Program-made: the position numbers and the translations under genes
The notes under the pieces: generated by a model
Databases searched by the model: none
What the model was told of the DNA's origin: nothing
What the model saw: the letters and a program-made list of their open reading frames with translations, nothing else
DNA from: Treponema sp.
Lineage (GTDB): Bacteria > Spirochaetota > Spirochaetia > Treponematales > Breznakiellaceae
Direction of reading: 5' to 3'
Assembly: GCA_009785215.1 (NCBI GenBank)
Contig: WQWU01000013.1
Span: 1-49,792 of the forward strand
Length of the DNA: 49,792 bases
In this document: in pieces, positions 1-49,792 of the stretch
How the letters are laid out: the number at the start of each line of letters is the position of its first letter
How positions within the stretch are numbered: the stretch's first letter is position 1

Positions 1-280
1 AAATTGATAGAAGCAATGATTTGCTGTAGGGTATGATTCAAAAATTTTGTTTAAAACATTTCTTAACTTTTTTCTTTGGTTTTTAATCCGTTTTATACTG
101 ACTTTTAACACAGTCTAGGGGGGATTGTATCAAAAGTTCTGTAGAAACGGAGAAAAATCTATTTTTGGTGTAAGCTGCTGTTTTGTTTGCTCTTTTCTGC
201 ATTGTTTGATATTACAATATTTTGTATATTTTGTAAATAGACAGAATGTATTTATGTTGGTAAACGTGGAGGGCGTACCT
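1..280. other. AT-rich region with no supported gene
   Basis: No convincing coding sequence. A 69-aa frame from a TTG at 125 lacks a family match and a clear start. A 9-bp tandem repeat (ATATTTTGT twice, 217-234) and a possible plus-strand -10 TATACT (around 95) were seen, without further support. No terminator for the rnhB operon was recognised. Confidence 0.5.
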
Positions 281-907
281 TCATTCCTTCACTTTAAAAC
301 TCAATCTTTGTATCGGCGAAGGTCCGTATTTTAAGACAGCTTCGCGGTGTGCCTGAGTAGGGTAACCTTTGTGTTTTTCGTAGCCGTACAACGGATAAAG
401 TTTTGCCATTTCGTTCATATAAATATCCCGTTCAGTTTTTGCGAGAATGGAAGCTGCCATTACCTCCGGGATTTTTGCATCTGCTTTTACCATAGCTTTG
501 CATGGGATATTTATTTTTGGAACATGAAGCCCGTCTACAATCGCGGTTATTTCTGCGCCTAACGGAAGCTTTCGTTTTTCTGAGGCATTTTTCATCATTT
601 CATCGAATGCTCTTTTCATTGCTAAAAGGCTCGCTTGCAGAATATTGATGCTGTCAATTTCTGTGTGCGATGCCCAGCCAATTCCCCATGTTAGAGCTTC
701 TGCAAGGATTATCCGCTGAATCTCATCGCGGCTGGAAGATGATAACTTTTTTGAATCATTAAGAATAAATCTTTTAAATTTATTGTCCAATATCACCGTT
801 GCAGCGCAGACAGGTCCTGCTAAAGGTCCTCTTCCTGCTTCATCAATTCCGCAGATTAGTGTTATTTCTTTTGTTTGTTTTATATGGTCTCTATTTAGGG
901 TTATCAT
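281..907 (-). CDS. rnhB: Ribonuclease HII
   Basis: 208 aa. The protein cleaves the RNA strand of RNA-DNA hybrids and nicks at single ribonucleotides misincorporated in DNA. The N-terminal motif IDEAGRGPLAGPV carries the first Asp-Glu pair of the RNase HII active site, followed by DSKKLS, a central IVDG aspartate and the late AASILAKTERD block, so all family landmarks are present and the length is typical. The ATG overlaps the stop of the upstream phosphoribosyltransferase as ATGA (904-907), so it is the last gene of a coupled four-gene operon. No canonical terminator was seen after the stop. Confidence 0.95.
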   Translation of the reverse strand: MITLNRDHIKQTKEITLICGIDEAGRGPLAGPVCAATVILDNKFKRFILNDSKKLSSSSRDEIQRIILAEALTWGIGWASHTEIDSINILQASLLAMKRAFDEMMKNASEKRKLPLGAEITAIVDGLHVPKINIPCKAMVKADAKIPEVMAASILAKTERDIYMNEMAKLYPLYGYEKHKGYPTQAHREAVLKYGPSPIQRLSFKVKE

Positions 908-1512
908 TTTTTTCCAATCACATGTAATGCTTCTTTCAAAGCAGGATCACGGTTATAGTAATTTTCCTCCAGTTCTTTTTCTGTTAATCCCACAAGTTCA
1001 TGGCTCATATAATGTATCCAGGAGCTTTCATCATCAATGTTTGTTTCGTATTTTCTGCACCAGTAATCCGGTTGATAAAGAAGCTGTTCTTTTTTATCCT
1101 TAAAAAACTTGTAGTCATGCACTGCAATTTTAAAATCTTTACGCGGAATACCCTTGTCTGTAATTACCTGAGCCAGATGATTAATAGTTCTGCCTGTATC
1201 AAAAATATCATCTACAAGAAGCACTTTGTCTCCTACGCGGAGATAATCAGGAGAATATGTCCAGCCGTCGACAATTACTTTATCCGCTTTTGCTATATCT
1301 GTGTAAGAGCGGGCAACTACAGCTGCATAATAAACAGGACGCGCTCCTGTGTGAACAATTTTAAAATATTCGCTTATTATGTTTCCAAGATATGCGCCTC
1401 CGCGCAGAGAAACATAGATTACATCAGGAATAAATCCTTCCGAGAAAATTCTGTGTGCAAGTTTAATGGCGTTATCGCGCACAATATCAAACTGCAGAAA
1501 TTCTTTTTTCAC
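904..1512 (-). CDS. Purine-type phosphoribosyltransferase
   Basis: 202 aa, type I phosphoribosyltransferase fold. The PRPP-binding loop is clear (VLLVDDIFDTGRT), and an N-terminal SLRGGAYLGNIISEYF segment matches the substrate and pyrophosphate loop region. The family uses PRPP to convert a purine base (hypoxanthine, xanthine or guanine) to its nucleotide. The base specificity cannot be read from the sequence. The start overlaps the rhomboid stop as ATGA (1509-1512), and its own stop overlaps rnhB in the same way, implying translational coupling. Base salvage would fit the nucleoside importer and phosphorylase at 39215-44696. Confidence 0.8.
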   Translation of the reverse strand: MKKEFLQFDIVRDNAIKLAHRIFSEGFIPDVIYVSLRGGAYLGNIISEYFKIVHTGARPVYYAAVVARSYTDIAKADKVIVDGWTYSPDYLRVGDKVLLVDDIFDTGRTINHLAQVITDKGIPRKDFKIAVHDYKFFKDKKEQLLYQPDYWCRKYETNIDDESSWIHYMSHELVGLTEKELEENYYNRDPALKEALHVIGKK

Positions 1513-2093
1513 TGTGATCTCCTTGTTGTTCCAAATGTTCTAGGAAGCCTGAAAAACCCGAAAAAGCTTCCGCATAAACCGCCGATTATATGCGCAAAGT
1601 GAGATATGTTATCAGGCCCTGATGTATTAAAAAACTGAACACCCATATATAAAATTAAAACCAGAATAAAAGTAAGCGGAATTTCCCCATGCGAAAAGTT
1701 TGTAAATGAAGATAATAAAATCATCATAAATACTACGCCGGAAGCTCCCAAAAGATAACTGTTAAATAAAAGCGCATTTAATATACCTGTTACAAGAGCT
1801 GTAATAACAATCATTATTAATAGGGTTTTAGAACCATAACTTTCTTCCAGCATTGGACCAATAAGAAGAATAAGCGTAAAATTACTTATTAAATGCGTCC
1901 AGTCTGCATGACCCATCGCATGCGTAATAATTGTAATCCAGTGATTAATAAAACCAACGCGGAAATTGTTTCTTCCCGGAACCATAAACCAGTTAGCTAT
2001 AAGATCAGGAAAAAATGTTCTTGTAATAAATAAAATTAAAGCGCATAAAAGAGTAAAAGTTAAAACCGTTGGTGCATTATATTTAATTCTCAT
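1509..2093 (-). CDS. Rhomboid family intramembrane serine protease
   Basis: 194 aa, polytopic. Rhomboids cut transmembrane segments inside the bilayer using a Ser-His dyad. The catalytic serine motif GASGVVFM and the late His motif (HFAHIIGGLCGSFFGFF, in a helix) are both present, together with an HADWTHLISN segment typical of the second helix. Start chosen at 2093 rather than the longer 2120 reading, because that ATG overlaps the exoA stop as ATGA (2090-2093), the same junction used twice more in this operon. Substrates are unknown. Confidence 0.85.
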   Translation of the reverse strand: MRIKYNAPTVLTFTLLCALILFITRTFFPDLIANWFMVPGRNNFRVGFINHWITIITHAMGHADWTHLISNFTLILLIGPMLEESYGSKTLLIMIVITALVTGILNALLFNSYLLGASGVVFMMILLSSFTNFSHGEIPLTFILVLILYMGVQFFNTSGPDNISHFAHIIGGLCGSFFGFFRLPRTFGTTRRSQ

Positions 2094-2860
2094 ATATCTA
2101 AAATTATTTCCACAGGACAATGATCCGAGCCGTGTATTTCCGACCTTATAACGGACGATTTTACTTTTGGCAGAAAATCCCTGTCCACACAGTGATAATT
2201 AATCCTCCATCCGATATTTTTTGCGCGTGCCTGACCCATGTAAGACCACCATGTATAATGGTTTGGTTCTTCAGGATGAAAATGGCGGAATGTATCGATA
2301 TAACCCGATGCCAAAAACGAGTCCATCCATGCGCGTTCTTCCGGCAGGTATCCTGCGCTGTTTTCATTCTGCTTTGGTCTTGCAATATCGATAGGTCTAT
2401 GCGCGACATTATAATCGCCGCAAAGCAGCAGCCTTTTTCCTTTTTTAACGATAGAATTACACAGTTTTAACATTGCATCGTTAAATGCAAGTTTATATGG
2501 GAGGCGTTTTCTTTCATCTTGTGAGTTCGGAAAATATGCCGCTATAATAGTGAACTCTTTAAAATCCAAAACCAGTACGCGGCCTTCATCGTCAAATTCC
2601 GGCTTATTCATAAAGTATACATTTTCAGGCTGAATTTTTGTATAAATTGCAACGCCGGAATAACCTTTCTTTTTTGCGCTTGCCCAGAATGAAGAATATG
2701 CAGTTCCTGGAGGATTTATAAACATGGGAGAAAGCTGTCCTGGCTCGGCTTTGGTTTCATTAAGGCATAAAATATCCGGGTTTTCTTTTTTTAACCATTC
2801 AAAGAATCCGTGTTTTTCTGCGGCGCGTATGCCGTTTACATTCCAGGAAATTATTTTCAT
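2090..2860 (-). CDS. xth: Exodeoxyribonuclease III / AP endonuclease
   Basis: 256 aa, standard length for the ExoIII family. Base-excision repair enzyme that incises at abasic sites and has 3'-5' exonuclease and 3'-phosphatase activity. Motifs in order: SWNVNGIRA near the N-terminus, LCLNETKAE with the metal-binding Glu, CGDYNVAHRPID, and the final GSDHCPVEI with the catalytic Asp-His. It is the first gene of the exoA-rhomboid-phosphoribosyltransferase-rnhB operon. There is no Shine-Dalgarno, and the -10 TATAAT sits 7 nt before the ATG, so the mRNA is predicted to be leaderless. Confidence 0.95.
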   Translation of the reverse strand: MKIISWNVNGIRAAEKHGFFEWLKKENPDILCLNETKAEPGQLSPMFINPPGTAYSSFWASAKKKGYSGVAIYTKIQPENVYFMNKPEFDDEGRVLVLDFKEFTIIAAYFPNSQDERKRLPYKLAFNDAMLKLCNSIVKKGKRLLLCGDYNVAHRPIDIARPKQNENSAGYLPEERAWMDSFLASGYIDTFRHFHPEEPNHYTWWSYMGQARAKNIGWRINYHCVDRDFLPKVKSSVIRSEIHGSDHCPVEIILDI

Positions 2861-2867
2861 GGATAAA

Positions 2868-2896
2868 ATTATACAGTATTTTTTAACAAGCGTCCA
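2868..2896 (-). promoter_or_regulatory. Sigma-70 promoter of exoA operon, leaderless
   Basis: On the minus strand, -35 TGGACG (2896-2891), a 17-nt spacer and -10 TATAAT (2873-2868). Seven nucleotides later comes the exoA ATG (2860), so transcription should start at or within a base or two of the start codon. Confidence 0.7.
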
Positions 2897-2924
2897 TGAA
2901 CATTAAAGGACACTAACCTGGGAT

Positions 2925-2943
2925 TTCTGCGGTTTTTGCAGAA
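2925..2943. other. Hairpin after the MATE stop codon
   Basis: TTCTGC (2925-2930) pairs with GCAGAA (2938-2943) across a 7-nt loop, one base beyond the stop of the minus-strand MATE gene. It lacks a following T-tract on that strand, so it is at best an atypical terminator or a 3'-end stabiliser. Confidence 0.3.
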
Positions 2944-2944
2944 T

Positions 2945-4354
2945 TTATATAACTTTTTTTTCTATCCATTTGTTGCTCAGCCAGCGTTTAGTAAAAAATA
3001 TTCCCCTAAAAAGAAAGTCTGCGCCCATGGCTAAATATACAGCAATAGGCCCCAGTCCAAAAGTAAATGCCATTACGAATGCAAGGCATACCCGGATAAG
3101 CCACATTGTACAGGCTGCAACAATCATAACATAACGCGCATCTCCTGCAGCTTTTAAGGTATTAGGAAGTACAAATGAAGAACACCAGAACAAGGTTGAT
3201 GTTATGCAATGAACTCTTAAAAACGAAACACAGTAATCGTAAGCTTCTGCATCCAGGTTAAAAATGCTTATAATTTGATGTTTAAAAATAAAGATATTAA
3301 TATTTATAAATAAATATGTAAGATAAGAAAGAATCATTATTTTTTTTGTATATTTTTTTACAGCGGAATAATCTCCTGCGCCTATACATTGTCCTGCTAC
3401 AATTAAAAGACCCATGCCGAAGCCGCTGCCAGGCATAAATGCAATTGAATTAATTGTGGCTCCAACTGCATTGGCTGCAATGGCTGCTGTGCCGAATGCA
3501 GTAAAAATTCGTGTAATCAGTATTTTGCCGATCTGAAACATTGATGTTTCCAGGCCGCTTGGAATGCCAATATTTAAAATGCGCTTTATCATATCGCCTT
3601 CCAGCTTTACTCTGGATATACCGCATAAATTAATTATTCTTGTTTTATCTTTCATTAACAGATAAATTAATAAAATAGCGGCGATAATTCTTCCTATCAG
3701 CGTGGAAATACCTGCGCCTGCAACGCCTAATTTAAGCGCATAAATAAAAAGCGCATTTCCGCCTATATTAAAAATATTTAATAATATGACTGTTCGCATG
3801 GGAACTTTGGAATTGCCCATGCTTCTGAACATTGCGGCAGCGGCAGTGTACAGCGCAAGAAACGGATAAGAAAGCGCAATAAATAAAAAATAAATATCTG
3901 CAGCCTGCATAACATCATCGCTTATATTTCCAAAAATCGATCTTAGTATTATACGTTTAGCAAATAATGTTATAAACATCAGCGCTAAAGAAATGATTAG
4001 GCTGATATAAACAAGCTGTCTTGCAGAACGGCAGGCATTTTTTCCGTTTCTGCGGCCAAGATACTGGCTGGCAACTACAGAACCGCCTGTCGCTATTGCG
4101 TTAAAAGAAGTTATAATAAGAAAATTGATTGTTTCCACAAGAGAAATACCGGACATGGCATATTGTCCAACGGAGCTTACCATTACCATATCTACAATGC
4201 CAATCATAACAACAAGAAGCTGTTCAACAATTAAAGGCCAAAACAGGGTAAAAAGACGCTTATTATTCCAGTCAACCGGGGTAAAGGTTAAAGGCGTATC
4301 TAACGGTGAACTTGGTATTGCCGGTTTTACATCTGCAATAGGCCTTTTGTCCAA
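2945..4354 (-). CDS. MATE family multidrug/cation antiporter
   Basis: 469 aa with about twelve hydrophobic segments, the usual MATE size and topology. It includes the signature-like stretches ISLVETINFL, GSVVASQYLGRRNG and, in the second half, AANAVGATINSIAFMPGSGFG. MATE proteins export drugs or metabolites using a Na+ or H+ gradient. The substrate is unknown. The start is a TTG at 4352-4354 supported by a good Shine-Dalgarno (CAGGAG, revcomp of 4361-4366, 6 nt away). It is divergent from the DUF2974-like gene across only 48 bp. Confidence 0.9.
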   Translation of the reverse strand: MDKRPIADVKPAIPSSPLDTPLTFTPVDWNNKRLFTLFWPLIVEQLLVVMIGIVDMVMVSSVGQYAMSGISLVETINFLIITSFNAIATGGSVVASQYLGRRNGKNACRSARQLVYISLIISLALMFITLFAKRIILRSIFGNISDDVMQAADIYFLFIALSYPFLALYTAAAAMFRSMGNSKVPMRTVILLNIFNIGGNALFIYALKLGVAGAGISTLIGRIIAAILLIYLLMKDKTRIINLCGISRVKLEGDMIKRILNIGIPSGLETSMFQIGKILITRIFTAFGTAAIAANAVGATINSIAFMPGSGFGMGLLIVAGQCIGAGDYSAVKKYTKKIMILSYLTYLFININIFIFKHQIISIFNLDAEAYDYCVSFLRVHCITSTLFWCSSFVLPNTLKAAGDARYVMIVAACTMWLIRVCLAFVMAFTFGLGPIAVYLAMGADFLFRGIFFTKRWLSNKWIEKKVI

Positions 4355-4367
4355 TTGATTCTCCTGA

Positions 4368-4395
4368 TTTACAATTACACAATTTATGATATAAT
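4368..4395 (+). promoter_or_regulatory. Promoter of DUF2974-like gene, leaderless
   Basis: -35 TTTACA (4368-4373), 16-nt spacer, -10 TATAAT (4390-4395). The ATG at 4403 follows after 7 nt with no Shine-Dalgarno. The element lies within the gap shared with the divergent MATE gene and overlaps its leader. Confidence 0.7.
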
Positions 4396-4402
4396 TACAA
4401 GT

Positions 4403-5503
4403 ATGGCAAACATGTTCGATTATTTATCCTGGAGAGGGGATATTGATTTTTCCGCATCGCCTTTTAATCCTGTAGATAATATTATTTTTTCTCAGCTTGC
4501 ATATCTTACACTGGACGGCATTGTTCCCGGGCCTGAACAAAAAAACGGAATTAGCATTGAACTTGCAGTAAGAGTATTAAATGAAAAACTAAAACAGCCT
4601 GGTTTTAAATTAACATCTACATTTAAGGAAGATCCCGATTTAATAAGAGCTTTGGGAGCGTCCAAACGGTTTGGCAGCTGCCAGTTATTTGGTTATGTAA
4701 ATTACTTTGATGTTTTGTGCGAGATTCAGTTTTCTGCCCTTAGTATTTATACAGACATAGGTTTTTTTATTGTATTCCGCGGAACAGATTCTTCCCTTGT
4801 TGGATGGAAAGAAGATTTTAATATGTGCTTTAAAGAAGTTATTCCTTCTCAGCTGGAAGCTGTAAAGTATCTGGAAAAAATGGCTTCAACGATAAATGGA
4901 CCATTGCGTATCAGCGGTCATTCAAAAGGCGGCAATCTTGCAATTTATGCTGCCTCTCAATGCAGGAAAAATATTCAAAAACGCATAACTCATGTTTATT
5001 GCAATGATGCGCCGGGGTTTCATGAAAAGGTTATTTCCAGTGATGGTTTTAAAAAAATAAAAGATCGTATTCATACTTTTGTGCCGCAAGCATCCATTAT
5101 TGGAATGTTTCTTGAGCATGGGAATGATTATAACATAGTGCAAAGCAGTGAAAGCGGTTTAATGCAGCATTGCCTTTATTCATGGGAAGTTACCCATAAT
5201 GATTTGGTTCGCGCAGATAAAACTACAGCGAGCAGTTCTTTTATTAACAAAACAATACGCGAATGGATTAACAAGCATGACAATGTTCAGCGTGAACAAT
5301 TTATAGAAGCTTTATATCATATATTCAACGCGGCAGATGTAAAATCTGTAGCCGAATTTGAAAACTCCTGGCTTTCATCAACAGGCCGTGTATTAAAATC
5401 CCTGAGTAATGTGGATGAAATACAAAAAAAATATATAAAAAAAACCGTTATTGAACTATTCCGTGCTGCGGGAAAAAATATTGAAACGTTGATGAAACAA
5501 TAG
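4403..5503 (+). CDS. DUF2974 (Mbeg1-like) alpha/beta-hydrolase
   Basis: 366 aa, predicted cytoplasmic. It resembles the DUF2974 family of lipase-like hydrolases: an N-terminal NMFDYLSWRGDIDFSASPFN segment, then DNIIFSQLAYL, then the nucleophile elbow SGHSKGGNLAIYAAS with the presumed catalytic Ser. FRGTDSSLVGWKEDF is a typical lipase-like oxyanion-side motif. The substrate is unknown, though lipid or ester hydrolysis is plausible. The start is chosen at ATG 4403 because that gives the family N-terminus and sits 7 nt after TATAAT. The upstream in-frame ATG would lie inside the promoter. It is convergent with the cardiolipin synthase gene (4-bp gap). Confidence 0.75.
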   Translation: MANMFDYLSWRGDIDFSASPFNPVDNIIFSQLAYLTLDGIVPGPEQKNGISIELAVRVLNEKLKQPGFKLTSTFKEDPDLIRALGASKRFGSCQLFGYVNYFDVLCEIQFSALSIYTDIGFFIVFRGTDSSLVGWKEDFNMCFKEVIPSQLEAVKYLEKMASTINGPLRISGHSKGGNLAIYAASQCRKNIQKRITHVYCNDAPGFHEKVISSDGFKKIKDRIHTFVPQASIIGMFLEHGNDYNIVQSSESGLMQHCLYSWEVTHNDLVRADKTTASSSFINKTIREWINKHDNVQREQFIEALYHIFNAADVKSVAEFENSWLSSTGRVLKSLSNVDEIQKKYIKKTVIELFRAAGKNIETLMKQ

Positions 5504-5507
5504 GGTT

Positions 5508-7052
5508 TTACATTAACGGAGCAAATACACGCAGTACATCCGGAACAATCCGCTGAAAAGCATTACGGGCGCAGTCTTTTAATGTTATTTCCTGCGAAGC
5601 GGGAAGTGTGCGCAAAAAGTCTTCTTTAATTGCGGAGATTGTTTCGCTTGCATAAATTAAAACACCGCATTCAAAATGGAGATACAAACTGCGAAAATCC
5701 AGATTAGTTGTTCCAACAGTAGCAATTTTATCATCCGAAACAAATGTCTTGCCGTGGTTAAATCCGGATGTGTATTCATATACTTTTACACCGGCCTGAA
5801 TAAGCCTTCTGTAATAAGAGCGTGAAGTAATTGCTACTATCCATTTATCCCAGCGGTGCGGGGTAATAATCCGTACATCAATTCCGCTCTTTGCAGCAAG
5901 AGTTAATGCAGATAAAAGATTATTGTCTACAATAAGGTAAGGCGTATTAATATAAACATAATTTTTTGCCTGATTAATTATTTTTAAATATACATGTTCG
6001 CCGACATTTTCTTTGTCTATCGGGCTGTCTGCGTACGGCTGTACATAACCCCATGAACTGTTATCCGGAATGTTGTCCTGAGCAGGATAAAAAGAAGAAT
6101 AAATATCTTTTTTTTTGGTGCCTAAGTTCCACATTTGCAGGAAGATTAATGTTAAAGACCATGCACCGTTTCCTTCTATCATGATAGCTGCATCTTTCCA
6201 GTGTCCGAAACGTTCTATGGCATTTATATATTCATCGCCAATGTTAAGACCGCCGGTAAATGCAACTTTGCCGTCTATGGAAATTATTTTTCTGTGATCG
6301 CGGTTATTCTGCAATGATGAAACAATAGGCCTGAACCTGTTAAAAACATAACTTTTAATCCCTTTTTGCCTTAATGTTTTCTGAAAATCGGCAGGCAGTG
6401 TAAAGAAGCAGCCTAAATCGTCATACATAATTCTAACATCAATGCCTGCAGCGGCTTTTCTTTCAAGAATTGTCAAAATAGAACTGAGCATTAATCCTTC
6501 TTTAATAATGAAAAATTCAAAAAAGATGTACTTTTCCGCTTTTTCCAGTTCTTCAAGCACCCTGTAAAAAAACGATTCGCCGGAAGGAAAATATTCCTGC
6601 CTTGTTTTGCTGTAAACCGGAAAACCTGCATATTCCTGTAAATAATGAGCCTGTCTTTTAAAATCCGGATAAATGTTTATTAATTCATCAAGTTTATTTC
6701 CCGGCAGATAAAAAGCATCGCGGCTGTCATGAATATTGCCAAAAAGCGCTCTTCTTAGTTTTTTGGGATTTGACCAAATGTTCAGCATAATATAGAGAAT
6801 TCCGCCGAAAAGCGGGAATAACAAAATCAAAAAAATCCATGTAATTTTAAAACCCGATTTTTCCTGTTTATTTACTATAAAAATACTGACAATAACGCTA
6901 AGAATGGTAAGAACCCAGTAAGAATATTTCAGGTAAATGCCGGTTCCTGCAATTAGAAAAATAAAAAGGCCAATCTGTGCCAATAGGGATAATGTGACCA
7001 TTATCCTTCTTCTGAAAATGAATTTAAATTTATTCTTCCATTTTAACCGCAT
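5508..7052 (-). CDS. cls: Cardiolipin synthase (phospholipase D family)
   Basis: 514 aa inner-membrane enzyme that condenses phosphatidylglycerol to cardiolipin. Two N-terminal transmembrane segments are followed by two PLD/HKD motifs, HRKIISID in NNRDHRKIISIDGKVAFTGG and HGKTFVSDD in NHGKTFVSDDKIATVGTTN. Both HxKxxxxD signatures are intact, and the length matches bacterial Cls. An alternative internal ATG exists at 7001. The first ATG lies about 9 nt after a TATATT on the minus strand, so the leader would again be very short. Substrate is inferred from family architecture. Confidence 0.9.
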   Translation of the reverse strand: MRLKWKNKFKFIFRRRIMVTLSLLAQIGLFIFLIAGTGIYLKYSYWVLTILSVIVSIFIVNKQEKSGFKITWIFLILLFPLFGGILYIMLNIWSNPKKLRRALFGNIHDSRDAFYLPGNKLDELINIYPDFKRQAHYLQEYAGFPVYSKTRQEYFPSGESFFYRVLEELEKAEKYIFFEFFIIKEGLMLSSILTILERKAAAGIDVRIMYDDLGCFFTLPADFQKTLRQKGIKSYVFNRFRPIVSSLQNNRDHRKIISIDGKVAFTGGLNIGDEYINAIERFGHWKDAAIMIEGNGAWSLTLIFLQMWNLGTKKKDIYSSFYPAQDNIPDNSSWGYVQPYADSPIDKENVGEHVYLKIINQAKNYVYINTPYLIVDNNLLSALTLAAKSGIDVRIITPHRWDKWIVAITSRSYYRRLIQAGVKVYEYTSGFNHGKTFVSDDKIATVGTTNLDFRSLYLHFECGVLIYASETISAIKEDFLRTLPASQEITLKDCARNAFQRIVPDVLRVFAPLM

Positions 7053-7105
7053 CTGCAGTTAAATATACTAAATACTTATGAATTTCACAAGGAAAATTGA
7101 TTAAA

Positions 7106-7786
7106 TTAAACAGGCCACGCCCCAGCGCCTTTCCTGATAACTTTTACTTCGTCTGAGCACATGTCCAGGATAGTGGAAAAAATACGTTCCCGCTCCTCGC
7201 CGCCGTCAAGTATCAGATCCAAGCCGTCTATTTCATCAAGTTCCCATCCGCTTTCAAAAAGTTCTTCCTCAGGAATGGGCGGAAGTTCAGAATTTTCATC
7301 AGTTTCGCTGTCAGGATACAAATCATCGCTGCCGGTATGCAGATGAATCATGCTTTTTTTTGCCGTTATGGAATAAAGCGGATGATTCAGAGTTTCTATT
7401 AAGCGGATGGGAACGGGGTAATCAGGAATGCGCACCCCTAATTCACGCCTGCGTATATCCAGCTTTTTTAATGTTCCAGACAGTGTTCTAAGGATAAAAA
7501 CATACGGTCCAGGCGAAAGTGAGTTTATTATTCTAAAACGGGTATTATCTACGCTGCAGATCTCTCCGAATTGGGAAATACTTGAACAGAGCAGGGTAAA
7601 GTATCTTTCGTCTCTTTCTCCTGATAATTTTCTTAGCTTTTTTACAGCAGCTTGCGACTTATAAGAACAAACAATGCTCCAGCTTGTATCAGTAGGCAGG
7701 GCAACCAATGCTCCGCTTTCCAGCATTCGCGCCGCCCGGTTTAGTATTCTATCATCAATATTGGAGGGAACTATATATTCGATCAT
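7106..7786 (-). CDS. Sua5/YciO/YrdC family protein
   Basis: 226 aa. The N-terminal YrdC-like domain is recognisable from ALVALPTDTSWSIVCSY, KLRKLSGERDERYFTLLCSS, LSPGPYVFILR and SITAKKSM. YrdC/Sua5 proteins make threonylcarbamoyl-AMP for the t6A modification of tRNA, while the YciO branch has no settled role. The usual KxR nucleotide-binding cluster is only loosely conserved here, so a YciO-like paralogue is as likely as TsaC. The acidic C-terminal stretch (about residues 150-200) is unusual. The gene follows the small unknown gene at 8236-7790 with a 3-bp gap, so the two are probably co-transcribed. Confidence 0.75.
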   Translation of the reverse strand: MIEYIVPSNIDDRILNRAARMLESGALVALPTDTSWSIVCSYKSQAAVKKLRKLSGERDERYFTLLCSSISQFGEICSVDNTRFRIINSLSPGPYVFILRTLSGTLKKLDIRRRELGVRIPDYPVPIRLIETLNHPLYSITAKKSMIHLHTGSDDLYPDSETDENSELPPIPEEELFESGWELDEIDGLDLILDGGEERERIFSTILDMCSDEVKVIRKGAGAWPV

Positions 7787-7789
7787 GCC

Positions 7790-8236
7790 TTAAGGAACCC
7801 ACATTAATTTATCGGGTGCAGATTCTTTTAAAAATATGTTTTCGTACCGTCCTGAATGTTTTATGTTTGTTTTTTCTGGGAAATAATTTTGCATATAAAA
7901 CCAGACAACGTCAGACATTGTATTTGATGAATCTGTCGGGGCATACCGGTACCAGATTTCTTTTTCTTCAAGAATAGCCCTGGCTTTTTCATCAGTTTTA
8001 CACAGTTCGGGATCTGTTATCCGCCGGATTTCACTTCTAAGACCGCCGTAATTTGTCTGCCCTACAACAAACAATCTTAATCGTTTGTTCTCATCCATCC
8101 AGTAGATTTCAAAAATTCCTGCAAGCGAAGGAACTTTGGATATAATATCATATCGATTTGCTTTGGAAAGAGGAGACCACTGGACAGAATAATAAATGTT
8201 TCCCTGTTTTTCTGCCGCTGTAATTCCGTACTTCAT
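7790..8236 (-). CDS. Unknown protein, possible divergent GIY-YIG fold
   Basis: 148 aa, no family recognised with certainty. The middle reads AGIFEIYWMDENKRL then LRLFVVGQTNYGG and LRSEIRRITDP. The order GIF, about 18 residues, VVG, then an Arg-rich helix resembles the GIY-YIG nuclease core (GIY, YIG, catalytic Arg). The tyrosines are replaced, and no C-terminal catalytic Glu can be assigned confidently. A non-nuclease role is equally possible. The gene probably starts the operon that continues into the YrdC gene. An extended -10 TGCTAGAAT lies 5 nt before its ATG. Confidence 0.6.
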   Translation of the reverse strand: MKYGITAAEKQGNIYYSVQWSPLSKANRYDIISKVPSLAGIFEIYWMDENKRLRLFVVGQTNYGGLRSEIRRITDPELCKTDEKARAILEEKEIWYRYAPTDSSNTMSDVVWFYMQNYFPEKTNIKHSGRYENIFLKESAPDKLMWVP

Positions 8237-8241
8237 GGTTC

Positions 8242-8250
8242 ATTCTAGCA
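8242..8250 (-). promoter_or_regulatory. Extended -10 element before 8236 gene
   Basis: Minus-strand TGC TAGAAT (8250-8242), 5 nt before the ATG at 8236. There is no convincing -35, as expected for extended -10 promoters. Predicted leader is zero or nearly zero. Confidence 0.45.
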
Positions 8251-8288
8251 TATAAGGATTACATTTTCTATACATAATATACTAATCG

Positions 8289-8308
8289 CTGTATAAAAAA
8301 TAATACAG
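8289..8308. repeat. Inverted repeat, candidate activator site
   Basis: CTGTAT (8289-8294) and ATACAG (8303-8308) form a perfect 6-bp inverted repeat with an 8-bp centre. The centre lies about 131 bp upstream of the predicted sigma-54 start (about 8430), the usual range for an enhancer-binding-protein site. The assignment is by position and symmetry only, in AT-rich DNA. Confidence 0.3.
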
Positions 8309-8403
8309 TTATAATAAAAATATCAAAAATCAATATATTTAATTATCATCTAATTCGTTATATTATAATGAGTTATGGTATTAATACTGATTTTATGCTG
8401 ACT

Positions 8404-8419
8404 TGGCACGCAATTTGCT
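8404..8419 (+). promoter_or_regulatory. Sigma-54 (RpoN) promoter of sigma factor gene
   Basis: TGGCAC (8404-8409), five bases, TTGC (8415-8418): an exact match to the -24/-12 consensus, with the GG and GC doublets 12 bp apart. The predicted start is about 8430, leaving a 31-nt leader that contains a GGGAGG Shine-Dalgarno (8450-8455) and ends at the ATG at 8461. A weaker sigma-70-like TATAAT lies further upstream at 8364-8369. Confidence 0.85.
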
Positions 8420-8460
8420 ATGTATTTCTTGCTGTTTTAATTAAATGGCGGGAGGCTTTT

Positions 8461-9165
8461 ATGCAAAAGAAAAATTCTGTGTTAAACGAGAATCTGCTTG
8501 AAACATATTTTAAGCAAATTAAAGCTTTTCCTCTTTTATCATTTGATGAAGAACTAACCTTGTCAAAACAGATTCAGGAAGGAAACCAGGAATCGCTGCA
8601 AAAGCTTATTAACTCAAATTTAAGGCTGGTTGTTAAAATAGCCGGGTTATATATAAGCAGCAATATCCCCATTTTGGATTTGATTCAGGAAGGTAATATC
8701 GGATTGATTTATGCAGCAAAAAAATACGATTACCGTAAAAATGTCCGGTTTTGCACTTATGCAAGCTGGTGGATAAGGCAGTTTATCAGCCGTTACAGAA
8801 TCAATGGAAAACGGTTAATTCGTTTACCTCTTAGAAAAGCGGCTTCCTCTATAAACCAAATCGTCGAAGATGACAGTATAGTAAATCTTTACGAAGACTA
8901 TACATACAGTCCTGAAAGAGATTTTATGAAACAGGCAGCAAATGACGATGCAATGCGCATTTTAAGTAAATTAAAGGAAAGAGAAAGGCGTATTTTAAGT
9001 TACAGGTATCAATTAAACGGCTGTCAGTATTATTCACTAAGGGAAATAGGCGCAGAACTTGATCTTTCGCCTGAAACTGTCCGTCAGATTGAACGAAGAG
9101 CGCTGAAAAAAATCCGCAGCCAGGAAAGCAGCCTGCGTGAATCCCTTTTTACGGCAGCTATGTAA
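8461..9165 (+). CDS. Compact sigma-70-family RNA polymerase sigma factor
   Basis: 234 aa. Region 1.2 is present (NLLETYFKQIKAFPLLSFDEE), as is a full region 2 (LDLIQEGNIGLIYAAKKYDY, then FCTYASWWIRQFISRY and the RLIRLP end of 2.4), and region 4 with its helix-turn-helix (SLREIGAELDLSPETVRQIE). Region 1.1 is absent. Between RLIRLP and region 4 there are only about 45 residues, which look like a 3.0 stub plus a 3.2-like acidic linker, so the sigma-3 helical domain seems to be missing. ATG 8461 is chosen because it has GGGAGG 5 nt upstream and directly follows the sigma-54 promoter. The longer frame to 8368 would run through that promoter. Role: alternative sigma, probably RpoN-controlled. Confidence 0.88.
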   Translation: MQKKNSVLNENLLETYFKQIKAFPLLSFDEELTLSKQIQEGNQESLQKLINSNLRLVVKIAGLYISSNIPILDLIQEGNIGLIYAAKKYDYRKNVRFCTYASWWIRQFISRYRINGKRLIRLPLRKAASSINQIVEDDSIVNLYEDYTYSPERDFMKQAANDDAMRILSKLKERERRILSYRYQLNGCQYYSLREIGAELDLSPETVRQIERRALKKIRSQESSLRESLFTAAM

Positions 9166-9207
9166 TAGAACAGTCCTGTAACTCTATTATACATTCAGAT
9201 AGTTAGT

Positions 9208-9213
9208 TATAAT
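9208..9213 (+). promoter_or_regulatory. -10 element of RNB gene, leaderless
   Basis: TATAAT at 9208-9213, 6 nt before ATG 9220. No good -35 at 17 nt and no Shine-Dalgarno. Confidence 0.5.
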
Positions 9214-9219
9214 GATTGT

Positions 9220-11106
9220 ATGATCAATGAAGGTTCTCTGGTTGTTTACAAAAACAAACCGGCTATTGTAAGGGAACATGCAAACGGAAAGTATACGATT
9301 TCTCTTCAGGACGGCGAACAGGTAAAAGTCCGCGATAAGGATATTGAAGTGCTTCATCCTGGAGAAGTAAAGGATTTTAGCTGGATAACAAATAGTTATA
9401 TTAAAAATTCTGCCGTCTGCGAAGTTTGGGAATTATTATCCGATGAAGGCGTTTCCATAACGCTTAAGGATTTAGCGGCGATTATTTTTAATGAGTATTC
9501 GCCTTCTTCGGCTTATGCTGTGTATAACCTATTGCAGGATGGACTTTATTTTTCCGGTACACTTGATGTTATTATTCCAAAGAATAAAGAAGAAGTATCA
9601 GCCGAAGAGGCAAAGAGAAATGCATTGCAGCGCGAGAGCAGCGAGCGCAAAGAGTTCCTGCAGCGGTTAAAAACCTGTATTAAAAAAAATCAGGCATCTG
9701 CCGCAGAAGAAAACTTTTTGCCTGCGGATGATTCGCGTTTTATTCAGGACATTGAAGCGCTTGCTTACGGAAAAACTGCAAAAAGCCGTACTTTAAAGGA
9801 ATTGGATATTACCGAAACTCCGGAGGAAGCTCATTTTATATTGTTAAAAACCGGTTTTTGGACAAGCGCTGTTAATCCCCACCCAAGCCGTTTTGGGCTG
9901 TCGCTTGCAGGCGCAAGTATAAGTTTAAATCCGCCGTTATTGGATGAAGAGCGCCGGGATCTTTGCCATTTAGAAGCATTCGCCATTGACAATTCCTGGA
10001 GCAATGATCCGGACGATGCAATTTCAATAGAAGTTATTGATACAGAAAAAACCTGTTTGTATGTTCATATTGCCGATCCTGCTTCTTCTATCGCTTTTGA
10101 CAGTCCTGCAGAAAAAGAAGCCCGTGACAGGGGAGCGACTCTTTATCTTCCGGAAGGCACTGCCTGTATGTTAGCTGACAATTCAATTTCCCTGTTTGCG
10201 CTTGGACTTTCGGATAAATCTTTAGCATTAACTTTTAAAATTATAATAGACAATAAAGGCGAAGTTATTGACACAGATATATTTCCTTCCTTTGTAAAAG
10301 TTACACGTTTAACTTACGCACAGGCCGATAAGGAAATTGATGCAAAATTGCGTTCCTTTTTTGATTTATCTCAAAAAATATTTAAACGGCGCACTTCCTG
10401 CGGAGCAGTAAATATTGAGCTTCCTGATGTTTATATAACCTGTAAAAACGGAATTGTGCAGATAGAGCCGGATATTCCTTCGCGTTCTGCTTCCATAGTT
10501 AGAGAGTTCATGCTTGCCGCGGGCGAAGGCGCAGGAACCTGGGCTGCTTCCAGGGGGCTTGCTTTTCCTTATATTAGCCAGGAAGCAGAGTTTCCGCAGG
10601 ATCATTCAAAAGTGATTATAACTGGAATTGCAGGTGCAATGCAGCTTCGGCGATGCATGAGACCGCGGGTGCTTTCTGTAAAGCCAGGCCGGCATCAGGG
10701 GCTTGGTCTTGATACATACACACAGGTTACAAGTCCGCTGCGCCGTTATACCGATTTATTGGCGCACATTCAAATACGCACATTTCTGCGCGGAGACAAG
10801 CCGCTTTCTGCAGATGAAATTTCGGCGCGGCTGGGTTATAGCGAAGCTGCAGCATCAGCGACTGTTTATGCAGAAAGAGCATCTAACAATCACTGGATTA
10901 TGGTTTATCTTTCTGATAAAAAAGATTCAGTTTGGGATGCTGTTGCCATCGAAAATAAAGGAAACCGCTGGTCAGTAATGATACCGCTATTGGCTATGGA
11001 AACGCAGGCTGCTCTGAATAAAAATGTTACACCTAACGAAGAAATAAAATTAATTTTAAAATCTGTGAACATAGCAAAAGGCGAAGCTGTCTTTGTTCAG
11101 GGTTAG
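9220..11106 (+). CDS. RNase II/R family (RNB) exoribonuclease
   Basis: 628 aa, a 3'-5' processive exoribonuclease. The RNB catalytic segment is AFAIDNSWSNDPDDAIS with the Asp cluster that binds Mg2+, followed by LYVHIADPAS and, late, QVTSPLRRYTDLLAHIQIR. The N-terminal 200 residues are less typical, and no clear tandem cold-shock domains were recognised, so it is a short RNase II/R relative rather than full-length RNase R. It is convergent with the OppF-type gene and overlaps its stop by 4 bp. It starts 6 nt after a TATAAT. Confidence 0.88.
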   Translation: MINEGSLVVYKNKPAIVREHANGKYTISLQDGEQVKVRDKDIEVLHPGEVKDFSWITNSYIKNSAVCEVWELLSDEGVSITLKDLAAIIFNEYSPSSAYAVYNLLQDGLYFSGTLDVIIPKNKEEVSAEEAKRNALQRESSERKEFLQRLKTCIKKNQASAAEENFLPADDSRFIQDIEALAYGKTAKSRTLKELDITETPEEAHFILLKTGFWTSAVNPHPSRFGLSLAGASISLNPPLLDEERRDLCHLEAFAIDNSWSNDPDDAISIEVIDTEKTCLYVHIADPASSIAFDSPAEKEARDRGATLYLPEGTACMLADNSISLFALGLSDKSLALTFKIIIDNKGEVIDTDIFPSFVKVTRLTYAQADKEIDAKLRSFFDLSQKIFKRRTSCGAVNIELPDVYITCKNGIVQIEPDIPSRSASIVREFMLAAGEGAGTWAASRGLAFPYISQEAEFPQDHSKVIITGIAGAMQLRRCMRPRVLSVKPGRHQGLGLDTYTQVTSPLRRYTDLLAHIQIRTFLRGDKPLSADEISARLGYSEAAASATVYAERASNNHWIMVYLSDKKDSVWDAVAIENKGNRWSVMIPLLAMETQAALNKNVTPNEEIKLILKSVNIAKGEAVFVQG

Positions 11107-12101
11107 TTATTAAAACATCTAATTAAATGCCCTGGGTTTATCTCTTTTAATTCGGGGTGTTCGTTATAACAGCGGTCAGTAACCTTTGGGCACCTCGCCG
11201 CAAACGAACAACCGCTCTCTGAAGCTTTTCTTTCATCTTTCTCTGCGACCTCTGCGCCTCCGCGTCTCTGCGAGAGGTCTTCTCTTAAAGTCTCTTCCCC
11301 AACCCCAGCCGCCGATGAAAACAATAACTGTGTATACGGATGACGCGCTTCTTTATACAGGTTTGCTGCAGGAGCTTCTTCCATTAATTCACCTTTGTAC
11401 ATAACACCGATTCTATCACAAAAATAACAAGCAACTTTTAAATCATGAGCAATAAATAAAAAAGACATATCGCGTTTTTCGCGGATGTCCAGCAATAAAT
11501 TTAAAATTTGCCCCTGTATTGAAACATCAAGAGCGGAAACAACCTCGTCGCAGATGAGAATTTCCGGCTCCATTAAAAGCGCACGGGCAATAGAGATTCT
11601 CTGGCGCTGCCCGCCAGAAAACTCTGAAGGTCTTTTTTCCATGTCCGAAACCTGAAGTCCAACTTCTTCTAAAATTCTTTGGGCTTTTATTTTTAATTGG
11701 TTCTCATTTATTCCCCTGCGCTTCAAAGGCCTGCGGCAGCCGGAAACTAAAACTTCGTATATATTCATTCTTGGATTAAGCGATCTTGCCGGATCCTGAA
11801 ACACATAGCGGACTTTCTCGCGGTACTGCCGTAAGGCTTCTTTTTTTAAAGATGATATATCAATGGATTCGTTATTGTGTCTGTATAAAATATTTCCTGA
11901 ATCCGCTTCATACATGCGAACCAATAAACGCGCAGTAGTTGTCTTTCCGCATCCAGACTCGCCCACAAGACCATAGGATTCGTTTTTATTAATGGAAAAA
12001 GAAAGATCGTTTACAGCGTTTACGCTCCGCCCAAAGCGGGCAAAAAATCCCGCCTCTAAATTAAAGCGTTTATATAGATGAGAAACAGTCAAAACAGACA
12101 T
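11103..12101 (-). CDS. OppF-type oligopeptide ABC transporter ATPase (orphan)
   Basis: 332 aa. Walker [11 protein letters not shown]-loop [11 protein letters not shown], signature [14 protein letters not shown], Walker [13 protein letters not shown] and the H-loop AHDL are all present, as is the OppF/DppF C-terminal peptide-transporter extension (HPYTQLL and the Cys-containing CSFAARCP). It energises peptide import. No permease, OppD or binding protein is adjacent, so partners must be encoded elsewhere. The segment at residues about 265-297, where the family usually has a GDVPSP-type loop, is encoded by a dispersed DNA repeat (11241-11285). It is divergent from secA over 47 bp. Confidence 0.9.
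11241..11285. repeat. CTCTGCG-type dispersed repeat inside oppF
   Basis: The plus strand holds successive CTCTGCG/CCTCTGCGCCTCCGCG units ending in GAGAGGTCTTC. It shares a near-identical run of about 20 bases with the copy at 28217-28250 in mutL. It is translated in frame as part of OppF ([16 protein letters not shown]). Confidence 0.7.
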
Positions 12102-12107
12102 GGATGT

Positions 12108-12113
12108 ATTATA
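12108..12113 (-). promoter_or_regulatory. -10 element of oppF-type gene, leaderless
   Basis: Minus-strand TATAAT (12113-12108), 6 nt before the ATG at 12101, no Shine-Dalgarno. It directly abuts the -35 of the divergent secA promoter (12114-12119). Its own -35 is weak. Confidence 0.55.
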
Positions 12114-12142
12114 TTGATTTAATTCATTTGTTTCTATATACT
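12114..12142 (+). promoter_or_regulatory. secA promoter, leaderless
   Basis: -35 TTGATT (12114-12119), 17-nt spacer, -10 TATACT (12137-12142), then 6 nt to the ATG at 12149. No Shine-Dalgarno. Confidence 0.75.
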
Positions 12143-12148
12143 GTTTCT

Positions 12149-14941
12149 ATGCTTGAAAAATTCTTCAAGGCTTTATTCGGCTCTCAGCAGGAGCGCGATG
12201 TTAAAGCCCTTCAGCCTATATTACAAAAGGTAAATGACAAAGAAAATTGGGCAAAATCTCTTTCTTCAGGCGATTTTCCGCGTCAAACTGAGATATTCCG
12301 TGACCGGTTTAAAAACGGCGAAAGCCTGGACAGCCTTTTGCCTGAAGCTTTTGCGGTGGCAAGAGAAGCTGCATGGCGGGTTCTTGGGGAACGCCCTTAT
12401 GATACTCAGGTACTTGGTTCCATTGTTCTGCATAGCGGAAAAATTGCAGAATTAAAAACAGGCGAAGGAAAAACATTGATGGTTGTTGCTCCTGCCTATT
12501 TAAATGCAATTACAGGCAACGGCATCCATGTTGTTACAGTAAATGATTATTTGGCTGGCCGCGACTCTGAATGGATGAAACCCATTTTTAGTTTCCTTGG
12601 GCTTACGGTAGGAACGATTCTTTCAAATATGGATAATTCTCAGCGAAAAGAAAATTATAACTGCGATATTACATATGGAACAAATAATGAATTCGGCTTT
12701 GACTATTTACGCGATAATATGCACCGCGATATGGAAGGCCGTGTTCAGCGCGGACATAATTTTTGCATAGTAGATGAAATTGATTCTATATTGATTGACG
12801 AAGCCCGCACGCCTTTGATTATTTCCGGCGCCGCAGAGGATGATACATTTAGATTTGCAGAAGTTGATAAACTTCTCGGCGGGCTCAGGGAAATAGAAAA
12901 AAAAGAAAACGGCGAATACCCCGATGAAATTCAGGGCGAAGAAATAAACGGCGATTACAAGATAAATGAAAAAAATAAAAATATTTCTTTTAGTAATCAG
13001 GGTTTGGCTAAAATAGAAGAAATTCTGTTAAAAAGAAATCTTATTCAGGGCGCAATAGTAGACGAAGAAAACTTTGAATATATTCATTATTTTACCCAGG
13101 CGCTTAGAGCGCATAAATTGTTTCATATCGATGTTGATTATGTAGTAGAAGAAGGCCAGGTTCAGATTGTTGATGAATTTACAGGCCGTATTCTGCACGG
13201 AAGACGCTATTCGGACGGGCTTCATCAGGCAATAGAAGCAAAAGAGCGGATTAAAATCGCGCAGCGGAACAGAACGCTTGCAACCATTACGTTTCAGAAT
13301 TATTTTAGGCTTTATAAAAAGATTTCCGGCATGACAGGAACAGCAGACACCGAAGCTGTCGAGTTTAGTAAAATTTATAAACTGGAAGTTGTTGTTATTC
13401 CTACAAATCTTCCGGTTGCCCGGAAAGATGAAGATGATTTGGTCTATCTTAATGAATCCGACAAATACAAGGCATTGTGCGACGAAATTGCAGAAGCAAA
13501 TAAAAAAGGACAGCCGATGCTGGTTGGAACAGTATCCATAGAAAAGTCAGAAAAAATTGCTGCTTTGCTTTTGCGCCGCGGTGTGCGCCACGAAGTATTA
13601 AATGCAAAAAATCATTCGCGCGAAGCGCTTATAATTGCAGAAGCCGGCGCAAAAGGTTCCGTTACAATTGCAACTAACATGGCAGGGCGCGGCACAGATA
13701 TAAAACTCGGCGGAAACCCTGAACACAGAGCGCGCCGCCGCGCTGGAACAAATGCGACAGAAGAACAATTTGCTGCCATTTTAAAAGAAGAAGTAGAAAA
13801 ATGGAGAAAAGATTACGAAGAAGTTAAATCGCTTGGCGGATTGTACGTAATTGGAACAGAACGCCACGAAAGCCGCCGTATAGATAATCAGCTTCGCGGA
13901 CGTTCAGGCCGTCAGGGTGATCCTGGAAAAAGCAAATTTTTTATATCAATGGACGATGAGCTTATGCGTCTTTTCGGCGGCGAAAAAATGAAAAACATCA
14001 TGTCAAGAATAGGCATGGGCGGAGGAGATCCGATATTCCACCCTATGCTGAACCGGAGCATAGAAAATGCTCAGAAAAAAGTAGAAGAACGCAACTTTGA
14101 AATCCGCAAACATCTTTTGGAATATGATGATGTTTTAAACCAGCAGCGTAAATTTATTTATGAACAGCGCGATGCAATACTTGTAGATAATAATTTAATA
14201 AACCGCGTTAATGATGCAACATCTGACATTATCTGCGATTATATTGATTTGTTTAACGAATCAAACAGGAATGACTCAGCTAATGCAATTAAGGAAATAA
14301 CAGAAAGTCTCCGCACAAAATTCGGTTATACAATAACAACAGACCCGGAAAGTAAAGAATTTAAAAATTCAGAGATACTGGAAAAACAGGTAATTTCTGA
14401 TCTGGAAAAAGAATTAAAAGATAAAGAAACCCTTATAGGTTCTGATTATTTAAATTTTATAATCCGTGAAAATTATCTTGGTGCAATAGATCGCAAATGG
14501 CTGGATCATCTGGAAAATATGGAAGCCCTGCGCGAAGCAGTTTATCTGCGGTCTTATGCGCAAAAAAATCCATTAACCGAGTACAAAGTAGAAGGATTCC
14601 AGATATTCGACAGAATGATAGAAGATATCAGGCAGGAAATTGCTTCCAGGCTTCATTTAATAAGAATACAAGTTGCAGATGGCGGTACGCGCAGGTCTGC
14701 AAGCCGTTCTATCGGTGTTTCCATGAACGCAAGTCATAATAGTCTAAGCTCCTTCGGAGCTAGTTCCTTTGGAACTAGTTCTCCGGGGAATCAGCATGTC
14801 AGCAGAAGCGGTTCTTCCGGCAGCCCAATGAACAGCACCCCAGACGGCGCGACAGTTGTCCGCACGCAGCCAAAGGTAGGCAGAAATGATCCCTGCCCAT
14901 GCGGAAGCGGAAAAAAGTATAAACAGTGTCATGGCCGCTAG
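12149..14941 (+). CDS. secA: Preprotein translocase ATPase SecA
   Basis: 930 aa. The motor pushes unfolded preproteins through SecYEG. Walker A is in [10 protein letters not shown], the DEAD-like box is in [20 protein letters not shown], and [14 protein letters not shown] and [12 protein letters not shown] mark the second helicase lobe. The C-terminal zinc-binding motif ([13 protein letters not shown]) is complete. The start at 12149 gives the standard N-terminus [11 protein letters not shown]. The upstream in-frame ATG at 12104 precedes the promoter. The Ser/Gly-rich linker before the zinc motif is encoded by tandem 15-bp palindromes (14747-14791). Confidence 0.98.
14747..14791. repeat. Tandem 15-bp palindromes in secA linker
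   Basis: Unit 1 AGCTCC-TTC-GGAGCT (14747-14761) and unit 2 AGTTCC-TTT-GGAACT (14762-14776) are perfect 6-bp-arm hairpins. Unit 3 (14777-14791) is a degenerate copy. They encode the repeated pentapeptide pattern [15 protein letters not shown]. Confidence 0.8.
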
Positions 14942-14951
14942 GGAATCAATA

Positions 14952-16331
14952 TTGAAAAAAAATATTTTAGTTATTTGCATTTTTTCTTTTTTATTATTTT
15001 CGTGCGATACAAACAGCCCGCGCGAAATCCCGCTTTTTGGAAATTTCTGGGCAATAGACTTTGCAAATAATAACAAATTTTACAGAATCGATGCAGATTT
15101 AATTTATTCCGGTGATAACTGCAATATCTGGGCAGAAAAAGGACGCGGTATATCCCGGGAAAAAGCAAAAGAAATCGCAGATGAATACGAAATAATGTAC
15201 AGTAAACTTGTAAATAAATTCAGCAAACAGGATTTTATGTATGCCGGCAGAACTTTTCCTGAACTAACAAAATTTGCCGACTGGCTTGGAAATAATGACG
15301 GAAAAATTTGCATACTGCTTTTGGATATAAAGGATAATTACAAAGAAGGCGTAAACGATGCCTATATTGCGGGATATTTTAATCCGAATGATTTACTTAA
15401 CAATTATTATTCCAATAAAAGAGACATGATCTATATTGATGTTTTTCCCGGCATTAATAACATGAAAGAATTATATAATACGCTGGCGCATGAATTACAG
15501 CATCTGATGAATTTTGCTTCCAGTTATATTTCCAGACAATCCGGCAATAGTGTTTATTTACTGGACACATGGGTCGATGAAGGGCTTGCATCAGCGGCTG
15601 AATTTGTTTATTCCGGTGAACATTCAGAAAACCGTATACATCATTATGAAGAAGACCGTACAGGATTATTAAAGAGAGGCAATAATTTTTTTGTATGGAA
15701 CAGCCGCAAGAATGAACATATAAATGCCGTATTGGACGATTATTCTACAGTTTATCTTTTTTTCCATTGGTTAAGGCTGCAGGCGGAAGCTGACAATAAC
15801 AATGATATTTTTAAAAATATCATTTATTCAAATAATACTAATCATTCAGCTGTAGTTAATGCTGTTACTGGTTATTCAGATTGGGGAACATTATTAAGAG
15901 ACTGGATGGCAGCTAACTTTATTGGAAGTCCAACAGGGCGTCATGGTTACCATAATGATGATAGATTAAATAAACTAAAAATTAATTATGCTCCAGCCGG
16001 AATAACCAGTTTTCAGCTTTTACCGGGCGAAGGTATTTACAGCAGCCTAACAGGAAGTTTTACCCCTGTTGACACCGGAAATTTAAGATATATAAGTTTG
16101 TCTTCTTCCGGAATTAACAGTATCTTCAGCGCGGCATCAGGTAATACATTATTAACTTTTAATATAAACACAAATATAAAAGATTCTGCAGAAATTGGCG
16201 CAGCGACCGGCTCTGTTCCTGCAGTAAATATTGTTCCTTTAAATGCCGGTTTATTACCTTCTTCTTCCGGTGCTTACAGAATTGATGCAGGCGATTTATT
16301 AAACGGCGATAAGATTATCTTTGTTCCCTGA
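14952..16331 (+). CDS. M30-like zinc metalloprotease lipoprotein
   Basis: 459 aa. A Lys-start signal peptide (KKNILVICIFSFLLFSC) ends in a lipobox-like FLLFSC, so the mature protein is probably lipid-anchored. The zinc-binding HELQH is at residues 180-184 within NTLAHELQHLMNF, and WVDEGLASAAE supplies a third ligand candidate, Glu210. This HExxH plus downstream Glu pattern resembles peptidase family M30 (hyicolysin). The preferred start is TTG 14952, with AGGGA about 8 nt upstream and a normal signal peptide. ATG 14931, overlapping the secA end, is the alternative. It follows secA with a 10-bp gap, so probably shares its transcript. Confidence 0.75.
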   Translation: MKKNILVICIFSFLLFSCDTNSPREIPLFGNFWAIDFANNNKFYRIDADLIYSGDNCNIWAEKGRGISREKAKEIADEYEIMYSKLVNKFSKQDFMYAGRTFPELTKFADWLGNNDGKICILLLDIKDNYKEGVNDAYIAGYFNPNDLLNNYYSNKRDMIYIDVFPGINNMKELYNTLAHELQHLMNFASSYISRQSGNSVYLLDTWVDEGLASAAEFVYSGEHSENRIHHYEEDRTGLLKRGNNFFVWNSRKNEHINAVLDDYSTVYLFFHWLRLQAEADNNNDIFKNIIYSNNTNHSAVVNAVTGYSDWGTLLRDWMAANFIGSPTGRHGYHNDDRLNKLKINYAPAGITSFQLLPGEGIYSSLTGSFTPVDTGNLRYISLSSSGINSIFSAASGNTLLTFNINTNIKDSAEIGAATGSVPAVNIVPLNAGLLPSSSGAYRIDAGDLLNGDKIIFVP

Positions 16332-16782
16332 TTGCTTCCTGGGTCATCGCATCGCAAAGTTCATTGTATTCATTTCCTGCATGCCCTTTTATCCAGTTCC
16401 ATTTAAGGCTGAAATCGCCTGCTAAAGTATCCAATTCTTCCCAAAGGTCTTTATTTTTTACAGGTTTTTTATCGCTTGTTCTCCATGCATTGCGTTTCCA
16501 TGTCTGAATCCATTCTGTTATGCCTTTTTGAACATACTGCGAATCGGTATATACTGCCGCCTGACGAGGCGTATTTTCATTATTTTTAAGTGCACGTAAC
16601 GCCATAATTACAGCAGTTAATTCCATTCTGTTGTTGGTAGTGCCTTTTTCCGCGCCTTTGTTCTGCGATATTACCTGCCAGCCCTGAAATGTCTTCATCA
16701 CCATGACATATGCCCAGCCGCCGGGTCCCGGGTTGCCGGAACATCCGCCGTCTGTGTATATTTTTAAAGTTTCCTCAGTCAT
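16315..16782 (-). CDS. rnhA: Ribonuclease HI
   Basis: 155 aa, full length. The N-terminal YTDGGCSGNPGPGG carries the first catalytic Asp, NNRMELTAVIMAL the Glu, YTDSQYV the second Asp, and the WIKGHAGNEYNELCD loop the His and last Asp. It degrades RNA in RNA-DNA hybrids. It lies 14 bp after argF on the same strand, with GGAGA before the ATG, so the two are probably co-transcribed. Its end overlaps the end of the convergent lipoprotein protease gene by 17 bp. RNase HII is also encoded in this window (281-907). Confidence 0.96.
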   Translation of the reverse strand: MTEETLKIYTDGGCSGNPGPGGWAYVMVMKTFQGWQVISQNKGAEKGTTNNRMELTAVIMALRALKNNENTPRQAAVYTDSQYVQKGITEWIQTWKRNAWRTSDKKPVKNKDLWEELDTLAGDFSLKWNWIKGHAGNEYNELCDAMTQEAIREQR

Positions 16783-16796
16783 TTAAAAAGTCTCCG

Positions 16797-17738
16797 CTAT
16801 TTACACAAAGTTGCAAGCATTAACGCTTTTATTGTATGTTTGCGGTTTTCCGCCTGATCCCATGCTCTGCTTTGTATACCATCAATAACATCGGCTGTTA
16901 CTTCTTCGCCTTTTACCGCAGGAAGACAGTGCAGAAATATAACATCTTTATTGCCTGTTTTATCCATTAAATTCTGATTTACCTGATACGAACTTAACAG
17001 TTTTATCCGTTCTTCTTTTTTGTCATCTTCACCCATCGATGTCCAGACATCAGTATAAAGAGCATCTGCATTTTTTACAGCGCCAATGTCGGAAGTTATC
17101 TTTATTACAGCGCCGGATTTTTCTGCAATAGGAAAAACCTTTTTGCATAGTTCTTCATCCGGATTAAGTTCTGCAGGGGTTATAATTGTAAAGTTAGTTC
17201 CAAGTTTTGAACAAATTACCATAAGAGAGCGGGCTACATTATTGCGGCCATCGCCTGTAAATACCAGATTTTTTCCCTTAACGCTGCCGAAATTTTCTTC
17301 CAGAGTTAATATATCGGCTAAAGCCTGAGTAGGATGATAAAGGTCTGTAAGTCCGTTATAAACTGGAATATTGGAGTATTTTGCCAGTATTTCCGCTGTT
17401 TCCTGTTTAAAGCCGCGGAACTGAATAGCGCTGAACATTCTGCCGAAAACGCGGGCTGTGTCTTCAAGCGATTCTTTGCTGCCAAGCTGTATATCTGCTG
17501 TAGAAAGAAATACGGGATGTCCGCCTTCTTCGCCAAAAGCAGTTTCAAAAGCGCATCTTGTGCGTGTAGAGCGTTTTTCAAAGAGCATACCAAGAGTTTT
17601 TCCTTCAAAACGCCTAAAGATCTTACCCTTTTTTGATTCAGCTTTAACTTTCATGGAAAGTTTAAGTAAATACCGGATTTCTTCTGGAGAATAATCCAGT
17701 AGTGTAAGCAGGGATCGACCCAATAAAGAAATTGACAC
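16797..17738 (-). CDS. argF: Ornithine carbamoyltransferase
   Basis: 313 aa. Transfers the carbamoyl group of carbamoyl phosphate to ornithine, giving citrulline. The carbamoyl-phosphate site is FEKRSTRTRCAFE, with HPTQALADIL next and the ornithine-side HCLPAVKGEEV near the C-terminus. All three are canonical. The start is GTG (17736-17738) with GGAGG 6 nt upstream (revcomp of 17745-17749). No other arginine gene is in the window, so a catabolic role (arginine deiminase pathway) cannot be separated from the biosynthetic one. Confidence 0.92.
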   Translation of the reverse strand: MSISLLGRSLLTLLDYSPEEIRYLLKLSMKVKAESKKGKIFRRFEGKTLGMLFEKRSTRTRCAFETAFGEEGGHPVFLSTADIQLGSKESLEDTARVFGRMFSAIQFRGFKQETAEILAKYSNIPVYNGLTDLYHPTQALADILTLEENFGSVKGKNLVFTGDGRNNVARSLMVICSKLGTNFTIITPAELNPDEELCKKVFPIAEKSGAVIKITSDIGAVKNADALYTDVWTSMGEDDKKEERIKLLSSYQVNQNLMDKTGNKDVIFLHCLPAVKGEEVTADVIDGIQSRAWDQAENRKHTIKALMLATLCK

Positions 17739-17783
17739 AATTTACCTCCAGGCACTTATAAAAGTCTGAAAAATATTCTACAT

Positions 17784-17797
17784 TATAATGCTATAAT
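17784..17797 (+). promoter_or_regulatory. Twin -10 elements before the histidine kinase
   Basis: Two TATAAT hexamers lie 8 bp apart (17784-17789 and 17792-17797). The leader to the ATG at 17836 is about 30-45 nt and carries a G-rich ribosome-binding stretch around 17813-17824. Confidence 0.5.
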
Positions 17798-17835
17798 ATG
17801 ATATACTAGAAGAGTGGGGGAGTGGTGTTAATTAA

Positions 17836-20367
17836 ATGAAAAACTCATCAACTACTTCAATTTATGCCCAGGCGGCATTTACTATATTGGCTTTCATGGC
17901 AATGGTTTTTTTAAGTTACTTTTTTATGCGGAATATCGTACATAGGAACCTGGTACGCAATGCAGAAAGCGTTTATTCATTTGCGCAGACTCAGCTTGAG
18001 TCTGATTTGCTGGAACCAAGGACAATATTAAGCGGATTTTCGCTTACTGTAACAAGCATGATTTCCAGAGGCGATTCTGCCGATGCACTAAAAAGTTATA
18101 TGATGGATTTTACCGATTATCTGCATTCGGTTGGCGGGCCGTTACTGCAGTCAATCGCTTTGTTTGGATATTTTGAAGCATTTAACGAACCTGTTTTTAT
18201 GAGCAGTACCGATGTTACTTTGGATTCTATAACTCCAAGGGAACGCCCCTGGTATATTGATGCAAAATCAAAATGCGGCGAAATTGTAGAAACACTTCCT
18301 TATGAACATGTAATAACAGGGGAACGGGTTGTCGCTTATGTCCGTTGTTTGCATGACAGCGAAGGAAAGCAGCTTGGTATAATCGGATTAAACATCAATA
18401 TAGAACAAATCGGAAACAGTATTATTGATATTGCTCTTGCACAGGGCGGTTATGGAATTTTAATAAGCAGCGATTTATTATTAATTGCGCATGCCAATCC
18501 TGAATTTATCGGCAGGGATGTAAGGGATTCCGATATACCTCTTTCCATTTTTTCGGAAGAATTCATGGATGGGAAGGATGTTTTAGAACGCCCGCTTATT
18601 AACTGGAAAGGCGAAAGGACAGTTGCATTTTTTAAAAAAATATCGAACGGCTGGTATCTTGGTCTGTTAACGCCGGAACGCCCTTTTTATAAAGATATAA
18701 TGACAATGGCTTCTACGCTTATTTTATTGGGAGTTCTTTTTTCTGCAGCGCTGATAATGATTTTATACCGGATTGATGCGGCAAGAAGCAAGTCAGATAA
18801 AGAGAGCAGGCACAAAAGCCAGTTCCTTGCAAATATGAGCCACGAGATCCGCACTCCCATGAATGCAATAATCGGCATGACAACGATAGGCAAGTCTTCT
18901 TCCAGTACAGAAAGAAAAGATCTTTGCTTCTCTAAAATTGAAGATGCGGGAAATCATCTGTTAGGTGTAATTAATGATATTTTGGATATGTCAAAAATAG
19001 AAGCGAATAAGTTTGATTTATCTCCTTCTGAATTTAATTTTGAAAAGATGCTCCAAAGGATTGTAAGCGTTGTAAACTTCCGTGTGGATGAAAAACAGCA
19101 GAAACTTGTTGTACATATAGATAAAAATATTCCAAAAAGTTTGATAGGTGATGATCAGCGGCTTTCGCAGGTTATTACAAACCTTTTGGGCAACTCAATT
19201 AAATTTACGCCGGAAAACGGCTCCATTATTTTAGATACCGTATTCGAAGAAGAAAAAGACAACATTTGCACAATTCAGTTTTCTGTATCCGATACTGGCA
19301 TTGGCATGACATATGAACAGCAAATGCGTGTGTTTAGTTCTTTTGAACAGGCGGAAACAAACATAACGCGGAAATACGGCGGTACAGGCCTTGGACTTGC
19401 CATTTCTAAAAGCATTGTAGAATTAATGGGCGGCAAAATATGGATGGTTTCCGAAGTTGACAGGGGTTCTACATTTTCTTTTACTGTAAAACTGGAAAGA
19501 GGTTCGTCTTCTGTTAACGGGCTTTTATCTTCCGATGTAAACTTAAATAATATCCGCATCATGGTAGTAGATGATGATCAATATGTATTGGATTACTTTA
19601 AGGAAATTTCACATGAGTTTAACATAAACTGCGATACTGCAATTGGCGGCGAAGAAGCAATTAAACTTGTAAAACAAAACGGACATTATCATATTTACTT
19701 TGTCGACTGGAAAATGCCGGGAATGGACGGAATCCAGTTAACAACGGAATTAAAATCGTATGATGAATCTGTAAAATCTGTAGTTATTATGATAACTGCC
19801 GCAGAGTGGACAGTTGTAGAAAAAGAAGCCAGAAAAGCAGGAGTAGATAAGTTTTTGTCAAAGCCGCTGTTTCCGTCGTGTGTTGCCAATATAATAAACG
19901 AAGCTCTTGGTATAGATCATAATAAACTGGATGAGGCTCATACAGATAAAATTAACGGCATCTACGAAGGACGGCGCATATTACTTGTAGAAGATGTCGA
20001 AATAAACCGCGAAATTGTAACGGCGCTTTTGGAACCAACAAAAATAGAGATAGATTATGCAGAGAACGGAAAAGAAGCGGTTCGTTTGTTCAGCGAATCA
20101 CCGGATAAATATGAACTTATATTGATGGATGTGCAGATGCCGGAAATGGACGGATACGAAGCAACGCGCAGAATAAGAGCTTTCGGCATTCCGCAAGCCG
20201 CATCAATCCGCATAGTTGCAATGACAGCTAACGTTTTCCGCGAAGATATAGAAAGATGCCTGGAAGCAGGAATGGACAATCATATAGGAAAGCCGCTGGA
20301 TTTTAATGAAATCATAGAAAAATTAAATATATATTTGCCCAAAAAAAACAGAAATAACAATAATTAA
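17836..20367 (+). CDS. Hybrid sensor histidine kinase with two receiver domains
   Basis: 843 aa, inner membrane. A first transmembrane segment (about residues 12-32) is followed by an extracytoplasmic Cache-like sensor (about 40-280), a second transmembrane segment (about 285-308), HisKA with NMSHEIRTPMNAIIGM (His336) and HATPase_c with an N-box (TNLLGNSIKFTP) and GTGLGL. Two receiver domains follow, with probable phosphorylation sites Asp624 (VDWKMPGMDG) and Asp765 (LMDVQMPEMDG). No HPt domain or partner regulator is adjacent, so phosphotransfer beyond the receivers must use a separate protein. The ligand is unknown. The next gene follows after 16 bp and may be co-transcribed. Confidence 0.93.
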   Translation: MKNSSTTSIYAQAAFTILAFMAMVFLSYFFMRNIVHRNLVRNAESVYSFAQTQLESDLLEPRTILSGFSLTVTSMISRGDSADALKSYMMDFTDYLHSVGGPLLQSIALFGYFEAFNEPVFMSSTDVTLDSITPRERPWYIDAKSKCGEIVETLPYEHVITGERVVAYVRCLHDSEGKQLGIIGLNINIEQIGNSIIDIALAQGGYGILISSDLLLIAHANPEFIGRDVRDSDIPLSIFSEEFMDGKDVLERPLINWKGERTVAFFKKISNGWYLGLLTPERPFYKDIMTMASTLILLGVLFSAALIMILYRIDAARSKSDKESRHKSQFLANMSHEIRTPMNAIIGMTTIGKSSSSTERKDLCFSKIEDAGNHLLGVINDILDMSKIEANKFDLSPSEFNFEKMLQRIVSVVNFRVDEKQQKLVVHIDKNIPKSLIGDDQRLSQVITNLLGNSIKFTPENGSIILDTVFEEEKDNICTIQFSVSDTGIGMTYEQQMRVFSSFEQAETNITRKYGGTGLGLAISKSIVELMGGKIWMVSEVDRGSTFSFTVKLERGSSSVNGLLSSDVNLNNIRIMVVDDDQYVLDYFKEISHEFNINCDTAIGGEEAIKLVKQNGHYHIYFVDWKMPGMDGIQLTTELKSYDESVKSVVIMITAAEWTVVEKEARKAGVDKFLSKPLFPSCVANIINEALGIDHNKLDEAHTDKINGIYEGRRILLVEDVEINREIVTALLEPTKIEIDYAENGKEAVRLFSESPDKYELILMDVQMPEMDGYEATRRIRAFGIPQAASIRIVAMTANVFREDIERCLEAGMDNHIGKPLDFNEIIEKLNIYLPKKNRNNNN

Positions 20368-20383
20368 AGCAAAGGAGATTTTT

Positions 20384-22138
20384 ATGAACAGTCAAATTTT
20401 GGAAAAGGCAAAGGATTATATTAAAAAGGAAAAAGACGCCGATTTTAGGGCAGAAGTAGAAAAACTTCTTTCGCAATACGAAGGGCAGTCGGACAGGGAA
20501 GCGGAAACGGAACTAACCGATCGCTTTTATCAAAACCTTGAATTCGGCACTGGAGGTCTTCGCGGAGTAATCGGCGGCGGCTATAACAGAATGAATACGT
20601 TTGTTGTAAAAAGCGCAACTCAGGGGCTTGCAACGTATCTTATAAAAACGTTTCCGCAAAAAGCTGCCGCATGCGGCTCCGCTGCAGGGCTTAAAGCTGC
20701 CATTGCCTACGACAGCCGCCGCTATTCAGCGGAATTCGCCGAAGCCGCCGCTTTAATATTTGCAGCTAACGGCATTAAGACATATTTGTTTTCCGAAATG
20801 AGACCCACTCCGGAATTGTCTTTTGCAATCCGTTATCTTGGATGCGATACAGGCATAGTTGTTACAGCAAGTCATAATCCTCCGCAATATAACGGTTATA
20901 AAGCATACTGGAACGACGGTTCTCAGGTAGTGCCGCCTCATGATACCGGAATTATTGATGAAGTAAATGCAGTAAACGAAATAAAAGAAATTTCGCGGCA
21001 GGAAGCGCTGGACAAGGGGCTTCTTGTTATGATCGATAAAGAAGTTGATGAACCGTATCAGGAAATGATTAAATCGCGTCTTTTCAGGCCGGATTTAATA
21101 AAAGAAAAAGCAGGAGAAGTAAAAATTGTTTTTACTCCTTTGCACGGAACCGGCGCCCTGCATGTAGAAAAAGTACTTGGAGATCTTGGTTTAAAAGTTA
21201 TAACAGTTCCCGAACAGCGGGAAGGAGACGGGAAATTCCCAACGGTTGCTTTTCCAAATCCAGAAGAAGCCGCCGCTCTTGATATGGCAATAAAACTCGG
21301 CACTAAAGAAAAAGCCGATGTAGTAATGGCAACAGATCCTGATGCCGACCGCTTCGGCATCGCTGTACCGGATAAGACAGGTTTTGCGCTTGTTACAGGA
21401 AACCAAATGGGCGTTCTTCTTGCCGATTATATTTTCCTTTCGCTTAAAGAACAGGGTAAACTTCCTTCAAACGCCGCAATGGTTAATACAATTGTTACAA
21501 CAGGAATGCAAAAGAAAGTTGCAGAACATTACGGCGCTGTTTGTTATGAATGTTTAACAGGTTTTAAATGGATCGCCGATGTTATGCGAAAATGGGAAAA
21601 TAATGAAACGGTTCCGGGTTTGGACGGAGTTAAAAGTTTTGTTTTTGGCACAGAAGAAAGTTACGGTTACCTTGTAGAAACAGAAGTGCGCGACAAAGAC
21701 GGCGTTTCTGCAGCAGCGCTTACTGCCGAAATGACACTCTATTGGCGCAGTAAAGGCAAAAGTCTTCTGGATCGCCTTAATGATCTTTACTCTATCTGCG
21801 GTTATTGGCAGGAACTGGGCATTTCAAAGTATTTCCAGGGGCCTGAAGGACCTGCAACCATGAATGGTATAATGGAAGAATACCGCAAAAACCCTCCAAA
21901 AACTCTTGGAGATATACAAATTGTTAAGGTACGCGATTTAAAGAACGGCGCAGACGGCCTGCCGCCAAGCGATGTACTTCAGTTCTTCCTTGCTGACGGA
22001 ACTGTAGTAAGCGCGCGTCCAAGCGGAACCGAGCCAAAAATTAAATTCTATGCATCATGCTGTGCAAAAGATGCATTAGAAGCAGCAAAGAAACTGGATG
22101 CCATTAAAAAGGATATCCGCGCAGTAATTGGAGATTAA
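20384..22138 (+). CDS. Phospho-sugar mutase (phosphoglucomutase/phosphomannomutase)
   Basis: 584 aa, the size of the long PgcA-like alpha-D-phosphohexomutases. The four family motifs are intact: phosphoserine loop VVTASHNPPQYNGYK, metal site ATDPDADRFG, sugar-binding GTEESYGY, and phosphate-binding SARPSGTEPKIKFY. It interconverts hexose 1- and 6-phosphates, linking glycolysis to surface-sugar and storage pathways. AAAGGAG precedes the ATG. The galactose-releasing enzyme at 31299 could feed it. Glucose versus mannose specificity is not decided here. Confidence 0.92.
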   Translation: MNSQILEKAKDYIKKEKDADFRAEVEKLLSQYEGQSDREAETELTDRFYQNLEFGTGGLRGVIGGGYNRMNTFVVKSATQGLATYLIKTFPQKAAACGSAAGLKAAIAYDSRRYSAEFAEAAALIFAANGIKTYLFSEMRPTPELSFAIRYLGCDTGIVVTASHNPPQYNGYKAYWNDGSQVVPPHDTGIIDEVNAVNEIKEISRQEALDKGLLVMIDKEVDEPYQEMIKSRLFRPDLIKEKAGEVKIVFTPLHGTGALHVEKVLGDLGLKVITVPEQREGDGKFPTVAFPNPEEAAALDMAIKLGTKEKADVVMATDPDADRFGIAVPDKTGFALVTGNQMGVLLADYIFLSLKEQGKLPSNAAMVNTIVTTGMQKKVAEHYGAVCYECLTGFKWIADVMRKWENNETVPGLDGVKSFVFGTEESYGYLVETEVRDKDGVSAAALTAEMTLYWRSKGKSLLDRLNDLYSICGYWQELGISKYFQGPEGPATMNGIMEEYRKNPPKTLGDIQIVKVRDLKNGADGLPPSDVLQFFLADGTVVSARPSGTEPKIKFYASCCAKDALEAAKKLDAIKKDIRAVIGD

Positions 22139-22150
22139 TTTTTGGCTGTA

Positions 22151-22179
22151 TAGTCAAAAAAATTATTTTTATGTATATT
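22151..22179 (+). promoter_or_regulatory. tatT promoter, leaderless
   Basis: -35 TAGTCA (22151-22156, 4 of 6 matches), 17-nt spacer, -10 TATATT (22174-22179), 6 nt to ATG 22186. No Shine-Dalgarno. Confidence 0.6.
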
Positions 22180-22185
22180 CTAAAT

Positions 22186-23118
22186 ATGCGTAATATTACT
22201 GCTTTAATTTGTTTATTGTTCCTCTTGTCCGCCTGTTCCATCAACCGGATAGCGATGAATCTGGTTGCCGATGCGCTTACAGGCGACGGCAGTGCGGATG
22301 TTTTTACATCAGATTCAGATCCGCAGTTAGTGGGAGATGCAATCCCTTTTGCCATAAAGATGTATGAAGCTTTGCTTTCACAGAATCCAAATCATCAGGG
22401 ATTGATTAATACAACAGGTTCAATGTTTGTTATGTATGCCAATGCCTATGTTCAGGGGCCGGCAGAAATGCTGCCGCAGTACAGATTTTTGGAACGTCAA
22501 ATGGCAATGGATCGCGCCAAAAACCTTTATCTTAGAGGGCTTGAACTTTTATACCGCGGTCTTGAATTAAAATACCCTGGTTTTTCTGCCGCTTCTGCAG
22601 AAGGCCGTCTTCCTGTCATTTTGGCAAGAATGAAAAAAGCAGATGTACCTGCTTTGTACTGGTCTTCGGCGGCAGGACTATCCGCTTATTCTATTGATCT
22701 TTTAGATTTTGAACTAAGCGCCCGTATTCCTGAATGGAACGCCATGATTCACAGAGCGTATGAACTGGATCCTGATTTCGGCGGTTATTCATTGGATGAA
22801 TTTTTAATTATTTTTTATGCTTCATTGCCCGAAGTAATGGGCGGAGATATAGAAAAGGCAAAAGTTCATTTCCAGCGTGCTGTAGAAAAAAGCAGAGGAA
22901 ATTCTACGGGCGCGTATGTTTCTTATGCCGAATTTATTTCTGTTCCTGCTCAGGACTATGATACCTTTAAGGATTATCTGGAAAAGGCGCTTGCCATCGA
23001 TCCAGATATTGATAAATCGGCACGGCTTGTAAATATTATTACTCAAAGAAGAGCCCGCTGGCTTCTTGATAATGCATGGCTATATTTTTCTTTTCTTCCC
23101 ATACCTGATGATTATTGA
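22186..23118 (+). CDS. tatT: TatT, TRAP-associated TPR lipoprotein
   Basis: 310 aa. A short signal ending in LFLLSAC gives a lipoprotein. The body is helical with TPR-like segments (for example FAIKMYEALLSQNPNHQ, then MDRAKNLYLRGLELLYRG and AKVHFQRAVEKSRGN). It matches the T component of the treponemal TRAP-TPR systems, in which the trimeric TatT binds the periplasmic TatP. Start at ATG 22186 rather than 22171: the latter lies inside the promoter, whereas 22186 sits 6 nt after the -10. First gene of tatT-tatP-tatQM. Confidence 0.88.
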   Translation: MRNITALICLLFLLSACSINRIAMNLVADALTGDGSADVFTSDSDPQLVGDAIPFAIKMYEALLSQNPNHQGLINTTGSMFVMYANAYVQGPAEMLPQYRFLERQMAMDRAKNLYLRGLELLYRGLELKYPGFSAASAEGRLPVILARMKKADVPALYWSSAAGLSAYSIDLLDFELSARIPEWNAMIHRAYELDPDFGGYSLDEFLIIFYASLPEVMGGDIEKAKVHFQRAVEKSRGNSTGAYVSYAEFISVPAQDYDTFKDYLEKALAIDPDIDKSARLVNIITQRRARWLLDNAWLYFSFLPIPDDY

Positions 23119-23124
23119 TATAAT
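23096..23124 (+). promoter_or_regulatory. Internal promoter before tatP
   Basis: TTCCCA (23096-23101), 17-nt spacer, TATAAT (23119-23124), immediately after the tatT stop. The predicted start is about 23131, next to the TAGGAG ribosome site (23131-23136). It could raise the level of the binding protein. Confidence 0.5.
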
Positions 23125-23142
23125 AAATAATAGGAGCCTACC

Positions 23143-24168
23143 ATGAGAAAAAGCGTTATTTTTTCTATCTTTTTTATTATTCTTTTTGTTTTTATATTAA
23201 ACTCTGCTTTTGCCCAGCGGGGTACAGCAAATGCTGATACAATTAACATCAGATTTGCTTCTCCTTTGCCAAGAAACTCAGAATGGGGCAGGGCATTAGA
23301 CCGCCTTGCTGCCGATTGGCAGCGCGTAACAAACAATCAAGTGCGTGTGGTTGTTAACCATGACGGAAGAGAAGGCAGCGAATCGGATATGCTGCTGAAA
23401 CTGAATAGCAATTCTATTCAGGTTGCTCTTTTTTCATCTGCAGGTATGACAGAAATTTGCCCTGCTATTATGAATTTAAGCGTTCCTTTTATGATCAGAA
23501 ACGAAGCCGAGTTTGATCTGGTACTGGAAAATCTTCTGCCTGCCATCGAATCCCGTGTTAGAAATGAATATGTCGTGCTTGCATGGTCAAAAGGCGGCTG
23601 GGTTTATTTATTTTCCAAAGAACCTGTTTTTACTCCAGATGATTTACGCCGGCAAAAACTTGCAACAAGCCATGAGTTAAGGGATATGAATACTGTGTTT
23701 AGATCAATGGGATTCCAATTGGTAGAAACAGACTGGAATGTTATCGGACAAAGGCTTGCAAGCAATATGGTTAATTCAATTTATGTTATTCCTGCTCTTA
23801 TTGCTCCAATGCATTTGCACAGACAGCTTAATCATATGCTGGAATTACCCATCGCACCAATTGTAGGCGCAATAGTAATGAACAGAGTAACATGGAATAA
23901 ATTAAGTCCTGCACATCAGCAGGAATTATTAAGAGCTACAAGACGTATGGGAGCAGAGTTTGATGCTTCCATGTCCAGGACTGAAACTGCTGCTATATCA
24001 ACTATGGGCAGAGACGGACTTAGTGTAAACAGACCTTCTCAGGCGCAATCATTACAGTGGCAGACTGAATTAAACAATACACTTCCTTCGTTAATGGGTT
24101 CTGTTTTTGATCGTGAATTATACAACCGCATTAATGACATACTTATCAGACACAGGGGCGCTAGATAA
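23143..24168 (+). CDS. tatP: TRAP transporter periplasmic binding protein TatP/DctP
   Basis: 341 aa. A signal peptide ends near NSAFAQ. The mature start INIRFASPLPRNSEWGRALDRLAADW and the segment SDMLLKLNSNSIQVALFSSAGM are typical of DctP-family solute receptors. It binds the substrate in the periplasm and delivers it to the membrane subunits. In treponemes the partner TatT has been proposed to help with hydrophobic ligands. The substrate here is unknown. TAGGAG lies 6 nt before the ATG. Confidence 0.9.
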   Translation: MRKSVIFSIFFIILFVFILNSAFAQRGTANADTINIRFASPLPRNSEWGRALDRLAADWQRVTNNQVRVVVNHDGREGSESDMLLKLNSNSIQVALFSSAGMTEICPAIMNLSVPFMIRNEAEFDLVLENLLPAIESRVRNEYVVLAWSKGGWVYLFSKEPVFTPDDLRRQKLATSHELRDMNTVFRSMGFQLVETDWNVIGQRLASNMVNSIYVIPALIAPMHLHRQLNHMLELPIAPIVGAIVMNRVTWNKLSPAHQQELLRATRRMGAEFDASMSRTETAAISTMGRDGLSVNRPSQAQSLQWQTELNNTLPSLMGSVFDRELYNRINDILIRHRGAR

Positions 24169-24172
24169 TTAA

Positions 24173-26071
24173 ATGAACATAAAAATTGCAGCTAAAGTAT
24201 TATCGCTGGAAAAAATAGTTTGTTTTAGCTCGCTTGCGCTTCTGTCCTTAATGCCGTTTATAGAGCTGGTACTGCGTCAGTTCAGACTATCAATTACCGG
24301 CATAGATTCAATTATTGCATATTTTTTTCTGGTTGTAGGTTTTTTTGCCGCCATGTTAACTGCAGCATCGGGCAGTCATATCGCAGTTACAGCCGTTCAG
24401 TATATAAAAAACGACAAGGTAAAGAAAATGCTTGGCTTTGCCTGTACTATAGTTTCTATTTTTATATTAACGGTACTTTTTTGGAATTGTATTTCGTTTA
24501 TTAAATACGCCCTAATGGGGAGAATGATAGGTTTTATACCGGATAGAGTATTTGCCGTAGTTATGCCGCTAGGTTTTTTTGTCATAGCTTTCCGGTTTGC
24601 TTTTAAATTGCAGACAAATAAAGAAAGAGTTTTTGCTTTTCTGGCAATTTTAACCGGTTGTATCGGGGCGTTACCTGCAATAGCAAAAATTATATGGGGG
24701 CTGGATCCTGAATTAACACCTGAACCTTTTTTCTCCATTATCAATTTTCTTTACGATACAACGCTGGCATTTAACGTTCCTTTAATACTGTTAATGATAG
24801 TATTGGGGCTTGCAGGCATGCCTATATTTATTGTCATTGGCGCCATTGCCATGATTATGCTTAAATCAACCGGCAGCGAACCTGATGTTGTTTCCGGTCA
24901 AATATTCTCTGCATTAACAGATATAGACATAGTGGCAATACCTTTATTTACTTTAACTGGTTTTTTCCTTTCAGAGAGCAAAGCCGGGGAACGCCTTGTC
25001 CGTACCTTTAAAGTTTTTTTCGGCTGGCTGCCGGGCGGAATAATAATTGCAACAGTTGTTATTTGCGCATTCTTTTCTTCTTTTACAGGAGCATCGGGAG
25101 TAACAATTTTGGCTCTTGGAGGAATCCTCTTTACAATTCTGAATAAAAATAAATATCCGGAAAAATTTTCTATCGGGATGCTTACATCTACAGGCGGCAT
25201 AGGCATTATGTTTCCGCCAAGCCTTCCAATTATACTTGTGGCTGCTTCCAGTAATACTATTTTGCATTTTATGAATGTACCTGTAGAGTACAGTATTATT
25301 GATTATTTTATCGGCGCTTTGGTTCCTGGTATTGTCCTTGTAGCTGCAATGATTATAACAGGTTTTGTGCTTTCATCCAAAATAAAACTGCCTGTAGAAA
25401 AATTTAATCCCAAAGAAGCTGTAGAATCGCTGAAAGAATCATTTTTTGAAATACTGCTGCCGGTAATTTTAATAATAGGTTATTTTTCCGGATTTCTTAG
25501 TTTACTGCAGGTAAGCGCAGTATCCGTTGTATATGTAGTAATTATAGAAGTATTTGTAAAAAAAGATATAAACATTTCTGATATTGGAAAAGTGTTTGCA
25601 AAAGCCGTGCCTATTATCGGCGGTATTTTAGCAATTTTAGCAATGGCAAAAGCCCTTTCTTATGCTTTTGTCGATTCTGGAGTTCCCGATAATTTTACCT
25701 ACTGGATGCAAAATGCAGTAAAATCAAAATTGTTATTCCTTTTAATTCTTAACGTAGCTCTGCTTGCCTTAGGCTGCGTAATGGATATATTTTCTGCAAT
25801 TTTAGTTGTATTTCCGCTCATTGTTCCGCTTGGTCATGCGTATGGAATAAACCCTGTTCATTTGGGAATTATTTTTGTTATGAATCTGGAAGTAGGTTAT
25901 CTTACTCCGCCAGTCGGGCTTAATTTATTTTTATCCAGTTACCGGTTTGAACAGCCTTTTATGAGAATATGCCGTTTTATAATACCTTTCCTTTTAGTAC
26001 AATTTGCGGTTGTATTACTTATAACATACGCTCCCTGGCTTACAACATTCCTTCTTGATTTATGGAAATAA
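24173..26071 (+). CDS. tatQM: Fused TRAP transporter membrane subunits TatQM (DctQM)
   Basis: 632 aa, a natural fusion. The first ~165 residues have four hydrophobic segments (DctQ-like small subunit). The rest (about 190-632) is the DctM large subunit, with GLAGMPIFIVIGA, FTGASGVTILALGG, STGGIGIMFPPSLP and a late GYLTPPVGLNLF. It couples a sodium gradient to uptake of the solute delivered by TatP. It begins 4 bp after the tatP stop. Confidence 0.93.
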   Translation: MNIKIAAKVLSLEKIVCFSSLALLSLMPFIELVLRQFRLSITGIDSIIAYFFLVVGFFAAMLTAASGSHIAVTAVQYIKNDKVKKMLGFACTIVSIFILTVLFWNCISFIKYALMGRMIGFIPDRVFAVVMPLGFFVIAFRFAFKLQTNKERVFAFLAILTGCIGALPAIAKIIWGLDPELTPEPFFSIINFLYDTTLAFNVPLILLMIVLGLAGMPIFIVIGAIAMIMLKSTGSEPDVVSGQIFSALTDIDIVAIPLFTLTGFFLSESKAGERLVRTFKVFFGWLPGGIIIATVVICAFFSSFTGASGVTILALGGILFTILNKNKYPEKFSIGMLTSTGGIGIMFPPSLPIILVAASSNTILHFMNVPVEYSIIDYFIGALVPGIVLVAAMIITGFVLSSKIKLPVEKFNPKEAVESLKESFFEILLPVILIIGYFSGFLSLLQVSAVSVVYVVIIEVFVKKDINISDIGKVFAKAVPIIGGILAILAMAKALSYAFVDSGVPDNFTYWMQNAVKSKLLFLLILNVALLALGCVMDIFSAILVVFPLIVPLGHAYGINPVHLGIIFVMNLEVGYLTPPVGLNLFLSSYRFEQPFMRICRFIIPFLLVQFAVVLLITYAPWLTTFLLDLWK

Positions 26072-26089
26072 ATTTTTATTTATTTTTTG
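26065..26089. terminator. AT-rich hairpin between convergent genes (weak)
   Basis: AATAAA pairs with TTTATT across the 4-bp gap between tatQM and the unknown minus-strand gene, followed by TTTTTT on the plus strand. With only A-T pairs, any terminator function is uncertain. Confidence 0.25.
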
Positions 26090-26660
26090 GAAGCCAACAA
26101 AGCTTGTCAATCTTCCATTTATAGGAATTTTTTCCGTTTAAATTGATGGGCTGCCAGTGCAAATTTGCAAGTGCTGCAGCGCTAGTAGGTAATATTTCAC
26201 ACGGAGGCACAGAGCTTTCGGTTTTTAAGGCACAGAATTGTTTGTTCTCTCTTGGTTGTAAGTATAAACCTGCAATTAATGGGGAAAAATGTTTTTTTAA
26301 CTTATCAGAGACATTCTCAAAGATATAAATGGGGATGTTAAAACCAAGTTTTGGGCCAAAAAGAAACATTTCTTCTGTATCTGTATCTGCAGGAAATAAA
26401 GTACTGGAGAATTCTGCTGTTGTTATCTTTTCTTTTCCTAATACTTTTCTTAAAGTTATAGCAATTTGCCTTAATTCATCGTTTTTTAAAGGTTTTAAAA
26501 GGCTAACCAAAGGAACAACCAAAGGAAAAGTATAAACACCTGTAAGCCCTTCTTTTATCAATTTATTGGAGTATTTTTGAAGTTCTATCCTGACATCCCT
26601 GTGCGGTACTAAAACCAGAAAAATTTGTTTATCTTTTCTTGTATTCATATTTGATAACAT
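26076..26660 (-). CDS. Unknown protein, about 194 aa
   Basis: No family recognised. Cytoplasmic, with no signal or membrane segment. It opens with FLVLVPHRDVRIELQKYSN, has a central LFGPKLGFNIPIYIF stretch and ends YKWKIDKLCWLPK. The two-halved layout recalls 2H (LigT-like) phosphoesterases, but the required HxT/HxS pairs are not visible, so that relation is speculative. Two starts are possible, ATG 26660 or ATG 26648. A TACAAT lies 11 nt before the first. It is divergent from the gene at 26690. Confidence 0.6.
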   Translation of the reverse strand: MLSNMNTRKDKQIFLVLVPHRDVRIELQKYSNKLIKEGLTGVYTFPLVVPLVSLLKPLKNDELRQIAITLRKVLGKEKITTAEFSSTLFPADTDTEEMFLFGPKLGFNIPIYIFENVSDKLKKHFSPLIAGLYLQPRENKQFCALKTESSVPPCEILPTSAAALANLHWQPINLNGKNSYKWKIDKLCWLPKNK

Positions 26661-26689
26661 GTGATACCATTATTGTAGAGGAAATTACA

Positions 26690-27469
26690 ATGAAATATAA
26701 GACCAAAATGCTGGTAGAACGATTCACAGAAATTCTGTCATCCTGGAAAGGTGTTGAATGTATAACTTTAAATGAAGCTGCTTTACAGGACACTTTAGAT
26801 CCGTATTTTGCGCTTATTTTGGATGTTTTTTGTTCCGGTTCCATTCCAAAAGCCGATGAACGCTGCCGTCTTCTTGGCGATGATGTTGCAGCTTTTGAAA
26901 GCGCAGGTCAGAGCGAAAAAGACAGATTTTTAATCGGAGACATTCCTGTCAGGCTGGAATATAAAAAAACCAAAAAAATTGATGAACTTGTAAATATAGC
27001 CTGTTCCGATCATGATTCTTTTTGGTTCATAAAAGATTCCGGAACTTACGGTTTTTACCGTCTTGCAAACTGCGATGTAATTTTTTCACGTTCAAACTGG
27101 ATTCATGATATCAGGAAAAAACTTGAGAATGCCGGTGATCAATTCTGGACAGAAATGCGGAATGCGGCGCAGTCAAAAATGGAACATTTTTTATCTGATT
27201 TAGGCGCTGCTTGTTTTCAGGGAGACAAATTTCATTACCTTATAGCTTCTGCCGGTTTTATTAAAACAGCGTGCCTTACGCTTTTCTGTATAAACAAACG
27301 GTTTGAACCTTCGCATCGTGCATATTATAAACAGGTAAACGAACTTCCGGTTCTGCCTTCGTCATTTTCTGCAGAGTTTCAGACATTTCTGGAAAATAAT
27401 GCCGATGCAGATTTGGATTCGCGTTTCTATCTTGCAAAATTAATTGCACAAAAAATAGTAATGCTCTAA
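26690..27469 (+). CDS. Unknown protein, possibly nucleotidyltransferase-like
   Basis: 259 aa, cytoplasmic, no sure family. The N-terminal half contains DPYFALILDVFCSGSIP and, later, DRFLIGDIPVRLEYK, a spacing that loosely resembles the acidic strands of small nucleotidyltransferases. The C-terminal half is helical. GAGGAAA about 7 nt before ATG 26690 sets this start. The in-frame upstream ATG at 26639 has no such site and overlaps the divergent gene. The end overlaps the mutL stop by 4 bp in convergent orientation. Confidence 0.6.
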   Translation: MKYKTKMLVERFTEILSSWKGVECITLNEAALQDTLDPYFALILDVFCSGSIPKADERCRLLGDDVAAFESAGQSEKDRFLIGDIPVRLEYKKTKKIDELVNIACSDHDSFWFIKDSGTYGFYRLANCDVIFSRSNWIHDIRKKLENAGDQFWTEMRNAAQSKMEHFLSDLGAACFQGDKFHYLIASAGFIKTACLTLFCINKRFEPSHRAYYKQVNELPVLPSSFSAEFQTFLENNADADLDSRFYLAKLIAQKIVML

Positions 27470-29265
27470 TCCCTTCTTACTGCTTTGTAAAGCGCTTCCC
27501 TGCCAATCTCTGTCCAGATTGGCCTGCCATGCGGGCAGTGCGGGTCGGGCAGATTAAGCGCTTCTTTTCCAAGCTCAAATGCAGTTTCGTCGTCAGGGTA
27601 GTCGCCGTCTTTTATCGCCGCATGGCAGCAGATGGCAGCCGCCCACCTTTCTATCATGTTCTCGCCTGCAGTGCGCAGTTCCAGTATTTCCTTAATTGTA
27701 GCAGAATCGCTCATTCGCCAGTCTGAGGGAAGCGCTTCTATGAGCCAATTTCCTTTTTGCAGGATACTTTCATCTCTTTTTATTTCTAAACCAAGGTGCT
27801 GCATTTCTTTATTTTTTAATTCTAAAAACTTATCATCGTCATCGCTTTCTGTGCAAAAAGGAATAGGGGAGAGCAGTTCCTGTTTAGGTATTCCTTCTTC
27901 CAAAAACTTGTTAAACAGAATACGCTCATGCGCTGCGTGCTGATCAATAATATAAAGTTTTTCTCCCCATTCGATTAAAATAAAAAGCCCAAACACCCTG
28001 CCCACATAGTGCGGAGAAGAATCATTTACAAAAGACTTCACGCAGGGACGCAGAGACGCAGGAAGCGCAGAGTTATTGTACGAAAAACTATCGTGCTCCT
28101 CTCTCTTTTCTTCCTTTGCGTTCTTGGTGAACTTGGCGTCTTGGTGTGAGGTTTCTTCAAATAATTCCCTTGTGTTCTCTTTGTTTCTGTGCCTTTGTGT
28201 GAGGTCTTCTCCTATTGCCGCCTCCGCGCCTCTGCGTGAGATCTTTTCTTCATTTCTATTCGACATTTCCGCGACTGTCTTTCTGTGAAAGAAGCTTTTA
28301 ACTGTTCCGGAAATTGCATGATGAATGGCAGCAGAATCTTTAAATCGTACCTCCCGTTTTGCAGGATGGATGTTAAAATCTGCAAGAGCCGGATTTATTT
28401 CTATATAGACAGCTCCCACAGGATGAGTGCCGTTTGGAAACCACCCTTGAGAACCGTATTCAATTGCCTGAACTAAAGAAAAATCCTGAATCCTTCTGCC
28501 ATTTGCAAAAATAAAAATTTGCCGCCTGTCGTTTCTGTATAAATCCGGCCCGCCTATTACAACAGCCGCAGAAAACCCATCGCCTATAACATTTATTTCA
28601 TGAAGAAAATCAGCTTCTATATTAAGGGCTGCGGCAAAGCGTTCTTTTTTAGACGATACAACCGGCAGAAAATCTTTTATTTTACCGTCCTGCATAAAAC
28701 GAAAATTAATTTTATTAAAAGGCAGCGCTTTATCCAAAAAAATCTGGCGGCATAATAAACCTTCGCTTCCTTCTCTTTTTAAAAATCGTTTTCGCGCAGG
28801 AATTGTTTCAAAAAGATTTATTGCTCTTACCGTTGTGCCTTTTGTACGCCGTGTTTGTTCTATAACAGGAGGATTACTTTCGCCTGGACCTGTATTTAAC
28901 TGCCATGCTTCTCTGCCGTTAGCGCTGGTAACAATTTCCAGCCTTGCGACGGCGGCTGCAGCCGATAAAGCTTCTCCCCTAAAACCAAGAGTTTTGGCAG
29001 TTTCTAAATCATTTAAGGAGCGGATCTTGCTGGTTGCGTGAGTCAGCCAGCAAATTTCCAAATCTTCAAGAGTCATTCCTGCGCCGTCATCGGATACTTC
29101 TGCTTTTTTGCAGCCGCCGTCCTCTATGGAAACCTCGATGTTTGCGGCGCCTGCATCAATTGCATTATCCAAAAATTCACGTAAAAGCGCAGCAGGACGA
29201 TCTACAACCTCGCCTGCGGCAATGCGCTTTGCTTCTTCCGGCGGCAGTACTTTTATCTGAGACAT
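27466..29265 (-). CDS. mutL: DNA mismatch repair protein MutL
   Basis: 599 aa. The GHKL ATPase N-terminus is intact: IAAGEVVDRPAALLREFLDNAIDAGA, DDGAGM, THATSKI and GFRGEAL. The C-terminal domain has the endonuclease-type motifs DQHAAHERI (from residue 441), CCHAAIKDGD and CPHGRPIW. The second Glu expected in DQHA-x2-E-x4-E is Asn452 here. The linker (about residues 334-410) is built from four copies of dispersed DNA repeats (28036-28250). The start is 2 bp after the xseB stop with GGGAGA upstream. Distal gene of mgtC-xseA-xseB-mutL. Confidence 0.95.
   Translation of the reverse strand: MSQIKVLPPEEAKRIAAGEVVDRPAALLREFLDNAIDAGAANIEVSIEDGGCKKAEVSDDGAGMTLEDLEICWLTHATSKIRSLNDLETAKTLGFRGEALSAAAAVARLEIVTSANGREAWQLNTGPGESNPPVIEQTRRTKGTTVRAINLFETIPARKRFLKREGSEGLLCRQIFLDKALPFNKINFRFMQDGKIKDFLPVVSSKKERFAAALNIEADFLHEINVIGDGFSAAVVIGGPDLYRNDRRQIFIFANGRRIQDFSLVQAIEYGSQGWFPNGTHPVGAVYIEINPALADFNIHPAKREVRFKDSAAIHHAISGTVKSFFHRKTVAEMSNRNEEKISRRGAEAAIGEDLTQRHRNKENTRELFEETSHQDAKFTKNAKEEKREEHDSFSYNNSALPASLRPCVKSFVNDSSPHYVGRVFGLFILIEWGEKLYIIDQHAAHERILFNKFLEEGIPKQELLSPIPFCTESDDDDKFLELKNKEMQHLGLEIKRDESILQKGNWLIEALPSDWRMSDSATIKEILELRTAGENMIERWAAAICCHAAIKDGDYPDDETAFELGKEALNLPDPHCPHGRPIWTEIGREALYKAVRRD
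28036..28072. repeat. Dispersed repeat copy in mutL, inverted copy
   Basis: Plus strand CTTCACGCAGGGACGCAGAG and onward, GACGCAGG/GCGCAG units. This is the reverse orientation relative to the other three mutL copies, and it is read as LPASLRPCVKSF in MutL. Confidence 0.6.
28115..28158. repeat. Dispersed repeat copy in mutL, AAG-ACC variant
   Basis: Plus strand TTTGCGTTCTTGGTGAACTT continuing to GGTGTGAGGTTTCTTC. Encodes SHQDAKFTKNAKE. It ends in the same GTGAGGT block as the neighbouring copies. Confidence 0.65.
28168..28212. repeat. Dispersed repeat copy in mutL, GTG-rich variant
   Basis: Plus strand TTGTGTTCTCTTTGTTTCTG continuing to TTTGTGTGAGGTCTTCTCC. Encodes EDLTQRHRNKENTRE, the same phase as the oppF copy. 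Confidence 0.6.
28217..28250. repeat. Dispersed repeat copy in mutL, CTCTGCG variant
   Basis: Plus strand GCCGCCTCCGCGCCTCTGCG then TGAGATCTTTTCTT. Nearly identical over about 20 bases to the oppF copy but read in a different phase (EKISRRGAEAA). Confidence 0.7.
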
Positions 29266-29267
29266 TT

Positions 29268-29537
29268 TTATTCTCCCGAATCAAAAAGTTCCAGTTCAGG
29301 AGATTCAGATGCAGGCGCCTGTGCAGAGTTCATCAGTATATCAATACGATTTTCTATTTTTTCCAGGTCTGTTTCCAGAGATCTTGCAAGCCGTATTCCT
29401 TCTTCAAAAGCAGATAATGCTTCTTCCAGCGGAATATCAGTTTTGCGGATCTGTTCGCCCAGCGTTTCCAGCCTTCCTAAGCGTTCTTCAAAACTCTTTA
29501 AATTGCCGCTTGCCGGTGCTGCTGCTTTTTTTGCCAT
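29268..29537 (-). CDS. xseB: Exodeoxyribonuclease VII small subunit
   Basis: 89 aa, typical for XseB. The conserved core SFEERLGRLETLGEQIR, then LEEALSAFEEGIRLARSLE, is intact and forms the helical pair that binds XseA. The start at 29537 is chosen because AAAGGAG precedes it at the usual distance. The longer frame to 29585 would overlap the xseA end. The acidic tail is short. With XseA it degrades single-stranded DNA from either end. Confidence 0.92.
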   Translation of the reverse strand: MAKKAAAPASGNLKSFEERLGRLETLGEQIRKTDIPLEEALSAFEEGIRLARSLETDLEKIENRIDILMNSAQAPASESPELELFDSGE

Positions 29538-29574
29538 ACGCTCTCCTTTATAAATTAACTTATTACACTCTCTG

Positions 29575-30810
29575 TTACTCTGCACTTATTTCTTTTATTT
29601 CAACGCCGATTTTTCCTTTTAGCGGCTTAATTAAAAGCCTATCGCCTGTTTTTACGCTTGATGCATTACGAACAACATTTCCGTTTGAATCAGTCACTAC
29701 AGAAAAACCCCTCTCCATGACAGCTAACGGGTTTCCCGCCTGGATAAAGGCAGATGTAAGCTGTATTTTATTGCGTAAAACCGCGCATTTATCGGATACT
29801 GATTTTAATAAAAACTCTTTTGCATCATCCAGGCGGACAAGGCGCGGCTGAAGAATAGTTCTAAAGCGGTACTCCATATCCTGTATATCGAATGGTTTTA
29901 AAAGAAGCCTTGCTTTTTCCAGCCGCGATTGCATAACATTGGATAAATCTGCCGCAGTTCTTTGAATAAAATCCGGAACCAGTATAAGGTTTTCGCTGAC
30001 AAGTTCGGCGGCGGCCGATGGAGTAGGCGCGCGCAGATCTGCTGCAAAATCGCAGAGAGCCCAGTCAATTTCATGACCCACAGCGCTTACTACCGGAATA
30101 CCGGATCCGGCAACTGCGCGGACTACTTCTTCTTCGGAGAAAGGCAAAAGGTCTTCCAGAGAGCCGCCGCCCCTTCCAACGATTAATACATCCGCCAGAT
30201 TCCATTGGTTAGCCTGTTTAATTCGTGCTGCAATTAATGGAGCGGCTTCATCTCCCTGCACAGGAGCAGGCAGAATTATTACCTTAATGCCGGACGCCCG
30301 TCTTTTTATTATATTTAAAATATCATGAACTGCCGCTCCTGTAGGAGAGCTTATAATTCCTAAAACTGCGGGGAAACGCGGCAGTTCTTTTTTCTTTTCA
30401 CTGTCAAAAAGCCCTTCTATTGCAAGTTTTTGTTTTCTCTTTTCTAACATGGCAAGGATTTCGCCTGCTCCTGCAATTTCCATTTCTTCGCAGACGATGG
30501 AATAAGTTCCGCGCGGAGCATAAACAGAAAGACTTCCGCGCACCCGTAAAAGCATTCCGTCTTTTGGTTCAAAATTTAAATACTTTAATTTATTTTTAAA
30601 CATTACAGCATCAATTTTTGCGCCGGAATCTTTTAAATTAAAATAAAGATGACCGGAACTTGCCGGCCTGCAGTTTGAAATTTCTCCTTCGACACAGACG
30701 AACGAGAATGTGTTTTCCAGATTTAAACGAATTTGTTCAGTAAGCTGGCTTACTGTAAGATGACTTACTGTAAGATGCTGATTATCAGAACAATATTGAT
30801 TTTCAATCAT
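29575..30810 (-). CDS. xseA: Exodeoxyribonuclease VII large subunit
   Basis: 411 aa. An N-terminal OB-fold (FSFVCVEGEISNCRPASSGHLYF) is followed by the catalytic domain with GIISSPTGAAVHDILNI and GRGGGSLEDLLPFSEEEVVRA, then VSAVGHEIDW and APTPSAAAEL. A long helical stretch and a C-terminal GFSVVTDSNG segment complete the family pattern. The start overlaps the mgtC stop as ATGA (30807-30810). The first codons contain a 15-bp tandem duplication (30749-30778) that doubles LTVS(H/Q). Confidence 0.94.
   Translation of the reverse strand: MIENQYCSDNQHLTVSHLTVSQLTEQIRLNLENTFSFVCVEGEISNCRPASSGHLYFNLKDSGAKIDAVMFKNKLKYLNFEPKDGMLLRVRGSLSVYAPRGTYSIVCEEMEIAGAGEILAMLEKRKQKLAIEGLFDSEKKKELPRFPAVLGIISSPTGAAVHDILNIIKRRASGIKVIILPAPVQGDEAAPLIAARIKQANQWNLADVLIVGRGGGSLEDLLPFSEEEVVRAVAGSGIPVVSAVGHEIDWALCDFAADLRAPTPSAAAELVSENLILVPDFIQRTAADLSNVMQSRLEKARLLLKPFDIQDMEYRFRTILQPRLVRLDDAKEFLLKSVSDKCAVLRNKIQLTSAFIQAGNPLAVMERGFSVVTDSNGNVVRNASSVKTGDRLLIKPLKGKIGVEIKEISAE
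30749..30778. repeat. 15-bp tandem duplication at xseA start
   Basis: CTTACTGTAAGATGA and CTTACTGTAAGATGC in tandem (30749-30763, 30764-30778), 14 of 15 identical. Three bases are a codon multiple, so XseA just gains five residues. Confidence 0.7.
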
Positions 30811-31253
30811 TGTTTCCAGTTATCTTCGGGAAATAGTTTTCTTTCGACTGCATGAAGAGCTATTAAGGTTACAAGAGCAAGTATTACAACCGTTAACGCG
30901 GCAATATACATTCCGGCGCCGATAGTAAGCCCTACAGCCGCAGTAAGCCAGAGTGATGCTGCAGTGGTAAGCCCCCTGATATTATTGCCAAGTTTAATAA
31001 TTGCTCCGGCACCAAGGAAACCCATGCCTGCGACGACCTGCGCCGCAATTCTTCCCGGATCGCCTTCGCCCAGTTTCTGAGGCAGCCAAACCGACAATAA
31101 CATAAGGCAGGAAGCTCCCAAAGATATTAATATATGAGTGCGAAGCCCGGCTACCTGACGGCGGCTGGATCTTTCAAAGCCGATAATTCCCCCTGCGGCA
31201 AAAGCAAGGCAGAGGCGGATAACAATATCAATTTCTGTAAGTGTCTCAACCAT
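30807..31253 (-). CDS. MgtC/SapB family membrane protein
   Basis: 148 aa with about four transmembrane helices. Family marks: GGIIGFERSSRRQVAGLRTH, GMGFLGAGAIIK and GLTTAASLWLTAAVG. MgtC proteins affect survival at low Mg2+ and inside hosts and modulate other membrane proteins. They are not Mg2+ pumps. The soluble C-terminal domain of full MgtC is absent. First gene of an operon with ExoVII and MutL, a curious partnership. Leaderless start: TACAAT lies 6 nt upstream. Confidence 0.88.
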   Translation of the reverse strand: MVETLTEIDIVIRLCLAFAAGGIIGFERSSRRQVAGLRTHILISLGASCLMLLSVWLPQKLGEGDPGRIAAQVVAGMGFLGAGAIIKLGNNIRGLTTAASLWLTAAVGLTIGAGMYIAALTVVILALVTLIALHAVERKLFPEDNWKQ

Positions 31254-31259
31254 CGGTTT

Positions 31260-31265
31260 ATTGTA
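31260..31265 (-). promoter_or_regulatory. -10 element of mgtC operon, leaderless
   Basis: Minus-strand TACAAT (31265-31260), 6 nt before the ATG at 31253. Weak -35, no Shine-Dalgarno. Confidence 0.5.
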
Positions 31266-31283
31266 ATGTATTTTTTAAATTCA

Positions 31284-31292
31284 TGCTATAAT
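31284..31292 (+). promoter_or_regulatory. Extended -10 promoter of alpha-galactosidase, leaderless
   Basis: TGC TATAAT (31284-31292), a perfect extended -10, 6 nt before ATG 31299. No Shine-Dalgarno. It sits in the 45-bp gap shared with mgtC. Confidence 0.65.
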
Positions 31293-31298
31293 AAAAAG

Positions 31299-33677
31299 AT
31301 GATAACCATAAACGGCAATATTTTTTGTTTAAAAACTGATAATACCGAATATATATTTCGGAACACAAAACATGGCCACCTTGAGCATGTTTACTACGGC
31401 AGCAAACTGACTTCGCAGGTTACTTCGGCTCAGGATGCCGAAGCGCTTTCGCACAAACGCACAACTCAGGCAGGTTCTACAGTTGTTTCTTATGACAAGG
31501 ACGACCCAACATACTGTCTGGATGTAATGTGTCTGGAATGGTCAGGAATAGGCAAAGGCGATTACCGCTATTCTCCCGCAGAAATAAAAATGCCGGCAGG
31601 AGCCAACGGGCTCGATTCCGGATATGTCTGCGATTTTGTTTTTGACAGTTATACTGTTAAAGACGGAACAATTCCAATGAAAGAGCTGCCCGGCGCAAAT
31701 GGAAAAGAAAATGAATGTTCTTCCATTGCAATTAAACTAAAAGATAAATCTTTTGATGTTTTTATTACATTGATTTATACAGTTTACGAAAAATCAAATG
31801 TAATTACCCGCCGTATTATACTGGAAAATAATGACAATCCCCTGGTTATCCGCCGTCTTCTAAGCATGTCTCTGGATATGCCCAATATGAACTTTAACCT
31901 GATTACTTTTAACGGTGACTGGGCCAGGGAAGCGCACAGACATGATCGTCTTTTGCAGCCTGGAGTTTTTGTTAATGAAAGCCGCACAGGTTCAAGCGGA
32001 AATAAAGAAAACCCCGGTTTTTTACTGTGCGAAAACGGCACATCGGAAAGCCATGGAAGAGTATACGGCTTTAACCTTATTTATTCCGGCAATCATTTTG
32101 GTTTTGCAGAGTTAAACAGCCATGAACTTGTACGTGTTGGGATAGGTATAAGCCCGCATTGTTTTGAATGGCTGTTAAATAAAGGAGAATCTTTTGAAAC
32201 ACCGGAAGCCGTAATGACATTCAGCGGCGATGGCTTTAATGGTTTAAGCCGCAATTTTCATTCTTTTGTAAATACCAATATTGTAAGCGGACAATGGCAG
32301 GAAAAGGATCGTCCGGTTTTATATAATTCATGGGAACCGTGTTTTTTTAACTTTAATCAGGGTAAACTGCTTTCTCTTGCGCGAAAGGCGCGCAAGCTCG
32401 GCATGGAACTTTTTGTTTTGGACGATGGCTGGTTTAAAGGAAGAGACAATGATGATGCCGGGCTTGGCGATTATGCAGTAAACAGAAAAAAGTTTCCATT
32501 CGGGCTTGGCAATTTTGCAAAAAAAATCCGGCGTTTGGGAATGGAGTTCGGCATCTGGTTTGAGCCGGAAATGATAAACGAAAATTCTGATCTTTTCCGC
32601 TTGCATCCTGAATATGCATTGTCTCATCCCAAAAGCGAATCAACATTGGGAAGAAACCAATTGGTATTGGATTTATGCAATCCGGCTGTGCGCGATTATA
32701 TTGTAGAATCTGTCGGCAGAGTGTTAGACGAAACAAAAGCAAGTTATGTGAAATGGGATATGAACAGGCATATCAGCGAATTTTGGTCAGAACATATAAA
32801 TTTTCAGGGAGAATTTTTTCACCGGTATATACTTGGGCTTTATGATATCTTTAACCGTATTTTCAAACCAAGGCCTCATATATTGCTTGAATCATGTTCT
32901 TCTGGCGGCAATCGTTTTGATCTTGGAATGCTCTGTTTTTCTCCGCAGATTTGGACATCGGACTGTACTGATCCTGCAGTACGCCTGAAGATACAAGGCG
33001 GCCTTTTACATTTGTATCCGCAGTCAACTATGGGAGCTCATGTATCGGATTCTCCGCATCAGCAGACATTACGTGATACGCCTTTGTCTACACGTTATAA
33101 TGTTGCCTGCTTTGGAAGCCTGGGATACGAACTGGATCTGCGTTTTCTTACACCTGCAGAAAAGCGCGAAATTAAAGATCAAATTATTTTTTATAAAAAA
33201 CACCGTAAGACGCTGCAGTACGGAATATTTGAGCGCCTGCCTGCCGCTAAAGGCGAGGCGGAAAAAATAACCTGGCTCAGCCGCGGCAAAGATGAAGCAG
33301 TTGCCGGCTTTTTCCAGTTTAAATCCGGAATCGGCGAACAAGCCGATGTTTTGCGGGTTTCGGGTCTTAATAACGAAACCGCTTACAGTATTAAAACCCG
33401 TCCGCAGAGATTATATATAAGGCGTTTCGGCGGTCTTGTAAAACACCTTATGCCAATAACCCTTGATCCTAACGGTTTTATACTGCGAACGGTAAACCGT
33501 CATTATACATTAACCGATTGTGTCGAAACATATGAATGCCGCGGAAGTGTCCTTAATGCAGGCATTCTTCTAAACAATCAATTTACCGGAAGACCGTATA
33601 ACAACAAAACAAGGCTGCTTGGTGATTACGGCTCCAGTTTATACACCATTTCGCCCGTTTTATCCGCTGTAAAATAG
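31299..33677 (+). CDS. Alpha-galactosidase, glycoside hydrolase family 36
   Basis: 792 aa, full length for GH36. Releases terminal alpha-galactose from raffinose-type sugars and galactomannan side chains. The active-site barrel shows FVLDDGWFKGR, GIWFEPEMI, KWDMNRH (nucleophile Asp487) and WTSDCTDP (acid/base Asp555). The conserved CXXG-like SCSSGGNRFD is also present. There is no signal peptide, so it acts in the cytoplasm on imported oligosaccharides. The start at ATG 31299 follows the extended -10. No sugar transporter is adjacent. Confidence 0.94.
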   Translation: MITINGNIFCLKTDNTEYIFRNTKHGHLEHVYYGSKLTSQVTSAQDAEALSHKRTTQAGSTVVSYDKDDPTYCLDVMCLEWSGIGKGDYRYSPAEIKMPAGANGLDSGYVCDFVFDSYTVKDGTIPMKELPGANGKENECSSIAIKLKDKSFDVFITLIYTVYEKSNVITRRIILENNDNPLVIRRLLSMSLDMPNMNFNLITFNGDWAREAHRHDRLLQPGVFVNESRTGSSGNKENPGFLLCENGTSESHGRVYGFNLIYSGNHFGFAELNSHELVRVGIGISPHCFEWLLNKGESFETPEAVMTFSGDGFNGLSRNFHSFVNTNIVSGQWQEKDRPVLYNSWEPCFFNFNQGKLLSLARKARKLGMELFVLDDGWFKGRDNDDAGLGDYAVNRKKFPFGLGNFAKKIRRLGMEFGIWFEPEMINENSDLFRLHPEYALSHPKSESTLGRNQLVLDLCNPAVRDYIVESVGRVLDETKASYVKWDMNRHISEFWSEHINFQGEFFHRYILGLYDIFNRIFKPRPHILLESCSSGGNRFDLGMLCFSPQIWTSDCTDPAVRLKIQGGLLHLYPQSTMGAHVSDSPHQQTLRDTPLSTRYNVACFGSLGYELDLRFLTPAEKREIKDQIIFYKKHRKTLQYGIFERLPAAKGEAEKITWLSRGKDEAVAGFFQFKSGIGEQADVLRVSGLNNETAYSIKTRPQRLYIRRFGGLVKHLMPITLDPNGFILRTVNRHYTLTDCVETYECRGSVLNAGILLNNQFTGRPYNNKTRLLGDYGSSLYTISPVLSAVK

Positions 33678-33705
33678 GGCTTTTAACGTGAAATAGTCCG
33701 TTTTT

Positions 33706-33728
33706 CCATCCCTGGTGGCTTTTCTTTC
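33706..33728 (+). terminator. Putative terminator after alpha-galactosidase
   Basis: CCATC (33706-33710), loop CCT, GGTGG (33714-33718), one G-T pair, followed by CTTTTCTTTC. Short stem and interrupted T-tract make it a modest candidate. Confidence 0.4.
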
Positions 33729-33770
33729 AATATATTGAGTAAAAACTTCTAATTTTCTCGAATCTCTATC

Positions 33771-33799
33771 TTGACTTTATCAGTTTTTTATCAGATATT
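33771..33799 (+). promoter_or_regulatory. cheA promoter, leaderless
   Basis: -35 TTGACT (33771-33776), 17-nt spacer, -10 GATATT (33794-33799), 7 nt to ATG 33807. No Shine-Dalgarno. Confidence 0.65.
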
Positions 33800-33806
33800 T
33801 ATATAC

Positions 33807-36221
33807 ATGAGTGATTATCTTGATCCCAACAATGAAGAACTTCTCAAGGACTTTTTCAGCGAGGCCCAAATGCAAGTAGATACATTGGAACAAAACGTAT
33901 TGGTTCTTGAAAAAGAAGGCGCCAATAAAGACGCAGTGGACGAGATTTTTCGCGCGGCTCATACCCTAAAGGGCGGGTCGGCGACTGTCGAAATGATGGA
34001 ATTATCAAAATTTACCCATCTTGTAGAAGATGTTTTTGATGCAATCCGCTCAGATCTAATCTCTGTAAATGAAGATGTAGTTGATACCCTTCTTAGAGCT
34101 ATCGATGTTATTAAAGCGATGCTTGATGAAAGAATGGAAGGATCAGTCTATAAGGATGATACTTCAGAGATAGAAGGTAAACTTCGTGCATTGCTGGCTT
34201 CTCAAAAAGGAGCAAAAGCCTCTGCCCCTCCTCCTTCTGCTCCAGTTGCAGCTGCAGCTCCTGCGCCAAAACCTGCAGCTCCTGCACCAGCTGTTTCATC
34301 ATCACCTGGTCATGGATTATCAGAATATGAACTGGCAGAATTAAATGATGCAGTAGAAGGTTTAATGCCCATATACAGAGTATCAGTTAAGTTCGATGAA
34401 ACCAGCTTAATGAAGACCGTCAGCGGTATTCAGGTATATGCAGTTCTTAAAAGCAAAGGAACAGTTCTTAAAACAGTTCCGGATTTTGAACAGCTTTATG
34501 CTGATAATTTTTTCCCTGTTGTAGATTTTTATATTGCTTCTCAGGAAGATCCGCAGAGAATACAGACTTCTGTAATTTTGCCGGATGTCAGCGTGGGAGC
34601 AGATGTAACAGATATATCAAAACTTGCTGCAGCGACTGCAGAGCCCGTTCAGGCAGCTCCGGCTCCTGCTGCAAAACCAGTTTCCGCACCAGCGCAATCT
34701 GCCGCACCGGCACAAGCTGCAGCACCAGCGCAAACTGCCGCACCGGCTTCAGCTCCGGCAGCTGCAGGACAACAAAGTGCAGCTTCGGATCGCAATTCTG
34801 AAGATGCAAAAAAAGCTGGCAAAGAAGCCGGTTCTATTTTACGCGTAGACTCCAAAAGGATAGACGACCTTCTTAACCTTGTTTCTGAAACAGTTATTAC
34901 AAAGGCGACTTTTAATCAGATTAATATGCAGTTTGGCGTTCTTACAACTCAGTTAAGGGATATTGAAACCCAATACCGCGAAAAAATTAAGAGTCTTTTT
35001 GACAGCCTGCCAGGTTACCTTGACAGTATTCAAAACGGAAAGTCTATCAAGGATATACGCAAAGAAATTAATGATTCTTACGGCGATGTTTTTACAATGT
35101 TCGACGGCTTTGAAACTTCATTTAAGAGCAGTATAGCCAAGTTCCGTTCTACAGCGCAAAACCTTGGGCGCATTACAGGCGAACTTCAGGAAGGTGTTAT
35201 GCGTATCCGCATGGTGCCGATCAGCCAGATATTCAGCCGCTTCCCGCGTCTTGTGCGCGATCTTTCAAAATCGCTCAATAAAAAAATTAACCTTGTCATA
35301 GAAGGTGAAGAAACAGAACTTGATAAATCGGTTATTGAAGATCTGCTTGATCCAATCATGCACTCGGTGCGCAACTCTATAGATCACGGAATTGAATCTT
35401 CAGAAGACAGACGCGCTGCAGGCAAACCGGAAGAAGGAACAGTTCTCCTTAAAGCTGCAAACGAAGGCAACATGATTGTTATTGAAATTGCAGACGACGG
35501 CAAAGGTATCGATGTTGAATCTGTAAAAGCAAAAGCTGTAGAACGCGGCATAATTAGTCCGAATAAGGTCCTTACCGATGTCGAAGCATTTAATCTTATT
35601 TTTGAACCTGGTTTTTCCACTGCAAAAGAAATTACAAGCATTTCCGGCCGCGGTGTAGGTCTTGATGTTGTACGCCGCCAGATTGATGATCTTAACGGAA
35701 CCGTTACAGTTAATTCAGAACGCGGCAGAGGAACCAAGTTTATTATTAAACTGCCTCTTACATTGGCGATTATTCAGGGATTACTTGTCCGCGTTGGTCC
35801 GGAAATTTATTCCATACCAATTACATCTGTTATTGAAAGTTTACGTATCAAACCGGATGAAATTAAAAGGATAGATAACTACGAAGTATTTAATATCCGT
35901 AACGATGTTATTTCTCTTTTACGGCTTAATCGTCTGTTTGGAATTAAAACCGAAGAAGAACAGGATTATCACTTTATAGTAATTGTCGGAACAGCGGAAA
36001 AGAAGATGGGCTTTATGGTAGACAGCCTTATCGGTGAAGAAGATGTTGTTATCAAACCGCTTCGCGATCAATTTACCAATTCACCGGGAATTGCCGGTGC
36101 TTCAATATTGGGAGACGGATCAGTATCTCTCATTATCGATGTAAGCCAGCTTCTGGAGCTGGGGCTTAAAAAAGAAATGGAGCAGCGCAGGATCCGCGAA
36201 GCTTCTACAACTGGCAGGTAA
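33807..36221 (+). CDS. cheA: Chemotaxis histidine kinase CheA
   Basis: 804 aa. The P1 phosphotransfer domain has His52 in RAAHTLKGGSAT. An Ala/Pro linker (about residues 132-168) is followed by a P2-like domain (about 170-268) and a second, hexapeptide-repeat Ala/Pro/Gln linker (270-331). An enlarged P3 dimerisation domain (about 349-461) follows, then P4 with HSVRNSIDHGIES and SGRGVGLDVV, and P5 with SIPITSVIES. The insert in P3 resembles the atypical dimerisation domain described for Treponema denticola CheA. Start at ATG 33807 gives the family N-terminus (SDYLDPNNEELLKDFF). First gene of cheA-cheWR-cheX. Confidence 0.95.
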   Translation: MSDYLDPNNEELLKDFFSEAQMQVDTLEQNVLVLEKEGANKDAVDEIFRAAHTLKGGSATVEMMELSKFTHLVEDVFDAIRSDLISVNEDVVDTLLRAIDVIKAMLDERMEGSVYKDDTSEIEGKLRALLASQKGAKASAPPPSAPVAAAAPAPKPAAPAPAVSSSPGHGLSEYELAELNDAVEGLMPIYRVSVKFDETSLMKTVSGIQVYAVLKSKGTVLKTVPDFEQLYADNFFPVVDFYIASQEDPQRIQTSVILPDVSVGADVTDISKLAAATAEPVQAAPAPAAKPVSAPAQSAAPAQAAAPAQTAAPASAPAAAGQQSAASDRNSEDAKKAGKEAGSILRVDSKRIDDLLNLVSETVITKATFNQINMQFGVLTTQLRDIETQYREKIKSLFDSLPGYLDSIQNGKSIKDIRKEINDSYGDVFTMFDGFETSFKSSIAKFRSTAQNLGRITGELQEGVMRIRMVPISQIFSRFPRLVRDLSKSLNKKINLVIEGEETELDKSVIEDLLDPIMHSVRNSIDHGIESSEDRRAAGKPEEGTVLLKAANEGNMIVIEIADDGKGIDVESVKAKAVERGIISPNKVLTDVEAFNLIFEPGFSTAKEITSISGRGVGLDVVRRQIDDLNGTVTVNSERGRGTKFIIKLPLTLAIIQGLLVRVGPEIYSIPITSVIESLRIKPDEIKRIDNYEVFNIRNDVISLLRLNRLFGIKTEEEQDYHFIVIVGTAEKKMGFMVDSLIGEEDVVIKPLRDQFTNSPGIAGASILGDGSVSLIIDVSQLLELGLKKEMEQRRIREASTTGR
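34618..34800. repeat. Low-complexity Ala/Pro/Gln linker repeat in cheA
   Basis: Roughly 18-bp units encode AAPAQx-type hexapeptides (APAQSAAPAQAAAPAQTAAP). A similar shorter Ala/Pro tract lies at 34204-34310. These are flexible domain linkers. Confidence 0.7.
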
Positions 36222-36224
36222 AAT

Positions 36225-37556
36225 ATGGCGGCAGTAATGAGAGATTTAGAACAGGTAAACGCCGACTTGCAGGAACAGAAAGAACGCGTAGAAAATGTCG
36301 ATTTTAAAATGGTAACTTTTTCGCTTGCCGGAAAAGATTACGGCGTTGATATCATGAATGTTAAAGAAATCGCAAAGGCAGACAAGTTTACATATGTACC
36401 TAATGCGGCATCTTATGTACGCGGTGTGTATAATCTCCGCGGTGATATTATCCCGATTATCGACCTTAGGCAGTTTTTCCATTTATCTGTAGAAAGCAGA
36501 AGTGACAATCTGGAAAATATGCTTATTCTGCATATTAATGATCAGGTTTACGGAACAATCGTAGATAAAATTGATAAAGTTGTAGGAATAACAAAAGAAT
36601 CGATTCAGCCGCCTCATCCTATTTTCGGCGACATTAATATCAAGTTTATAAGCGGCGTTGTAGAAAAGCAGGGTGACCTTTACATCATTTTGGATGTTGT
36701 CCGCATTTTTACAGTTTCAGACGAAGAAAAAAACAAATCACGCGCTGCAGTCAGCGATGGAGAATATTTCGTTCCGGCTTCTCCTTCCGGAGATCAGGCA
36801 GCGTCTCAGCGGGCAACTGCCGATTCAGCTATTGGTTTTATCCAGGAAAGTCTTTCCGCTTTACGCAGATTTGTTGTTTCCGGTATTAACGAAACATGGC
36901 TGCGAAGACGTTTTGCCGAATGGAGCGCCGGCCGCTCGGGCGAAGGTTTACAGTTACGAAGCGCAACGGAAGCCGATGACTTCCTTAATACTTTCCCGTC
37001 TCCGTGTTCAGGTGAATTCTGGAGCGATTCCTATGCTAATGCAGTTAAGAAAGCCTTGCCGGAAAATTCTGCCGGAAATATTAATGTCTGGAATGTTGGC
37101 TGCGGAAAGGGCTATGAAACTTTTTCATTTGCCTGTATACTTAAATCCAGGTATCCTAATGCACATATCAAGATATGGGCAAACGATAATGATATAATGT
37201 CTGTTTCGCAGGCGCCTAACATGTCTTTCGATCTTGAAGAACTGCCGGAATTCTGCAGACCTTTTATGGTACGCGGATCAAGCGGTTATTCATTTAATCA
37301 GTCTATAAAGGACTCGATTATTTTCGAATACCATGATATAACTAACGAAAATACCCTGCCTGATGTTGATATTATTCTGGCAAGGGATATTGTTTCGTTT
37401 CTGCCGGCGCAGGAACAAACAAGAATTTTAGCGGATTTTACTGAAAAGCTAAAAAACCGCGGAATTGCCATCATGGGAAGAAACGAAGTATTAACAGGCG
37501 GCGGCTGGCAGTCAGTTGCAGATGATCCGGTGTCAGCTTACATGTATAGCAATTGA
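36225..37556 (+). CDS. cheW: CheW fused to a CheR-like domain
   Basis: 443 aa. Residues about 25-165 form a CheW coupling domain (GKDYGVDIMNVKEI, YVRGVYNLRGDIIPIIDLR). Residues about 205-443 look like the CheR methyltransferase catalytic domain: NVWNVGCGKGYETFSFACIL for the SAM loop, ARDIVSFLPAQEQTRIL for the usual CRNVLIYF region, and a final IMGRNEVL. The SAM loop and RN motif are altered, so activity is doubtful. It starts 3 bp after the cheA stop. The same CheW-CheR-like fusion is known from treponemes, where it is part of the receptor array. Confidence 0.9.
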   Translation: MAAVMRDLEQVNADLQEQKERVENVDFKMVTFSLAGKDYGVDIMNVKEIAKADKFTYVPNAASYVRGVYNLRGDIIPIIDLRQFFHLSVESRSDNLENMLILHINDQVYGTIVDKIDKVVGITKESIQPPHPIFGDINIKFISGVVEKQGDLYIILDVVRIFTVSDEEKNKSRAAVSDGEYFVPASPSGDQAASQRATADSAIGFIQESLSALRRFVVSGINETWLRRRFAEWSAGRSGEGLQLRSATEADDFLNTFPSPCSGEFWSDSYANAVKKALPENSAGNINVWNVGCGKGYETFSFACILKSRYPNAHIKIWANDNDIMSVSQAPNMSFDLEELPEFCRPFMVRGSSGYSFNQSIKDSIIFEYHDITNENTLPDVDIILARDIVSFLPAQEQTRILADFTEKLKNRGIAIMGRNEVLTGGGWQSVADDPVSAYMYSN

Positions 37557-37605
37557 TTGTTTTGAAAAAAGTCGAACAGACATACAAAATTGGAAGGAGT
37601 GAATT

Positions 37606-38082
37606 ATGAGAGTTGAGTATATCAACCCCTTTGTGGAATCTGCTTTTACTGTATTAAAAGAAGTGTTGAATTCAGAAGTTAAGCGCGGGGATATTTATCT
37701 TAAGCCTACTTCAATGTCCATCATGGGCGTAGCCGCTCTTGTCGGTCTTGCCGGTGATGTAGAAGGACGCGTTCTTTTTGATATGACAAAAGAATCTGCT
37801 TTATTTGTAGCCGGTAAAATGAACAATGAAAATTTTACAGTTCTTGACGAACTTGCCAAGGCAACTATCCAGGAACTTGCGAATATGATTACAGCTCAGG
37901 CAGTAACAAAACTTCATGATCTTGGCTTTAAATTTGACCTTACTCCGCCAGCACTCTTTACAGGCGATAACATGGAAGTTTCCACTAACCTTGGCGAAGT
38001 AGAAGCCCTTATTGTTCCAATGGAACTTGGTCCCAATTTAAAGATCGAAGTTAACGTCGCTATCCGCGAACGAGTTAAATAA
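37606..38082 (+). CDS. cheX: CheX, CheY-phosphate phosphatase
   Basis: 158 aa, the normal CheX length. The catalytic ExxN signature is present as QELANMI (Glu90, Asn93). It dephosphorylates CheY-P to reset flagellar switching. GAAGGAG lies 7 nt before the ATG. In the well-known treponemal order cheA-cheW-cheX-cheY a response regulator would follow, but here a palindrome and a tRNA come next, so CheY must be encoded elsewhere. Confidence 0.93.
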   Translation: MRVEYINPFVESAFTVLKEVLNSEVKRGDIYLKPTSMSIMGVAALVGLAGDVEGRVLFDMTKESALFVAGKMNNENFTVLDELAKATIQELANMITAQAVTKLHDLGFKFDLTPPALFTGDNMEVSTNLGEVEALIVPMELGPNLKIEVNVAIRERVK

Positions 38083-38096
38083 GATTACCCAGCCTC

Positions 38097-38117
38097 CAGC
38101 ATCTTTTAAAGATGCTG
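38097..38117. repeat. 21-bp perfect palindrome between cheX and tRNA
   Basis: CAGCATCTTT, one base, AAAGATGCTG: 10-bp arms. It starts 15 bp after the cheX stop and ends 8 bp before the tRNA. No T-tract follows, so it is an unusual terminator, a processing hairpin or a protein site. Confidence 0.6.
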
Positions 38118-38124
38118 AATGTTG

Positions 38125-38198
38125 GGGCAGTTAGCTCAGTTGGTTAGAGCACCAGCTCGACACGCTGGGGGTCACAAGTTCGAGTCTTGTACTGCCCA
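38125..38198 (+). tRNA. tRNA-Val(GAC)
   Basis: 74 nt and a complete cloverleaf: acceptor GGGCAGT/ACTGCCC, D stem GCTC/GAGC, anticodon stem CCAGC/GCTGG around loop TCGACAC, T stem ACAAG/CTTGT with TTCGAGT loop, discriminator A. The anticodon at loop positions 34-36 is GAC (valine GUC/GUU). Position 33 reads C instead of the nearly universal U. CCA is not encoded and must be added. Confidence 0.93.
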
Positions 38199-38218
38199 TT
38201 ATATTTTTTGAATATCTC

Positions 38219-38247
38219 TTGAATTAGCATTTTTCCGGTATTATAAT
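38219..38247 (+). promoter_or_regulatory. LRR gene promoter, leaderless
   Basis: -35 TTGAAT (38219-38224), 17-nt spacer, -10 TATAAT (38242-38247), 7 nt to ATG 38255. No Shine-Dalgarno. Confidence 0.75.
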
Positions 38248-38254
38248 TAATGTA

Positions 38255-39076
38255 ATGAAAAAAGGATTAATTCTATTATTACTGTTTATTCCTGCCTTAT
38301 GTGTTTTTGCAGACCCGGGCTTGCGGATTACTGTAGAAGAAAATAATACAGGGCTTACAATCACAGGCTCAACTGGCAGGGCTCATACGCTTTCAATTCC
38401 TGAAACCATCGATGGAAAGAGAGTTACTGTAATCGGCGACAGCGCTTTTATTAATAAAGGTTTAAGAGAAGTCACAATTCCCGATTCTGTAACGGTAATA
38501 GGAGACGGCGCTTTTTCCTACAATAGACTGGAAACTGTGGTGATCGGAAACAATGTAACAAGCATTGGCAGGGGAGCGTTTACAAGCAATAGGCTGATAA
38601 ATGTTACGCTAGGTTCTAGTATTGCTGCAATAGGCAAAGGCGCGTTTTCTGATAACCGGATAGAAACGATAGTTCTTCCCGATACTGTTCTGGTAATCGA
38701 CGATTATGCATTTTTCAGCAACAGATTAAGAAATATCGATATTCCTGCAAATGTAACCACGATAGGAGAAGGCGCATTTTCCGGCAATAGGCTTACATCG
38801 GTAGTAATTGGAACAAGGGTTACAACCATAAGAGACGGCGCGTTTTATAATAATTTTATTACAAGTGTTACGATTCCTGCATCGCTGGAAAGACTTGGAA
38901 ACCGGGCATTTGATGCGCGTTCATCGGACGGCAGAATAAGAGGTAATATTGTATTTGCCGATGTAAGCGGAAACATTCTTTATACAACGGCAAATAATTT
39001 TGATGCTTTTTTTGCAAGTAATGGAAGAAGAGCCGGCAGATATGTTTTATCTGAAGGTAACTGGAGAATGGAATAA
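38255..39076 (+). CDS. Secreted leucine-rich repeat protein (BspA/TpLRR type)
   Basis: 273 aa. A signal peptide (KKGLILLLLFIPALCVFA) is followed by about seven 23-residue repeats of the form IPxSVTxIGxGAFxxNxLxxV over residues 45-230, for example VTIPDSVTVIGDGAFSYNRL. This is the LRR_5/TpLRR repeat found in treponemal and Bacteroides surface proteins, often involved in adhesion. There is no lipobox, so it is periplasmic or exported. Ligand unknown. Confidence 0.9.
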   Translation: MKKGLILLLLFIPALCVFADPGLRITVEENNTGLTITGSTGRAHTLSIPETIDGKRVTVIGDSAFINKGLREVTIPDSVTVIGDGAFSYNRLETVVIGNNVTSIGRGAFTSNRLINVTLGSSIAAIGKGAFSDNRIETIVLPDTVLVIDDYAFFSNRLRNIDIPANVTTIGEGAFSGNRLTSVVIGTRVTTIRDGAFYNNFITSVTIPASLERLGNRAFDARSSDGRIRGNIVFADVSGNILYTTANNFDAFFASNGRRAGRYVLSEGNWRME

Positions 39077-39107
39077 AATTTTTTGTTTAAATATTTTCCG
39101 GGATATC

Positions 39108-39148
39108 TCACGTAAGTGACGTACGTGATGTTTTACGTAAGTGACGTA
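39108..39148. promoter_or_regulatory. Repeated symmetrical operator of nucleoside transporter
   Basis: The 14-bp ACGTAAGTGACGTA occurs twice (39110-39123 and 39135-39148), 25 bp apart. The first is embedded in a 7-bp-arm inverted repeat TCACGTA...TACGTGA (39108-39114/39122-39128). The second forms TACGT-AAGTG-ACGTA (39134-39148) and touches the -35. This layout suggests a repressor or activator site. Confidence 0.65.
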
Positions 39149-39177
39149 TTGACAATAAATCTGAATTTTCCTACAAT
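39149..39177 (+). promoter_or_regulatory. Strong sigma-70 promoter of nucleoside transporter operon
   Basis: -35 TTGACA (39149-39154, perfect), 17-nt spacer, -10 TACAAT (39172-39177). The predicted leader of about 30 nt carries AGGAG about 8 nt before the ATG at 39215. Confidence 0.85.
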
Positions 39178-39214
39178 GAGTAAAATAATCCAATCTAAAA
39201 CAGGAGAAATATCA

Positions 39215-40309
39215 ATGAAAAAAACCGGTGTAATTTTAATTGCAATTCTTGTATTGTTTGCAGCTGCTTGTACAAGAGGGCCTAGCCAGAGAAATGTAGA
39301 AGCATTCGAACTTGCGCTTATTACTGATATCGGCACTATCGATGACAAATCGTTTAATCAGGGTTCATGGGAAGGCCTTGTAAAGTATGCAAGAGAACAC
39401 AATATATCCCACAGACCTTATCAGCCTGCAGAACAGAGTGAAAATGCCTATCTTATGGCAATTGACCTTGCAGTACGCGGCGGCGCAAAACTTATTGTAA
39501 CTCCAGGTTTTCTTTTTGAAGGTTCAATTTTCGTAGCGCAGGATCGCTATCCTGAAGTACATTTTGTTCTTGTAGACGGCGTACCAAATAACGGCGACTG
39601 GGCAAATGGTCCGATATTTAGAACTGCAAACAATACTGTCGGCGTTCTTTATGCAGAAGATCAGGCAGGTTTCCTTGCAGGATATGCAGCAGTAAAAGAC
39701 GGAAACAGAAGACTTGGTTTTGTCGGCGGAATGGCTGTTCCTGCAGTTGTTCGTTTCGGTTACGGTTTTGTTCAGGGCGCAGAATATGCAGCTCAGGAAT
39801 TAGGACTGCCGGTTGGCTCTGTAACTATCAATTATCACTATACAGGCGGTTTTTCCGCAACACCGGAAGCTCAGGCTTTATCAGCTTCATGGTTTAACAG
39901 CGGCGTAGAAATTATCTTTGCTTGCGGCGGCGCAGTTGGAAACTCTGTAATGGCAGCGGCAGAACAGGCAAACAAAAAAGTAATCGGTGTTGATGTTGAT
40001 CAATCCGGCGAATCCCCCACCGTTATAACATCTGCAATGAAAGGGCTTCAGTCATCTGTTTATGATTGTATTTCAGATTTCTATGCAGGCAGATTCCCCG
40101 GCGGGCAAACACTTGTTTTTAAAGCGGCAAATAACGGCGTTGGACTTCCAATGGAAACATCAAAATTTGATACATTCAGTTTAGCTGACTATAATGCAAT
40201 TTATCAAAGACTTGCTAATCTTGAAATTCAAAGGATGGAAAATCTGGCAGAAGACGGAAGCCCAAGAGTGGTTCCTGTACGTATCGTCAGAATTACAGAA
40301 GTTAGGTAA
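39215..40309 (+). CDS. BMP/PnrA-type nucleoside-binding lipoprotein
   Basis: 364 aa. The signal (KKTGVILIAILVLFAAAC) ends in a lipobox AAAC. The BMP family core is recognisable: ALITDIGTIDDKSFNQGSWEG, DRYPEVHFVLVDG, EDQAGFLAGYAA, GFVGGMAVPAVVRFGYGF and ANKKVIGVDVDQS. It is the extracytoplasmic receptor of an ABC importer. Treponema pallidum PnrA of this family binds purine nucleosides. The downstream uridine-phosphorylase-like gene makes pyrimidine nucleosides possible here. ATG 39215 is chosen for its AGGAG. A longer frame lacks one and starts in the operator. Confidence 0.9.
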   Translation: MKKTGVILIAILVLFAAACTRGPSQRNVEAFELALITDIGTIDDKSFNQGSWEGLVKYAREHNISHRPYQPAEQSENAYLMAIDLAVRGGAKLIVTPGFLFEGSIFVAQDRYPEVHFVLVDGVPNNGDWANGPIFRTANNTVGVLYAEDQAGFLAGYAAVKDGNRRLGFVGGMAVPAVVRFGYGFVQGAEYAAQELGLPVGSVTINYHYTGGFSATPEAQALSASWFNSGVEIIFACGGAVGNSVMAAAEQANKKVIGVDVDQSGESPTVITSAMKGLQSSVYDCISDFYAGRFPGGQTLVFKAANNGVGLPMETSKFDTFSLADYNAIYQRLANLEIQRMENLAEDGSPRVVPVRIVRITEVR

Positions 40310-40319
40310 TGTAATTAAA

Positions 40320-41834
40320 ATGGATTTTACCGTTGAAATGACCGGGATTACTAAAGTATTTCCCGGTGTTGTTGCTAACGAGGATGTTACGCTTCAGTTA
40401 AAAAAAGGTGAAATCCATGCATTACTGGGAGAAAACGGGGCGGGAAAATCCACCCTTATGAGTATCCTTTTTGGACTTTATCAGGCCGAAAAGGGTACAA
40501 TTAAAAAAAACGGAGAAACGGTTCGTATACTTGGACCGAACGATGCAAAAAAACTGGGAATCGGCATGGTTCACCAGCACTTTAAACTTGTTCATAATTT
40601 TACAGTTCTGGAAAACATTATTCTTGGCGCAGAAACTGTCAAATACGGCATTCTGAAATTAGACAGTGCACGCAAACAGGTAATGGACTTATCAAAGCAT
40701 TATAAACTTGAAATTGATCCAGATGCCCTCGTTTGTGATATTACTGTCGGAATGCAGCAGAGAGTAGAAATTTTAAAAATGTTATACCGCGAAAATGAAA
40801 TTTTAATTTTTGATGAACCTACGGCAGTTCTTACTCCGCAGGAAATCGAAGAGTTAATGCATATAATGAAAAATCTTGTGGCAGAAGGCAAATCGATTCT
40901 TTTTATTACGCACAAACTGGATGAAATAAAAGCAATTGCAGACAGATGTACTGTGCTTAGAAAAGGAAAGTGCGTTGGAACAGTAGATGTAAGTTCTGTT
41001 TCCAAAGAAGAATTGTCAGAGATGATGGTAGGAAGAAAAGTAAATTTTTCTGTAGAAAAAAAAGAAACTCAGCCGGGCGAAGCAATTTTAAAAGTAGAAA
41101 ATCTTACCATAAACAGCAAAACTCACGGAAAAGCAATAGTTAACAATGCAAGTTTTAACGTTCGTTCCGGCGAAATTGTCTGTATAGCAGGAATAGACGG
41201 AAACGGGCAGCAGGAACTTGTTTCTGCAATTGCAGGAATGCTTCCGCCGGACAGCGGCCGTGTTTTTCTTAAAGGAAATGAAATTACTCACAGCGATATT
41301 CGTTCAAGAAAACTTTCGCATATTCCGGAAGACAGGCAGAAACACGGGCTTGTATTGGACTATAATCTTGCGTTCAATCTTGTTTTGCAGAATTATTTTA
41401 ATCCAAGGTTTCAGAAAAACGGATTTTTAAAATTCGGCGAAATTAACAATTTTGCAGATAATTTAATAGAAACTTTTGACATTCGCTGCGGCAGCGGCTC
41501 GCGTACAATTGTCCGCAGTATGTCCGGCGGGAATCAGCAAAAAGCTATTATTGCGCGGGAGATTTCGCGCGACTCGCCGCTTTTGGTTGCAGTACAGCCG
41601 ACAAGAGGGCTTGATATTGGCGCTTGTGAATATATTCACAAACAGCTTATTGCGGAGCGCGATAAGGGCAGGGGAGTATTGCTAGTTTCACTGGAACTTG
41701 ATGAGGTAATGGATGTCTCCGACAGAATACTTGTCATATTCGAAGGAAAACTTGTTGCAGATGTAAAACCAAAAGAAGTAACGTTTCAGGAGCTTGGATT
41801 ATATATGTCAGGTTCCAAACAGGACGCTGCATGA
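40320..41834 (+). CDS. Nucleoside ABC transporter ATPase, duplicated
   Basis: 504 aa, two fused ATPase domains as in sugar- and nucleoside-type importers. Domain 1: Walker A GENGAGKST, signature VGMQQRVEIL, Walker B ILIFDEPTAVL. Domain 2: degenerate Walker A GIDGNGQQEL, signature SGGNQQKAIIAREI, VAVQPTRGLD. The degenerate second site is normal for this family. Start at ATG 40320 (MDFTVEMTGITKVFPG), 10 bp after the receptor gene. The stop overlaps the first permease as ATGA. Confidence 0.92.
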   Translation: MDFTVEMTGITKVFPGVVANEDVTLQLKKGEIHALLGENGAGKSTLMSILFGLYQAEKGTIKKNGETVRILGPNDAKKLGIGMVHQHFKLVHNFTVLENIILGAETVKYGILKLDSARKQVMDLSKHYKLEIDPDALVCDITVGMQQRVEILKMLYRENEILIFDEPTAVLTPQEIEELMHIMKNLVAEGKSILFITHKLDEIKAIADRCTVLRKGKCVGTVDVSSVSKEELSEMMVGRKVNFSVEKKETQPGEAILKVENLTINSKTHGKAIVNNASFNVRSGEIVCIAGIDGNGQQELVSAIAGMLPPDSGRVFLKGNEITHSDIRSRKLSHIPEDRQKHGLVLDYNLAFNLVLQNYFNPRFQKNGFLKFGEINNFADNLIETFDIRCGSGSRTIVRSMSGGNQQKAIIAREISRDSPLLVAVQPTRGLDIGACEYIHKQLIAERDKGRGVLLVSLELDEVMDVSDRILVIFEGKLVADVKPKEVTFQELGLYMSGSKQDAA

Positions 41835-42973
41835 AAATGAATATCTTTCAAAAGTGGTTTCCGGAAAAAAAGCTGATTATTCCGGAATCAATGTTTGATG
41901 TTATATCTTCCGGAGCAGCAATTTTTGTTGGTCTTCTGGCAGGGTTTATAATTTTGCTTATAAGCAACGCATCTCAGGCAGTATATGCTTTTGAAACCAT
42001 TCTTATAAGCGGCTTTTCTACGATGAACGACCTTGGCCAGGTTCTTTATTTTGCAACTCCGATAATACTTACAGGACTCTCTGTTGGTTTTGCTGCAAGA
42101 ACAGGACTTTTTAATATTGGAGCTGCAGGACAGTTTATTGTGGGAGCTTATGCTGCAGTGCTTGTCGGCGTTAGATGCGATTTTATTCCAGGGCATTTAC
42201 TTTGGATAACTGCTCTTCTTGCAGCTTTGCTTGCAGGCGCTCTTTGGGGAGCTATTCCCGGAATTTTTAAGGCGCTCTTTAATGTAAATGAAGTTATAGC
42301 ATGTATCATGACAAATTATATTGGTATGTATCTTGTAAACTATTTAGTTACGCAGACAGTTTACGACTCAATGCGGAACCAGAGTATGCGCGTAATGGAT
42401 AATGCAAATCTTCCCAAATTGGGAATGGATAAAATATTTTTGGATGGTTTTATTGTTTCCAGCGTTAATTCCGGAATTATAATTGCAGTTGTTTTTGCAG
42501 TACTAATGTATTTTATTTTGGAAAAAACTGCTTTTGGTTATGAATTAAAAGCATGCGGTTATAACCGCGATGCAGCGCGGTATGCAGGAATTAACGAAAA
42601 GCGCAGTATTATTCTTAGCATGACTATAGCAGGTTCACTGGCAGGTCTTGGCGGCGCGCTTCTGTTTTTATCTGGTTCAGGAATAAATATAACCGTTGTA
42701 GATATGCTTGCACAGGAAGGTTTTAACGGCATTCCTGTTGCTCTTTTGGGGCTGAACAATCCCATAGGAATTATTTTTTCTGCACTTTTTATTGCATACC
42801 TTAATGTCGGCGGCTTTAATATGCAATTATACGATTTTGCTCCTCAGGTAATAGAAATTATAATAGCCGTTATCATCTACTTTAGCGCTTTTGCGCTTCT
42901 TGTAAAAGGATTTATTGTTTCCTTTAATAAAAGAAGAAAAATAGACAGGAAAGAAGAAGGCGGCAGTGCATGA
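41831..42973 (+). CDS. Nucleoside ABC transporter permease 1
   Basis: 380 aa, about ten hydrophobic segments, BPD_transp_2 family. Typical stretches are LTGLSVGFAARTGLFNIGAAGQF, EVIACIMTNYI and AGSLAGLGGALLFLSGSG. ATGA overlaps at both ends (41831-41834 and 42970-42973) imply coupled translation with the ATPase and the second permease. Confidence 0.92.
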   Translation: MKMNIFQKWFPEKKLIIPESMFDVISSGAAIFVGLLAGFIILLISNASQAVYAFETILISGFSTMNDLGQVLYFATPIILTGLSVGFAARTGLFNIGAAGQFIVGAYAAVLVGVRCDFIPGHLLWITALLAALLAGALWGAIPGIFKALFNVNEVIACIMTNYIGMYLVNYLVTQTVYDSMRNQSMRVMDNANLPKLGMDKIFLDGFIVSSVNSGIIIAVVFAVLMYFILEKTAFGYELKACGYNRDAARYAGINEKRSIILSMTIAGSLAGLGGALLFLSGSGINITVVDMLAQEGFNGIPVALLGLNNPIGIIFSALFIAYLNVGGFNMQLYDFAPQVIEIIIAVIIYFSAFALLVKGFIVSFNKRRKIDRKEEGGSA

Positions 42974-43923
42974 ATTTAATTTATTTTCTTGTTCAGCAAA
43001 CAATGTTTTTTTCCATTCCTCTTTTAATTGTTGCGCTCGGCGGAATGTTTTCTGAACGTTCCGGTGTAATCAATATTGCTCTGGAAGGAATAATGATTAT
43101 AGGTGCATTTGCTGGTATTTTATTTATTAACTTTGCACAGCAATCCATGTCCGGGCAGAGTGTTTTAATAATGGCAGTATTTGTTTCCGCATTTACAGGT
43201 GTTGCAGTTTCGCTTCTTCATGCCTATGCAAGCATCAATTTAAAAGCTAATCAGATAATCAGCGGTACGGCAATAAATATGCTCGCTCCTGCTGTTGCAA
43301 TTTATATTGCGCGGACAATACGCAGTGTACAGCAAATACCTTTTGTGAATCAATTCCGCATAGATAAAGTTCCTCTATTCGGCGATATTCCTGTATTGGG
43401 GCCAATGCTGTTCAGGAATACATATTTTACTACTTTTTTGGGTTTTTTTATTCTTGCATTTTCTGCATTTTTACTTTACAAAACCAGCTTTGGGCTTCGC
43501 TTGCGCTCATGCGGCGAACATCCGCAGGCGGCGGATTCTCTGGGCATAAATGTATACGTTATGCGCTATTCAGGTGTAATGATTTCAGGTGCGCTTGCAG
43601 GACTCGGCGGGCTTGTGTTTGTAATTCCTACATCAATAGAATTTAATCCGGAAGTTTCCGGTTATGGGTTTTTGGCTCTTGCAGTTTTAATTTTCGGGCA
43701 ATGGAAACCCGGCCGTATTCTTGTAGCTGCATTCTTTTTTGGTCTAATGAAAGCAATATCATCTTCTTATTCCGGCATTTCATTCCTTGTAGCAATTAAT
43801 ATACCTGCTTATTTTTACAAAATGATACCTTTTATTGCCACTTTAATTGTATTGGCTTTTAGTTCAAAGTATTCTCAGGCGCCAAAAGCAGAAGGAATAC
43901 CTTACGACAAAGGACGCCGGTAA
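42970..43923 (+). CDS. Nucleoside ABC transporter permease 2
   Basis: 317 aa, second BPD_transp_2-type permease. GGMFSERSGVINIALEGIMIIGAFAG and SGALAGLGGLVFVIP are diagnostic. It pairs with the preceding permease to form the heterodimeric channel. It lies 23 bp before the nucleoside phosphorylase gene. Confidence 0.92.
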   Translation: MNLIYFLVQQTMFFSIPLLIVALGGMFSERSGVINIALEGIMIIGAFAGILFINFAQQSMSGQSVLIMAVFVSAFTGVAVSLLHAYASINLKANQIISGTAINMLAPAVAIYIARTIRSVQQIPFVNQFRIDKVPLFGDIPVLGPMLFRNTYFTTFLGFFILAFSAFLLYKTSFGLRLRSCGEHPQAADSLGINVYVMRYSGVMISGALAGLGGLVFVIPTSIEFNPEVSGYGFLALAVLIFGQWKPGRILVAAFFFGLMKAISSSYSGISFLVAINIPAYFYKMIPFIATLIVLAFSSKYSQAPKAEGIPYDKGRR

Positions 43924-43946
43924 AAGCAGCCGATAAAGGAGAAAAA

Positions 43947-44696
43947 ATGGAAAAGCAGTATCATATTGGTTTTGATAACAGCCATGGTGCGTTATACGCA
44001 ATTCTCCCCGGCGACCCAGGGCGTGTAGAAAAAATTGCATCACATCTGGAAAACCCGCATTTTTACTGTCAAAACCGCGAATATACAACATGGCTGGGCG
44101 GAATAAACGGCAAAAAAGTTTTGGTAATGTCTACAGGAATGGGCGGCCCTTCAACAGCTATTGCAATAGAAGAACTGTTTAAAACAGGCGTTTTTAATTT
44201 TATAAGAGTAGGAACTTGCGGCGGAATGGCTCTTCCTGTTACAGGCGGTGATATAGTAATAGCTTCCGGTGCAATCCGTCAGGAAGGAACAACGCGCGAG
44301 TATGTTCCAATTGAATTTCCTGCTGTTGCAAACTTGGATATTACAAACGCTCTTGTAGAAGCTGCAAAAAATCTGCGTTTAACGTGGCACACAGGAATAG
44401 TTCAATGCAAAGATTCTTTTTACGGACAGCATTCACCGGATCGTATGCCCGCAGGTTATGAACTTAACAGCAAATGGGAAGCCTGGAAAAAAGCCGGCTG
44501 TCTTGCATCGGAAATGGAAAGTGCAGCTTTGTATATAGTAAGTCAGATTTTAGGCGCACGTTCCGGCTGTGTGCTTAACGTTGTATGGAATCAAGAACGC
44601 GAAAAAAAAGGCATGAGCAACCCTCACTGCCACGATACAGAAGCTGCAATTAAAACAGCGGTAGAAGCCGTAAAAATATTGATTAACAAAAATTGA
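43947..44696 (+). CDS. Nucleoside phosphorylase, uridine-phosphorylase-like
   Basis: 249 aa, PNP/UDP family. Motifs: LPGDPGRVEKIASH, STGMGGPSTAIAIEEL, IRVGTCGGM, and the specificity region CKDSFYGQHSPDRMP, then SEMESAALY. Splits a nucleoside with phosphate into base and ribose 1-phosphate. The overall pattern is nearest to uridine phosphorylase, though purine use is not excluded. With AAAGGAG upstream and the importer directly before it, it is the intracellular enzyme of the uptake operon. Confidence 0.88.
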   Translation: MEKQYHIGFDNSHGALYAILPGDPGRVEKIASHLENPHFYCQNREYTTWLGGINGKKVLVMSTGMGGPSTAIAIEELFKTGVFNFIRVGTCGGMALPVTGGDIVIASGAIRQEGTTREYVPIEFPAVANLDITNALVEAAKNLRLTWHTGIVQCKDSFYGQHSPDRMPAGYELNSKWEAWKKAGCLASEMESAALYIVSQILGARSGCVLNVVWNQEREKKGMSNPHCHDTEAAIKTAVEAVKILINKN

Positions 44697-44729
44697 TCCG
44701 TGTAAAAACTAAAGTTACAGGAGAGACAT

Positions 44730-47700
44730 GTGTATAAGCCAGTAAATGTTAGAGTCAATTTTCCTAAACTAGAAGAAGAAATCCTTGAATTCTGGGAAAA
44801 AAATGATATTTTTCAAAAATCTTTAAAAATGCGGAAAGACCAGCCGGGCGCAAAAGAGTTTGTTTTTTATGACGGACCTCCCTTTGCTACGGGGCTTCCG
44901 CATTTTGGGCATTTTGTTCCCAATACAATAAAAGATATAATTCCGCGATACCAGTGCATGAAAGGCAGAATAGTAGAAAGAAGATTCGGCTGGGATTGCC
45001 ATGGGCTGCCTGTAGAAAACTTAATAGAAAAAGAACTTGGTTTAAATTCCAAAACTGCAATAGAAGAATTCGGCATTGCAAAATTTAACGAAGCATGCCG
45101 CGCTTCTGTACTGCGTTATGTGCAAGAATGGCGTCAGACAATTACGCGCCTTGGACGCTGGGTAGATTTTGACAATGACTATAAAACCATGGAACCGGAT
45201 TACATGGAAACAATCTGGTGGGTTATGAAAATGCTCTGGGATAAAGGTTTGCTTTACGAGGGGCATTACATTCTTCCTTATTGTCCGCGGTGCGCTACAG
45301 TTCTTTCCAACCACGAGCTTAACCTTGGCGGGTATAAAGACGTACATGACCCTGCTATCACCGTAAGGTTTAAAATAAAAAATGAAAAAGATATTCCGCC
45401 AAATTCATATTTTCTTGCTTGGACAACAACTCCATGGACGCTTCCGTCTAATCTTGCTTTAACTGTGGGCGCGGATATTGATTATGTTTTAATAGAAGAT
45501 TTATCTGCATCGTGTAATTATATTCTTGCAGAGGCAAGACTGCCTGTTTATTACAAAACCGAAACCGGCAATGCAGCTAATCAAGAAGTTAATAATCAAT
45601 ATAAAATAATCTGGCATAAAAAAGGCGAAGAACTTTTAGGGCTTCAATATGAACCGCTTTTGCCGTATTTTAAAGATACTCCGAATGCATTTCGTATTTT
45701 CCTTGGCGATTTTGTTACAACAGAAGACGGTACAGGTATTGTTCATACAGCTCCTGGTTTCGGCGAAGACGATGCCCGTGTATTAAAAGGAAGCGGCATA
45801 CCTGTAATTTGCCCTGTAGATGCCGAATGCCGTTTTACTGAAGAAGTAACAGATTTTTCCGGTTTATATGTAAAGGATGCAGACAAGGGAATCATAGAAA
45901 AATTAAAACAAGAAGGCAAACTTGTAAAACGCGATCAGCTTCTTCATGCATATCCGCACTGCTGGAGATGTTCAAGCCCGCTTATCTACCGTGCTGTTGG
46001 TTCATGGTTTGTCAGTGTAGAAAAAATAAAAAATGACATGCTGGAAGCAAATAGTCAAATCTACTGGATGCCTGAACATATAAAAGAAGGGCGATTCGGC
46101 AAGTGGCTGGAAGGCGCACGCGATTGGGCAATATCCAGAAGCCGTTATTGGGGGAACCCGCTTCCAATATGGCGATGCGATGAATGCGGAAAAACAATTT
46201 GTATAGGAAGCCGCGAAGAGCTTGAAAAACTTTCAGGTGTATACCCGCAGGATTTACATAAACATTATGTCGATGAAATAACAATTCCGTGCTGTAAAAA
46301 CGGCGGCTCATGCTGCGGTAAAATGATACGTGTTCCGGAAGTTTTAGACTGCTGGTTTGAATCAGGCGCAATGCCGTATGCACAGAGCCATTATCCTTTT
46401 AAAAACAAGGAATTTTTTGATAGTCACTTTCCTTCCGATTTTATAAGCGAAGGACTGGATCAAACACGCGGCTGGTTTTATACCCTTACAGTTCTTGCCG
46501 CTGCATTGTTTAAAAAACCTGCGTTTAAAACCTGCGTTGTTAACGGTCTTGTTCTGGCAGCCGACGGAAAAAAGATGAGCAAAAGTCTCCGCAACTATAC
46601 AGACCCTAACGAAGTTATTAACCTGTTCGGCGCGGATGCGCTTCGTCTTTTCCTTGTGCATTCCGCTGTTGTAAAAGCAGACGACCTTCGTTACAGCGAT
46701 GATGGCGTACGCGAAGTAATGAAAAGTTTAATAATTCCGCTGTGGAATGCTTATAGTTTTTTTGTAACATACGCAAATATCGATAATGTTACACCCGCAT
46801 CCGCGCCGGAAAAATGCGTTAATCCGCTGGATCAATGGATACTTTCTGAAACACAAACCCTTATCGAAAAAACCGGCGGCGCTCTTGATTCCTGCGATCT
46901 TTCACGCGCTATAGATCCAATTTTAAAATTTATAGACCTTCTTAATAACTGGTATATACGCCGTTCGCGCCGCCGTTTTTGGCGTTCTGCCGGTGCAGAC
47001 GGCGAAAATGACAGCGACAAACTGGAAGCTTACGGTACATTGTACGAAGCGCTCAAAACACTTATAACTGTTTCTGCCCCTTTTATGCCGTTTATAACCG
47101 ATGCAATTTGGCAGAATCTGCGCAAAGATAACGATCCTGAATCTGTGCACCTTTGCGATTTCCCTGATGTAAACGAAAAACGCCGTGATAAAGCGCTGGA
47201 GTTCCGCATGGCATCTGTTATGTCTGCAGTTTCGATAGGCCGCTCCCTTCGTTCTCAGTACAATATAAAAATGCGGCAGCCGCTTCGCAAAGCAGAACTT
47301 GTTACGCGCAATCAGGAAGAAAAAAAATCTTTAATCGAAATGTCAGATATTATCCGCGAAGAACTAAATGTTAAAGAACTTGTTTTTTCCGAAAACGAAG
47401 AAGATTTAATCGAATACGAAGTAAAAGCAAATTTCCGCATTCTGGGAAAAGAACTTGGAAAAGATATGAAAGCCGCCGCAGCAAAAATAGAAAAACTTTC
47501 GCATTCCGAGATTCAAAGCGTTATGGAAGGCGCATCTCTTTCTATAGATATATCCTGCGAAGACGGCAGTGTAAAGCCGCTGGAAATAACTGCAGAAAAG
47601 CTTGATATCCGCCGCAATGAAAAAGCATCTTTGCGTGTTTTAAACGAAGGAACTCTTACTATAGGTCTTGATACAGAAATAACGCGCGAACTTAGTATGG

Positions 47701-47993
47701 AAGGCGATATACGCGATTTAATCCGCGGAATACAAAACACGCGCAAAGAAATTGGACTTTCTGTAACAGATCGTATAGAACTTTTTGTTCATGGTTCGGA
47801 ATCATTAAAAGAAGCATGGGATTGTTTTAAGGAAACCGTTGCAGAAGAAACGCTTGCGCCAAAAGCCGAATGGGTAAAAACAGACGGGCAGATTTCGTTA
47901 GGAACTGCAGCCGAGCCTGACAGTAAGGCAGGCAAAGGTTCCCCTCTTGCAGATGGAGAAGATACATGGTTTGTAAAAATCCAAAAAATATAA
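44730..47993 (+). CDS. ileS: Isoleucyl-tRNA synthetase, eukaryotic-like type
   Basis: 1087 aa. Charges tRNA-Ile. Class I signatures: HFGH (residues 58-61) in GLPHFGHFVPNT and KMSKS (615-619). A CP1 editing domain (about 200-400, with the TWTLPSNLALTV-type motif) and an anticodon-binding C-terminus follow. The length and the absence of the bacterial C-terminal zinc finger match the eukaryotic-like (type 2) enzymes of spirochaetes, which are usually mupirocin-resistant. Start is GTG 44730 in the GTG TAT AAG frame, 8 nt after CAGGAG. The ATG at 44728 is out of frame. Confidence 0.95.
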   Translation: MYKPVNVRVNFPKLEEEILEFWEKNDIFQKSLKMRKDQPGAKEFVFYDGPPFATGLPHFGHFVPNTIKDIIPRYQCMKGRIVERRFGWDCHGLPVENLIEKELGLNSKTAIEEFGIAKFNEACRASVLRYVQEWRQTITRLGRWVDFDNDYKTMEPDYMETIWWVMKMLWDKGLLYEGHYILPYCPRCATVLSNHELNLGGYKDVHDPAITVRFKIKNEKDIPPNSYFLAWTTTPWTLPSNLALTVGADIDYVLIEDLSASCNYILAEARLPVYYKTETGNAANQEVNNQYKIIWHKKGEELLGLQYEPLLPYFKDTPNAFRIFLGDFVTTEDGTGIVHTAPGFGEDDARVLKGSGIPVICPVDAECRFTEEVTDFSGLYVKDADKGIIEKLKQEGKLVKRDQLLHAYPHCWRCSSPLIYRAVGSWFVSVEKIKNDMLEANSQIYWMPEHIKEGRFGKWLEGARDWAISRSRYWGNPLPIWRCDECGKTICIGSREELEKLSGVYPQDLHKHYVDEITIPCCKNGGSCCGKMIRVPEVLDCWFESGAMPYAQSHYPFKNKEFFDSHFPSDFISEGLDQTRGWFYTLTVLAAALFKKPAFKTCVVNGLVLAADGKKMSKSLRNYTDPNEVINLFGADALRLFLVHSAVVKADDLRYSDDGVREVMKSLIIPLWNAYSFFVTYANIDNVTPASAPEKCVNPLDQWILSETQTLIEKTGGALDSCDLSRAIDPILKFIDLLNNWYIRRSRRRFWRSAGADGENDSDKLEAYGTLYEALKTLITVSAPFMPFITDAIWQNLRKDNDPESVHLCDFPDVNEKRRDKALEFRMASVMSAVSIGRSLRSQYNIKMRQPLRKAELVTRNQEEKKSLIEMSDIIREELNVKELVFSENEEDLIEYEVKANFRILGKELGKDMKAAAAKIEKLSHSEIQSVMEGASLSIDISCEDGSVKPLEITAEKLDIRRNEKASLRVLNEGTLTIGLDTEITRELSMEGDIRDLIRGIQNTRKEIGLSVTDRIELFVHGSESLKEAWDCFKETVAEETLAPKAEWVKTDGQISLGTAAEPDSKAGKGSPLADGEDTWFVKIQKI

Positions 47994-48874
47994 GTCTTTT
48001 CTGTGTTATATTTTTATCTGCGGTTTTTTTCTCTTGTCAAAGTTTGCCTAAAGCGCCGCAGGCTTTTTTGCAGGAATCGCGTTTTGTTCCGCTTGATACC
48101 GGCGCATCGGTATATATTTTTTCCAATGTAAAACAGGCAAGGCAGATAATCGAACTTTTACCAATAGAAGAATTAAAAGACAGGCAGATTCGCCGAATGT
48201 TAGACAGAACAGATTTTGTTGCAGCGGCTTTTTTTCCTCCTGGCAGTGCAAAGCGGTTTCAGCTTGTAACATGGGGAAACTATCCCAGTTCACGTATTAG
48301 AATTGCATTCAGATCAAATAAAAATTGGAAAGAACGAACTGCCGCAGACGGATATAAATACTGGCACTCGGCGCCTGACAAACTTTCCATTAAACTTTCT
48401 TCCAGACAGGTTTTTGTTCTGGCATCATTAAATGATTCGCCTTCTGACCCTGTTTATAGAAACCCGGGCGCTCAAATACCGGAAGGATTCGGCGATTTCG
48501 GACAGGCAGCTCTTCTTTCATGCTGGATAGAAAACCCTGGTCCTGCAATTTCCAGATTGATGAATGAAGCGGGAGTACCGCTCAGGTTCCCTGTACAAAA
48601 GCTTTTTATTAATTTTTTATCCGCAGGAAAATCCACAGCAGGTTCAGAAAACATTTATGAAGCAGTATTAAGGTTTCAGTTTGATAACCCCTCGCAGGCT
48701 CGCGGAATGGCAGCTCTCCTTAATTTGGCTTCCGGTTTTGTGTCCGATGATCAGTTTTTTATGCTGCTAACGGCGAATCCGCCAGTTCAAAACGGGAATA
48801 ACCTCGATATAAAAACAGCGCCTCTTGGTATAAAAGAGCTATCTTTACTTTTTGAAATTATTTCATTATATTAA
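47966..48874 (+). CDS. Putative lipoprotein of unknown function
   Basis: 302 aa. Signal sequence with lipobox-like AVFFSC (hydrophobic run LFCVIFLSAVFF), so probably lipid-anchored. The rest is mixed alpha/beta with no recognised family. A central region is SRIRIAFRSNKNWKE and the end is ELSLLFEIISLY. The gene begins inside the 3' end of ileS (28-bp overlap) and precedes the FmdB gene by 8 bp, so all are probably in one operon. Confidence 0.75.
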   Translation: MVCKNPKNISLFCVIFLSAVFFSCQSLPKAPQAFLQESRFVPLDTGASVYIFSNVKQARQIIELLPIEELKDRQIRRMLDRTDFVAAAFFPPGSAKRFQLVTWGNYPSSRIRIAFRSNKNWKERTAADGYKYWHSAPDKLSIKLSSRQVFVLASLNDSPSDPVYRNPGAQIPEGFGDFGQAALLSCWIENPGPAISRLMNEAGVPLRFPVQKLFINFLSAGKSTAGSENIYEAVLRFQFDNPSQARGMAALLNLASGFVSDDQFFMLLTANPPVQNGNNLDIKTAPLGIKELSLLFEIISLY

Positions 48875-48882
48875 GGGTAACT

Positions 48883-49158
48883 ATGCCAACATATGAATAT
48901 GAATGTAAAAGCTGTTCACATAGTTTTGAAGCTTTTCAATCCATGAGCGAACCGCCCTTGAAAGATTGCCCGGATTGCGGAAAAGAAGTCCGCAGGATTA
49001 TCTTTGGCGGAGCCGGTATTATTTTTAAAGGTTCCGGTTTTTATGTAAACGACGGAAAAAAAAGTAAAAACGATGTCAAACCTGAATCAAAACCAGCTTG
49101 TCCAAAAGCAGGCGACAGCGCACCTTGCGCAAAATGCCCGGCGGCGCAAACAGCATAA
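48883..49158 (+). CDS. FmdB-family zinc-ribbon protein
   Basis: 91 aa. The N-terminal PTYEYECKSCSHSFEAFQSM, then CPDCGKEVRRIIFGG, is the FmdB/CxxC_CxxC_SSSS zinc ribbon, with two CxxC pairs at about residues 9-12 and 29-32. A Cys-rich tail follows (SKPACPKAGDSAPCAKCP). Function is unassigned, though regulatory roles were suggested for founding members. The stop shares its last base with the next start (TAATG, 49156-49160). Confidence 0.88.
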   Translation: MPTYEYECKSCSHSFEAFQSMSEPPLKDCPDCGKEVRRIIFGGAGIIFKGSGFYVNDGKKSKNDVKPESKPACPKAGDSAPCAKCPAAQTA

Positions 49159-49487
49159 TGCCAAAACAAAAACCGTTATTTTTTTGCGATAACTGCAGTT
49201 ACGAAGTAGGGGATGATTTAAAAACCTGTCCGTATTGCGGCAGAAATTTTGTTTCGGTGCGCTGCCCAATCTGCGATTATTCAGGGCCGGACAGAATGTT
49301 TCAAAGCGGCTGCCCCATGTGCGGTTATTCCGCTCCTCCCAAACCGAAAACGCCTAAACCAGCAAAGAAAAAACCAGGCCGCAAAAATATCCCTGCAGAT
49401 GAACCGCTTCCTTTTTGGACATACTTATTAACCTTTATAGCTCTTTTAATAGTTATAGCTATTTTTTCCTGGTTAATTACAAAGTAG
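49158..49487 (+). CDS. Membrane protein with zinc ribbons
   Basis: 109 aa. Cys pairs CDNCSYEVGDDLKTCPYCG, then CPICDYSGPDRMFQSGCPMCG, look like two double-CxxC zinc ribbons. A proline/lysine-rich stretch and a single C-terminal transmembrane helix (YLLTFIALLIVIAIFSWLI) follow. No known role. Start ATG 49158 overlaps the FmdB stop, and the longer frame to 49098 lies inside that gene. Confidence 0.75.
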   Translation: MPKQKPLFFCDNCSYEVGDDLKTCPYCGRNFVSVRCPICDYSGPDRMFQSGCPMCGYSAPPKPKTPKPAKKKPGRKNIPADEPLPFWTYLLTFIALLIVIAIFSWLITK

Positions 49488-49525
49488 CAAAAGCACACCT
49501 GCAAGCATATGCACCTTTTATGAAA

Positions 49526-49792
49526 TTACAGTTTTGCTATCTCATCTAGAGAGAGCCCGGTGATTTCGTGTACAAACTCTGGCGTAGAACCCTTAGCTAA
49601 AAGTTTCTTTGCTGTTTCATTGTCTTTATGTGTACTGCATTCTTCCCAAGCTTCCTGTCTGCCTACTTCTCTGCCTTCTTGTCTGCCTACTTCTAAGCCA
49701 TCTTCGCGGGCTTCTTCCCACCAGACCTTCTTTGCATCTTCCAGATTCCATTCTTCCAACAGCATATTTAATACCTCCGAGGCATGTATTTC
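49526..49792 (-). CDS. C-terminus of Rpn/PD-(D/E)XK transposase-like nuclease (partial)
   Basis: The frame is open to the window edge, so this is the last 88 residues of a longer protein. The Glu/Gly-rich EEAREDGLEVGRQEGREVGRQE segment and the ending FVHEITGLSLDEIAKL are typical of the C-terminal tails of Rpn-family (PD-(D/E)XK transposase-like, DUF4351-type) proteins common in treponemes. The nuclease domain lies outside. An ATG at 49765 is unlikely to be the true start. Confidence 0.7.
   Translation of the reverse strand, partial: EIHASEVLNMLLEEWNLEDAKKVWWEEAREDGLEVGRQEGREVGRQEAWEECSTHKDNETAKKLLAKGSTPEFVHEITGLSLDEIAKL

Follow-up and report, generated by a model that had tools for sequence, protein, structure and literature searches.

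A probable RpoN promoter upstream of a sigma-70-family sigma factor gene in Treponema and conservation of its -24/-12 box among spirochetes

Experiments have placed Borrelia rpoS under the control of RpoN (sigma-54), according to the available parts of two studies (PMC3037356 and PMC1976401). The locus described here raises the question of whether a sigma-70-family sigma factor gene of a Treponema species is transcribed under RpoN control. The gene is located in a stretch of 49,792 nt, hereafter the window, which corresponds to contig C13 of a genome (G000) assembled into 54 contigs (1.9 Mb, ~75% complete). As stated in the preliminary description of this DNA, an exact -24/-12 match, TGGCACGCAATTTGC (TGGCAC-N5-TTGC), was found at positions 8404 to 8418, with GG at -24, GC at -12, and the correct spacing for a sigma-54 promoter. 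The element ends 42 nt before the ATG at 8461, and the GGGAGG motif claimed for this interval is present at 8450 to 8455, downstream from a predicted +1 at ~8430. The ATG at 8461 was preferred to an in-frame ATG at 8368, since the resulting N terminus, MQKK, is common to many close relatives. The features of the region are the following.

8290..8307, no strand assigned: dyad D1, TGTATAAAAAATAATACA, candidate enhancer-binding protein (EBP) site; the only TGTAT-N8-ATACA in the window (0.05 expected), 114 bp before the -24 box
8351..8375, no strand assigned: dyad D2, TAATTCGTTATATTATAATGAGTTA, candidate regulator or enhancer site; the only match in the window (0.02 expected), 53 bp before the -24 box, containing TATAAT at 8364-8369
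8404..8418, plus strand: -24/-12 element of the RpoN type, TGGCAC-N5-TTGC; exact match; 197 of 206 related loci agree at 8 or more of the 10 positions
8430, plus strand: predicted transcription start, ~12 nt past the GC at -12, deduced from sigma-54 promoter geometry
8450..8455, plus strand: ribosome binding site GGGAGG, read from the sequence
8461..9165, plus strand: sigma-70-family sigma factor of 234 aa with regions 1.2, 2, and 4 and no region 3, according to Pfam
8847..8848, plus strand: approximate in-frame junction at which ~46 to 49 residues of region 3 are missing, from an alignment with six relatives of the same genus (the place depends on the alignment)

The divergent open reading frame (ORF) upstream of the sigma factor gene (7790 to 8236, minus strand) had no Pfam match. 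An RNase II-like gene is located downstream (9220 to 11106). A conserved operon combining the sigma factor gene with the downstream RNase gene was considered and rejected as a general arrangement, since the pair was found in only 18 of the 66 loci with enough downstream sequence.

The preliminary description had reported no other comparable element before a gene in the window, and TGGCAY-N5-TTGC indeed occurs there only once as an exact match. With 0.31 matches expected per window and at least one match in 30 of 100 shuffles, this single occurrence is not above chance. The entire G000 genome contained 13 matches versus 4 for the backward control. Three of the 13 were intergenic with a gene start close downstream, and reading of the ORF lists by eye identified the corresponding genes as hsp20, the sigma factor gene of the window, and a gene encoding a 210-aa membrane protein.

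Pfam analysis of the sigma factor revealed regions 1.2, 2, and 4 with scores over the cut-offs, whereas region 3 was not matched; region 3 was present in all four relatives tested. Among 206 distinct related proteins, no other is as short, and of the 139 in which both anchor motifs were found, it alone has a middle part that is clearly shortened. Despite the loss of region 3, the promoter, region 4, and the residues immediately preceding region 4 were kept. The gap is either a real deletion or an assembly error. Lacking region 3, the protein does not display the combination of regions 1.2, 2, 3, and 4 that characterizes group 2 and group 3 sigma-70 factors. It resembles ECF (group 4) sigma factors in the absence of region 3 but differs from them by the presence of region 1.2 and by the presence of region 3 in the four relatives tested. 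Assignment to the ECF factors, which contain only regions 2 and 4, was rejected on account of region 1.2. Proteobacterial RpoS (TIGR02394) was the best NCBIfam match by score, but this assignment was also rejected (176.5 versus a cut-off of 378.7 bits), and the one gammaproteobacterial RpoS in our tree (see below) grouped with SigA and RpoD.

The loss of region 3 might indicate that an active box drives a sigma factor gene undergoing decay. This is possible but doubtful. The short length of the protein and its branch of 0.34 in the tree, versus 0.11 for its sister, are as expected for a decaying gene. However, the frame is open, the three remaining regions score over the Pfam cut-offs, the stretch preceding region 4 is kept, and the promoter box is present together with both dyads, all of which argue against decay.

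Conservation of the box was evaluated upstream of related sigma factor genes by scoring the 10 consensus bases of TGGCAY-N5-TTGC from 160 nt upstream to 15 nt past the chosen start. Relatives were collected by a family search (124 of 195 genomes at an E value of 1e-40), a search of named genomes (best 80 of 228 kept), an order search (212 of 390 at 1e-55), a search of the family of genome G281 (142 of 145 at 1e-44), and a phylum search (252 of 296 at 1e-46), RpoD matches being included in the last two counts. Twelve further chosen genomes were added, and frames of more than 400 aa from these were left out as RpoD. Only matches with fetched sequence were scored, which amounted to 248 sigma loci, including 206 that were distinct over the core stretch. 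This set is non-random, since it comprises the best matches of each search and 60 regions hand-picked to spread over families.

The preliminary description had proposed the upstream sequences of orthologues as a check, and the element proved to be kept. In the 206 distinct genes, the score was 10/10 in 98, 9 in 79, 8 in 20, and lower in 9, so that a box of at least 8/10 preceded 197 genes and a box of at least 9 preceded 177. Scores of at least 9 were obtained once with the reversed pattern and never with the antisense pattern or with the spacer lengthened or shortened by one nucleotide; no score above 8 was found inside the same 206 genes. For the 80 named loci, at least 9 bases were matched upstream of 76 sigma factor genes (8 in 2 and 6 in 2) versus none of 497 upstream sequences of other ORFs, 25 of which scored 8. 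Most of these named relatives are Treponema metagenome-assembled genomes, which, judged by isolate names, we read as originating from termite and cockroach guts. Positions that did not enter the score, analyzed in 199 sites, also followed the sigma-54 logo, with T before TGGCA in 86%, A or G after TGGCAY in 98%, T before TTGC in 89%, and W after TTGC in 99%. Three of the nine low-scoring loci contain a box of 9 to 10 further upstream (L115 at -171, L251 at -165, and L267 at -217). The other six (L075, L248, L249, L250, L252, and L280) had no box of at least 9 within 300 nt; L075 is a close relative, and the other five are outside both clades of the tree described below or of unsure place in it.

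The two dyads were discovered by k-mer enrichment in 99 upstream sequences. Their scores are partly circular, since they were counted in the upstream sequences from which the dyads came, and their spacing provides independent information. In the upstream sequences of 82 close relatives (loci L021 to L130), D1 scored at least 9/10 in 61, D2 scored at least 15/20 in 60, and both did so in 50; the shuffled means for the same scores were 7.06 and 11.25, respectively. D1 started 109 to 117 bp before -24 in 53 of the 61 close relatives bearing it, and D2, in a 27-bp form, started 52 to 55 bp before -24 in all 60. Among the more distant loci L221 to L240, D1 was found in 10 of 20 and D2 in 2 of 20; neither dyad was found in four distinct Borrelia upstream sequences. 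On the basis of sequence, D1 and D2 are candidate enhancers of the same promoter region.

D1, D2, and an RpoN box also preceded a membrane protein gene in five of five loci chosen for having the box, which lay 53 to 54 bp downstream from the beginning of D2. The membrane proteins encoded by these loci (L332 on G000:C40, L316, L317, L324, and L325) comprise 207 to 217 aa. No Pfam or NCBIfam family matched the L332 protein above the cut-offs; by eye, it appeared to be kinase-like. In G000, D2 was found at 17 places with up to one mismatch (none for the backward control), and an RpoN box of at least 9 was present within 150 nt at 2 of these places and absent at 15. D2 was thereby ruled out as a marker of RpoN promoters only. 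Other D2 places were close to dnaA-like genes, to a fusA-like gene, to tRNA genes, or to probable repeats. At 18 loci corresponding to exact D2 sites of six genomes, the box was located 53 to 54 bp further on in 7, upstream of the sigma factor gene (3 loci) or of the membrane protein gene (4 loci). The occurrence of D2 away from RpoN boxes therefore suggests that another or a wider regulator may use this dyad. Two dnaA-like genes, as judged by eye (L342 and L343, G000:C31 and C32), have D2 and a D1-like dyad (8/10) upstream, near a DnaA-box-like sequence. Near-perfect D2-like palindromes in similar flanks were seen at four other G000 loci (L335, L338, L340, and L341), one of them before a gene judged by eye to be ftsH-like; these palindromes are probably a dispersed repeat or a terminator.

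The sigma factor gene might be under dual control, being induced through RpoN and transcribed at a basal level from a weak housekeeping promoter. Such control is common in other bacteria and would be compatible with the results reported here. Inspection of 12 printed upstream sequences by eye revealed no conserved -35/-10 pair, which argues against this option, and we consider it rather unlikely. Far less probable is transcription mainly from a sigma-70 promoter with the TATAAT at 8364 to 8369, singled out in the preliminary description, as its -10 sequence, the RpoN-like box being a relic. The TATAAT is perfect and the region is AT-rich. However, a promoter at this place is less likely because the hexamer lies inside D2 at a kept distance from -24; the inner letters of the dyad vary among relatives, and the part that is kept over the phylum sample is the -24/-12 box. 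Finally, a chance match, to which the expected number of matches per window might lend some credit, was dismissed because it is contradicted by the conservation of the box, the controls, and the dyads.

The preliminary description had also proposed a search of the genome for rpoN and for EBPs, and both were found in G000. The AID, CBD, and DBD domains of RpoN all scored above the Pfam cut-offs. An rpoN match was obtained in 283 of the 296 genomes of the phylum sample. The Sigma54_activat domain gave three strong and three weak matches in G000. Since PF00158 also matched all 14 control genomes, only strong matches with the sigma-54 loop were counted as EBPs. L003 is of the NtrC type (REC-AAA-HTH), with a receiver, an AAA domain containing GAFTGA, and an HTH domain. 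L002 has the same REC-AAA-HTH organization with the loop GAFTDA, and L004 is a GAF-AAA-HTH protein with the loop GAFTNA.

As judged from sequence comparisons, the element at 8404 to 8418 is very probably a working RpoN promoter that is opened by an EBP and drives the sigma factor gene. For this organism, we infer promoter activity, activator, signal, and targets as follows. RNA polymerase carrying RpoN would bind to 8404 to 8418 as a closed complex. An environmental signal, possibly stress or a changed environment, would switch on an EBP bound at D1 and perhaps at D2. The EBP would loop over and open the complex with ATP, and the sigma transcript would start near 8430. The sigma factor would then redirect the polymerase to its own genes.

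In a tree of 104 rows, the sigma factor of the window, its treponeme relatives, and Borrelia RpoS were located on one side of a branch with support of 100/98. The other side contained a second spirochete clade, whose members include TDE0937 and the T. pallidum-like L214, and also RpoD, SigA, and the gammaproteobacterial RpoS. The weak spots of the tree are the unsure places of L240 and L246 to L248, a support of 45/78 for the split nearest the drawn root, and a partly unresolved clade around Borrelia RpoS, which has a long stem (1.38). A box of at least 8 was present within 200 nt in 62 of 62 rows of the first group and within 300 nt in 25 of 25 rows of the second clade (support, 99/82). RpoN-type boxes thus stand before the sigma factor genes of two lineages. 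The preliminary description had regarded a treponeme cascade as a second hierarchy besides that of Borrelia. Because Borrelia rpoS shares its tree side and its box with the sigma factor gene of the window, the two look instead like one old cascade, and an RpoN-to-sigma cascade is probably ancestral in spirochetes.

The locus resembles the Rrp2-RpoN-RpoS system of Borrelia burgdorferi in having an RpoN-type -24/-12 element directly before a sigma factor gene from the same tree side and rpoN in the genome. The same box was found before rpoS in five Borrelia-like loci (L241 to L245). The two systems differ by the dyads at a kept distance in the close relatives of the window and by the three strong EBPs of G000. 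Borrelia has one EBP, as stated in the accessible part of PMC11109971, and its Rrp2 has been reported to act without an enhancer in the portion of PMC1976401 available. According to PMC11109971, again from the part available, rpoS is seemingly the sole Borrelia gene to which a promoter of the sigma-54 type has yet been assigned; in contrast, RpoN boxes also precede hsp20 and other genes in the spirochetes examined here. Links from sigma-54 to other sigma factors also exist elsewhere, as for HrpL and FliA. A sigma-54-to-sigma-32 link has been proposed in the accessible text of PMC3162934. COG0568 and COG0071 have been associated with sigma-54 (PMC12316311), and the accessible part of that paper does not name Spirochaetia for them. 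We found no description of RpoN boxes before treponeme sigma factor genes in the literature, most subscription papers being outside reach and the others accessible in part, so that an earlier description is possible.

An RpoN-type box was found within 400 nt of hsp20 in 30 of 30 chosen genomes (at least 9 in 29 and 8 in one), a count based on the best hsp20 match per genome. A common enhancer for the sigma factor gene and hsp20 was not supported, since D1 scored at least 9 in none of the 30 hsp20 upstream sequences and D2 scored at least 15 in one. A different dyad, of the type TGTCA/TGACA, was seen by eye before hsp20 of the same genus (L281, L284, L288, L289, and L296), which suggests that the hsp20 activator is other than that of the sigma factor gene.

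The strict pattern YTTRGCAYRNNNNTTGCW had exactly four sites in genome G240, and its backward control had none. This genome is Treponema denticola or very near to it, since its locus L219 contains all six published TDE0934-TDE0937 primers exactly. The four sites, none of which is inside an ORF of at least 120 aa, precede a peroxiredoxin gene (AhpC/TSA family), two sigma factor genes, and hsp20. In five genomes, 24 strict sites were found versus 5 for the backward control, with an uneven split (both strands summed) of 4 versus 3 in G169, 7 versus 1 in G153, and 9 versus 0 in G011. No strict site was found in G204, a genome termed T. pallidum-like on grounds of size and gene positions, whose sigma box lacks the leading YTT. 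Three of the 24 sites were inside ORFs. The other 21 included seven before sigma factor genes, four before hsp20, two before peroxiredoxin genes, and two before the gene for the membrane protein described above, all named by resemblance. By eye, strict boxes of G153 (L350, L354, and L364) were located before lipoprotein-like and sulfatase-modifying-like genes.

Expression data for T. denticola were taken from the available passages of PMC2965109, the genes TDE0011, TDE0070, and TDE1029 being assigned to G240 from their type and position rather than by name. On heat, oxygen, and osmotic downshift, respectively, TDE0937 was up 2.8-, 21.8-, and 14.0-fold and the Hsp20 gene TDE1029 was up 9.5-fold (9.8 in another table), 8.5-fold, and 6.7-fold in that study (PMC2965109). 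The peroxiredoxin gene TDE0011 was up 38.6-fold on oxygen, and TDE0070 was unlisted for heat or oxygen induction and down 1.8-fold on osmotic downshift (PMC2965109). Thus, in the published data available, three of the four genes behind the strict sites of G240 are oxygen induced. The exception, TDE0070, belongs to the clade of the window sigma factor itself, and its expression counts against a simple stress reading for this group. T. denticola has no OxyR, and TDE0937 was proposed by the authors as a possible stress regulator; the passages available draw no connection between TDE0937 and RpoN (PMC2965109). Like the gene of the window, TDE0937 belongs to the sigma-70 family, has a similar size, and is preceded by a -24/-12-like box; it differs in belonging to the second clade, nearer RpoD, and in having a box that reads TAGCAT.

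In the T. denticola group (genus g58), sigma factor genes have TAGCA rather than TGGCA as their -24 box (L192, L195, L204, L206, L208, and L215 to L219), with the exception of L200 of G308. The hsp20 box of this genus reads TGGCA in G240 and G199 and TAGCA in G308. The DNA-binding domain of RpoN scores lower in g58 than in the genome of the window.

These observations may tentatively be brought together in a single reading, for which our confidence falls just short of even. Since the common ancestor of spirochetes, RpoN would have served mainly to switch on other sigma factors, together with a few protective proteins (Hsp20 and peroxiredoxin). The RpoN-RpoS pathway of Borrelia would be a stripped-down descendant without the dyads, RpoN would fill the place of the missing oxygen-response regulator in T. 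denticola, and the sigma factor of the window would have become ECF-like by loss of domain 3 while keeping RpoN control. Loss of the enhancer dyads in Borrelia, if true, would explain why Rrp2 is enhancer free. The RpoN-RpoS pathway is commonly described as peculiar to the Lyme disease agent; a box shared by related sigma factor genes throughout the phylum sample implies an inherited circuit, with a job older than virulence. RpoN as the inducer of the peroxiredoxin gene, hsp20, and TDE0937 under oxygen would offer a possible and testable answer for T. denticola, an organism without OxyR, and the dyads point to where the activator may be sought.

In the Borrelia-like family f7, the rpoS frame contains stops in G508, G597, G653, and G670. 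In the same family, the rpoN match was split in two in G508, G535, and G653 and was weak in G670, and G639 had none. Joint decay of rpoS and rpoN is possible in these genomes.
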